The notes beneath the pieces are model-generated. The model had not been told where the DNA came from. It worked only from the letters and a program-made list of their open reading frames with translations, and ran no database searches. A program made the translations under genes and the position numbers. A stretch of DNA of 35,521 nucleotides from Phycisphaeraceae bacterium (GTDB lineage: Bacteria; Planctomycetota; Phycisphaerae; Phycisphaerales; Zrk34): contig JANQHD010000046.1 in NCBI GenBank assembly GCA_028282805.1, positions 1 to 35,521 of the forward strand. Reading direction: 5' to 3'. Below are positions 1-35,521 of the stretch, in pieces (position 1 is the stretch's first letter; every line of letters starts with the position of its first letter).

Positions 1-94
1 TTTGCCCTTTGCCCTTTGCCCTTTGCCCTTTGCCCTTTGCCCTTTGCCCTTTGCCCTTTGCCCTTTGCCCTTTGCCCTTTGCCCTTTGCCCTTT
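1..94. repeat. (TTTGCCC)13 tandem heptamer array
   Basis: Thirteen perfect copies of the 7-mer TTTGCCC plus a partial unit run from the window edge and may continue beyond it. The array stops 4 bp from the stop codon of the minus-strand gene at 99-848, so read with that gene it is a GGGCAAA array directly behind the stop. It shows no spacers and no convincing coding role; the frames that cross it merely repeat a short peptide. It is one of nine 7-8-mer repeat loci in this window that lie behind stop codons. Confidence 0.97.
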
Positions 95-98
95 CGCC

Positions 99-848
99 TC
101 ACCTCGCCTGCATGCCGTCGATCTTCATGTCGTCGGTGATCGTGATGGTGAACACGAAGCGGGGGTTGTTTTCCGTCACCGTGGTCACGCGGAAGGCGTG
201 GCCGTTCGTCGGCAGGCGGTGCTCGAGCAGTTGGTGTGAGCTGATGCGTAGCAGCGCGCCGTTCTGCTCACGCTTCATCTGCATCACGGCGTTGATGTCG
301 ACGCCCGCCGTGGCCAGCCGTTCGGTGTACTCCTTCGTGAACCGCTTGGTCACCGCCTCGTCGCGGCCGGCCATCAGGTCGGTGATCACCTGCTCGATGG
401 TCGGGCCGAACTTCTCCCACAACACCTCGCCGGCGTCGGGCTTGGGCGCGGCGGCATCGACCGCTTCGACCGCCACATTCACGGCATCGGCCGGCGCGGG
501 CTTGGCGTCGTCCGCCACCGCGTCATCGACCGCCACCTCGGGCTGCGATTCGGTGACCACCACCTTGGTAACGATCGGTTCGATCTTGTCGGCCGGCGCC
601 GGCTCGGGCGACACCACCTCGGGTGTCACCACCACACCGGGCGTCGTCGGCGGGGCGGGTTGCACGGGGGCGCCGGCGTCGACGCGAACCGCTGCGGGTT
701 CGGTCGGCCGATCCATCCGCTCGACGCGCGCGACCAGGTCACCGAGCAATTGGTTCTGCTTGTTCTGGTTCTCGGTGATCAGCCAGGTCGACACCGCGAT
801 CGCGGCGATCAACAGGGCGAGCAACACGGGCGTGGCTTTGGCGTTCAT
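99..848 (-). CDS. Membrane-anchored hypothetical protein with Pro/Ala/Val-rich linker
   Basis: A 249-residue protein that I do not recognise. It starts with MNAKATPVLLALLIAA, one N-terminal transmembrane segment (about residues 5-24), followed by a short stretch that may be a coiled coil (about 25-45) and a long low-complexity Pro/Ala/Val/Asp linker (about 50-145). A more ordered C-terminal domain of about 100 residues follows, so the bulk probably lies outside the cytoplasm. The ATG at 848 was preferred over an upstream in-frame start because GAAGGGA lies a suitable distance upstream and the membrane segment then begins at once. It is divergent from the YraN-family gene. Function unknown. 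Confidence 0.75.
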   Translation of the reverse strand: MNAKATPVLLALLIAAIAVSTWLITENQNKQNQLLGDLVARVERMDRPTEPAAVRVDAGAPVQPAPPTTPGVVVTPEVVSPEPAPADKIEPIVTKVVVTESQPEVAVDDAVADDAKPAPADAVNVAVEAVDAAAPKPDAGEVLWEKFGPTIEQVITDLMAGRDEAVTKRFTKEYTERLATAGVDINAVMQMKREQNGALLRISSHQLLEHRLPTNGHAFRVTTVTENNPRFVFTITITDDMKIDGMQAR

Positions 849-917
849 GGCGTTGGTCCCTTCGCAGCAGCGCACAGCAAACCACTTATCACATCGGCGG
901 TCAACCGCCGCACGCGT

Positions 918-923
918 TATCAT
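918..923 (+). promoter_or_regulatory. -10-like hexamer TATCAT, probable leaderless start
   Basis: TATCAT lies 6 nt before the ATG at 930 with no Shine-Dalgarno sequence between, so a transcript would begin at or next to the start codon. The -35 element is not obvious. Confidence 0.45.
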
Positions 924-929
924 AAACCC

Positions 930-1331
930 ATGACGCCCCGGTGGCCCCGCTTTTTACGCAAGCCCCTCACGCTCGGCCAACGCGGCGAGCGCGCCGCCGC
1001 CGAGCACCTCCGGCAGGCCGGCTACCGCATCCTCGCCCGCAACCTCCGCCAGCGCTTCGGCGAGGTCGACCTCATCGCGCAACAACGCGGCGACCGGGCC
1101 GTGGCCGTCGTCGAAGTGAAAACCATGCGCAGCGAATCGCCGCCGCCCGAGGTCCACGTCAACCGCGCCAAGCAGGCCAAGCTCACCGCCCTCGCCGGGC
1201 AATTGGCCAAACGCTACAAGCTGCACGATCGGCCGATCCGTTTCGACGTCGTCGGCGTCGTCTGGCCCGACGACTGCGACAAGCCCACGCGCGTCACCCA
1301 CCACCCCGGCGCGTTCGAGGCGACGTTTTGA
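930..1331 (+). CDS. yraN: YraN/UPF0102 family endonuclease-like protein
   Basis: A 133-residue member of UPF0102 (YraN), a small family with a restriction-endonuclease-like fold and unsettled biological role, usually found near ribonuclease HII and 16S rRNA processing genes. Visible family signatures are LGQRGERAAAEHLR, GYRILARNLR, the acidic GEVDLIA and the VVEVKT strand, which together form the D-ExK-type site; the C-terminal RFDVVGV also fits. Length is normal for the family. The start at 930 gives the usual short basic leader; an upstream in-frame ATG at 660 would add an extension antisense to the neighbouring gene. A -10-like TATCAT sits 6 nt upstream, suggesting leaderless translation. 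Confidence 0.9.
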   Translation: MTPRWPRFLRKPLTLGQRGERAAAEHLRQAGYRILARNLRQRFGEVDLIAQQRGDRAVAVVEVKTMRSESPPPEVHVNRAKQAKLTALAGQLAKRYKLHDRPIRFDVVGVVWPDDCDKPTRVTHHPGAFEATF

Positions 1332-1378
1332 GTTTGGCTGTGCGCCCGCGTCGCTGAAACGACGCTCGCCCCGGCCCG

Positions 1379-2122
1379 TCATTCCAAATCGTACAGCGCG
1401 TTGTCTTCCGACAGAAACCCCGTGCCCTCGGCGACCAGCTCACCGCCCTCGTCCGATTCGGTGAACCGCTCGGCCCAGCCCTGCGCGTGGCCGTCGGCGA
1501 ACGCGACGTTCGTCTTGCCGTGGTGCCGGTAGCCCTGCGTGCCCGCGTGCCGGCCCGAAAACGACTCGTACACCGTGGCGCGCGGCGAGCGCATGAACTT
1601 GTTCGCGCCCGCCGCGTATTCGCCGTCGCCGAACACCGCGGTGCGCGACGGGTTCTGCACTTCCGTCGCGCGGGCCGGCTTGCCGAAGTCACGCCCCAGG
1701 TAGCTGGTGTTGTAGTTGTAGCCCGTGTGCGGGTCGCTCGCCCAGTTGGCCGAGCCCTTGAACGACGGGCACTGCTGCACCTCGCTCGGCGCATCGACGC
1801 CCGACCACAGCAGGCCCGGCTCGACCGTGTCGCGCGGCTGACCGCCCGACCAGTCGCGCCGCGTCGTGAAGTCCCACGCGTACCTCACCGCCACGCCGCC
1901 TTCGATCTTCAGCGCGGTCGCCGGCGGGTAACGCCCGTCGTGCTCCGCGTGGTACGCGAACACCGCCGCGCCGAACTGGTGCAGGTTGCTCAAACACTTC
2001 ACGCCCTTGCCCAGCTCGCGCGCCATGCCCAGCGCCGGCAGCAGAATACCCACCAGCAGCGCAACGATCGCCACCACCACCAACAGCTCGACCAGCGTAA
2101 ACGCACCGGTGTGACGGTTCAT
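1379..2122 (-). CDS. Pseudopilin-like protein with prepilin leader and H-X9-DG motif
   Basis: A 247-residue protein of the family greatly expanded in planctomycetes. Its leader (AFTLVELLVVVAIVALL) is a class III prepilin signal: cleavage is expected before the Phe near residue 8, after which the hydrophobic helix remains as assembly domain. The C-terminal half carries the processing-associated motif HHGKTNVAFADG (His, nine residues, Asp-Gly). Such proteins are thought to be exported by a type II/IV-pilus-like system, but the function of the family is unknown. Its ATG overlaps the stop of the dockerin/PEP-CTERM gene by 4 bp (ATGA), so it is translationally coupled and is the last gene of the riboswitch-controlled operon. 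Confidence 0.9.
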   Translation of the reverse strand: MNRHTGAFTLVELLVVVAIVALLVGILLPALGMARELGKGVKCLSNLHQFGAAVFAYHAEHDGRYPPATALKIEGGVAVRYAWDFTTRRDWSGGQPRDTVEPGLLWSGVDAPSEVQQCPSFKGSANWASDPHTGYNYNTSYLGRDFGKPARATEVQNPSRTAVFGDGEYAAGANKFMRSPRATVYESFSGRHAGTQGYRHHGKTNVAFADGHAQGWAERFTESDEGGELVAEGTGFLSEDNALYDLE

Positions 2123-3471
2123 GCGTGCGCCCCCCGTTTGGCGTGGTCACTTAAGTGACCACGCCGCACACACACCGCGCCCATGAGCACGAACACCAAT
2201 AAGCTGGTCGGCTCAGGCACCGCCGCCGGCGCAGCGCTCGCGTCGAAACCAAAGTGCGTGCCCAGCTCGTTCAGGTCCACCAGCGTCACCCGCCCGTCGC
2301 CCGAAAAATCGCCCGCCGCCCATCCGCCCGCCGCGCCGAAGTGCACGCCGACCACGTTCAAATCCACCAACGACACCTTGCCGTCGAGGTTCGTATCGCC
2401 CCGGCGTGTGCCGAGCACGCCCTCCACCAGGTGTGTGACATCGGCCTGGTCGGCGTCGTGGTCGCCGTCGAAGTCGAGCCGTGTTTGCGCCACCACGCCG
2501 CCTTCGCCCGTCAGCCGCGCGAACAGGTAGTCGATGTCGTCGGCGTCTTCGTGTGTGTCGCAGTTCAGGTCGCCGGCCGCGCAATCGAACAGCGCCGCCA
2601 CGTCGCTGAACGCATCGACCTCGGCGGTGCTGCTGTTGTCCACACGCACGTACCGAAACCAGTCGAGCGGTGCGGCGAGGTCGGCCAGGTCGAAGCCCGT
2701 GCCGCCGGCCGCGTAGGCGTCGGCTTGCGCGTGGTAATACGAATCGGCGACCTGCCGCACCGTCTGCCCCGCGTGGTCGGCGAACGTTAAACTCGGGTCG
2801 ACCGGCAGCGTCGGGTCCGTCGGCCGGCCCCACCACTGGTTCCACGCCCAGCTCGCGTCGGGCTGGTGCGGGTTGGTTTCGTCGTATGCCCGGCCGAGCG
2901 TCGGGGCGTATTCGTCGACGCCGGGGCCGGCGGTGAACGTATGCCACTGCCACGTGTCCGGGTCCGCCGCGACCTCGCCGGGCAGGCCTTGAAACCCCTT
3001 GCTGACCGACACCGTCGCCGCTTCGGTGAAGCCGCCGCCGCCGACCGACTTGGCGTTCGGGTCGCGGTTGTCCCAGCCGCCGCCGCTGAAGTCCATGGAC
3101 ATGAAGCTGTTGCCGAACACGATCAGGTCGACGCCGAACGGGTTGTCCGGGTCATCGGTGATCGGGTGATCGAAGGCCACGATCAACTCGCCGCCGTTGC
3201 CCACGGTGACGATCTGGTCGTTGCCCCATGCCGGGTAGACGGGCACCACCGGGATGCTTTCGGCGGGGTTGAGGGTGAAGTCCGGGTCGGTGTCGACGGT
3301 GGGCCGGCCGAGCGCGGCGTTGGCGTCGTTGAACAAGCCCGTGCCCGAACCCGGCGTGTAGCGCACCACCTCGGTGGCGAAGTCCGATGCGTCAAAATCG
3401 TACGCCGTTGCGGCCGACGCGAGCAAGCCGACCACCAGGGCGAACAGCGCGTATCGTTTTGTGTGTTTCAT
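2119..3471 (-). CDS. Secreted PEP-CTERM surface protein with dockerin-like EF-hand repeats
   Basis: A 450-residue exported protein. Residues 1-23 are a signal peptide (cut near ATAYDF). A globular region of about 270 residues follows, with features such as DLIVFGNSFMS, GGWDNRDPN and GGGGFTEAATVSV; I do not recognise the domain with certainty. Next come dockerin-type Ca-binding loops (GDLNCDTHEDADDID, DFDGDHDADQADV, GDTNLDGKVSLVDLN, GDFSGDGRVTLVDLN) and finally a PEP-CTERM sorting signal (VPEPTSLLVFVLMGA with a basic stretch). The tail runs about 17 residues past the expected basic end. It is the second gene of the operon behind the cobalamin riboswitch, 69 bp after the first PEP-CTERM gene. 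A role in surface binding of corrinoids is inference from regulation only. Confidence 0.85.
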   Translation of the reverse strand: MKHTKRYALFALVVGLLASAATAYDFDASDFATEVVRYTPGSGTGLFNDANAALGRPTVDTDPDFTLNPAESIPVVPVYPAWGNDQIVTVGNGGELIVAFDHPITDDPDNPFGVDLIVFGNSFMSMDFSGGGWDNRDPNAKSVGGGGFTEAATVSVSKGFQGLPGEVAADPDTWQWHTFTAGPGVDEYAPTLGRAYDETNPHQPDASWAWNQWWGRPTDPTLPVDPSLTFADHAGQTVRQVADSYYHAQADAYAAGGTGFDLADLAAPLDWFRYVRVDNSSTAEVDAFSDVAALFDCAAGDLNCDTHEDADDIDYLFARLTGEGGVVAQTRLDFDGDHDADQADVTHLVEGVLGTRRGDTNLDGKVSLVDLNVVGVHFGAAGGWAAGDFSGDGRVTLVDLNELGTHFGFDASAAPAAVPEPTSLLVFVLMGAVCVRRGHLSDHAKRGAHA

Positions 3472-3485
3472 GGTTGGTCTCTCTT

Positions 3486-3521
3486 CGAAAAAGTAGGCGG
3501 CGCGCCACGCGGCGCGCCGCC
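3486..3521 (-). terminator. Intercistronic hairpin with short U tract
   Basis: An 11-bp perfect GC stem (GGCGGCGCGCC at 3496-3506 and its complement at 3511-3521, loop of 4) is followed on the minus strand by TAC and five T. It lies between the first two genes of the operon and could act as partial terminator or mRNA stabiliser, making the first protein more abundant. Confidence 0.6.
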
Positions 3522-3540
3522 GGTGATTGCCCGTACCTGT

Positions 3541-4242
3541 TTACTTGCGACGCATCACCCCCACCGCCCCCAACGCCAGCAGCACCAGGCTCGCCGGCTC
3601 GGGTACCGGGTTGCTCGGCGGCCCGCCGGTAAAACCGGGCGCGAAGCTCAGCCCCAGCCAACCGTCGTCGCCGATCGTGTCGGCCGACAGGCCCGAGCCG
3701 AAGCCCCACGACCCGCCGTCGAAGGGGTTGCCGGTGGCGACGTACTGGCCCCAAAAGCCTGTGGACCATCCCTCGGCGTAGCGGTCGTCGCTGTCGACGG
3801 CCAAGCCGCCGTCGGCCGTGGCCGATTGAACCGAACCGCTGTCGGTGTCGGTGTCGTGCAGGCCCAGGGCGTTGAACGGCGCAGCGTCGGTGGTGGCGAA
3901 GCCGTCGCCGTCCTGGTCGTAGCCGATGCCGAACAGCGCCATGCCGAACGCGCTCTGCGAATCGTACTCGGCGTACAATTCACTGACGCCCGCGATCACG
4001 TCCAAGAACAGCGTCTCCGCCGAGACGCTCGAGCCGTCGAAGCGGTAACCCCAAACGAAAGAGTGCGACTCGCCCGACGCCGCCGGCGCTTGGCCGTCGT
4101 TGAAGTCGATCACCAGCGCCGCTTCGTGGGCGCCGCTGCCGGTCCAGTCGGTGATGTCGGAAAAGGTGAAGCCGGCCTGTGCGCTGGCCGACACGACGAT
4201 GAGCGCGGCCCACGCGGCCGCGGCGCAAACGTAGCGCTGCAT
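3541..4242 (-). CDS. PEP-CTERM surface protein under cobalamin riboswitch control
   Basis: A 233-residue exported protein: signal peptide (residues 1-24, ending ASAQAG), a beta-rich mature domain with GSGAHEAALVIDFNDG, SFVWGYRFDG and GYDQDGDGF, and a textbook PEP-CTERM sorting signal at the end (PVPEPASLVLLALGAVG then MRRK). PEP-CTERM proteins are processed by exosortase and delivered to the envelope or exterior. From memory, the GSG..AALVIDFND...WGYRFDG pattern occurs in other surface proteins linked to B12 uptake regions, but I could not verify this. The ATG at 4242 is preceded by AGGAG at 6 nt and is the only start giving a signal peptide. It is the first gene behind the riboswitch and terminator, so it should be expressed when cobalamin is scarce. 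Confidence 0.88.
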   Translation of the reverse strand: MQRYVCAAAAWAALIVVSASAQAGFTFSDITDWTGSGAHEAALVIDFNDGQAPAASGESHSFVWGYRFDGSSVSAETLFLDVIAGVSELYAEYDSQSAFGMALFGIGYDQDGDGFATTDAAPFNALGLHDTDTDSGSVQSATADGGLAVDSDDRYAEGWSTGFWGQYVATGNPFDGGSWGFGSGLSADTIGDDGWLGLSFAPGFTGGPPSNPVPEPASLVLLALGAVGVMRRK

Positions 4243-4286
4243 AAAACACTCCTGCCCCGATTCGCGCGGGGCCTGACCCGTGACAC

Positions 4287-4322
4287 AAAAAAAACACCCG
4301 GCCCGCGCGGGGAAACCGGGTG
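4287..4322 (-). terminator. Rho-independent terminator of the riboswitch expression platform
   Basis: On the minus strand CACCCGG (4322-4316) pairs with CCGGGTG (4301-4295) around a loop that contains a further self-complementary CCCGCGCGGG, and eight T follow (4294-4287). It sits between the aptamer and the start codon at 4242. An upstream ACCGGG (4367-4362) can pair with the CCCGGT in the 5' arm, which would make an antiterminator. Ligand-induced premature termination is the natural reading. Confidence 0.85.
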
Positions 4323-4401
4323 GCATACTTCTGTCCGGGGTCGTCGGAAGACAGCGCCTTGCCCGGTGCCCGTAAAACGCGAGGGCACACGTCAAACGTG
4401 T

Positions 4402-4680
4402 CAGGCAGGTCTTCCGGCTTAGAGCTCGTTCGGTCGCCTTCCCACGCCGGGCCGTAGCCCGACGCAGTGACTCTGTTGACCGAACGCTGCCCCACACTTG
4501 GCAAACCGATGGGAACGGTCTGCGGGGGCTGCCCATCACGGCGGCGCGTCCGCGGTGGATTCGCTCTCGCCCGCCCATCCCATGAACCGAACCGGTTCCG
4601 GGCGGCGAAAGCTCACCACGCTTCCCTTTTCACCCGGTCGCTGGGTTCTCTTCCCTCCAGCGGCCGGGCACCTGTCACGC
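4402..4680 (-). ncRNA. Cobalamin (B12) riboswitch
   Basis: Read on the minus strand the segment has, in order, ACAGGTGCC near its 5' end (P1 side), GGTGAAAAGGGAAG (4634-4621), GAATCCACCGCGGACG (about 4563-4548), GTGATGGGCAGC, GTCACTG (about 4471-4465), GTGGGAAGGCG (about 4444-4434) and the B12 box AGCCGGAAGACCTGCCT (about 4419-4403). Order and spacing match the adenosylcobalamin-type aptamer. After the B12 box, ACACGT-TTG-ACGTGT forms a hairpin that competes with the end of P1, followed by a GTGCCC/GGGCAC stem and then the terminator. It precedes two PEP-CTERM genes and a pseudopilin gene rather than a transporter. Confidence 0.92.
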
Positions 4681-4685
4681 GCTCG

Positions 4686-4714
4686 AACATAACGCCCACG
4701 ACCCCGCCGAGCAA
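4686..4714 (-). promoter_or_regulatory. Sigma-70-type promoter for the riboswitch operon
   Basis: On the minus strand TTGCTC (4714-4709) and TATGTT (4691-4686) are separated by exactly 17 nt. Transcription would start near 4679, right at the 5' edge of the riboswitch. It lies in the gap between the stop of the 4737-5441 gene and the aptamer. Confidence 0.65.
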
Positions 4715-4736
4715 CACCTAATTTTCACATTGGTTT

Positions 4737-5441
4737 TTACCGCAGCACCGTCCGGCAGGTCAGCACGACCTTACCCTCTTGCAGCGCAACGTTTGTGATC
4801 TGCACCCGGCGCACCTCGTCCAGCTCGAAGTCGAGCGTCACCCGCTCGACCTGTTCGTGCACCGCGCGGATGCGCCGCACCTTCTCCGGGTCGTCGAAAC
4901 GCTCGCCCAGATCCAACACCGCCTCCAACGGCACGCGCAGCTTGCCCACGTACATCCCGTCCAGCCGAAGCTCGGCCACGTCCCCCGCCTCGCCGTTGTA
5001 CGCCTTGAACGCCGCGCTGACCACGCGCTGCTTGCCGTCCTGGTTCAGCATGCCCGCCACGATCAGCCGCCCGCCGTGCAGGGTGAACACCGTGCCCTCC
5101 AGCTGCTCCGGCAGGCCAATGCCCTGGTTCGCCGCCCACTTGCCCATGCGCGCCGCCAGCCATTCGTTCACGGCGTCGGTCTCGATGGCGATCTGCCACG
5201 GCTCGCCGTACGGCCGGACCTCGCTGAACCGCTCGGGCAGCCACTTCTCGAACGCCGCGGCCTGTTGCGCGACCCGCTCGGTGGGCTTGATCGGCGGGAA
5301 CCAGTACGCCGGCGTGCTCTCGACCATCCACCACGCCCACAACGCCAACCCCAACGCCCCCAGCATCACCAGCGAAAAGATGCGCAGCAGCCATCGGCCG
5401 ACGCGTTTGGCCTTGCCACGGGCGGGTTGGGTTCGGCTCAT
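4737..5441 (-). CDS. Membrane-anchored protein, last gene of the ketosynthase operon
   Basis: A 234-residue protein with a basic N-terminus (about residues 1-15), one transmembrane helix (about 16-40, LLRIFSLVMLGALGLALWAWW) and a soluble domain outside the membrane. The domain contains IAIETDAVNEWLAARMGKW and a series of predicted beta strands, reminiscent of YpmS/DUF2140 or TULIP-type lipid-binding proteins; this resemblance is an impression, not a confident assignment. Its ATG overlaps the FabF stop by 4 bp (ATGA), indicating translational coupling. Linked to two ketosynthase genes, it could bind or deliver an acyl product at the membrane (inference). Function otherwise unknown. Confidence 0.75.
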   Translation of the reverse strand: MSRTQPARGKAKRVGRWLLRIFSLVMLGALGLALWAWWMVESTPAYWFPPIKPTERVAQQAAAFEKWLPERFSEVRPYGEPWQIAIETDAVNEWLAARMGKWAANQGIGLPEQLEGTVFTLHGGRLIVAGMLNQDGKQRVVSAAFKAYNGEAGDVAELRLDGMYVGKLRVPLEAVLDLGERFDDPEKVRRIRAVHEQVERVTLDFELDEVRRVQITNVALQEGKVVLTCRTVLR

Positions 5442-6757
5442 TGGAATCGTCGCACGAGCAGCGTGTCGTTCTGCCCGCCGAAACCGAAGCTGTTCGACAG
5501 GCACACGTTCACCTCGGCCGGGCGCGACGCGTTGGGCACGTAGTCCAAATCGCAGTCCGGGTCGGGGTCGGCGTAGTTGATCGTCGGCGGCAGCACGTTG
5601 TCGCGGATCGCCAGCACGCACGCGATCAGCTCCACCGCGCCCGCCGCGGCGATGAGGTGCCCGACCATGCTCTTGATCGAGCTGACGGGCGTGTGGGGCG
5701 CGTCGTCGCCGAACACGCGCTTGATGGCGCGGGTCTCGGTCTTGTCGTTCTCTTCGGTGCCCGTGCCGTGCGCGGAGATGTAATCCACGTCGGCGGGCTT
5801 AAGCCCGGCGTCTTCCAGCGCCAGGCGCATCGCGGCGATGGGCCCGCGCGACTCGGGGTGCATGTCGGTGATGCGGAACGCGTCGGCGCTCGAGCCGTAG
5901 GCCACCACCTCGGCCAGCGGGGCAGCGCCGCGCCGCTGGGCGTGTTCGAGGGTTTCGAGGATCACCATGCCCGCGCCCTCGCCGAGCACGAACCCGTCCC
6001 GGCTGCGGTTGAACGGGCGCGACGCGGTGGCCGGTGAGTCGTTGCGGTTCGACAGGGCGGTCAGGCGGTTGAACCCGGTGACGCCGAACGGGTGGATCAT
6101 GGTGTGCGCGCCGCCGGAGACCATGACGTCCGCGTCGCCGCGGCGCAATATTTCCAGCGCCTCGCCGATCGCCTGCGTCGACGCGGCGCACGCGGTCAGG
6201 CAGTTGTACGCCGGGCCCTGCGCGCCGAGCTCCACGGCCAGGTGGTGCAGCGGCATGTTCGGCTCCTGCTCGACCTCACGCCACACGCTGAGTTTTTCTT
6301 TGGCGGTCTGCGCCCACTTGACCGCGTCGATGCCGCGTTTGTCGGCGTCCCACCCGGCGAGGTTGGTCGCCACGTAGTTCTCAAAGTCCAGCGACCCCTC
6401 GCCCGAGCCGAGGTAGATGCCCACCCGGTCGCGGTCGAGCGCGTCGAAGCCGTCGAGGCCGGCCGAGTCCCACGCCTGCCGCGCCGCGCCCAGCGCAAAG
6501 GCGCTGTTCGACCCGACGTGCTCGTGCAGCTGCGGGTGCTTGACGAAGGCGTTGTGGTCGTAGTCTTTCACCTCGGCGCTGAACGTCGTCGGAAACGTCG
6601 TCGCGTCGAACTGTTTCGTGAAGTCGATCGCGCTATCGCCGTTGAGCATGCGTTGCCACACGGTTTCGATGTCGTGGCCGAGGGGCGTGACCCATCCGAT
6701 CCCGGTGATGACGATGCGAGGAGAGGCTTGAGGCTTGAGGCTTGAGGCTTGAGTCAT
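5438..6757 (-). CDS. fabF: Beta-ketoacyl-ACP synthase II (FabF-like, catalytically complete)
   Basis: A 439-residue condensing enzyme that extends acyl-ACP with malonyl-ACP. All catalytic positions are visible: Cys190 in LTACAAST, His330 in SAHGTGTEEND, Lys362 and His367 in SIKSMVGHLIAAAG; GEGAGMVILE is also typical. Length is normal apart from the N-terminus: residues 2-11 (TQASSLKPQA) are encoded by the heptamer repeat at 6724-6751, and the ATG itself lies in the repeat edge (CATGACT). Normal family members start a few residues before RIVITGIG, so the repeat seems to have replaced the native start. It follows the KS-beta-like gene, with a four-helix-bundle gene inserted between, and is coupled to the membrane protein behind it. 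A role in specialised lipid or polyketide synthesis is more likely than housekeeping, by context. Confidence 0.93.
   Translation of the reverse strand: MTQASSLKPQASPRIVITGIGWVTPLGHDIETVWQRMLNGDSAIDFTKQFDATTFPTTFSAEVKDYDHNAFVKHPQLHEHVGSNSAFALGAARQAWDSAGLDGFDALDRDRVGIYLGSGEGSLDFENYVATNLAGWDADKRGIDAVKWAQTAKEKLSVWREVEQEPNMPLHHLAVELGAQGPAYNCLTACAASTQAIGEALEILRRGDADVMVSGGAHTMIHPFGVTGFNRLTALSNRNDSPATASRPFNRSRDGFVLGEGAGMVILETLEHAQRRGAAPLAEVVAYGSSADAFRITDMHPESRGPIAAMRLALEDAGLKPADVDYISAHGTGTEENDKTETRAIKRVFGDDAPHTPVSSIKSMVGHLIAAAGAVELIACVLAIRDNVLPPTINYADPDPDCDLDYVPNASRPAEVNVCLSNSFGFGGQNDTLLVRRFQ
6724..6757. repeat. Inverted arm 1 of four-helix-bundle unit A: (AGGCTTG)4
   Basis: Four perfect AGGCTTG units (6724-6751) end in AGTCAT. 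The opposite arm at 7152-7188 carries the same unit in inverted orientation, so the two arms could pair around the gene at 6766-7146. This arm encodes the first residues of the FabF-like protein. The same unit and the same AGTCATG terminus recur at 14232-14266. Confidence 0.93.
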
Positions 6758-6765
6758 GGTCGGTC

Positions 6766-7146
6766 TCACGCGGTTTGTTTGGCGCGCAGGGATTCGATCA
6801 ATCCGCACAGCACGCGGCAGGCTTCATCGTAACGCCGCCCGATCGCCGCGGCGTCGTCTTCTTGCATAATCCCTAAACGTTGCGAAAGGTCGCACAGGTA
6901 ACCGAGTTCCCGCAGCGAGCCCAAGGCGATGTTCAAAAACTTCAAGTAATCGGCTTTCGATTGCCGGGCGCAGCCCTCGACGATGTTGGTCGGCACCGAC
7001 ACCGCGGCACGACGGATCTGCGAGGTCAACCCGTACCGCTCTTCGGGCGGGAACGGTCGTGTGGCACGATAGGCTTCGATGGCCAGCGCATCGGCCAACT
7101 CGAAGGCTCGTAATTTCCGATGATCTCGACTCACCGCACACTTCAC
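6766..7146 (-). CDS. Four-helix-bundle protein (S23/IVP family, Avd-like fold), copy A
   Basis: A 126-residue protein of the family known from intervening sequences of 23S rRNA (four helix bundle protein, TIGR02436), whose fold resembles Avd of diversity-generating retroelements. Family marks are the KLRAFELADALAIEAYRAT opening, RYGLTSQIRRAAVSVPTNIVEG, the KADYLKFLNIALGSLRELGYL helix and a final helix RVLCGLIESLRA. The annotated start is a GTG at 7146; a GTG at 7134 is also possible. No rRNA is near; instead the gene is enclosed by inverted heptamer arms (6724-6751 and 7152-7188) and splits a ketosynthase operon. It shares the operon strand. Function unknown; nucleic-acid binding is inferred from homologs such as Avd. 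Confidence 0.88.
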   Translation of the reverse strand: MKCAVSRDHRKLRAFELADALAIEAYRATRPFPPEERYGLTSQIRRAAVSVPTNIVEGCARQSKADYLKFLNIALGSLRELGYLCDLSQRLGIMQEDDAAAIGRRYDEACRVLCGLIESLRAKQTA

Positions 7147-7151
7147 TCCAT

Positions 7152-7188
7152 CCTCAAACCTCAGGCCTCAAGCCTCACGCCTCAAGCC
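7152..7188. repeat. Inverted arm 2 of four-helix-bundle unit A
   Basis: On the minus strand this reads as about five imperfect AGGCTTG units (variants AGGCGTG, AGGCCTG, AGGTTTG). It is inverted with respect to 6724-6751. The stop codon TGA of the KS-beta-like gene (7184-7182) lies inside the first unit, so the outer edge of the element coincides with the end of that gene. Confidence 0.9.
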
Positions 7189-8498
7189 TTCCCCAACACC
7201 AACGCCACGTTCTGCCCCCCCAGCGACGGCGTATAAACCAACACATGATTCAATGCTGCATCACGTGCCGGGGCGCTGCCGCAGTTCAAGCCGTCGACCG
7301 GCTGATCGCAGTTCAGCGTTGCCGGCAGCTTCTGGTGCTTGAGCATCATCGCGGCGAGGGCCACGTCGATGCCGCCCGCCCCCGCGCCGCACATGCCGAC
7401 GTAGGGTTTGGCCGACCATACCGGTACGTCGGCGAGGCGGCCTGCGAACACGGTTTTCAGCGCCGCCGTTTCGGCCGCGTCGTAGTCGGCGTTCGACGTA
7501 CCGAAGGCGACCACGGCGTCGATCGCGTCGGCGTCGAGCTTCGCGTCGCGCAACGCCGCGGCGATCGACTTGGCGATGCCCGTGCCTTGCGCGTCGGGTT
7601 TGAGGCAGTCGCCGTCGCGGTTGACGGTGTGCGATGCGCCGAAGCCGAGTAGCTCGGCGTAGGGTTCTGCGCCGCGCGCCTGCGCGGTCTGGGCGGCTTC
7701 GAGGGTGACGATGCCGCCGCCCTCGCCGATGACCATGCCCGCGGCGGTCCGGTCGAACGGGCGGACCGCGCCGGCGGGGTTGTCGTTGTCCTGCGTGTTG
7801 AGTCGGCCGGTCAGCACCTGGCGGTAGAACGTCATGGGGTTGAGCTTGCTCTCGGCGCCGCCGCAGTAGCACAGGTCGGCCTTGTCGCGCTGGATCACGC
7901 GCATTGACTCGCCGATGCTCAGGCCGCTGCTGGCCTCGGCGCAGGTGATCGTGTTCGACGGGCCCTGCGCATCGTGGATGATCGTCACGTGGCACGCGAG
8001 CATGTTGGGCAGGTACTTCAGCAGCCACAGCGGCGTGAGGTGGTTCATGCCCTCGCGGCCCCACCGGTGGATGTCGAACGAACCGCCGTCGGTTTGCGCC
8101 TCGACCAGCGCGCCGGTCAGCTCGTCGAGCTCCGCGGCGATGAGGCCCGCGCCGATGTGGCAGCCGGTCCGCTCGCCGGGGTAGGTGCGCGGGGCGTCGG
8201 CGTCGGTGCCGGGCGTGACGAGGTTCGCCGAGCGCACCGCCGCGTCGGCGGCGCCCACGGCCAGCTCGATGTCGCGGGCCATGACCTTGGTGGCCTTGCG
8301 GTAGCTCTTGGGCACGACCTTGTTGACCTTGAAGTCGCGCACCTCGCCGCCGACCTGCGAGGGGAAGCCCGACGGGTCGAACGCCTCGATCCGCCCCAGC
8401 AGCGATCGGCCCTGGCAGGCCGCGTCCCACAGCGGCTCGATGCCGATGCCCGCTGCGCTGGCCGTGCCCAGCCCCGTGATCCATACCTTGCGTGACAT
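7182..8498 (-). CDS. Ketosynthase-like protein lacking all catalytic residues (KS-beta/CLF-like)
   Basis: A 438-residue thiolase-fold protein clearly homologous to FabF (GLGTASAAGIG, MVIGEGGGIVTLE, YDAAETAALKTVF, LPATLN). At the sites of the catalytic triad it has Glu188 instead of Cys (within GPSNTITCAEASSG), Phe332 instead of His (AFGTSNADYD) and Met369 instead of His (VGMCGAGAGG); Lys364 is kept. Another Cys lies two positions before the active-site position, so a shifted alignment cannot be fully excluded. This is the pattern of a chain-length factor or decarboxylating KS-beta partner of a type II system, here paired with the complete FabF behind it. The ATG at 8498 has AGGGA 6 nt upstream. 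The stop codon is contributed by the repeat arm at 7182-7188. Confidence 0.88.
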   Translation of the reverse strand: MSRKVWITGLGTASAAGIGIEPLWDAACQGRSLLGRIEAFDPSGFPSQVGGEVRDFKVNKVVPKSYRKATKVMARDIELAVGAADAAVRSANLVTPGTDADAPRTYPGERTGCHIGAGLIAAELDELTGALVEAQTDGGSFDIHRWGREGMNHLTPLWLLKYLPNMLACHVTIIHDAQGPSNTITCAEASSGLSIGESMRVIQRDKADLCYCGGAESKLNPMTFYRQVLTGRLNTQDNDNPAGAVRPFDRTAAGMVIGEGGGIVTLEAAQTAQARGAEPYAELLGFGASHTVNRDGDCLKPDAQGTGIAKSIAAALRDAKLDADAIDAVVAFGTSNADYDAAETAALKTVFAGRLADVPVWSAKPYVGMCGAGAGGIDVALAAMMLKHQKLPATLNCDQPVDGLNCGSAPARDAALNHVLVYTPSLGGQNVALVLGKA

Positions 8499-8650
8499 GC
8501 TGTTCCCTGCTCGTTTTCGCGTAAAAGCCCGGTAGTTTACGCCAGTCGCCACCGCCGGGCCACCGGGCGGGGTTCTGATGAATAAGCGGGCTCGGCGGTG
8601 GCCGTCCGGGCTTTTGCGTCACGGGTGTGACATCCGCCGCACCGATTCCC

Positions 8651-8656
8651 TACGAT
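8651..8656 (+). promoter_or_regulatory. -10-like hexamer TACGAT, probable leaderless start
   Basis: TACGAT is followed by 6 nt and the ATG at 8663, without a Shine-Dalgarno sequence. It belongs to the UbiX-like gene, which diverges from the ketosynthase operon. Confidence 0.4.
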
Positions 8657-8662
8657 ACCGCC

Positions 8663-9280
8663 ATGAGCACACCCCAGCGCATCATCGTCGGCATCACCGG
8701 CGCCAGCGGCGCGGCCTACGCGCAGCGCACCATCGCCTGCCTCGTCGAAGCCGGCGTCGAGGTGCACCTGGTGGTCTCGCCGTTGGGCCAACGGCTGTTG
8801 CACGACGAGTTGGGCATGGAGGGCGTCGACCTCGCGGCGCTGGCCGGGCGCGAAGACCACGGCGTCGTGCTGCACCACTACCGCGACGTGGGCGCATCGA
8901 TCGCGTCGGGTTCATTCAAGCACGACGGCATGATCGTGGTGCCCTGCTCGAACAACTCGCTGGCGTCGATCGCCACGGGCGTGAGCAACAACCTGCTGCA
9001 CCGCGCGGCGAACGTGACGCTCAAGGAGCGCCGACGCCTCGTGCTCTGCCACCGCGAGACGCCGCTCGGCTTGATCGAAGTTCGAAACATGGCCGCCGTC
9101 ACCGAAGCGGGCGCGGTGGTGTGCCCGGCCAACCCGGGTTTTTACATGCTGCCCGAGTCGGTCGACGATCTGGTCGACATGGTGGTCGGCCGACTGCTCG
9201 ACCTGGTCGGCGTGCCGCACGCGCTGCGCACGCGCTGGGCCCAGAGCCCGGCGAACTTCCGAGGCGACGAAAACAAGTAA
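8663..9280 (+). CDS. ubiX: UbiX-like flavin prenyltransferase
   Basis: A 205-residue flavoprotein of the UbiX/Pad1 family, which prenylates FMN to make the cofactor of UbiD-type decarboxylases. The family marks are GITGASGAAYA at residues 7-17, the SFKHDGMIVVPCSNNSLA loop and LVLCHRETPLGLIEVRNM near the C-terminus with the conserved Arg and Glu. Length is normal. The start at 8663 places the first beta strand directly after the N-terminus. A UbiA-type prenyltransferase follows 1.1 kb downstream, so quinone (probably menaquinone by the futalosine route, where UbiX/UbiD and MqnP homologs occur) is the likely pathway; that is inference, as no mqn gene lies in the window. Confidence 0.93.
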   Translation: MSTPQRIIVGITGASGAAYAQRTIACLVEAGVEVHLVVSPLGQRLLHDELGMEGVDLAALAGREDHGVVLHHYRDVGASIASGSFKHDGMIVVPCSNNSLASIATGVSNNLLHRAANVTLKERRRLVLCHRETPLGLIEVRNMAAVTEAGAVVCPANPGFYMLPESVDDLVDMVVGRLLDLVGVPHALRTRWAQSPANFRGDENK

Positions 9281-9353
9281 TGATTTTGTGCGATATCATT
9301 TGTTCGAGTTTTTAGTTCTTTGTGTACGAACGATTCAAGCGCCACAAATCAGG

Positions 9354-9379
9354 AACGGCATGGCTTGCGCCATGCCGTT
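9354..9379. terminator. Strong hairpin behind the UbiX-like gene
   Basis: AACGGCATGGC and its perfect complement form an 11-bp stem with a TTGC loop. Only three T follow on the plus strand, so this is a possible terminator without a proper U tract. The stretch 9281-9559 is visibly less GC-rich than its surroundings and otherwise holds nothing I recognise. Confidence 0.55.
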
Positions 9380-9559
9380 TCCCGAAACCCGAACCCCGCT
9401 CAATATATGTTGGGTGTTGTTGATGACGAGGCCCAAAGGACCGACCCAAAACCTCGTTAGGTATGTCGTCGACAGAAGGCTACATGTGGCTACAAAAAAC
9501 TTCGCTAAATTGTGGTTCGGTGGCGGGGGTCGCCAACCGACGTGTGAAGGGTCTTGTCT

Positions 9560-9856
9560 ATGCCCAGCCGGGAAATCATCAAGATCGCGGTCGAGCCGGA
9601 GGCGAAGCGATCGATTGACCTAGCGGCTCAACGATATGGGATGAGCCAGATCGAGTTAGCCAGCCGCGTATACCAGTGGTTTGCGACACAGGATGAAACC
9701 GTGCAGGTCGCGATCCTCGACCTGTTGCCGCGTGGCATCCGTTCGGACGTGGCGAAGATGCTGCTGGAACGGATCGCCGCTGAGGATCGGCCGGCCAAGG
9801 CCGCGAAGAAGGCGGGTAAGACGGTGCACGTGAACCGGCGTAAACCCAAGGGCTAA
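9560..9856 (+). CDS. Small protein with ribbon-helix-helix-like N-terminus
   Basis: A 98-residue protein. The first 45 residues (IKIAVEPEAKRSIDLAAQRYGMSQIELASRVY, given in part) look like a ribbon-helix-helix fold: a short strand and two helices, as in CopG/Arc-type DNA-binding proteins. A helical middle part and a very basic Ala/Lys/Arg tail (KAAKKAGKTVHVNRRK) follow, fitting nucleic-acid binding. The ATG at 9560 has AAGGG at a good distance; a TTG two codons upstream is less likely. No partner toxin gene is adjacent: the next gene is a convergent peptidase. The family assignment is tentative. Confidence 0.65.
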   Translation: MPSREIIKIAVEPEAKRSIDLAAQRYGMSQIELASRVYQWFATQDETVQVAILDLLPRGIRSDVAKMLLERIAAEDRPAKAAKKAGKTVHVNRRKPKG

Positions 9857-9869
9857 CGGTGCGCGCGTT

Positions 9870-10331
9870 TCAGTGCTCGGTTTCGGGCTCGAAGACCCGC
9901 ACCACCCAGCCGCGGTCGTGGGGGTCTTCGGGGTCGGGCGGCACGACGATGCGTTTGCGCACGCGCAGCGCCTCGTCCGTCGGCGCGCCGGCGCTGGTGC
10001 CGCACGCCGCCTCGGTCGGCTCGGCGGGGGCGTCCAACTCGTCGAGCAGGTGCGGGTTCGCTTTGAGCTGCACGGCCAGGCGCGTCATCGACAGCGCCAC
10101 CAGGTCGGCCACGGCTTCCTCGTCGTCCAGCCGCGCCGGGCAGTGGCGCTGCCAGGCGTGGAACAGCTCGTGCAGCAGCACGTGCAGCCGTTGGGTCGGG
10201 TCCAGCGCATCGGAGATGAGGATCGTGCGGTTCAGGTGGTCGCACAGGCCGAAGCAGGCTTCGCCCTCGTGCTCGATCGCGTCGCGCACCAGGCGGACGG
10301 TGTAGGTGAACGGGCCGACGTCAAGTTCCAT
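9870..10331 (-). CDS. ImmA/IrrE-like zinc metallopeptidase domain protein
   Basis: A 153-residue protein with the zinc-binding HExxH motif HELFHAW at residues 54-60 and, about 17 residues later, an acidic DDEEAVADLVAL that can supply the third ligand and active-site Glu. This arrangement fits the ImmA/IrrE (COG2856) type. Unlike standard ImmA proteins it has no linked HTH repressor and a Pro/Asp-rich C-terminal tail. GGAGG precedes the ATG at 10331 by 7 nt. It is convergent with the small RHH-like gene (13 bp between ends) and divergent from the UbiA-like gene. Substrate unknown; it may act on a regulator encoded elsewhere. Confidence 0.75.
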   Translation of the reverse strand: MELDVGPFTYTVRLVRDAIEHEGEACFGLCDHLNRTILISDALDPTQRLHVLLHELFHAWQRHCPARLDDEEAVADLVALSMTRLAVQLKANPHLLDELDAPAEPTEAACGTSAGAPTDEALRVRKRIVVPPDPEDPHDRGWVVRVFEPETEH

Positions 10332-10410
10332 CAGCGCACCTCCGGAACCCCTTGAGTGATCATCGGGCCATTGTACGGCCGACTGAAGCGTCGCGTGGGC
10401 GCGATTCGGC

Positions 10411-10416
10411 TATCAT
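10411..10416 (+). promoter_or_regulatory. -10-like hexamer TATCAT, probable leaderless start
   Basis: TATCAT lies 6 nt before the ATG at 10423 of the UbiA-like gene with no Shine-Dalgarno sequence between, the same spacing as at the YraN-family gene. Confidence 0.45.
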
Positions 10417-10422
10417 CCCCGC

Positions 10423-11304
10423 ATGCCCGTGTTTTTCGAGAAACTGGCGGTGATCGGCCGGGACATCAAACTGTCGCATTCGGTGTTCGCGCTGCCGTTT
10501 GCGCTGCTGGCGACGTTCTGGGCGGCGGGGGGCTGGCCGGCGTGGGGCGAGCTGGTGTTGATCGTGGCGTGCATGTTCTTCGCGCGGACCTATGCGATGC
10601 TGGCCAACCGGTATTTCGACCGCGCCATCGACGCCGACAACCCGCGGACCGCGGGGCGGGCGCTGCCGGCGGGGCGGGTCAGCGGCCGCGCCGTGTGCGC
10701 CGCGATGGGGGTGTGCGCGGCGCTGCTGGCGGCGGGCGCGGCGGGGTTCTGGCTGTGGTATGAAAACTATTGGCCGATTGTTTTCGCGCCGGTCGTGATC
10801 ATTTGGCTGGGTGCTTACGGCCTGACCAAGCGCTACACGCTGCTGTGTCACTTCTTTCTCGGCGCGGCGCTGGCGCTGAGCCCGCTGGCCGCGGGGTTGG
10901 CGATCGCCCCCGAAAAACTGGGCGAGCCGATGCTGTGGCTGCTGGCGGGTTTCGTGCTGCTGTGGGTGAGCGGGTTCGACGTGATCTACGCCTTGCAGGA
11001 CGAGCAGGTCGATCGCGCCACGGGCCTGCACTCGATCCCCGCGAAGCTCGGCCGACGCGGGGCGCTGTGGGTCGCCAAGGCGGCGCACCTCGGCGGGCTG
11101 GCGCTGCTGGTGGCGATCTACCGCACCGACGCGGTGATGGACCGGTACTTTCAGGTCGGGCTGTTGATCGTGGCGTTTTTGCTTGTGGTCGAGCACCGGG
11201 CGGCGGATCGTGGGCGGTTTACGATGGCGTTCTTCACGCTCAATGGGTTGGTCGCGCTGGTGCTGGGCGGGCTGGGCATCGCCGACGTGTTCGCCGTGGT
11301 GTGA
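10423..11304 (+). CDS. UbiA-family polyprenyltransferase (MqnP/UbiA-like)
   Basis: A 293-residue integral membrane enzyme that attaches a polyprenyl chain to an aromatic quinone precursor. The first Asp-rich motif is NRYFDRAIDADNPRTAGR (about residues 60-77) and the second is in FDVIYALQDEQVDRATGL (about 185-202); about eight or nine hydrophobic helices are visible. Length and motifs fit UbiA and the futalosine-pathway enzyme MqnP equally well. The shared neighbourhood with the UbiX-like gene supports quinone synthesis; MqnP is my preferred reading because it often co-occurs with UbiX/UbiD homologs, but the precise substrate cannot be told from sequence by eye. A probable leaderless promoter lies directly upstream. 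Confidence 0.9.
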   Translation: MPVFFEKLAVIGRDIKLSHSVFALPFALLATFWAAGGWPAWGELVLIVACMFFARTYAMLANRYFDRAIDADNPRTAGRALPAGRVSGRAVCAAMGVCAALLAAGAAGFWLWYENYWPIVFAPVVIIWLGAYGLTKRYTLLCHFFLGAALALSPLAAGLAIAPEKLGEPMLWLLAGFVLLWVSGFDVIYALQDEQVDRATGLHSIPAKLGRRGALWVAKAAHLGGLALLVAIYRTDAVMDRYFQVGLLIVAFLLVVEHRAADRGRFTMAFFTLNGLVALVLGGLGIADVFAVV

Positions 11305-11456
11305 AACAGCGCGCGGCGGCGGTCGTGTGAGCGGGGCGGTTTTTCCCGGTTGAAATGGGCGTTTGCGGGCCTTCGGCCGGCTTGTGGTATAACAGTGCCC
11401 ACCTGGGTCGCACGACGTGGCCCGCATCGACCAACGCCGTTTCAGGAGGATGATCC

Positions 11457-11864
11457 ATGGCCGACGACCAAGTGACCGTCATCGGGCCCGACACCCACAT
11501 CAAGGGCGAGATGAGTTTCGACTCGAGCTGCCGGGTGCTCGGCCGGTTCGAGGGCACCATCAGCGCCAAGGGCCAGCTGCACATCGCCGACGGCGCCTCG
11601 TGCAAGGCCCAGGTCGAGGTGGGCACCGTGACCGTCGACGGCAGCGTCGAGGGCAACATCAACGCCAAGGACCGCGTGCAGCTCAACGCCAAGGCGAAGA
11701 TCGTCGGCGACGTGCGGGCCGCGAAACTCGTCGTCGCCGAGGGCGCCAGCTTCACCGGTCACGTGCAGGTCGGCCCCGAGGCCGGCAAGGCCCCGGCCCG
11801 CCCGAAGGTCGAGATCGAGACGACCGGCGCAGCGGGCGCTAAGCCGCAAGCGGCGGCGAAATAG
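11457..11864 (+). CDS. Bactofilin-like polymer-forming protein 1
   Basis: A 135-residue bactofilin: a beta-helix protein that self-assembles into filaments and acts as scaffold for cell shape or envelope enzymes. The region of about residues 6-110 shows the repeating turn pattern with Val/Ile and Gly (VTVIGPDTHIKGEMSF, VLGRFEGTISAKG, VDGSVEGNINAKD, IVGDVRAAKLVV). The C-terminal tail is Ala/Pro/Lys-rich and probably unstructured. AGGAGG lies 8 nt upstream of the ATG. A second bactofilin with a zinc ribbon follows 144 bp downstream, and the two likely cooperate. An inverted-repeat element begins 7 bp after the stop. Confidence 0.92.
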   Translation: MADDQVTVIGPDTHIKGEMSFDSSCRVLGRFEGTISAKGQLHIADGASCKAQVEVGTVTVDGSVEGNINAKDRVQLNAKAKIVGDVRAAKLVVAEGASFTGHVQVGPEAGKAPARPKVEIETTGAAGAKPQAAAK

Positions 11865-11871
11865 CACCGAA

Positions 11872-11997
11872 AACTCGAAGTACGAAAATCGAAGAACGAA
11901 TGAATACCCAATGATCCAAGGTCGAATGTCGTCTGCGCCGTTTGGGCATTGGGTATTGGGGTTTGATTCGTCATTCGAGCTTCGTCCTTCGTCATTT
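11872..11997. repeat. Imperfect inverted repeat (hairpin element H1) behind bactofilin 1
   Basis: The left arm (about 11873-11913) and the right arm (about 11944-11992) are imperfect reverse complements built from CGAAGnACGAA-type units followed by AATACCCAATG. Folded, they give a long interrupted stem of about 40 bp with a small central loop. The right arm nearly reaches the start of bactofilin 2. A second element with the same build follows at 12420-12555. No gene lies inside. Confidence 0.88.
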
Positions 11998-12008
11998 GGC
12001 TTGCACCC

Positions 12009-12455
12009 ATGGCCAAGACCACACCACGCCCCGTCATGTGCTACCACTGCCGGCACGCCTTCGAGGTCGGCCAGCGGGCGATGTCGGTGCCGTGCCCCAA
12101 GTGCCACAAGGTGGTGATGGTCGAGGACGTGGTGGTCAAGAACTACAAGCCGGTCAACACGATCCAGACGTGCGGGCGCGTGATCGTGCACAAGGGCGGG
12201 CGCATCGCCGCCAAGACCGTCGAGGCGCACGGCGGCGTCGAGGTGCTCGGCGCGATGCACGCGTCGGTGCTCTCCGGCGGGCCCGTCGTCGTCGGCCCCA
12301 AGGCCGAGTGGAAGGGCGACCTGCGCGCCCCGTCGCTCGAGGTCCGCGGCGGCGCCAAGTTCATCGGCGGCTACTTCGTGGTGCCCGACGACCCGCTGGC
12401 GGTCGGGATCGAGGGGGAAAACTCGAAGAACGAAACTCGAAGAACGAATCAGTGA
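12009..12455 (+). CDS. Bactofilin-like protein 2 with N-terminal zinc ribbon
   Basis: A 148-residue protein. A zinc ribbon (Cys11, Cys14, Cys29, Cys32 in CYHCRHAF and CPKCHKVV) is followed by a bactofilin beta-helix (about residues 45-125, with TIQTCGRVIVHKGGRI, EVLGAMHASVLSGGPV, WKGDLRAPSLEVRGGAKF). The C-terminal 14 residues or so (GENSKNETRRTNQ) and the stop codon are encoded by the left arm of repeat element H2, so the native C-terminus was altered. It lies between two related hairpin elements, behind bactofilin 1. The zinc ribbon could anchor filaments to a partner or nucleic acid (inference). Confidence 0.88.
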   Translation: MAKTTPRPVMCYHCRHAFEVGQRAMSVPCPKCHKVVMVEDVVVKNYKPVNTIQTCGRVIVHKGGRIAAKTVEAHGGVEVLGAMHASVLSGGPVVVGPKAEWKGDLRAPSLEVRGGAKFIGGYFVVPDDPLAVGIEGENSKNETRRTNQ

Positions 12456-12555
12456 TCAATGACCCAATGCCCAAACAACCCCGGCACGCGCTTTGGGCAT
12501 TGAACATTAGACATTGCCATTTGATTCGAGCTTCGAGTTTCGTCCTTCGAGTTTG
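12420..12555. repeat. Imperfect inverted repeat (hairpin element H2) in the 3' end of bactofilin 2
   Basis: The left arm (12420-12475) consists of AACTCGAAGAACGAA-type units, then AATCA and CAATGACCCAATGCCCAAA; the right arm (about 12492-12555) is its imperfect reverse complement. Arm units match H1. The left arm overlaps the coding end of bactofilin 2 and supplies its stop codon. Confidence 0.88.
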
Positions 12556-12564
12556 CTCTCCCAT

Positions 12565-12600
12565 AGCCCCCGGGTTTCGCTGCGCTCAACCCGGGGCTTG
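12565..12600. repeat. REP-like palindrome (AACCCGGGGCT type)
   Basis: AGCCCCCGGGTT and AACCCGGGGCT pair around TCGCTGCGCTC, making a strong hairpin with one bulge. A diverged copy lies at 28528-28562 (shared core GTNGAGCGnnGCGAnACCCG on one strand). It may be an extragenic REP-like element, and possibly also a terminator, between H2 and the isochorismatase-fold gene. Confidence 0.7.
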
Positions 12601-12629
12601 GTGTAGAATGAGTCGCGGAGAGACACCGC

Positions 12630-13181
12630 ATGGCCATCCCCCGGTTCACCATCGAAAACGCTGTGCTGCTCGTGGTTGATTTCCAGCAGCGGCTGCTGCC
12701 GACCATCGACGCACACGAGCGGGTCGTCGAACGCGCGGGCGTGCTCATCGACGGCTGCCGGGCGTTGGGCGTGCCGATCATCGTCACCGAGCAATACCCC
12801 GACGGCCTCGGCCCCACGGTTGAAACGATCCGTTCGAAACTCGCCGGCGATCAGCCGATCGACGAGAAATTGAAGTTCAGCGCCGCGGTGGCGCAGGTGC
12901 GGCGGCGGTTGGAGGCGCTGGGCCGATCGTATGTCGTGTTGTGCGGCGTGGAGACGCACGTGTGCGTGCTGCAGACCGCCTTGGACCTGTCGGCGGCGGG
13001 TTACGTGGTCGCGATCACGGAAGATGCGGTCGGCTCGCGCCGGCCATCCGACCACGCCTCGGCCTTGCGCCGCTTGAGCCAGATCGGGGCCATCCCCACG
13101 ACCAGCGAATCGCTTTTGCTGGAACTGGTCCACGAGGCGGGCACGGATGTTTTCAAATCCATCCTGCCGATCATCCGCTAA
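12630..13181 (+). CDS. Isochorismatase-fold cysteine hydrolase
   Basis: A 183-residue protein of the isochorismatase/nicotinamidase-like superfamily (YcaC-like branch). The catalytic triad is visible: Asp17 in LLVVDFQ, Lys82 in DEKLKFSA and Cys112 in CGVETHVCV, where VETHVC is the hallmark. It is short, without the metal-site loop of true nicotinamidases, so nicotinamide is a less likely substrate; the exact substrate cannot be told. GGAGA lies about 10 nt before the ATG, and TAGAAT at 12604-12609 could be its -10 element. The flanking repeats make a separate transcription unit likely. Confidence 0.9.
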   Translation: MAIPRFTIENAVLLVVDFQQRLLPTIDAHERVVERAGVLIDGCRALGVPIIVTEQYPDGLGPTVETIRSKLAGDQPIDEKLKFSAAVAQVRRRLEALGRSYVVLCGVETHVCVLQTALDLSAAGYVVAITEDAVGSRRPSDHASALRRLSQIGAIPTTSESLLLELVHEAGTDVFKSILPIIR

Positions 13182-13402
13182 CGCTGTTTTTCGTAAGCCT
13201 ATGTTTTATAGTAATTACTGTCGTTTTTTGCGATTTCGTCGTCGGGAATCAGGTAAAAAACCATCCTGATTTTTGGCCCGATAATGGGGGTAAACGCCGA
13301 TTTTCACCTTGCAGGGGGCGAAGGCGGTCGGGTATCGTGATCATGTCACGTCGGACCGTTCGTTCATTGAAGCGATAGGCGTTAAACGCATAAGGAGATG
13401 CC

Positions 13403-13573
13403 ATGGAAGCGTACGAACAGCTCAAGCAACTTGTCACGGCCGCCGAGGAAGACATCCGCAAGGCCGAGGGCGGCAACAAGGCCGCCGGCACGCGTGCCCG
13501 CAAGCAGATGCAGGAGATCAAGGCGGCGGCCCAGGCCGTGCGCGTGGCGATCCTGGAAATCCGCAGCGACTGA
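13403..13573 (+). CDS. Histone H1-like Hc1 protein, short gene
   Basis: A 56-residue protein: MEAYEQLKQLVTAAEEDIRK opens it, KAEGGNKAAGTRARKQM is the core signature, and AAQAVRVAILEIRSD ends it. This matches the Hc1 (chlamydial histone H1-like, PF07432) family, of which planctomycetes have short versions. It is helical and charged and probably binds and compacts DNA; the long basic tail of chlamydial Hc1 is missing. AAGGAG stands ahead of the ATG. The 221 bp upstream are AT-richer than the surroundings and presumably hold its promoter; hairpins and a terminator follow. A single-gene, probably highly expressed unit (inference). Confidence 0.88.
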   Translation: MEAYEQLKQLVTAAEEDIRKAEGGNKAAGTRARKQMQEIKAAAQAVRVAILEIRSD

Positions 13574-13581
13574 TCCATCGT

Positions 13582-13707
13582 GCCGGGCCGGTTTTATAAG
13601 CCGGCCGACACGCAGGGATAGCTCGCAATCCACTCGACGCATCGCCGTTTGAAGCGAACGGCGGTTGCATCCAAGCCCGTCTGGCGCTTATGGTCGGACG
13701 GGCTTTT
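13582..13707 (+). terminator. Hairpin cluster and rho-independent terminator behind hc1
   Basis: Three stems follow the gene: GGCCGG/CCGGCC around TTTTATAAG (about 13585-13605), CGCCGTT/AACGGCG (about 13643-13663), and AAGCCCGTC (13673-13681) with GACGGGCTT (13697-13705), which ends in four T and is a good intrinsic terminator. No tRNA or known RNA was recognised here. Confidence 0.75.
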
Positions 13708-13747
13708 AACGTCGCACGCCCGCCAACCGGCCCCGCAGGATACACAC

Positions 13748-14227
13748 ATGGCCAAGCAGTTCTTATTCGACCTCGACCAATACGACCTGAGCACCGTTCT
13801 GTTGAACAAGGACCAGATCGCCGAGATCAACCCCCACCGCGGCGACATGGCGCTGCTCGACGGCGTGTTCCACATGAACCAGCGCGGCGAGACGCTCTGG
13901 GCCATCGGCTACAAGGACATCCGTGACGACGAGTTCTGGGTGCCCGGCCACATCCCCGGCCGACCGGTCTACCCCGGCGTGCTCATGATCGAATCCGCCG
14001 CGCAGCTCGCGTCGTTCCTGTTCATCCACGAGCAGCCCGACACCGAGTTCATGGGCTTCACCGGCTGCGACGCCGCGAAGTTCCGCGGCCAGGTCACCCC
14101 CGGCGATCGGTTGCTGATCCTCGGCCGCGAGGTCAAACGCAACCGCCGCCGCATCGTCTGCTACTGCCAGGGCGTCGTCGACGGCAAGATGGTCTTCGAG
14201 GTCGAGATCACCGGGATGCCGATCTGA
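13748..14227 (+). CDS. FabZ-like 3-hydroxyacyl-ACP dehydratase
   Basis: A 159-residue hotdog-fold protein. INPHRGDMALLDGV (residues 27-40) corresponds to the conserved PHR segment and GHIPGRPVYPGVLMIESAAQ (67-86) to the active-site helix; the catalytic pair His68 and Glu82 has the normal 14-residue spacing. It should dehydrate 3-hydroxyacyl-ACP. It is not next to the ketosynthase genes at 5438-8498, but could serve the same pathway. Planctomycetes often carry several FabZ paralogs, so a role in housekeeping fatty-acid synthesis is not assured. A repeat array begins about 3 bp behind the stop. Confidence 0.9.
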   Translation: MAKQFLFDLDQYDLSTVLLNKDQIAEINPHRGDMALLDGVFHMNQRGETLWAIGYKDIRDDEFWVPGHIPGRPVYPGVLMIESAAQLASFLFIHEQPDTEFMGFTGCDAAKFRGQVTPGDRLLILGREVKRNRRRIVCYCQGVVDGKMVFEVEITGMPI

Positions 14228-14231
14228 GGCG

Positions 14232-14266
14232 AGGCTTGAGGCGTGAGACTTGAGGCTTGAGTCATG
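14232..14266. repeat. AGGCTTG heptamer array, single arm
   Basis: Four units (AGGCTTG, AGGCGTG, AGACTTG, AGGCTTG) fill the gap between the FabZ-like gene and the UvrC-like gene and end in AGTCATG, whose ATG is the start codon of the latter. The unit and terminus match those of four-helix-bundle unit A, but no inverted partner and no four-helix-bundle gene is present. Confidence 0.92.
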
Positions 14267-15439
14267 AGCGAGCTGACCGTCAACGCACCGGCGCTCCGCT
14301 TCGCGCTCGATGTTGAGCCGGGTATCGATGTCGAAACTTGGCGGCTTTCCGTGCCGGCCAAGGGCGCGTGTTACGCGCTGCTCGACGGCGGGGGGCGGCC
14401 GATCCTGCTGGGCACGGCCGCGTCGCTGCGCGCGGCGCTGGTCGGCCGGCTCGGCGAACGGGCCGACGACGAGCCAACCAAGCGCGCCGACTACCGCGCC
14501 GTGACGCGCCGGGTCGTCTGGCGGCTCGCCCACAGCCGGTTCGAGCGCGACTGGCTGTACCTCGAGCACGCGCGGGCGATGTTCCCCAAAACCTTGAGTT
14601 CGATGATCCGCCGGTGGCGGGCGCACTGGGTGAGCGTCGAGCCCGACGCCGAGCACCCGCGGTTCGTCGCGTCGCGCCAGCCCAAGGCCGGCGCCGAGTC
14701 GTTCGGCCCGATGCCCACCGCCCAGTCGTCGCGCGCGGCCGTCGAGGCGCTCGAAGACCTGTTCGACCTGTGCCGGTACCACGACGTGCTCGTGCAGTCG
14801 CCCCACGGCCAGGCGTGTGCGTACAAAGAGATGGGCAAGTGCCCCGCGCCGTGCGATGGGTCGGTGCCGCTCGACGAATACCGCGCGCAGGTCGGTGCGG
14901 CGCTGGCGTTCTGCCGCGACCCCGAGGCGGGCGTCGCCGGGTTCGAGCAACAGATGCGCCGCGCCGCCGACGGGCTGCGTTTCGAGTTGGCCGGGGCGTT
15001 GAAAGCGAAGCTCGACCGCGCCGCCGTGTTCCGCGGCGAGGCGCTGGCGCAGTGGCGCAGCTGCGACGCGTTGCGCTTCGCCTGCTTGCAGCGCGGCTCA
15101 CGCAAGGGCGCGGCGCGCGTGTTCGTCGTCACGCCCGGCCGCATCGCCTTCGCCGGCGAAGTGCAGCCGAAACAAATCGAACCGCAGCTCGACTGGTTGG
15201 CGCAGCGCCTGCCGCGCTGGCTCGACGACGCGCCGCTGCGGCTCGACGCCGCCGGGCAGCAGCGGCTCGGGCTGGTCGCCTGGCACCTGTTGCGCGGCGA
15301 CCGGCAGCCGGGCGTGTACATCGGGCGCGACCAATGCGGCGAGCCGGCGCAGCTCCACGCGGCGCTCGACACGCTCGGCGGGCGCACCGACAGCCCCGAC
15401 GAGTCCGCCGAACAGGCGTCCGACGAGGCGTCCGATTGA
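14264..15439 (+). CDS. UvrC N-terminal-half homolog without nuclease domain
   Basis: A 391-residue protein resembling the first half of excinuclease UvrC. A degenerate GIY-YIG region (about residues 30-70, ACYALLDGGGRPILLGTAASLR) is followed by the UvrC Cys-rich segment (about 165-200, LCRYHDVLV, YKEMGKCPAPCDG) and a UVR-type helix pair (about 225-260, FEQQMRRAADGLRFELAGALKAKLDRA) that in UvrC contacts UvrB. The rest does not look like the RNase H-type endonuclease or HhH domains of full UvrC. It could be a Cho-like accessory incision protein or a non-catalytic UvrB-binding factor. Its start codon lies in the AGTCATG end of the repeat. Similar half-size UvrC-like proteins may be common in this phylum; I cannot check. 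Confidence 0.75.
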   Translation: MSELTVNAPALRFALDVEPGIDVETWRLSVPAKGACYALLDGGGRPILLGTAASLRAALVGRLGERADDEPTKRADYRAVTRRVVWRLAHSRFERDWLYLEHARAMFPKTLSSMIRRWRAHWVSVEPDAEHPRFVASRQPKAGAESFGPMPTAQSSRAAVEALEDLFDLCRYHDVLVQSPHGQACAYKEMGKCPAPCDGSVPLDEYRAQVGAALAFCRDPEAGVAGFEQQMRRAADGLRFELAGALKAKLDRAAVFRGEALAQWRSCDALRFACLQRGSRKGAARVFVVTPGRIAFAGEVQPKQIEPQLDWLAQRLPRWLDDAPLRLDAAGQQRLGLVAWHLLRGDRQPGVYIGRDQCGEPAQLHAALDTLGGRTDSPDESAEQASDEASD

Positions 15440-15448
15440 GGTTGGGGG

Positions 15449-16063
15449 TTACGCGTTCTCGGTGGGTTGCGCTGCGGCTTCGTCTTCCGGCTCTTTCAGG
15501 CCGAGTGCTTGCTCGATGTGTTCCAGCACCGCGTCGGCGCCCTTGTACTTCCAGTCGTCGAGCTTGAACGCGCCCGTCGCGGTCGGGCCCTCGTAGTGAA
15601 GCACGGCGATGCCCTTCGACTTCCACAGGTCCTTGTCGATGTGCTTGATCGACTCCAGCGGCACGACGACGCGGGTGAACTTGAAGCCCTCTTCGTCGAC
15701 CCAAGGCTTGCGCCGGCCGTGGTACAGCAGCCAGCCGATCGACAGCACGCCGATGGGGAAGCAGATGCCCGCCATGATGAACTGCGCGGTGATGTCGCCG
15801 TCGGTGACCTCCTCGAAGTCCTTGGGCGAGATCTTCTCGGGGTCGAGGCCTTGCCCGATCGCTTTGGGTTTCCACACCTCTTCGTCGAGCTCGCGCCAGT
15901 TGCCCTGCTCGTCCTGCGTGTGGGTCAGTTCGTACAGCATCTTCTTGTGGGGGTAGCCGACCTTGCCGTCGTACAGGCAGTAGAACCCGAAGCCCGTAAA
16001 AGCGACGGTGATCAGCAGCAGCCGAACCGACCATTCCTTGTTGATCTTCGTGTAGATCGCCAT
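15449..16063 (-). CDS. Conserved-looking two-helix membrane protein of unknown function
   Basis: A 204-residue protein with two transmembrane segments (about residues 13-31, VRLLLITVAFTGFGFYCLY, and about 93-112, FIMAGICFPIGVLSIGWLLY). The intervening loop is charged, and a PH-like soluble domain may follow (about 115-190, FKFTRVVVPLESIKHIDKDLW, YEGPTATGAFKLDDWKYKG), reminiscent of bacterial PH-domain membrane proteins; that is tentative. GAGGGATTC precedes the ATG. It converges with the UvrC-like gene (9 bp apart). No function assigned. Confidence 0.8.
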   Translation of the reverse strand: MAIYTKINKEWSVRLLLITVAFTGFGFYCLYDGKVGYPHKKMLYELTHTQDEQGNWRELDEEVWKPKAIGQGLDPEKISPKDFEEVTDGDITAQFIMAGICFPIGVLSIGWLLYHGRRKPWVDEEGFKFTRVVVPLESIKHIDKDLWKSKGIAVLHYEGPTATGAFKLDDWKYKGADAVLEHIEQALGLKEPEDEAAAQPTENA

Positions 16064-16101
16064 GAATCCCTCGTTTTTGCCAGAGCGGTTGGCCGGTCAG
16101 G

Positions 16102-16314
16102 TTATTTGATGCGTTCGAGCGCGTCGAGCGTCTTACTCCACCATCGGTCGAAAGCGGCCCTCGCTGCAGGCACGCGCAGCATCGCCGAGAACCCGCCCTC
16201 GTCGACCCGCCGGCGGGGGATCCGCGGCAGCGGGTGGTCGGTCTGCAGCGCCCAGTTCAGCCAGGCGTTGGTCTCGGCGATCATCCTCTCGCGGTGGTCG
16301 TATCGGTTGCGCAT
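16102..16314 (-). CDS. Small hypothetical protein
   Basis: A 70-residue basic protein beginning MRNRYDHRERMIAETNAWLNWAL and ending in a Trp-rich helix (RAAFDRWWSKTLDAL). No domain recognised. The ATG at 16314 was preferred; a TTG at 16359 would add 15 residues. No strong ribosome-binding site is visible. It lies upstream of the membrane protein gene on the same strand, 38 bp away, and may share its transcript. The conserved-looking charged and Trp residues argue for a real gene, but support is modest. Confidence 0.5.
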   Translation of the reverse strand: MRNRYDHRERMIAETNAWLNWALQTDHPLPRIPRRRVDEGGFSAMLRVPAARAAFDRWWSKTLDALERIK

Positions 16315-16391
16315 GATCAGGCCCGATGGTGCTTTGAAAGAGATGAAAACTGCCCTCAAGTATACGCCCGGTTCTACGACGACGCAGCAGA

Positions 16392-16877
16392 TTAGTTCGC
16401 GTCATCTCCCAACACCTCGGCCCACCGGCCCCGGCGCGCCCCGCGGGCGTAGCGGTCGAGGCGGGCGAACCACGCCGACGCGCGGCAGGGCGTCGTAACG
16501 TCATGCGGCGCAACGCCTTGGTCGATCAACTGCTCGTTGATAAAACGCCCGTCGTCGGTGTACACGTACGCCCCGACCGGCGCATCGGTGTCCAGTTCCA
16601 CCGTGACGCCGACCCAAACCTCGCCCGCCGCCAGGTCGCCGTGCCGGCCGTCCGGCCAGGCGCCGAGGCCCGCGAGGGTGACGTCGGTGGGCTGGTCGCG
16701 GTTTTCCAGTTGCACGCGCAGCGTTCGGCTGTCGACCACCGCCACCACCCGGCCCCGCGCCCCGTCGAGCCCGTCGCTGCGCTCGGCCGGCGCAAAGGGC
16801 CCAAGCCACACCCACGCCCCGGCCAGCACCAGCGCCACCGCCAGCACGATCGGCCAACTTTTCGTCATGCCCGTCAT
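16392..16877 (-). CDS. Membrane-anchored SNase-like (thermonuclease-fold) protein, degenerate
   Basis: A 161-residue protein with an N-terminal membrane helix (about residues 6-27) and an SNase-like OB-fold domain: GRVVAVVDSRTLRVQLENRDQPTDV corresponds to the first strands, and VYTDDGRFINEQLIDQGVA plus FARLDRYARGARRGRW to the C-terminal signature. The Ca-binding and catalytic positions of active staphylococcal-type nucleases (VDGDT, the PE pair) are not kept, so nuclease activity is doubtful. It is divergent from the DciA-like gene. It may be a structural or binding member of the fold. Confidence 0.7.
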   Translation of the reverse strand: MTGMTKSWPIVLAVALVLAGAWVWLGPFAPAERSDGLDGARGRVVAVVDSRTLRVQLENRDQPTDVTLAGLGAWPDGRHGDLAAGEVWVGVTVELDTDAPVGAYVYTDDGRFINEQLIDQGVAPHDVTTPCRASAWFARLDRYARGARRGRWAEVLGDDAN

Positions 16878-16908
16878 GGCACCAGCGTACCCGCCGCCCG
16901 GCGTCGGT

Positions 16909-16914
16909 TACAAT
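16909..16914 (+). promoter_or_regulatory. -10-like hexamer TACAAT, probable leaderless start
   Basis: TACAAT is followed by 7 nt and the ATG at 16922; no Shine-Dalgarno sequence fits in between. Confidence 0.45.
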
Positions 16915-16921
16915 CGCCGCC

Positions 16922-17278
16922 ATGAACCCCGCCGAACCAGACCCCCGCCCGGTCGACCCGCGCCACGCCTGGCGTCGGCGCGACGACCGCACCGCGCCGC
17001 TCGGGGCGGTGGTCGAGCGGTTCTGGGACAAGCGCTACGCCCGGCCGCACCGGCAGCTGGCCGAGGTCGTGCCGCTGTGGGAGCGGTTGCTGCCCGCGGC
17101 GTTGGTCGGCCGATCGATGCTGCGTTCGCTGCACCGCGGCGTGCTGACGGTGATCGTCGCCGACGCCGCCACGCTCTACCAGCTCGACCGCGCCCTGCGC
17201 GCCGGCGTCGAAAAACAGATCGCCCGCCAATCCGCCGGCAAGGTCCGCCGCATCAAGCTCGAACAAGGAAAGATGTAG
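16922..17278 (+). CDS. DciA-like DUF721 protein
   Basis: A 118-residue protein with the DUF721 pattern: WRRRDDRTAPLGAVVERF at the start, then VPLWERLLPAALVGRSMLRSLHRGVLTVIVADAATLYQL (given in parts) and the basic end QSAGKVRRIKLEQGKM. DUF721 includes DciA, the loader of the replicative helicase DnaB in bacteria that lack DnaC/DnaI, with a KH-like fold. Whether this is the genuine DciA or a paralog cannot be settled; its position away from dnaA is neutral. A -10-like TACAAT just before the ATG suggests leaderless translation. A heptamer array starts 2 bp behind the stop. Confidence 0.78.
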   Translation: MNPAEPDPRPVDPRHAWRRRDDRTAPLGAVVERFWDKRYARPHRQLAEVVPLWERLLPAALVGRSMLRSLHRGVLTVIVADAATLYQLDRALRAGVEKQIARQSAGKVRRIKLEQGKM

Positions 17279-17280
17279 AA

Positions 17281-17394
17281 GTGCGGAGTTCGGAGTGCGG
17301 AGTGCGGAGTCACTTTCGACACGTTTAGCCGCGACCCGCAGGGGAGCGCTTCCCCCGGAACCCGAGCCCCGGAACCCGGCCCCCAGAACCCGCG
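17281..17394. repeat. GTGCGGA heptamer array, REP-like core and CCGGAACCCG repeats
   Basis: Four units (GTGCGGA, GTTCGGA, GTGCGGA, GTGCGGA; 17281-17308) start right behind the DciA stop. They are followed by GTTTAGCCGCGACCCGCAGG (17326-17345) and three loose repeats of CCGGAACCCG (about 17355-17391), which are weakly complementary to the first array. The GTTTAGC...CCCGCAGGG core recurs in inverted order at 29497-29530. Confidence 0.8.
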
Positions 17395-17397
17395 CAC

Positions 17398-17432
17398 AAA
17401 AAAGGCGGCCAGAAGCGGTACTTCTGGTCGCC
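17398..17432 (-). terminator. Rho-independent terminator of the HDOD gene
   Basis: On the minus strand a 12-bp stem (GGCGACCAGAAG with CTTCTGGCCGCC, one G-T pair, loop of 5) is followed by TTTTTT (17403-17398). It lies 58 bp behind the HDOD stop codon. Confidence 0.88.
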
Positions 17433-17489
17433 CGGAGGGAGAAAGAGAGACGCCAAAATGAAACTGCGCCGCGGGGTACCCGCTTCGGC

Positions 17490-18395
17490 TCACGAAGACA
17501 TGAGCTGAGCGGCAACCTCGACCGCGGCGGGGAGTTCTTGTTCGACCTCGCTGAGTTGCTCGGCGGTGAGCTTGAGCACGTCGGTCACGCCCTCATCGAA
17601 CTCGGGGCGGTCGACGGTGCCGGTGTAGCCGACGCCGTGCCGGGCCGCGAGCACGTCGGCGACGTGGACCAGGCTCACGATGAGCTGGCTGTCGCCTTCG
17701 AGTTGCAGCGGGCGGTGGTGGTAGCCGGCGACGTGGGCGAGGAACTTGGGGAACTTCCACTGCGTGCACAGGGCGAAGCCGAGTTCCTCGTGGGTGACGC
17801 CGAAGACTTGGAGTTCTGCCTGGCGGAAGGTCAGGCCGCCGTCGGCCTTGGCGTTGAGCTGCTCGAAGACCTTGACGAGCTTGGCCCGGCGGGCCTGCAT
17901 CTCGACCATGATGCCGATGTCGTGGATCAGGCCGGAGAGGAACGCCTCGTCGGGCAGGTTGAGGCTGATCTTGTCGGCCAGCAGCCGCACGCCCGCGGCC
18001 ACGCCCAGCGAGTGCTCCCACAGGTCGGGGGCGCTGAAGCTGGGGCAGAGCCGGCCGCCGCGGAAGAGCTTGGCCAGCGAGGCGGCGATGGCGATGTTCT
18101 TCACGGCGTTGAGGCCGAGCAGGACGATGGCGCGGTTGATCGAGCCGATCTGTCCGGGCAGGGCGTAGAAGGCGGAGTTGACGACCTTGAGCACGCGTGC
18201 GGAGAGGGCGGGGTCGTTGGCGATGACCATGTGCAGGTCGTGGGCCGTGGAATCCGGGCTCTCGACGAGCTCGATGATCTTGACGGTGATTTCGGGCAGC
18301 GTGGCGATGTGAGAGATGTCGTCGATCGCCTCACAGATGATCTTCTTCTTCGCCTCGTTGCTGAGCCCGCCAGTATTTGTGCTGATCGTTGACAT
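17490..18395 (-). CDS. HDOD domain signalling protein
   Basis: A 301-residue protein with an HDOD (HD-related output) domain: the N-terminal ISHIATLPEITVKIIELVESP, then NDPALSARVLKVVNSAFYALPGQIGSINRAIVLLGLNAV (given in parts), both highly characteristic, and the later FLSGLIHDIGIMVEMQ and AHVAGYHHRPLQ. HDOD domains lack phosphodiesterase activity and serve as output or scaffold in motility, stress or c-di-GMP signalling. No receiver, GGDEF or EAL domain is attached. The start at 18395 has GGGAG nearby; an upstream in-frame start at 18434 is less likely. A strong terminator follows. RdgB lies upstream on the same strand, 168 bp away. Confidence 0.92.
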   Translation of the reverse strand: MSTISTNTGGLSNEAKKKIICEAIDDISHIATLPEITVKIIELVESPDSTAHDLHMVIANDPALSARVLKVVNSAFYALPGQIGSINRAIVLLGLNAVKNIAIAASLAKLFRGGRLCPSFSAPDLWEHSLGVAAGVRLLADKISLNLPDEAFLSGLIHDIGIMVEMQARRAKLVKVFEQLNAKADGGLTFRQAELQVFGVTHEELGFALCTQWKFPKFLAHVAGYHHRPLQLEGDSQLIVSLVHVADVLAARHGVGYTGTVDRPEFDEGVTDVLKLTAEQLSEVEQELPAAVEVAAQLMSS

Positions 18396-18563
18396 ACGCT
18401 CCCACTCCGGCCCGAATCTGGTCACGAGCGACACCGGTTAACCGTAATTCATGATCGGTTGTTTGGCGGGTCACTTTGATCGGCGGGCGGGCGTGGGGCG
18501 GAATTGTTTTGTGGGCGGGGCGCAGGCGTTATGCGCGTTACAACCCGAACAGCTTCGCGCCGC

Positions 18564-19190
18564 TCAGGCGTCGGGCGCAAGCTTGGCGAGCGCGGCGACG
18601 AGGCGTTGGACGGCGTTGCCGCGGTGGCTGACGGCGTTTTTCTGCTCGGGCGCGAGCTCGGCGGCGGTCTTGCCCAGCGTTTCGACGATAAACAGCGGGT
18701 CGTAGCCGAAGCCGCTTTGGCCGCGTGGGGCGTGGGCGATGCGGCCGGCGACCGTGCCGCGGGCCTGCGCCCAGGTCATGCGCTCGTCGGCGAGCACCAT
18801 GACGCAGACGAAGTGGGCGGTGCGTTTTTTATCCGGCACGCCGGCCAGCTCGGCGAGGAGCCGTTGGTTATTGGCCGCGTCGCGGGCCGGCCGGTCGCCG
18901 TCGACCCCGGCGTATCGGGCGCTGAGCACGCCCGGGGCCCCGCCGAGGGCGTCGACGCACAGGCCGCTGTCGTCGGCGAGGGCGGGCCGGCCGGACAGGC
19001 GGGCGTAGTGGCGGGCCTTGAGCAGGGCGTTGCCTTCGAAGGTGGGTTGGTCTTCGACCGGCTCGGGGACGTTTGCGCCGAGCTGCTCCAAGCCCTCGAC
19101 GGTGAAGCCGAGGGGCTGAAGAATCTGGCGGGCTTCGTTCAATTTGCCCGCGTTGGACGTGGCGAACAGGATGGTTTGCGGTAAACTCAT
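18564..19190 (-). CDS. rdgB: XTP/dITP pyrophosphatase (RdgB/HAM1)
   Basis: A 208-residue house-cleaning enzyme that hydrolyses dITP, XTP and related non-canonical purine nucleotides to the monophosphate. The diagnostic FATSNAGKLNEAR (residues 9-21), PTFEGNALLKARHYA, LADDSGLCVDALGGAPGVLSARYAG (given in part as LADDSGLCVDALGG) and SGFGYDPLFIVETLG, plus the C-terminal SHRGNAVQRL, are all present, with the catalytic Asp in DDSG. Length is normal. A -10-like TATCCT lies 7 nt before the ATG, so this may be another leaderless gene. It is divergent from the ferredoxin-NADP reductase-like gene. Confidence 0.96.
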   Translation of the reverse strand: MSLPQTILFATSNAGKLNEARQILQPLGFTVEGLEQLGANVPEPVEDQPTFEGNALLKARHYARLSGRPALADDSGLCVDALGGAPGVLSARYAGVDGDRPARDAANNQRLLAELAGVPDKKRTAHFVCVMVLADERMTWAQARGTVAGRIAHAPRGQSGFGYDPLFIVETLGKTAAELAPEQKNAVSHRGNAVQRLVAALAKLAPDA

Positions 19191-19197
19191 GCTCGTG

Positions 19198-19203
19198 AGG
19201 ATA
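19198..19203 (-). promoter_or_regulatory. -10-like hexamer TATCCT, probable leaderless start of rdgB
   Basis: On the minus strand TATCCT lies 7 nt before the rdgB ATG at 19190. A weaker case than the others since the match to consensus is poorer. Confidence 0.35.
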
Positions 19204-19254
19204 ATCGATTCTCACCCGACGCCCCACACCGACAACACGAAAGAGTCGACCACT

Positions 19255-20667
19255 ATGTCGCAGTCGCAGGAAGGGTCAGGCACAGGACAAACCACACCAT
19301 CCGCATCCGCGATCGGCAGCGAGGGCAACCCGCTGCGTGTCGCCGTGGTGGGCAGCGGGCCCAGCGGCTTCTACGCGACCGATGCGCTGTTCAAGAGCGA
19401 CATCTCGGTTGTCGTGTCGATGTTCGAGAAGCTGCCCGCCCCCTTCGGGCTGGTGCGGTTCGGCGTCGCGCCCGACCACGCGAAGATCCGCAACGTGGTC
19501 AAGACGTTCGAGAAGACGGCCGCCCACGAAGACTTCCGCTACTACGGCAACGTCGCCGTGGGCGAGGACATCACCGTCGAGGAGCTGAAGCGGCACTTCG
19601 ACGCGGTCGTGCTGGCGTTCGGCGCGCAGACCGACCGGTCGCTGGGCATCGCCGGCGAAGACCTGGCCCGCAGCTACACCGCCACGGAGTTCTGCGCGTG
19701 GTACAACGGCCACCCCGAGTACCGCGGCTGCGGGTTCGACCTGAGCCAGGAGACGGCGGTGGTCATCGGGCAGGGCAACGTCGCCGCGGACGTGGCGCGC
19801 GTGCTCGCGATGCCGGCCGAGGACCTGGAAAAAACCGACATGGCCACCCACGCCGTCGAGGCGCTCAAGCGCAGCAAGGTCAAGACCGTGCACGTGGTCG
19901 GGCGGCGCGGCCCGGTGCAGGCGAAGTTCACCCCCAAGGAGCTCAGCGAGCTGGCCGAGATCCCCGGGTGCGACTTCGTCATCGACGCGAAGTACCTGGA
20001 CATCTCGGACACCGACCAGGCCGAGCTGAACCTGCCGCAGAGCAAGTCGAACCAGCGCAACTTCGACATCCTCAAGGAAGTGGTGGCCAACGCGTCGGCG
20101 GGCAACGAGCGCAAGCTGGTGATGCACTTTTACAAGAGCCCCAAGGCGTTGACCGGTGCGGGGGGCGTGGAAGCGGTGACGCTGGAGATCAACAAGATGG
20201 CCGGGGAGCCGGGCAACCAGTGGGCCGAGGGCACGGGCGAGACCGAGACGCTTGCGTGCGGGGTGCTGTTCCGCAGCGTGGGTTACCGCGGGGTGGCGTT
20301 GGAGGGGGTGCCGTTCGACGAGAAGAAGGGGACCGTGCCCAACGAGGCCGGGCGGGTCACCGGCGCCTTTCAGATGTACGTCGCCGGGTGGATCAAGCGC
20401 GGCCCGTCGGGGCTGATCGGCACGAACAAGGGCGACTCGGCGGCGACGGTGGACACGCTGTTGTGTGATTTGCCCAACTTCAGGCCCGCCGAGGTGCGCG
20501 ACGACGCGGCGGTGGAAGGCCTGCTTCGGGAGCGGGGCGTGCGTTTTGTCAGCTACGCGGACTGGAAGAAGATCGACGCGGCGGAACTCGAACGCGGCGC
20601 CGCGGTGGGCAAACCGCGCGACAACTTCACGGACGTGGCGTCGATGCTCGGCGTGCTCGACGTGTAA
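19255..20667 (+). CDS. Ferredoxin/adrenodoxin-NADP+ reductase-like flavoprotein (FprA type)
   Basis: A 470-residue two-dinucleotide-binding flavoprotein. The FAD fold starts at RVAVVGSGPSGFYATDAL (about residues 24-41), APFGLVRFGVAPDH follows, the NADP fold is marked by AVVIGQGNVAADVARVL (about 164-180) and VVGRRGPVQAKFT, and a C-terminal GWIKRGPSGLIGTNKGD (about 380-396) is diagnostic of the adrenodoxin reductase/FprA family. It transfers electrons between NADPH and ferredoxin. The start at 19255 leaves a short Ser/Thr-rich leader; further upstream in-frame starts would overlap the divergent rdgB. A candidate -10 GATAAT lies at 19200-19205. Confidence 0.92.
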   Translation: MSQSQEGSGTGQTTPSASAIGSEGNPLRVAVVGSGPSGFYATDALFKSDISVVVSMFEKLPAPFGLVRFGVAPDHAKIRNVVKTFEKTAAHEDFRYYGNVAVGEDITVEELKRHFDAVVLAFGAQTDRSLGIAGEDLARSYTATEFCAWYNGHPEYRGCGFDLSQETAVVIGQGNVAADVARVLAMPAEDLEKTDMATHAVEALKRSKVKTVHVVGRRGPVQAKFTPKELSELAEIPGCDFVIDAKYLDISDTDQAELNLPQSKSNQRNFDILKEVVANASAGNERKLVMHFYKSPKALTGAGGVEAVTLEINKMAGEPGNQWAEGTGETETLACGVLFRSVGYRGVALEGVPFDEKKGTVPNEAGRVTGAFQMYVAGWIKRGPSGLIGTNKGDSAATVDTLLCDLPNFRPAEVRDDAAVEGLLRERGVRFVSYADWKKIDAAELERGAAVGKPRDNFTDVASMLGVLDV

Positions 20668-20796
20668 TTTGGTCGGCTTTTGCCCCGATGATTTGCAACA
20701 AACCGCTTGCCCGGGGCGTCTGTTGCGACGTACACTGACTGACCGCCGCGTGCCGCGCGGCGATTCACCGACAGTTTTTTTGTAAGGGAGACGAGA

Positions 20797-21567
20797 GTGG
20801 GAGCCAAGAGAGAGAAGATCGCGATGGTGTTGTGCGCGCTTTGGATCGCCGGGGCCGGTTCGGTGGCGCAGGCCGGGGACATCCCGGTGAACAACGCGTC
20901 GTTCGAAAACCCCGAGACGGTGTTCGTGCTGCCGATCGTGCAGGGCTGGCAGGAGACCGGGCCGGTCGCCACGCAGCAGGGTTTCACCGGCACGCTGAGC
21001 ACGGGCGTGTTCCTCAACCAGCCCACATCGCTGATCGGCAACGCCGACCAGGAGCAGCTTGGCTTTATCGCCGCGGTGCCCGGCGCGGGGATTTCGATCT
21101 ACCAACTGACCGGCGCGACCTACGAGGTGGGCATGACCTACCACGCCAGCGTGTGGGTGGGCAAGAGCAGCGACTCGGCGTTGGGCTTCAAGCCGCCCGA
21201 CTTCGCCGAGTTGGAGCTACGTCTGTTCTACGTGCCCGACGGCGCGACCGCCCCGGGGACCGACAACACGCAAGCCGCGCTGGAAAGCTACTTGCAGATC
21301 GTCGCTTCGACGATCATCACGGCCGGCAGCGTCGGCGAGTCGGCTTTGTCGGAGCAGCTGGCGTGGAGCGCGGCGGTCGAAGCGGGCGACGCGTGGGTCG
21401 GCAAGCAAGTAGGCATCGCGCTGCTGCCGGTCAACGGCGACGGCAACGGCACGTTCAACGTGGACCGGGTGAGCCTGGAATCGAAGGTCGTGCCCGAGCC
21501 GGCGAGCGTGGCGCTGCTGGGGTTGGGGGCGTTGGGCTTGTTGCGACGCAAAACGCGTGGCCGCTGA
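20797..21567 (+). CDS. PEP-CTERM exported protein
   Basis: A 256-residue protein: signal peptide (about residues 9-26, ending SVAQAG), a mature domain beginning DIPVNNASFENPE with a jelly-roll-like beta pattern (VNNASFE... GWQETG..., as in carbohydrate-binding-like PEP-CTERM proteins), and the sorting signal VPEPASVALLGLGALGLLRRK. The start is GTG, with AGGGAG 6 nt upstream. It is directly followed (28 bp) by a pseudopilin-like gene, the same order PEP-CTERM then pseudopilin as in the riboswitch operon at 1379-4242. Ligand unknown. Confidence 0.88.
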   Translation: MGAKREKIAMVLCALWIAGAGSVAQAGDIPVNNASFENPETVFVLPIVQGWQETGPVATQQGFTGTLSTGVFLNQPTSLIGNADQEQLGFIAAVPGAGISIYQLTGATYEVGMTYHASVWVGKSSDSALGFKPPDFAELELRLFYVPDGATAPGTDNTQAALESYLQIVASTIITAGSVGESALSEQLAWSAAVEAGDAWVGKQVGIALLPVNGDGNGTFNVDRVSLESKVVPEPASVALLGLGALGLLRRKTRGR

Positions 21568-21581
21568 CCGGGCCACGCCGG

Positions 21582-21587
21582 TATAAT
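21582..21587 (+). promoter_or_regulatory. Perfect -10 hexamer TATAAT next to start codon
   Basis: TATAAT is followed by 8 nt and the ATG at 21596 of the pseudopilin-like gene, without a Shine-Dalgarno sequence. The gene may therefore have its own leaderless promoter in addition to readthrough from the PEP-CTERM gene. Confidence 0.5.
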
Positions 21588-21595
21588 CGGGCACC

Positions 21596-22348
21596 ATGGG
21601 TAGCCGCCGCGCCTTTACGCTGGTTGAACTGTTGGTGGTCATCGCGATCGTCGCGGTGCTGCTGAGCGTGCTGGTGCCGGCGCTGGCCAAGGCGCGCGCG
21701 TCGGCGCGCGTGGTGGCGTGCCAGGCCAACCAGCGCCAGCTCGGCGTGGCGGTGCACGCGTACGCGGCGGAGTACGACGGGCTGATCCCGTTCGGCCCCG
21801 ACGTGAGCGGCCCGGTCGACATCTTCGACTTCTACCGCACCACCGGCATGCTCACCAGCCTCATCTCCACCAACGCCGGCGAGCCCGTGGGCCTCGGCCT
21901 GTTGCTCGACGAGCACCTCGCGGCCCAACCGCTGGCGCTGTTCTGCCCCGGCGCCGACCAGAAGGTCGAAACGGACGACGAGCTGGCGAAGGTCGGCCAG
22001 ACCCAGGCGCAGGGCAGCTACTGGTACCGCCACGCGTCGCGCATCTCGCAGTTCGACCCGGTCGACAAGCGGCGGCTGCGTTTGTCGACGCTCGCCGAGA
22101 ACCGCAACGGCGACCCGATGCGGGCGCTGGCGATGGACAGCAACTTCGTCGTGCACGAGCAGCTGGCGCTGTTCGGCGTCGTCACCCGCACGCACCACGA
22201 GTCGGCGCGGGTCAACGTGTTGCTGCGCGACGGCTCGGCCGCGACCCGCAACAACGCCGACGGCCGGTACACCGCCGACGTCGGTGCCCGCCCCGACGAG
22301 GGGCCCGAGATGATGCTGCAAGCGTTCGAGACCGCCGATCGCGAATAA
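21596..22348 (+). CDS. Pseudopilin-like protein with prepilin leader
   Basis: A 250-residue relative of the 1379-2122 protein: leader GSRRAFTLVELLVVIAIVAVL with the class III prepilin site before Phe, then QANQRQLGVAVHAYAAEYDG and a C-terminal HHESARVNVLLRDGS that corresponds to the H-X9-DG motif with one residue more. Function of the family is unknown; export through a pilus-type assembly system is expected. The last 23 bp of coding sequence (22324-22346) recur at 23013-23035, after the next gene. It pairs with the PEP-CTERM gene upstream. Confidence 0.9.
   Translation: MGSRRAFTLVELLVVIAIVAVLLSVLVPALAKARASARVVACQANQRQLGVAVHAYAAEYDGLIPFGPDVSGPVDIFDFYRTTGMLTSLISTNAGEPVGLGLLLDEHLAAQPLALFCPGADQKVETDDELAKVGQTQAQGSYWYRHASRISQFDPVDKRRLRLSTLAENRNGDPMRALAMDSNFVVHEQLALFGVVTRTHHESARVNVLLRDGSAATRNNADGRYTADVGARPDEGPEMMLQAFETADRE
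22324..22346. repeat. 23-bp direct repeat, copy 1 (end of pseudopilin gene)
   Basis: GTTCGAGACCGCCGATCGCG is followed by AAT; copy 2 at 23013-23035 differs by one base (C to T). The copies are 689 bp apart and enclose the lower-GC gene at 22446-23003. Confidence 0.95.
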
Positions 22349-22445
22349 TTTGGGTTTACGCTCAACAACGACGGCCCTAAACCGTCTGTCAGGGTAACCG
22401 TGAGGTTGTTCGGTCCACTCAACCTGCCATCACAGGAGCCATGCC

Positions 22446-23003
22446 ATGCGCTGCCAAGGACTTCTTTGTCCGGGATTGATCGTTGGTCTCCTATTCATCG
22501 TCGCGGGCCTGTTGTTTAGCGAAACAGCAGGGGTTGCCGCGGAACCGGTTGTATCGGCGCCGGCAGAAAACCGCGCACCTGAACCTGCAAAACCCGGTTT
22601 TGCTTTCAAGCTCAAAGAGGGCATCCATATCGACGTCCAGTCGAAGCCCGTGACATGGAACAAGCAGCCCGTTCACCTAGTCGGTTTTCATCGGGCCCGA
22701 TTCAAGCTGAGCGATGATCCGACGCCCCGCTTGACCGCGGAGATCACGGGTAGGAGCGTGACTTTCGATCAGGTCCGCTATCGTGTTTCGGGCGCGGTCT
22801 ACGACAAGAACGACACCCTTTTGGGGGCCGCGTCGACCGATCTGGATGTCGAGCGTGTTTGGTTTGGGAAATGCCTGACACACTCGGCCGAGCTAACGCT
22901 CGACTTCGGCCGGTCGCAGGCTTGGGATCGGGCGGCGCGGTTTGAACTTGTGATCAGTGAGATGCCCGTGCTGACCCCTGAGCAGTGGATGGGCAAGGAG
23001 TGA
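22446..23003 (+). CDS. Secreted hypothetical protein on a lower-GC inserted segment
   Basis: A 185-residue exported protein: signal peptide (about residues 1-32, hydrophobic GLIVGLLFIVAGLLF), a short Pro/Ala linker, then a beta-rich domain (TWNKQPVHLVGFHRARFKL, SVTFDQVRYRVSGAVYDKND, SAELTLDFGRSQAWDRAARF). No family recognised, though the layout suits an FxLYD-like or other small Ig-like domain; that is speculation. AGGAG lies 7 nt before the ATG. Base composition is visibly lower in GC (about 57-63% in the stretches counted, against about 68% next door). The gene lies between two copies of a 23-bp direct repeat, which supports acquisition by insertion. Confidence 0.75.
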   Translation: MRCQGLLCPGLIVGLLFIVAGLLFSETAGVAAEPVVSAPAENRAPEPAKPGFAFKLKEGIHIDVQSKPVTWNKQPVHLVGFHRARFKLSDDPTPRLTAEITGRSVTFDQVRYRVSGAVYDKNDTLLGAASTDLDVERVWFGKCLTHSAELTLDFGRSQAWDRAARFELVISEMPVLTPEQWMGKE

Positions 23004-23012
23004 ACTGTAGGT

Positions 23013-23035
23013 GTTCGAGACCGCTGATCGCGAAT
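23013..23035. repeat. 23-bp direct repeat, copy 2
   Basis: This copy matches 22324-22346, the coding end of the pseudopilin gene, with one mismatch. It is non-coding here and is followed at once by a terminator hairpin, as would be expected if the original gene end and terminator were separated by an insertion. Confidence 0.95.
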
Positions 23036-23092
23036 GAAAAACCCACGGTGTGGCCGTGGGTTTGAGTAAAGCCGCGGATGGCATCCGCGGCC
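23036..23092. terminator. Two hairpins between converging genes
   Basis: AAACCCACGG and CCGTGGGTTT form a 10-bp stem (about 23039-23063) with five T on the minus-strand exit; GCCGCGGAT and ATCCGCGGC form a second stem (about 23072-23092). They separate the plus-strand secreted-protein gene from the minus-strand superoxide dismutase and may terminate both. Confidence 0.8.
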
Positions 23093-23117
23093 TTTATGTG
23101 TCGGTGACGCCAAACGT

Positions 23118-23741
23118 TTACTTCGCCTCGGCGTAGAGCTCGGCGACCTTGGCCCAGTTGACCACGTTCCAGAACGCGGCGATGTAGTCCGGGCGGCGGT
23201 TCTGGTAGTTCAGGTAGTAAGCGTGTTCCCACACGTCGAGGCCGAGGATCGGCGTGCCGGGGCAGTCGCACACGCCGGCCATCAGCGGCGAGTCCTGGTT
23301 CGGCGTCGAGCAGACGCCCAGCGCCCCGCTGGCGCCGACGCAAAGCCAGGCCCAGCCGGAGCCGAAGCGCGTGGCCGCGGCGTTGGCGAACTTCTCCTTG
23401 AACGCGTCGAACGACCCGAAGGCGCTGTCGATCGCCGCGGCGAGCTCGCCTGTGGGTTCGCCGCCGCCGTCGGGGCTCATGACCTGCCAGAACAGGGTGT
23501 GGTTGGCGTGGCCGCCGCCGTTGTTACGCACCGCGCCGCGGGTCTCTTCGGGCACGGCGGACAGGTCGGCGATGAGCTGCTCGACGGGCGTGTCGGCGAG
23601 GGCCGTGCCCTCGATCGCGCCGTTGAGCTTGGCGACATAAGCCGCGTGGTGTTTGTCGTGGTGGATCTGCATCGTGCGCGCGTCGATGTGCGGCTCGAGC
23701 GCATCGAACGCGTACGGAAGGTCGGGGACGCTGTGGGCCAT
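23118..23741 (-). CDS. sodB: Superoxide dismutase, Fe/Mn type
   Basis: A 207-residue cytoplasmic SOD, which converts superoxide to oxygen and hydrogen peroxide. It starts [20 protein letters not shown]. All metal ligands are visible: His in [11 protein letters not shown], His in [14 protein letters not shown], and Asp and His in [20 protein letters not shown]. Metal preference cannot be settled from the motifs, so the symbol sodB is a convention. AGGAG precedes the ATG at 23741; a much longer in-frame reading upstream is antisense to the CobA-HemD gene and is not real. No exported leader. Confidence 0.96.
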
Positions 23742-23815
23742 GGCGTGTCTCCTGGTCGGACGTTTATGTTGTAGGACTCCCGAGCAACCCAGCGTATGGC
23801 TCGGCGACCGGCCGG

Positions 23816-25387
23816 TCAACCGCAGGCTTTGAGTATCGCCTCGACCAGGCCCGCGATCGTCGACGGCTCGGCCTCGACGGTCACGCTCATGCCGAGTTCC
23901 ACCGCCGTCTCGCTGGTGCGCGGCCCGATCGTCGCCACGCGAACGCCGCGCACAAGGTCCACTTTTTCGCCCGCCAGCTCGACGAAGTTCCGCACCGACG
24001 AACTGCTCGTGAACGTCAGCCAATCGATCCGCTGCGCTTGGGCGATTTCCCACAGCTCGTCGGGCAGCGACGCGACCTTCACCGTGCGGTACGCGTCGAC
24101 CTCGTCGACGGTGGCGCCCGCCGCGGCAAGCGCATCGACCAGCGTGCGCCGGGCGATGTCGGCCTTGAGGTAAACAAAGCGCTTGTGCTTCACGTCGTGG
24201 GCTTCGACCAGCTCGCGCGCCAACGCCTCGGCGCTGAACGCGGTCGGGGTGAAGTCGGCGGCGATGCCCAACCGCCCCCGCAGCGCTTCGTCGGTCGCCT
24301 CGCCCACCGCCGCGATGCGCACGGCGGCCAGGTGCCGGGCGTCGCGGCCGAGTGCGTCGAGCGTCTCGCCCAGCGCCGCGACCGCGTTTTCGCTGGTCAG
24401 CAGCAGCCAGTCGTACCGGCCCACGCCTTCGACCGCCTCGCGCAACGGCGCGTCGTCTTCCGGGGGCTCGATGGCGATGGTCGGCGCTTCGATCACCGCG
24501 GCGCCGAGCGTTTCGAGCTGTCGGCGCAAGCCCGACGCCTGCTGGCGCGTGCGCGTGACCACGATCGTCTTGCCGAGCAACGGTTGCTGTTCGAAGCCGT
24601 GCATGCCTGCGCCCTCCAGGCCCGCGACCTGGCCGACGACGATGATCGCCGGCGCCGCGAGGCCCGCATCGTTGGCCCGGGTGGTGATGTCGCTGAGCGT
24701 GCCGCGCGCGGTGCGCTGGTGCGGCAGGGTGCCCCATTGCACGACCGCGACGGGCGTGGCCGCGTCGAGGCCGTGGCCCGCCAGCTCGTCGGTGATCTGT
24801 TTCAGCCGGCCCATGCCCATGTAGAAGCACAGCGTGCCCCCGGCCGCCGCGAGCTGCGCCAGCGAGGCGTAGTCGATCAGCGTGTCGGCTTTGTCGGGGT
24901 CTTCGTGACCGGTGATGAACGTCACGGTCGACGCCAGGTGGCGGTGGGTGACGGGGATGCCCGCGTAGGCCGGCGCGGCGACCGCGGCGGTGACGCCGGG
25001 TATCGCCACGACCTCGATGCCGCGCGCGTCGAGGTACGCGGCCTCTTCGCTGCCCCGGCCGAACACGAACGGGTCACCGCCCTTCAGCCGCACCACCGTC
25101 CGCCCGGCCAGCGCGTGCTCGGCGAGGGTGGCGTTGATCTCGTCCTGGCTGAGCGTGTGATGCCCGGCGCGTTTGCCGGCTTCGATCACGCGCACGTGTT
25201 TGGGCGCGTGGTCCAATAACGCCGCGCTCGCCAGCGCATCGCGCACCACCACGTCGGCCTGCCGCAACGCCTCGACCGCCGCGAGGGTGGCCAGCTTCGC
25301 GTCGCCCGGCCCCGCGCCCACGAGGTAGACCCGCCCCGGCGCGGCCGGGTGTGCGGTTGGTGCGGGTTTGTACGGTTGGTCGGTCAA
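23816..25387 (-). CDS. cobA-hemD: CobA-HemD fusion: uroporphyrinogen-III methyltransferase / synthase
   Basis: A 523-residue bifunctional protein. The N-terminal part (about residues 18-255) is SUMT, which uses S-adenosylmethionine to make precorrin-2 from uroporphyrinogen [33 protein letters not shown] and [24 protein letters not shown] (given in part) are diagnostic. The C-terminal part (about 270-523) is uroporphyrinogen-III synthase ([42 protein letters not shown]). Such fusions sit at the branch to siroheme, cobalamin and haem. The best start is a TTG at 25387; it lacks a clear ribosome-binding site and is uncertain by a few codons. It is not near the cobalamin riboswitch. Confidence 0.95.
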
Positions 25388-25463
25388 GTTCGATTAAGCC
25401 GGTCACGCATCGTGTCGATACGCTAGGTAGCAGGGGTCCCGGTTCGCAACAGGGAGCGACGCA

Positions 25464-25835
25464 ATGTCATCTTTGACCAAGCCGAGCCACACGTCCAGTG
25501 CCGCCCTCGCGCGTTACCCGGTGTGGGAGCGTGGCGCCGACCGCCGGCAAACCACCCGCCACAACATCAACGCCGCGGTCACGCTCTTGCGCCGACCCGA
25601 TTCGACCGACACCGCCGGCCAGCCCATGTGCACCGTGCACCTGTCGGACATGTCCGACGAGGGCGTCGGCGCCCACTGTGACACGGCCCTGCCGGTCGAG
25701 GAGCCCGTCACGCTCGTCTTCCCCCCCCACGGGCCCGAGCGCGGCATCGACCTGCGCGGCCACGTCGTCCGCTGCATCCCCGACGGCCGCGGCGGCTACG
25801 AGCTCGGCATCGCCTTCGTCGCTCAGGCCGCCTGA
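25464..25835 (+). CDS. PilZ domain c-di-GMP receptor-like protein
   Basis: A 123-residue single-domain PilZ protein. The c-di-GMP motif is split as usual: RRQTTRHN (residues 27-34, RxxxR) and LSDMSDEGVGAH (about 61-72, the DxSxxG strand); GYELGIAF near the end is typical of the last strand. Standalone PilZ proteins bind c-di-GMP and act on a partner. AGGGAG precedes the ATG at 25464. It is divergent from cobA-hemD and convergent with the HIT gene (4 bp apart). Confidence 0.88.
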   Translation: MSSLTKPSHTSSAALARYPVWERGADRRQTTRHNINAAVTLLRRPDSTDTAGQPMCTVHLSDMSDEGVGAHCDTALPVEEPVTLVFPPHGPERGIDLRGHVVRCIPDGRGGYELGIAFVAQAA

Positions 25836-25839
25836 CGCC

Positions 25840-26358
25840 TCACCCCCGCGCCTCCAAGACCTTCGGCAACACCGCCAACAGCTCGTCGCGCACCTTCTCC
25901 AACGCCTCGGGGATCACCCGCACCCCACCCACCACCGACATGAAGTTCACGTCGCCCGCCCAACGCGGCACCACGTGCACGTGCAGATGACCCGGCAGCC
26001 CCGCCCCGGCGCACCGGCCGATGTTGATGCCGATGTTCACCCCCTGCGGGTTCAGCGCCGCGGCCAGCAGCCGCTCGGCGACCGTCGTCATCTCCATCAG
26101 GTCGCCGCGCTGCTCGGCCGACAGCAGCGGCAGGTCCGCCACCGCCTCACCGGGCGCGACCAGCAGGTGGCCGTTGGTGTAGGGGTACTTGTTCATGACG
26201 ATGAAGCTCCGCGCGCTGCGGTGCAGCACGAGGTTCTCGCCGTCGGCGTCGGGGTTGTTCCAGTAATCCAACAGGAACGACCCGCCCGGGTACTCCTCCG
26301 GCGGGATGCTGCGGATGTATTCCATGCGCCACGGCGCCCAGAGGGAGGGGTTGGTCAT
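25840..26358 (-). CDS. HIT family nucleotide hydrolase
   Basis: A 172-residue histidine-triad protein. The signature GHLHVHVVPRW places His124, His126 and His128 at the active site, and LVAPGEAVADLP with NGHLLV is the conserved upstream strand. The N-terminal LWAPWRMEYI is typical of the HIT/AP4A phosphorylase-like branch found widely in bacteria, which cleaves dinucleoside polyphosphates or AMP adducts. The start at 26358 is the normal one for this branch. It lies downstream of nadB on the same strand, with four-helix-bundle unit B inserted between them. Confidence 0.93.
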   Translation of the reverse strand: MTNPSLWAPWRMEYIRSIPPEEYPGGSFLLDYWNNPDADGENLVLHRSARSFIVMNKYPYTNGHLLVAPGEAVADLPLLSAEQRGDLMEMTTVAERLLAAALNPQGVNIGINIGRCAGAGLPGHLHVHVVPRWAGDVNFMSVVGGVRVIPEALEKVRDELLAVLPKVLEARG

Positions 26359-26387
26359 GCGAGAGTTCCTAACACCTTGTGAATCAC

Positions 26388-26422
26388 CAAATCCCAATCA
26401 CCAATAACCAATCAATGACCAA
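26388..26422. repeat. Inverted arm 1 of four-helix-bundle unit B
   Basis: A 35-bp sequence (CAAATCCCAATCACCAATAA and on to ...AATGACCAA) matches the reverse complement of 26806-26840 at 34 of 35 positions. It stands just behind the four-helix-bundle gene and is built of loose 7-8-mer units (CAATCAC, CAATAAC, CAATCAA). TGACTCAAG follows on its inner side. Confidence 0.96.
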
Positions 26423-26433
26423 TGACTCAAGGA

Positions 26434-26799
26434 TCAAGATTGGGCGGCGCGGCCAATTTTACCAAAGATCAGCACGAGTTCGCGTGACTCCTTCCAAAGC
26501 AGGCGTGCGGCTTCCGCTTTGCTATCATCCGCCGCCGCAATCATCCGCAAGAAGTGGCCGGCTTCCTTGGCTTCACGTCGACAGATCGAGATGCGATGGC
26601 GGAACTCTTTCTTCGATTCGGCCTCGTCCGCCTCGACGTAATTCGCACCGACGCTCGTGGCCGCCCCGATCACCTGGTCGATCAGGCGCTTGGTGACCGG
26701 GCTCACGCCGATGGTTTTGGCGAACCGGATCACGTCTTCCCCAAACTTCGCGGTGCGTTCTTCCAAGTCCCACGGATGATCTTGAGTTGTCTTGGACAT
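26434..26799 (-). CDS. Four-helix-bundle protein (S23/IVP family, Avd-like fold), copy B
   Basis: A 121-residue member of the same family as the gene at 6766-7146, but of a different branch: LEERTAKFGEDVIRFAKTIG opens the first helix, RLIDQVIGAATSVGANYVEADEAESKKEFRHRISICRREAKEAGHFLRM (given for position, in parts) is the core, with VGANYVEA the family signature. The gene is enclosed by 35-bp near-perfect inverted repeats and lies between nadB and the HIT gene, on their strand. The ATG at 26799 begins 6 nt inside the right arm and has no Shine-Dalgarno sequence. As for copy A, function is unknown; Avd-like RNA or protein binding is inference. Confidence 0.9.
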   Translation of the reverse strand: MSKTTQDHPWDLEERTAKFGEDVIRFAKTIGVSPVTKRLIDQVIGAATSVGANYVEADEAESKKEFRHRISICRREAKEAGHFLRMIAAADDSKAEAARLLWKESRELVLIFGKIGRAAQS

Positions 26800-26805
26800 T
26801 GGTGC

Positions 26806-26840
26806 TTGGTCATTAATTGGTTATTGGTGATTGGGATTTG
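26806..26840. repeat. Inverted arm 2 of four-helix-bundle unit B
   Basis: This is the reverse complement of 26388-26422 with a single mismatch. Read with nadB, it encodes the last residues (NPNHQ) and the TAA stop of that gene, so the element edge coincides with the coding end. Confidence 0.96.
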
Positions 26841-28506
26841 GGATTTTCTCTGGCACCGCGATCGCATCCAACTCTCTAACCTCCGCTCCCTCCTCCCCCG
26901 CGCGCCAAACCCCGCGCCCGCGCATGCCGGGGTCGGGGGCGGGGTGGTCTTCGCGGTGGTGGGTGCCGCGGCTCTCGGTGCGCCAGGCGGCGGCGCGGGT
27001 GATCAGGGCGCCGACGAGCAGGGCGTTTTGCACCTCCCACCCGTCGCGGTCGTCGAAGATCTTGTCCAGCGAATAGCGCGCCCAGAAGTCGAACATCTCC
27101 GCGACCTCGGTCAGACGCTCGCCGCTGCGCGAGATGCCGACGTGCCGCCACATCACGCTGCGCAGCGAGCTGTGCACGTCGGGCACGTCGAGCCGGCTGC
27201 GGTCGGAGGGGCGGATGTCGCTGACGATCTTCAGCGGCGCGGCGGGGGCGCCGTCGATCATCTCCGCGCACACCCGCCCGGCCACCTCGCCGCACACCAG
27301 GCCCTCCAACAACGAGTTGCTGGCCAGGCGGTTGGCGCCGTGCAGGCCGGTGCACGTGACCTCGCCGCAGGCGTAGAGGCCCTCGACGGAGGAGCGGGCG
27401 TGTTCGTCGACGAGCACGCCGCCGATCATGTAGTGCATGGCCGGGCGGACGGGGATCAGGTCACGGCCGGGCTCGAGCTCGAACTGCGCCAGCAGCTTGG
27501 TGATGCCGGGGAAGCGATCGGCGAAGCGTTCGCCGCCGATGGGCCGGGCGTCGAGGTAGACGTTGGCGCCGGGGGCCTGTTCGATCTGGCCGAGGATGGC
27601 GCGGCTGACGACGTCGCGCGGGGCGAGCTCGGCGAGCTCGTGCACGTCGAGCATGAAGCGTTGGCCGTGGCGGTTGACCAGGTGTGCGCCTTCGCCGCGC
27701 ACCGCCTCGGTGATCAGGGCGCGCGAGGCGCCGGCGATGTAGAGCGTGGTGGGGTGGAACTGCTGGAACTCCATGTCGGCGAGCTTGGCGCCGGCGCGGT
27801 AGGCCATGGCGTGGCCGTCGCCGGTGGCGATGGGGCTGTTGGTCGTTTCGCGGTAGACGCGCCCGCAGCCGCCGGAGGCGAGGATGGTGGCCTTGGCCCA
27901 GATGACTTGGAGGCCGTACTTGGGGTGGTGGGTGATGGCGCCGACGACGCGCGAGCCGGGGCCGGCCTCGGTGATCAGGTCGAGGGCGAAGCACCGGTCG
28001 AACAGGCGGATGCGCTCGTTTTGTTGCGCGACGCCGATGAGGGCTTTGCTCAGCGCCATGCCGGTCGCGTCGCCGTGGGAGTGGACGATGCGGTGGGCGG
28101 TGTGTCCGCCCTCGCGGCCGAGGCGGAGTGCGCCTTTGTCGTCGCGGTCGAGGTGCATGCGCCATTGTTCGAGTTCTTTGAGGCGCGCCGGGCCCGCCTC
28201 GACGATGCGGCGCACGGCCGGCTCGTCGCACAGGGCGGCGCCGGCGTCGAGCGTGTTTTTCACGTGCTCGTCGAACGAGTCGGCGTCGTCGTGCACCACG
28301 GCGATGCCGCCCTGGGCCCACGACGTGTTGGACTCGTCGAGCTCGCCCTTGGCCAGCACGATCACGTCGCTGTGTTCGGCGGCGGCCTGTGCGGCGCGCA
28401 GGCCCGCCACGCCCGCGCCGATGACCAGCACGTCCGTGAAGATCTGCGGCAGCAGCACCGCGCGGAAGGGGATCAGGTACCGACGCTCGTCGAAGATCGG
28501 GTGCAT
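26821..28506 (-). CDS. nadB: L-aspartate oxidase (NadB), C-terminus altered by repeat
   Basis: A 561-residue flavoenzyme that oxidises L-aspartate to iminoaspartate, the first step of de novo NAD synthesis. The FAD motif is DVLVIGAGVAGLRAAQAAAEH (about residues 26-45), SNTSWAQGGIAVV follows, and ILASGGCGRVYRETTNSP, AKLADMEFQQFHPTTLY and CGEVTCTGLHGANRLASNSLLE (in part) are family marks. A fumarate-reductase-like helical domain ends it. The last residues (NPNHQ) and the stop are encoded by repeat arm 26806-26840. No Shine-Dalgarno sequence precedes the ATG; TAACAT lies 6 nt upstream. nadA and nadC are not in the window. Confidence 0.96.
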   Translation of the reverse strand: MHPIFDERRYLIPFRAVLLPQIFTDVLVIGAGVAGLRAAQAAAEHSDVIVLAKGELDESNTSWAQGGIAVVHDDADSFDEHVKNTLDAGAALCDEPAVRRIVEAGPARLKELEQWRMHLDRDDKGALRLGREGGHTAHRIVHSHGDATGMALSKALIGVAQQNERIRLFDRCFALDLITEAGPGSRVVGAITHHPKYGLQVIWAKATILASGGCGRVYRETTNSPIATGDGHAMAYRAGAKLADMEFQQFHPTTLYIAGASRALITEAVRGEGAHLVNRHGQRFMLDVHELAELAPRDVVSRAILGQIEQAPGANVYLDARPIGGERFADRFPGITKLLAQFELEPGRDLIPVRPAMHYMIGGVLVDEHARSSVEGLYACGEVTCTGLHGANRLASNSLLEGLVCGEVAGRVCAEMIDGAPAAPLKIVSDIRPSDRSRLDVPDVHSSLRSVMWRHVGISRSGERLTEVAEMFDFWARYSLDKIFDDRDGWEVQNALLVGALITRAAAWRTESRGTHHREDHPAPDPGMRGRGVWRAGEEGAEVRELDAIAVPEKIPNPNHQ

Positions 28507-28512
28507 CGGGGT

Positions 28513-28518
28513 ATGTTA
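28513..28518 (-). promoter_or_regulatory. -10-like hexamer TAACAT, probable leaderless start of nadB
   Basis: On the minus strand TAACAT is separated by 6 nt from the nadB ATG at 28506. No ribosome-binding site fits in between. Confidence 0.4.
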
Positions 28519-28527
28519 AGGGATGGC

Positions 28528-28562
28528 AAGCCGCGCGGTCGAGCGGGGCGAGACCCGCGGGG
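28528..28562. repeat. REP-like palindrome, second copy
   Basis: This is a diverged copy of the element at 12565-12600 (AAGCCGCGCGGTCGAGCGGG as its first part, then GCGAGACCCGCGGGG). It lies between nadB and hisA. The rest of 28563-28680 is G-rich and contains CCCGCGGG palindromes but no gene that I can support. Confidence 0.6.
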
Positions 28563-28680
28563 AATGGTGGGGGGTTGTGCGAGAAAACGTGGTAGACCCG
28601 CGGGGGGAGCGCGCGGACTATGCACGGAGCTGCGCCGGACCCGCGGGCTTCGCGGGGCTCAGCCAGCGGCTTGGGGGGTG

Positions 28681-29409
28681 TTACGCGTTGTGTTCGGCGA
28701 CGGCGAGGGCTTGGGTGATGGTGAACGCGCCGTCGTATAGGGCGCGGCCGACGATGGAGCCGAAGATCGGCAAGGGGCGCAGCTCGCGCAGGTGGTCGAG
28801 GGTGCCGACGCCGCCGGAGGCGACGACGGGCACGGAGGTCGCCTCGGCGATCTCGCGGGTCGACTCGATGTTTGGCCCGGCGAGGGTGCCGTCGGTGGCG
28901 ATGTCGGTGAAGACGATGCCCGCCAACGGCCAGCCGTCGACGCGCCGGGCGACTTGCAGCGCGGTGGTCTCGGTGGTTTCGAGCCAGCCTTCGACGGCGA
29001 GCTTGCCGGCGCGTGCGTCGAGGCCGAGCACGACCTTGTTGGCGAGCGTGGGGTTGTGGGCGAGCTGCTCGAACCACTGCCAGTCGCGCAGCGCGGCGGT
29101 GCCGATGACGATGCGCTTGACGCCGGCCTCGACGAGCTGCTTGACGGTTTGGTCGTTGCGGACGCCGCCGCCGACCTCGACGACCAGGCCGGTGGTGTGG
29201 CAGATCTGTTGGATGACGCCGAGGTTGACCGGGCGGCCGGCCTTGGCGCCGTCGAGGTCGACGACGTGCAGGTACGTCGCGCCGGCGTCGGCGAACTGTT
29301 GGGCCTGGGCGACGGGGTCGTCGCCGTAGGTGGTTTTTTGGTCGTAGTCGCCCTTGAACAGTCGGACGACCTGGCCATCGATCAGGTCAATCGCGGGGAA
29401 CAGGTACAC
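28681..29409 (-). CDS. hisA: Phosphoribosyl-ProFAR isomerase (HisA)
   Basis: A 242-residue TIM-barrel enzyme of histidine synthesis, which converts ProFAR to PRFAR. The start LFPAIDLIDGQVVRLFKGD holds the catalytic Asp; ATYLHVVDLDGAKAG, VEVGGGVRNDQTV, RIVIGTAAL, GIVFTDIATDGTLAGPN (with the second catalytic Asp) and VVASGGVGTLDHLREL are all in place. Length is normal. The start is GTG at 29409 with AAGGAG 6 nt upstream. No other his gene is adjacent. The FapA-like gene lies upstream on the same strand behind a repeat element. Confidence 0.96.
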   Translation of the reverse strand: MYLFPAIDLIDGQVVRLFKGDYDQKTTYGDDPVAQAQQFADAGATYLHVVDLDGAKAGRPVNLGVIQQICHTTGLVVEVGGGVRNDQTVKQLVEAGVKRIVIGTAALRDWQWFEQLAHNPTLANKVVLGLDARAGKLAVEGWLETTETTALQVARRVDGWPLAGIVFTDIATDGTLAGPNIESTREIAEATSVPVVASGGVGTLDHLRELRPLPIFGSIVGRALYDGAFTITQALAVAEHNA

Positions 29410-29454
29410 GGGGGGCTCCTTCGGTGGGGGAGCAGGGTAACCGAAAGAGGGGGG

Positions 29455-29530
29455 ATGCGGAATGCGGAATGCGGAATGCGGAGTTCGGAGTCATTCGTCG
29501 CCCGGCCCTGCGGGCCGTCGCTAAACTTGT
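29455..29530. repeat. ATGCGGA heptamer array with GTTTAGC/CCCGCAGGG core
   Basis: Four ATGCGGA units and one GTTCGGA (29455-29489) are followed by GTCATTCG and, on the minus strand, CACAAGTTTAGCGACGG then CCCGCAGGG (29530-29505). The core begins about 6 bp behind the stop of the FapA-like gene. The same core with a related array lies at 17281-17345, in the opposite order. Confidence 0.88.
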
Positions 29531-29536
29531 GGTTTG

Positions 29537-31012
29537 TCACCACACCTGGGATCGGTAGGGGCGGGCGACGGATTCGACGGCGATGTCGACGCCGTTGGTG
29601 GAGCCGAGGTGGATCTTGCCGTCGTCGCTGCGTCGCAGCACGAGGGGGCCGGGCATGGTCTCGATGAACTCGAGGGTGCACTTGGGCAGCACGAGCCTGA
29701 CGCCGGGGTGGATCGCGTCGTAGACCTCGAGGTCGACGAGGCTGGCGTGCTCGAAGCGGGCGAGCAGGGCTTCGAAACGGCGGGCGAGCGTGTCGTGCTT
29801 GTGCTGGAGTTGTTCGATGGCGCCCTGGAGTTCGAGCTTGCGTTTTTGCGTGGCCTCGTTGTCCTGGTCGGGGCGGGCGCTGAGGTCTTCGAGCTGCCGT
29901 TGCAGCTCTTCGAGGTGCTTGAGCATGCGCGGCAGCAGGGGGGCGATCGCGGTCAACGTCTCGGAGACGTCGGGCACGTAGCCCAGCCGCAGCGTGGTGG
30001 CGACGCCGGCCTCGCTGCCGAGGGTGTTGACCTTGACGTGTCGTTGGACGCAGACCTCGGAGCCGATGATGTCGCCCTTGCGGAGTTCGAGGTCGCCGGC
30101 GACGTCGATCCGGCTGTTGATGATCTCTCGGTCAACGATCAGGTCTGCGTCGAACGCGCCGCGCACGCCCACGAGGTACCGCGCGTGGGCGTTGCCGACG
30201 GAGATGAGCGAGCCCGCCTCGCGCCCGGCCATGCCGCCGTCGGCCTCGAGTTCGCCGCCGCAGTAGATGTGCGCCGCTTCGATCAGGCCGCTGATCTGCA
30301 GGTCGCCGGTGCACTCGACGAAGAAGCGGTCGCACACGCCGCCCTTGATGATGATGTCGCCGTCGAAGTCGACGTGTCCGGTGTGGAAGTCGACGTTTTC
30401 GATCTGGAGGATGGCGTCGACGCGGAGGTGGTGGTCGCCGCGTGTGAGCAGGCCGGCGATGGCGGCGAAGACCTCGCCGCGGCCGTTGATGCGGATCGAG
30501 TGGTGCGCCTTGAGGTTGTAGGGCACGCCGGCCTTGGGCGCGATGCGCTGGCCGTAGACGTCGAAGCCCGCCTCGCCGGGCGCGGGCGGGTAGAGCGTGG
30601 CCAGGTGCTGGCCCTGGTCGACGGTGAGGAAGGTGTTTTTGCTGTAGTGGTCGATGGCGGCGGGCGGCGCGTCGTCGGTTTCCTCGTCGCACGCGTCGGG
30701 TTCGTCTTCGTCGAAGTCGAGGCCCGGCTGCCAGGCGATGCGCCCGTTGGCGCCGCGCTTGGGCGGGATGCCTTGGGCGATGACGACCCGCGTGTCCTTG
30801 CCGGCCTGGCGGAACTTCTCGAGGCCCTGTTCGATCATCCGCACGGTTTCCAGCCCCACGGCCAGGCCCAGCTCCTCGGCCTGCTTGCGCAGGGCTTCCA
30901 CGGAGACCGCGTCGGGGTGGGCCGCCTCACCGAGGGAGAGGATCGCCTGCATCCCGTCGGGGCTGACCGCGATGCTGGTCCCATCGGCGCCGAGTTGCAC
31001 CTGGTCGCTCAT
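29537..31012 (-). CDS. FapA/DUF342-like polymer protein
   Basis: A 491-residue protein of the DUF342 (FapA-like) family. An N-terminal domain (about residues 1-190) contains SLGEAAHPDAVSVEALRKQAEELG; then a parallel beta-helix (about 195-370, with FNLKAHHSIRING-like turns, DFDGDIIIKGGVCDR, ADLIVDREIINSRIDVAGDLEL) and a coiled-coil helical region (about 390-440, RMLKHLEELQRQLEDLSA). The C-terminal 40 residues form a small beta domain. Related proteins share the bactofilin-type beta-helix logic; function is unknown in most bacteria. GGAG lies 7 nt before the ATG at 31012. A repeat element follows the stop. Confidence 0.85.
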   Translation of the reverse strand: MSDQVQLGADGTSIAVSPDGMQAILSLGEAAHPDAVSVEALRKQAEELGLAVGLETVRMIEQGLEKFRQAGKDTRVVIAQGIPPKRGANGRIAWQPGLDFDEDEPDACDEETDDAPPAAIDHYSKNTFLTVDQGQHLATLYPPAPGEAGFDVYGQRIAPKAGVPYNLKAHHSIRINGRGEVFAAIAGLLTRGDHHLRVDAILQIENVDFHTGHVDFDGDIIIKGGVCDRFFVECTGDLQISGLIEAAHIYCGGELEADGGMAGREAGSLISVGNAHARYLVGVRGAFDADLIVDREIINSRIDVAGDLELRKGDIIGSEVCVQRHVKVNTLGSEAGVATTLRLGYVPDVSETLTAIAPLLPRMLKHLEELQRQLEDLSARPDQDNEATQKRKLELQGAIEQLQHKHDTLARRFEALLARFEHASLVDLEVYDAIHPGVRLVLPKCTLEFIETMPGPLVLRRSDDGKIHLGSTNGVDIAVESVARPYRSQVW

Positions 31013-31169
31013 GCAAACACTCCGTGGGCGCGGGGGTCGCGCCGCATAACCCATCAAATCGACATTTATTGGGTTCAACCTGAGCGTCACGACCCTTTTG
31101 ACACGTCAAATCGTGTACTTCAAACTGCACACCCCACCCCAGCGGTGTTTTTATCGGAGGCCGAAGCTC

Positions 31170-32207
31170 ATGACCCGTCCCGTCACCCTGTTCACCGGCC
31201 AGTGGGCCGATCTTCCGTTCGAAACCATGTGCGACAAGGCCGCGTCGTTCGGCTACGACGGGCTGGAGCTGGCCTGCTGGGGCGACCACTTCGACGTCGA
31301 CCGGGCGGCGCGCAGCGACAAGTACTGCCAAGGCCGGTGGGAGGTGCTCGGCGATTACGGGCTGAGTTGCTACGCGGTCTCGGCGCACCTCGTGGGCCAG
31401 GCGGTGTGCGACCCGATCGACGGGCGCCACAAGTCGATCTTGCCGGACGACGTGTGGGGCGACGGCGAAGCGGAAGGCGTGCGCAAGCGCGCCGCGAAGA
31501 AGATGATCACCACCGGCAAGGCGGCGCGGCGTTTTATGGACCTCAAGCCGAAGGACAAGACCAAGTGGGGCCGCAGGCCCGCCGTGGTCAACGGGTTCAC
31601 CGGCTCGTCGGTCTGGCACAGCATCTACGCTTTTCCGCCGACCGACCAGAAGTTCTGGGAAGCGGGGTTCAAGGATTTTGCCAGGCGTTGGACGCCGATC
31701 TTGAATCAGTTCGACAAGCTCAACGTCAACTTCGCGCTGGAGGTGCACCCGACAGAGATCGCGTTCGACATCGCCACGGCGCAGCGGGCGCTGAAGGCGG
31801 TGAACCACCACAAACGCTTCGGCTTCAACTACGACCCCTCGCACCTCGGCTACCAGGGCGTCGATTACGTCAAGTTCATCCGCACGTTCGGCGACCGCAT
31901 CTACCACTGCCACGTCAAGGACGCGTGGTGGGGCCACGGCGACGGGACGGTGGGCGTGTTCGGCGGGCACACCGACTTCACCGACCCGCGGCGGTTCTGG
32001 GACTTCCGCTCGCCGGGCCGGGGCGACATCGACTTCGAGCAGATCATCGTCGCCCTCAACGACGTCGGTTACGCCGGCCCGCTGAGCGTCGAGTGGGAAG
32101 ACGGGCGGATGGACCGCGAGCACGGCGCGACCGAGGCCTGCGCCTTCACCCGTTCGCTGGACTTCCCGCGCAGCGAACTGGCGTTCGACGCCCAATTCGA
32201 CAACTGA
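31170..32207 (+). CDS. Sugar phosphate isomerase/epimerase-like TIM barrel protein
   Basis: A 345-residue protein of the xylose-isomerase-like TIM-barrel superfamily (IolE/IolI type), much expanded in planctomycetes. Typical strands are [27 protein letters not shown] (in part), [13 protein letters not shown] (metal Glu), [14 protein letters not shown] (Asp and His), [10 protein letters not shown] and [10 protein letters not shown] (last metal Glu). No signal peptide. The ATG at 31170 has GGAGG about 9 nt upstream; an in-frame ATG at 31098 lacks such a site. The substrate cannot be inferred; oxidised sugars or inositol derivatives are typical of the superfamily. A good terminator follows. Confidence 0.92.
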
Positions 32208-32230
32208 AGCCGCGCCCACAAAGACGACCG

Positions 32231-32261
32231 AAGCCCCCGGGTTGCAACTCGGGGGCTTTTT
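32231..32261 (+). terminator. Rho-independent terminator
   Basis: AAGCCCCCGGGTT pairs with AACTCGGGGGCTT around GC, followed by a T run, 23 bp behind the stop of the isomerase-like gene. Confidence 0.88.
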
Positions 32262-32313
32262 ACGTGAAAACACGCCGTTGCTCCGCGTCGTAATGGGGGG
32301 ACGCGTTTACGGT

Positions 32314-32319
32314 TACAAT
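32314..32319 (+). promoter_or_regulatory. -10-like hexamer TACAAT before the WD40 gene
   Basis: TACAAT overlaps an in-frame ATG at 32318, which argues against that ATG as the start; transcription from here would begin near 32326 and support the TTG at 32348. Confidence 0.4.
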
Positions 32320-32347
32320 GCACCCGGCACCACTCGGGGATCGACGC

Positions 32348-34465
32348 TTGCACACCACCAAGTGGATACAGTTTTTCGCACTCGCCGCCTTCGGGCTGAA
32401 CCTGGCGCTGGCGCCGCTGCACGCCGCGCCGCCGGCTGAGCCGCTGCGCTACGCGTTGCCACAGCTCGTCGGCGACCCGTCGTTCCGCCACGCCGGCCGC
32501 GTCACCAGCCTGACGCCGATCGACGGCGGCCGGCGCGTGCTGTCGTCTTCGCAGGACGGCAGCTCGCGCATCTGGGACGCGCAGACCGGCGAGCAGCTCG
32601 CGCGCTTCGCCGCCGAGGGGCGCGGCTACGCGTGGTGCGCCGTGGTCACCGCCGACGGCAAGCTCGTCATCGACTGCGGCAACGACGACAAAGTCACCGT
32701 GTGGAACCGCGCCGACGGCAAGGTCGTGCGCCAACTCGAGCACGGCAAGGACGTGTTCCGCCTGGCGCTGGTCGGCGACGGCGACCACGTCGTGGCCTGC
32801 GACGGCGCGAAGAAGGCCGTGCTGTGGAACTTCCGCACGGGCGAAAAGGTCCGCGAGTTTGTCGGGCACAAAGAGAGCGTGTACGGCGTGGCGGTTTCGC
32901 CCGACGGCAAAACCCTGGCCACCGCCTCGTCGGACCAGGCCGTCAAGCTGTGGGAACTCGGAACCGGCAAGCTGCTGCACACGCTCGGAGCGCACAAAGA
33001 CGACGTGTGCACCGTCGCCTTCTCGCCCGACGGGGCGAAGCTGTTGAGCGTGGGCGACGACAAGCTCTGCCTGTGGCCGGTCGAGGGCGGCGAGCCGTTG
33101 TGGACGCTCAAGCCGAACGCCGCGGCGAAGATCGGAACGTTCAGCCCCGACGGCGCGCGGATCGCCGTGGGCCTGAGCAGCGCCGCCGTGCAGCTGCTCG
33201 ATGCCGATAAGGGCGAAACCCAGCGTACGCTCGAGCTGCCCGGCGGCACGGCGTGGCCCGTGGCGTTCAGCGCCGACGGCAAGTCGCTGTGGGCCGGGGC
33301 CTCGTATCTGATCTGCCGGTTGGACACGCAAGCGGACGCCGCGCCCGCCAGCGATAAGTCGGTTGCGCCGGTGACCGGCTTCGATCACGTGACCGCCGGC
33401 CGACGTGGCGCGGGCGTCTATTTGGCCGGCGAAAAATCGGTGTGGCGGTGGCCGGGTCGGGGTGGTCGGCTCGAGCCGTTGGTCGCGCTCGAAGGCGACC
33501 GCGCCGCGCGCGGTGTGCGCCTCGCGCCCGACGGCAAGACGCTGCTGGTCCACCACAGCGACCACCAGGCCACGCTCTACGAGCTGCCGACCGGCAACGT
33601 CCGCTGCACGCTGGTCGTGGAGAAAACCGGTTCGAACCAGCAGTGGCGCTGGTCGCCCGACAGCCGATCCGTGCTGCTGTTCGAGCGCGACCGGGCGCAC
33701 TGGTTCGGCGCGAGCAACGGCGCACTCTATCTTACCATGCCGCCGCGCGAGAACAGCGACTACCCTCACGCCGTCGCGGTCGACCGCTCGGCGCGCCGCG
33801 TGGCCGTCGCGTCGGGCAACCCCGTGAGTGTCCGCTACATCGACGCGCTGACCGTACGCGACCAGGGCCGGGTCGCCATCGGCTTAAACGACGTCGACCA
33901 CCTCGCCCTGCTCAACCACGGCGGGGTGCTGCTCGCGGTCGACGGGCGCAGCGTCAACCAGTTCGGCCAGCCCGTCGAAGCGAAAACCGTCAAGCACACG
34001 CCCGAGAAACTTGCGCAATGGGTCGCGCAGCTCGGCCACGAGCGTTACGCCGTGCGCGAAGCGGCGACCCGGGCCCTGATCGAAGCCGGCGACGCGGCCG
34101 CCGAGGCGCTCAAGCGGGCCGACCGCAGCGACCCCGAGGTCATCGCCCGCCTGGCGCGCATCAAGCGCGGCAAGGCGACCGACAACCTGCCACGCAAGCG
34201 CACCAAAAACGCGATCGCGCTCAGCGGCGACGCCACCGCGCTGGCGGTGCACCCCGACGAGACCCACTGGGCCGCGATCGTCGGCACCCCGTCGAACAGC
34301 CACGTCGTCATCGGCAAGATCACGCCGCGGGGCCCCGAGTTCGTTCAACGCCTCGCCGCCCCCCACGGCCCCGCGTCGCTCGCGTTCAGCGCCGACGGCA
34401 AAACCCTTTACACCGCCAACCTCAACGGCACGCTGAGCGTCTACCATGCTCGCGAACCTGAGTAG
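32348..34465 (+). CDS. Exported WD40 beta-propeller protein with HEAT-like C-terminal segment
   Basis: A 705-residue protein: signal peptide (WIQFFALAAFGLNLALAPLHA), then WD40 repeats forming at least one propeller. Repeats are seen at RVLSSSQDGSSRIWDAQTG, VTVWNRADGKVVRQLEHG, AVLWNFRTGEKVREFVGH, LATASSDQAVKLWELGTG and KLLSVGDDKLCLWPVEGG, with more degenerate ones after. Near residues 555-610 a helical stretch (LAQWVAQLGHERYAVREAATRALIEAGDAA, in part) resembles HEAT-like modules found in planctomycete WD40 proteins, and a last blade follows. The TTG at 32348 has GGGGA 7 nt upstream and a TACAAT -10 ahead; an ATG at 32318 is the alternative. It is probably periplasmic and a protein-binding scaffold. 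Confidence 0.87.
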   Translation: MHTTKWIQFFALAAFGLNLALAPLHAAPPAEPLRYALPQLVGDPSFRHAGRVTSLTPIDGGRRVLSSSQDGSSRIWDAQTGEQLARFAAEGRGYAWCAVVTADGKLVIDCGNDDKVTVWNRADGKVVRQLEHGKDVFRLALVGDGDHVVACDGAKKAVLWNFRTGEKVREFVGHKESVYGVAVSPDGKTLATASSDQAVKLWELGTGKLLHTLGAHKDDVCTVAFSPDGAKLLSVGDDKLCLWPVEGGEPLWTLKPNAAAKIGTFSPDGARIAVGLSSAAVQLLDADKGETQRTLELPGGTAWPVAFSADGKSLWAGASYLICRLDTQADAAPASDKSVAPVTGFDHVTAGRRGAGVYLAGEKSVWRWPGRGGRLEPLVALEGDRAARGVRLAPDGKTLLVHHSDHQATLYELPTGNVRCTLVVEKTGSNQQWRWSPDSRSVLLFERDRAHWFGASNGALYLTMPPRENSDYPHAVAVDRSARRVAVASGNPVSVRYIDALTVRDQGRVAIGLNDVDHLALLNHGGVLLAVDGRSVNQFGQPVEAKTVKHTPEKLAQWVAQLGHERYAVREAATRALIEAGDAAAEALKRADRSDPEVIARLARIKRGKATDNLPRKRTKNAIALSGDATALAVHPDETHWAAIVGTPSNSHVVIGKITPRGPEFVQRLAAPHGPASLAFSADGKTLYTANLNGTLSVYHAREPE

Positions 34466-34491
34466 CTGGCAGCATACTTGCTGATGATCGA

Positions 34492-34512
34492 CCGGCACCT
34501 GTAAGGTGCCGG
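34492..34512. terminator. Hairpin between WD40 and methyltransferase genes
   Basis: CCGGCACCT and AGGTGCCGG form a perfect 9-bp stem with a 3-nt loop. There is no U tract, so its role as terminator is uncertain. Confidence 0.5.
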
Positions 34513-34540
34513 CTATCGCTGTTCGACAAGGGTGTAGCTC

Positions 34541-35368
34541 ATGACCGATCATCAAGCCGAGTACGACGCCAACCTCGCCAACTGGGACGAGCGGGTGGCG
34601 ATCCATTTCGATTCGCCGATGTACCGCGAGCACCTCGACGACCTGCGGGCCGGCGGGCACTGTTTGTCGGCCACGCACGTCGAACTCGTCGGCGACGTGG
34701 TCGGCAAGCGGCTGATCCACCTGCAGTGCCACATGGGCATGGAAACCCTTTCGTGGGCCCGGCTCGGCGCCGAGGCCGTGGGCGTCGACTTCGCGCCCAG
34801 CGCGATCGAGGTCGGCCGCCGGCTCGCCGACGAGTTGGCGTTGCCGGCCGAGTTCGTGTGCTGCAACGTGTACGACACCCCCGAGCACGTCGCCGGCAAG
34901 TTCGACGTGGTGTTCGTGTCGGTCGGCGCGCTGTGCTGGCTGCCCGACGTGCGGCGGTGGGCGCGGCTGGTCGCCGGCCTGCTCAAACCCGCCGGGCTGC
35001 TGTACGTCAACGAGAGCCACCCTTTCGGCGACATCTTCGACGACGCCGACGACGGCCGAGGCCTCGCGATCAAGTACCCGTACTTTGCCGACGGCAAGCC
35101 GCTGCGGTTCGACGAGCCCGGCACGTACGCCGACCGCGATGCGAAGACCGAGCACAACACCACCTATGATTGGGCCCACCCGATCAGCGAAGTGATCAAC
35201 TCCGTGATTGCGGCGGGATTGACGCTCGAGCGTTTCGACGAGATCGCCGAGTGCGTCTGGCCGCGCTTCAAGTTGATGAAGCAGGTCACGCCGAACCTGT
35301 TCGAGCTGCCCGAGCCGATGAATCGCGCGATCCCGCACATGTACACGCTGGTGGCGCGGAAGAAGTGA
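34541..35368 (+). CDS. Class I SAM-dependent methyltransferase
   Basis: A 275-residue Rossmann-fold methyltransferase. Motif I is LIHLQCHMGMETLSWARLG (in part; about residues 58-76), where GMET replaces the common GxGxG, then AVGVDFAPSAIEVGRRLAD with the acidic Asp of the ribose contact, FDVVFVSVGALCWLPDV and a motif resembling LKPAGLLYVNESHP. This is the pattern of a common family of putative methyltransferases whose substrate is unknown. AAGG lies upstream of the ATG. The C-terminal part is Asp-rich and has conserved aromatic residues. An inverted octamer repeat starts 3 bp behind the stop. Confidence 0.9.
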   Translation: MTDHQAEYDANLANWDERVAIHFDSPMYREHLDDLRAGGHCLSATHVELVGDVVGKRLIHLQCHMGMETLSWARLGAEAVGVDFAPSAIEVGRRLADELALPAEFVCCNVYDTPEHVAGKFDVVFVSVGALCWLPDVRRWARLVAGLLKPAGLLYVNESHPFGDIFDDADDGRGLAIKYPYFADGKPLRFDEPGTYADRDAKTEHNTTYDWAHPISEVINSVIAAGLTLERFDEIAECVWPRFKLMKQVTPNLFELPEPMNRAIPHMYTLVARKK

Positions 35369-35371
35369 ATC

Positions 35372-35521
35372 AGTCAACTGGTCAATCGGTCAATCGGTCG
35401 ACTGGCCATGCGCGCCGAATACAATCTGATTGACCAGTTGACCAGTTGACCAGTTGACCAGTTGACCAGTTGACCAGTTGACCAGTTGACCAGTTGACCA
35501 GTTGACCAGTTGACCAGTTGA
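35372..35521. repeat. Inverted octamer repeat: CTGGTCAA arm and (TTGACCAG)11 arm
   Basis: The left arm (35372-35405) has about four diverged units (CTGGTCAA, TCGGTCAA, TCGGTCGA, CTGGCC). After a 24-bp spacer the right arm (35430-35521) has 11.5 near-perfect TTGACCAG units and runs off the window. The arms are reverse complements and could pair. The element begins right behind the methyltransferase stop codon. No spacers of CRISPR type. Confidence 0.95.

Follow-up and report, generated by a model that had tools for sequence, protein, structure and literature searches.

Function of an operon behind a cobalamin riboswitch

The locus considered here raises the question of what a cobalamin riboswitch controls in a planctomycete when it is followed by three genes for exported proteins. 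The original prediction had proposed an extracellular cobalamin capture system of planctomycetes, formed by two PEP-CTERM proteins, one of them with a dockerin, and a pseudopilin. We followed up this proposal in the window (the whole stretch of DNA that was analysed, 35,521 nucleotides) and in 61 genomes, comprising its own genome and 60 relatives of the same order. The elements of the locus are the following:

4387..4690, minus strand, cobalamin riboswitch aptamer (RF00174), by covariance-model match
4287..4322, minus strand, intrinsic terminator of the riboswitch, a 10-pair stem (4322-4295) followed by eight T
3541..4242, minus strand, P1, exported PEP-CTERM protein of 233 aa, by PEP-CTERM match
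3496..3521, minus strand, 11-bp GC-rich hairpin with a T-rich tail between P1 and P2, by terminator-like-site scan
2119..3471, minus strand, P2, exported protein of 450 aa with a BtuH-like domain, dockerin-like repeats and a PEP-CTERM-like tail, by family-profile match
1379..2122, minus strand, P3, type IV pilin-like protein (pseudopilin) of 247 aa, by N_methyl match

The aptamer (4690-4387, minus strand) matches RF00174 over its full length (model positions 1-189) with 47.4 bits against a gathering score of 31.5 (E 5.2e-9), which bears out the riboswitch of the original prediction, and it is the sole RF00174 match in a genome of 3.9 Mb that is 99.8% complete. The terminator claimed with it was also recovered, with the sequence CACCCGG-N14-CCGGGTG-TTTTTTTT, between the aptamer and the first ORF (P1), and the three ORFs for exported proteins P1, P2 and P3 lie downstream of both elements as had been described. 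The claimed promoter was not, as no sigma-70-type consensus match was found ahead of the operon. P2 and P3 share four bases (ATGA), and the spacing of the genes suggests that P1 to P3 are co-transcribed, which we grade as no more than likely, given the lack of a promoter match and the extra hairpin between P1 and P2. This hairpin is a possible attenuator, the scan having found two terminator-like sites against 1.5 expected in shuffles. At the edge of the window, the contig starts inside an array of the 7-base unit TTTGCCC (1-94), so the assembly probably broke there, and an ORF beside the operon (929-1331) resembles by eye the YraN (UPF0102) family.

Within the same family, several genomes (G001, G003, G004, G005, G006 and G007) have an equivalent of the riboswitch terminator hairpin at a similar spacing; most of the order's other families showed none, and there the riboswitch may work differently. 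As a general feature of the order, a hairpin-plus-T terminator was rejected, since it was found at 11 of 62 riboswitch sites against 15 of 186 shuffles. From the elements present at our locus, we infer that the riboswitch would permit transcription past the terminator when corrinoid is scarce.

P2 is a homologue of the BtuH domain

P2 on its own gave no useful match in the PDB and its body contains no domain of Pfam or NCBIfam; the relation described here emerges from the family profile only. A profile that included the dockerins (A2) was swamped by calmodulin EF-hands and the P2 body alone was therefore used. The profile built from 41 P2-family bodies (A7) matches the H-domain of BtuG1 of Bacteroides thetaiotaomicron (8blw_B, 390-659) with an E-value of 4.2e-21 and BtuH2 with bound B12 (7biz_A) with an E-value of 2.5e-15, the C-terminal extension of BtuG1 being a BtuH domain (PMC10404256). 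In the window, the BtuH-like domain of P2 covers 3405-2587, and the dockerin-like repeats are residues 358-403 of the protein.

In BtuH2, Asn399 contacts the phosphate of B12 and Phe401 its lower ligand (PMC8941943). Both residues fall in a GNAF motif of the alignment, in which the Asn is invariant in 41/41 relatives and corresponds to N121 of P2, and Phe401 to F123, with residues placed by an offset of 100 derived from an aligned Tyr-Trp pair. The further contacts Gln333, Tyr510, Trp511 and Trp577 are not evident in P2 in the profile A7 alignment, so that binding may be altered. A 718-aa protein encoded behind a riboswitch in a relative (L040:2701-4854) has matches to the P2 family as well as to DUF4465 and is likely a fusion of two B12-binding domains.

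Of the two PEP-CTERM proteins originally announced, P1 stands, with a tail scoring 26.8 bits against a cut-off of 20.7 (E 5e-6). The tail of P2 (12.8 bits, same cut-off) and its Dockerin_1 match (19 bits against 22.9, E 0.0016) both remain below the curated cut-offs.

The modelled core of P1 has the fold of the transcobalamin beta domain

Searches with the sequence of P1, single or as a profile, gave no PDB match, transcobalamin included; no Pfam family was matched by the body in nine members up to an E-value of 1, and no NCBIfam body domain was found for P1. An AlphaFold2 model built on 9 sequences has a mean pLDDT of 68, with core blocks at 90 or more. In this model, the core (residues 36-203, approximately window 4137-3634) adopts the fold of the transcobalamin beta domain, with a VIA-align Z of 9.5 and an rmsd of 2.5 over 100 residues to 2bb6. 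Transcobalamin fills the top 11 rows of this comparison, in which unrelated folds appear at Z 4.4 and below and the Ruminococcus protein 3u7z ranks in between (Z 8.1); none of the plain Foldseek E-values for the model was significant. As P1 does not belong to the transcobalamin or any Pfam family by sequence profile, we say that it has the fold of a transcobalamin beta domain and not that it is a transcobalamin. The beta domain is the B12-gripping half of human transcobalamin.

A link to B12 also comes from homologues of P1 found by sequence alone. RF00174 is present in 23 of the 27 loci scanned, and these span Planctomycetota, Verrucomicrobiota, Fimbriimonadaceae, Neomarinimicrobiota and Bacteroidota, so that the system extends beyond planctomycetes, to which it had been assigned. 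The P1 and P2 families co-occur in these loci and are followed by a pilin, or by BtuB instead in Bacteroidota, where P1 homologues adjoin BtuB, and in one Akkermansiaceae genome. In three Fimbriimonadaceae loci (L101, L113 and L116) the order behind the riboswitch is reversed: pilin, P2 family, P1 family. P1 is a bacterial protein modelled with a transcobalamin beta-domain fold and tied to B12 through gene linkage across phyla, and no paper was found that joins transcobalamin-like proteins, bacteria and a riboswitch.

Distribution of the operon in the order

The check suggested with the original prediction, to run the Rfam cobalamin model on this genome and its relatives and to list the genes downstream, was carried out on the 61 genomes. 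RF00174 is present in 57 of them, and the DNA behind 62 riboswitch sites in 56 genomes was examined, a 63rd site (G035) being left out. An operon of this kind recurs behind the riboswitch in the majority of the order's genomes, so the riboswitch match is not due to chance. Typically, it is followed by one or two exported proteins and then by a pilin of the P3 family. Among the 56 genomes, by family profiles from which the tails had been trimmed, the P2 family is encoded behind the riboswitch in 44, propeller-like proteins in 14, the P1 family in nine, DUF4465 in five and BtuB in three. DUF4465 (PF14717, E-values to 2e-55) occupies the same operon slots in G004, G021, G039, G048 and G057, as propeller-like proteins do in relatives, and members of the DUF4465 / IPR027828 family bind B12 (PMC13398666).

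A P3-type pilin is found behind the riboswitch in 53 of the 56 genomes, at 56 sites, of which 54 come from the systematic count and two (G041 and G015) were seen in the family-profile survey, the ORFs having probably begun upstream there. As for the remaining three genomes, BtuB is found in place of the pilin in G003, and in G002 and G013 the sequence stops at the end of a contig. Of all the operon's genes, the P3-type pilin is the most constant across the order, and it alternates with BtuB between phyla, which the original prediction had not foreseen. The pseudopilin of the original prediction accordingly keeps its place in the operon; it is not, as had been thought, a mere third capture protein.

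CbiC, a marker of corrin-ring synthesis, was found in 0/61 genomes, whereas FecCD is present in 60/61 and a B12-binding domain in 61/61; methionine synthase MetH was confirmed in G058. Taken together, these domain matches, of which the absence of CbiC is a single negative marker, would fit corrinoid scavenging. All 61 genomes also carry exosortase genes (two copies in our own genome) and secretins.

A probable corrinoid-capture operon

Altogether, we consider it probable that the locus serves corrinoid capture in a Phycisphaerae planctomycete that scavenges B12, and that B12 represses the operon. P1 and P2 would be exported, attached to the surface through PEP-CTERM/exosortase or dockerin contacts, and, as we infer from homology and from the modelled fold, would bind corrinoid there. 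P3 might join a type IV filament or a type II secretion pseudopilus and might help either to get the capture proteins to the outside or to return captured corrinoid through a secretin. Corrinoid would then cross the inner membrane via a BtuCD-type ABC transporter and reach MetH-type enzymes. The idea of extracellular capture is thus well supported, on better grounds than those first given for it: the BtuH homology of P2, the modelled fold of P1, the B12 riboswitches at loci of P1 homologues in four other phyla, the absence of CbiC, and the presence of DUF4465 in the same slots and of exosortases in all 61 genomes. The lack of a sequence-level match for P1, the mere nine sequences behind its model, the several BtuH2 contacts not evident in P2, its sub-threshold tail and dockerin and the many pilin-like proteins of the genome were counted against it.

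That the riboswitch governs unrelated surface or adhesion proteins and that its link to B12 is incidental appears very improbable. The operon has no transporter, and planctomycetes are rich in PEP-CTERM, dockerin and pilin-type proteins, which would agree with such an explanation, but the BtuH homology, the transcobalamin-like fold, the DUF4465 proteins encoded in equivalent slots and the cross-phylum linkage to B12 riboswitches and to BtuB all speak against it.

The pilin-type protein and its possible roles

P3 has a prepilin peptidase motif (G-AFTLVE) and an N_methyl match of 25.8 bits against 21.2 (E 7.2e-6). Its model has a pLDDT of 90 and matches pilins only, the best being Thermus PilA4 (Z 6.2). 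The genome has 32 matches to P3, P3 itself included; in the window, a further pilin-like ORF (21608-21793, in a 253 aa open frame) also matches it. In a tree, the operon pilins stand apart from the paralogues of our own genome, with four changes against 19.4 in shuffles (two of the 56 rows labelled as operon pilins being distal paralogues from G009 and G018), and they may have a single origin.

Over all sets, 75 riboswitches are followed by a pilin only, 24 by BtuB only, 45 by neither and none by both (Fisher p 1.7e-9, or 0.002 without the sites of the order itself, with sites treated as independent and shared ancestry ignored). Elsewhere in the phylum, a pilin is found behind seven of 59 riboswitches and BtuB behind 15, and in the P1-homologue loci a pilin behind 12 and BtuB behind six, again without any site having both. 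Two genomes (G033 and G042) have two consecutive riboswitches, one preceding the pilin and the other BtuB. TonB-dependent receptors are absent from 29 of the 61 genomes by PF00593, with which PF07715 agrees closely, and from 15/15 genomes of one family; 26 of these 29 genomes have the riboswitch, and the pilin is present in all 25 that could be evaluated. Our own genome has five such receptors, of which four were examined and none was assigned to BtuB. Several receptor-less genomes encode a small BFD-like [2Fe-2S] protein (PF04324) after the pilin (e.g. L054:5557-5817 and L067:7863-8096).

One reading of this distribution is that the pilin takes over from BtuB: a type IV filament able to retract would bring corrinoid caught by P1 and P2 through a secretin, in a TonB-independent uptake across the outer membrane. 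The strict alternation under single riboswitches, the separate riboswitches of pilin and BtuB in G033 and G042, the pilin of every evaluable receptor-less genome, the family devoid of receptors, the ubiquitous secretins and the lack of an assigned BtuB in our own genome would all agree with it. Conversely, the Fisher tests disregard shared ancestry, missing receptors may mean porins or proteins outside PF00593 and PF07715, G033 and G042 possess both pilin and BtuB, and we know of no precedent for the import of a vitamin by a pilus. We therefore hold this reading to be rather unlikely. The same doubt attaches to its extension, in which a type IV filament protein would take the role of BtuB in a TonB-independent corrinoid machine across Planctomycetota, Verrucomicrobiota, Fimbriimonadaceae (Armatimonadota) and Neomarinimicrobiota: a pilin-dependent route of B12 uptake is plausible, and a pilin in the very place of BtuB is speculative.

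It is possible, if still doubtful, that P3 is a dedicated type II secretion pseudopilin serving to deliver P1 and P2 to the surface, with corrinoid entering by a porin or another channel. The exported proteins are encoded together with P3, all genomes have secretins, and Bacteroidota, which use lipoprotein export, have BtuB and no pilin. On the other hand, other exported PEP-CTERM proteins are not known to depend on a pseudopilin of their own, and three riboswitches (L177, L187 and L213) are followed by no recognised gene other than the pilin. These same sites would favour the view that P3 itself binds corrinoid at the surface and shares only its export route with pilins, which we regard as improbable since the comparison of its model yielded ordinary pilins at weak scores and no corrinoid-binding fold. 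The capture operon raises the question of how corrinoid passes the outer membrane in genomes that have B12-binding enzyme domains and neither CbiC nor a TonB-dependent receptor, and whether a pilin is responsible.

Comparison with known systems

P3 shares with type IV pilins and type II pseudopilins (PilA4, 6xxd; XcpG) the prepilin motif, the long N-terminal helix and the fold, and differs from them by its control by a B12 riboswitch and by its operon-specific clades. The likeness of P1 to the transcobalamin beta domain (2bb6, 5np4) lies in the fold of its core (Z 9.1-9.5 over 100 residues), whereas the identity is 9-11%, no sequence profile matches, and P1 is a bacterial PEP-CTERM protein without the alpha-barrel domain. 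The B12-binding DUF4465 / IPR027828 family shares the operon slot in relatives, but neither P1 nor P2 is a member, as PF14717 (DUF4465/BtuJ) matched neither. In titles and abstracts, we found no system that joins cobalamin riboswitches with PEP-CTERM proteins or pilins.

A close parallel is provided by the loci of B. thetaiotaomicron encoding BtuB, BtuG, BtuH and BtuJ (PMC10404256, PMC8941943, PMC12751083), where cobalamin riboswitches likewise precede surface B12-binding proteins, of which P2 is here a homologue of the BtuH domain and DUF4465/BtuJ is represented in relatives. By contrast, PEP-CTERM or dockerin sorting stands here in place of lipoprotein anchors, a pilin-type protein in place of BtuB, which inspection of the ORFs did not reveal in the operon, and the P1 family is not described in those loci (PMC10404256, PMC8941943, PMC12751083). 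Because BtuB is missing from it, the operon would work like the capture loci of Bacteroides without belonging to the BtuBG system. Surface capture of B12 under riboswitch control would extend from the lipoproteins of gut Bacteroidetes to PEP-CTERM proteins of planctomycetes and of other phyla.
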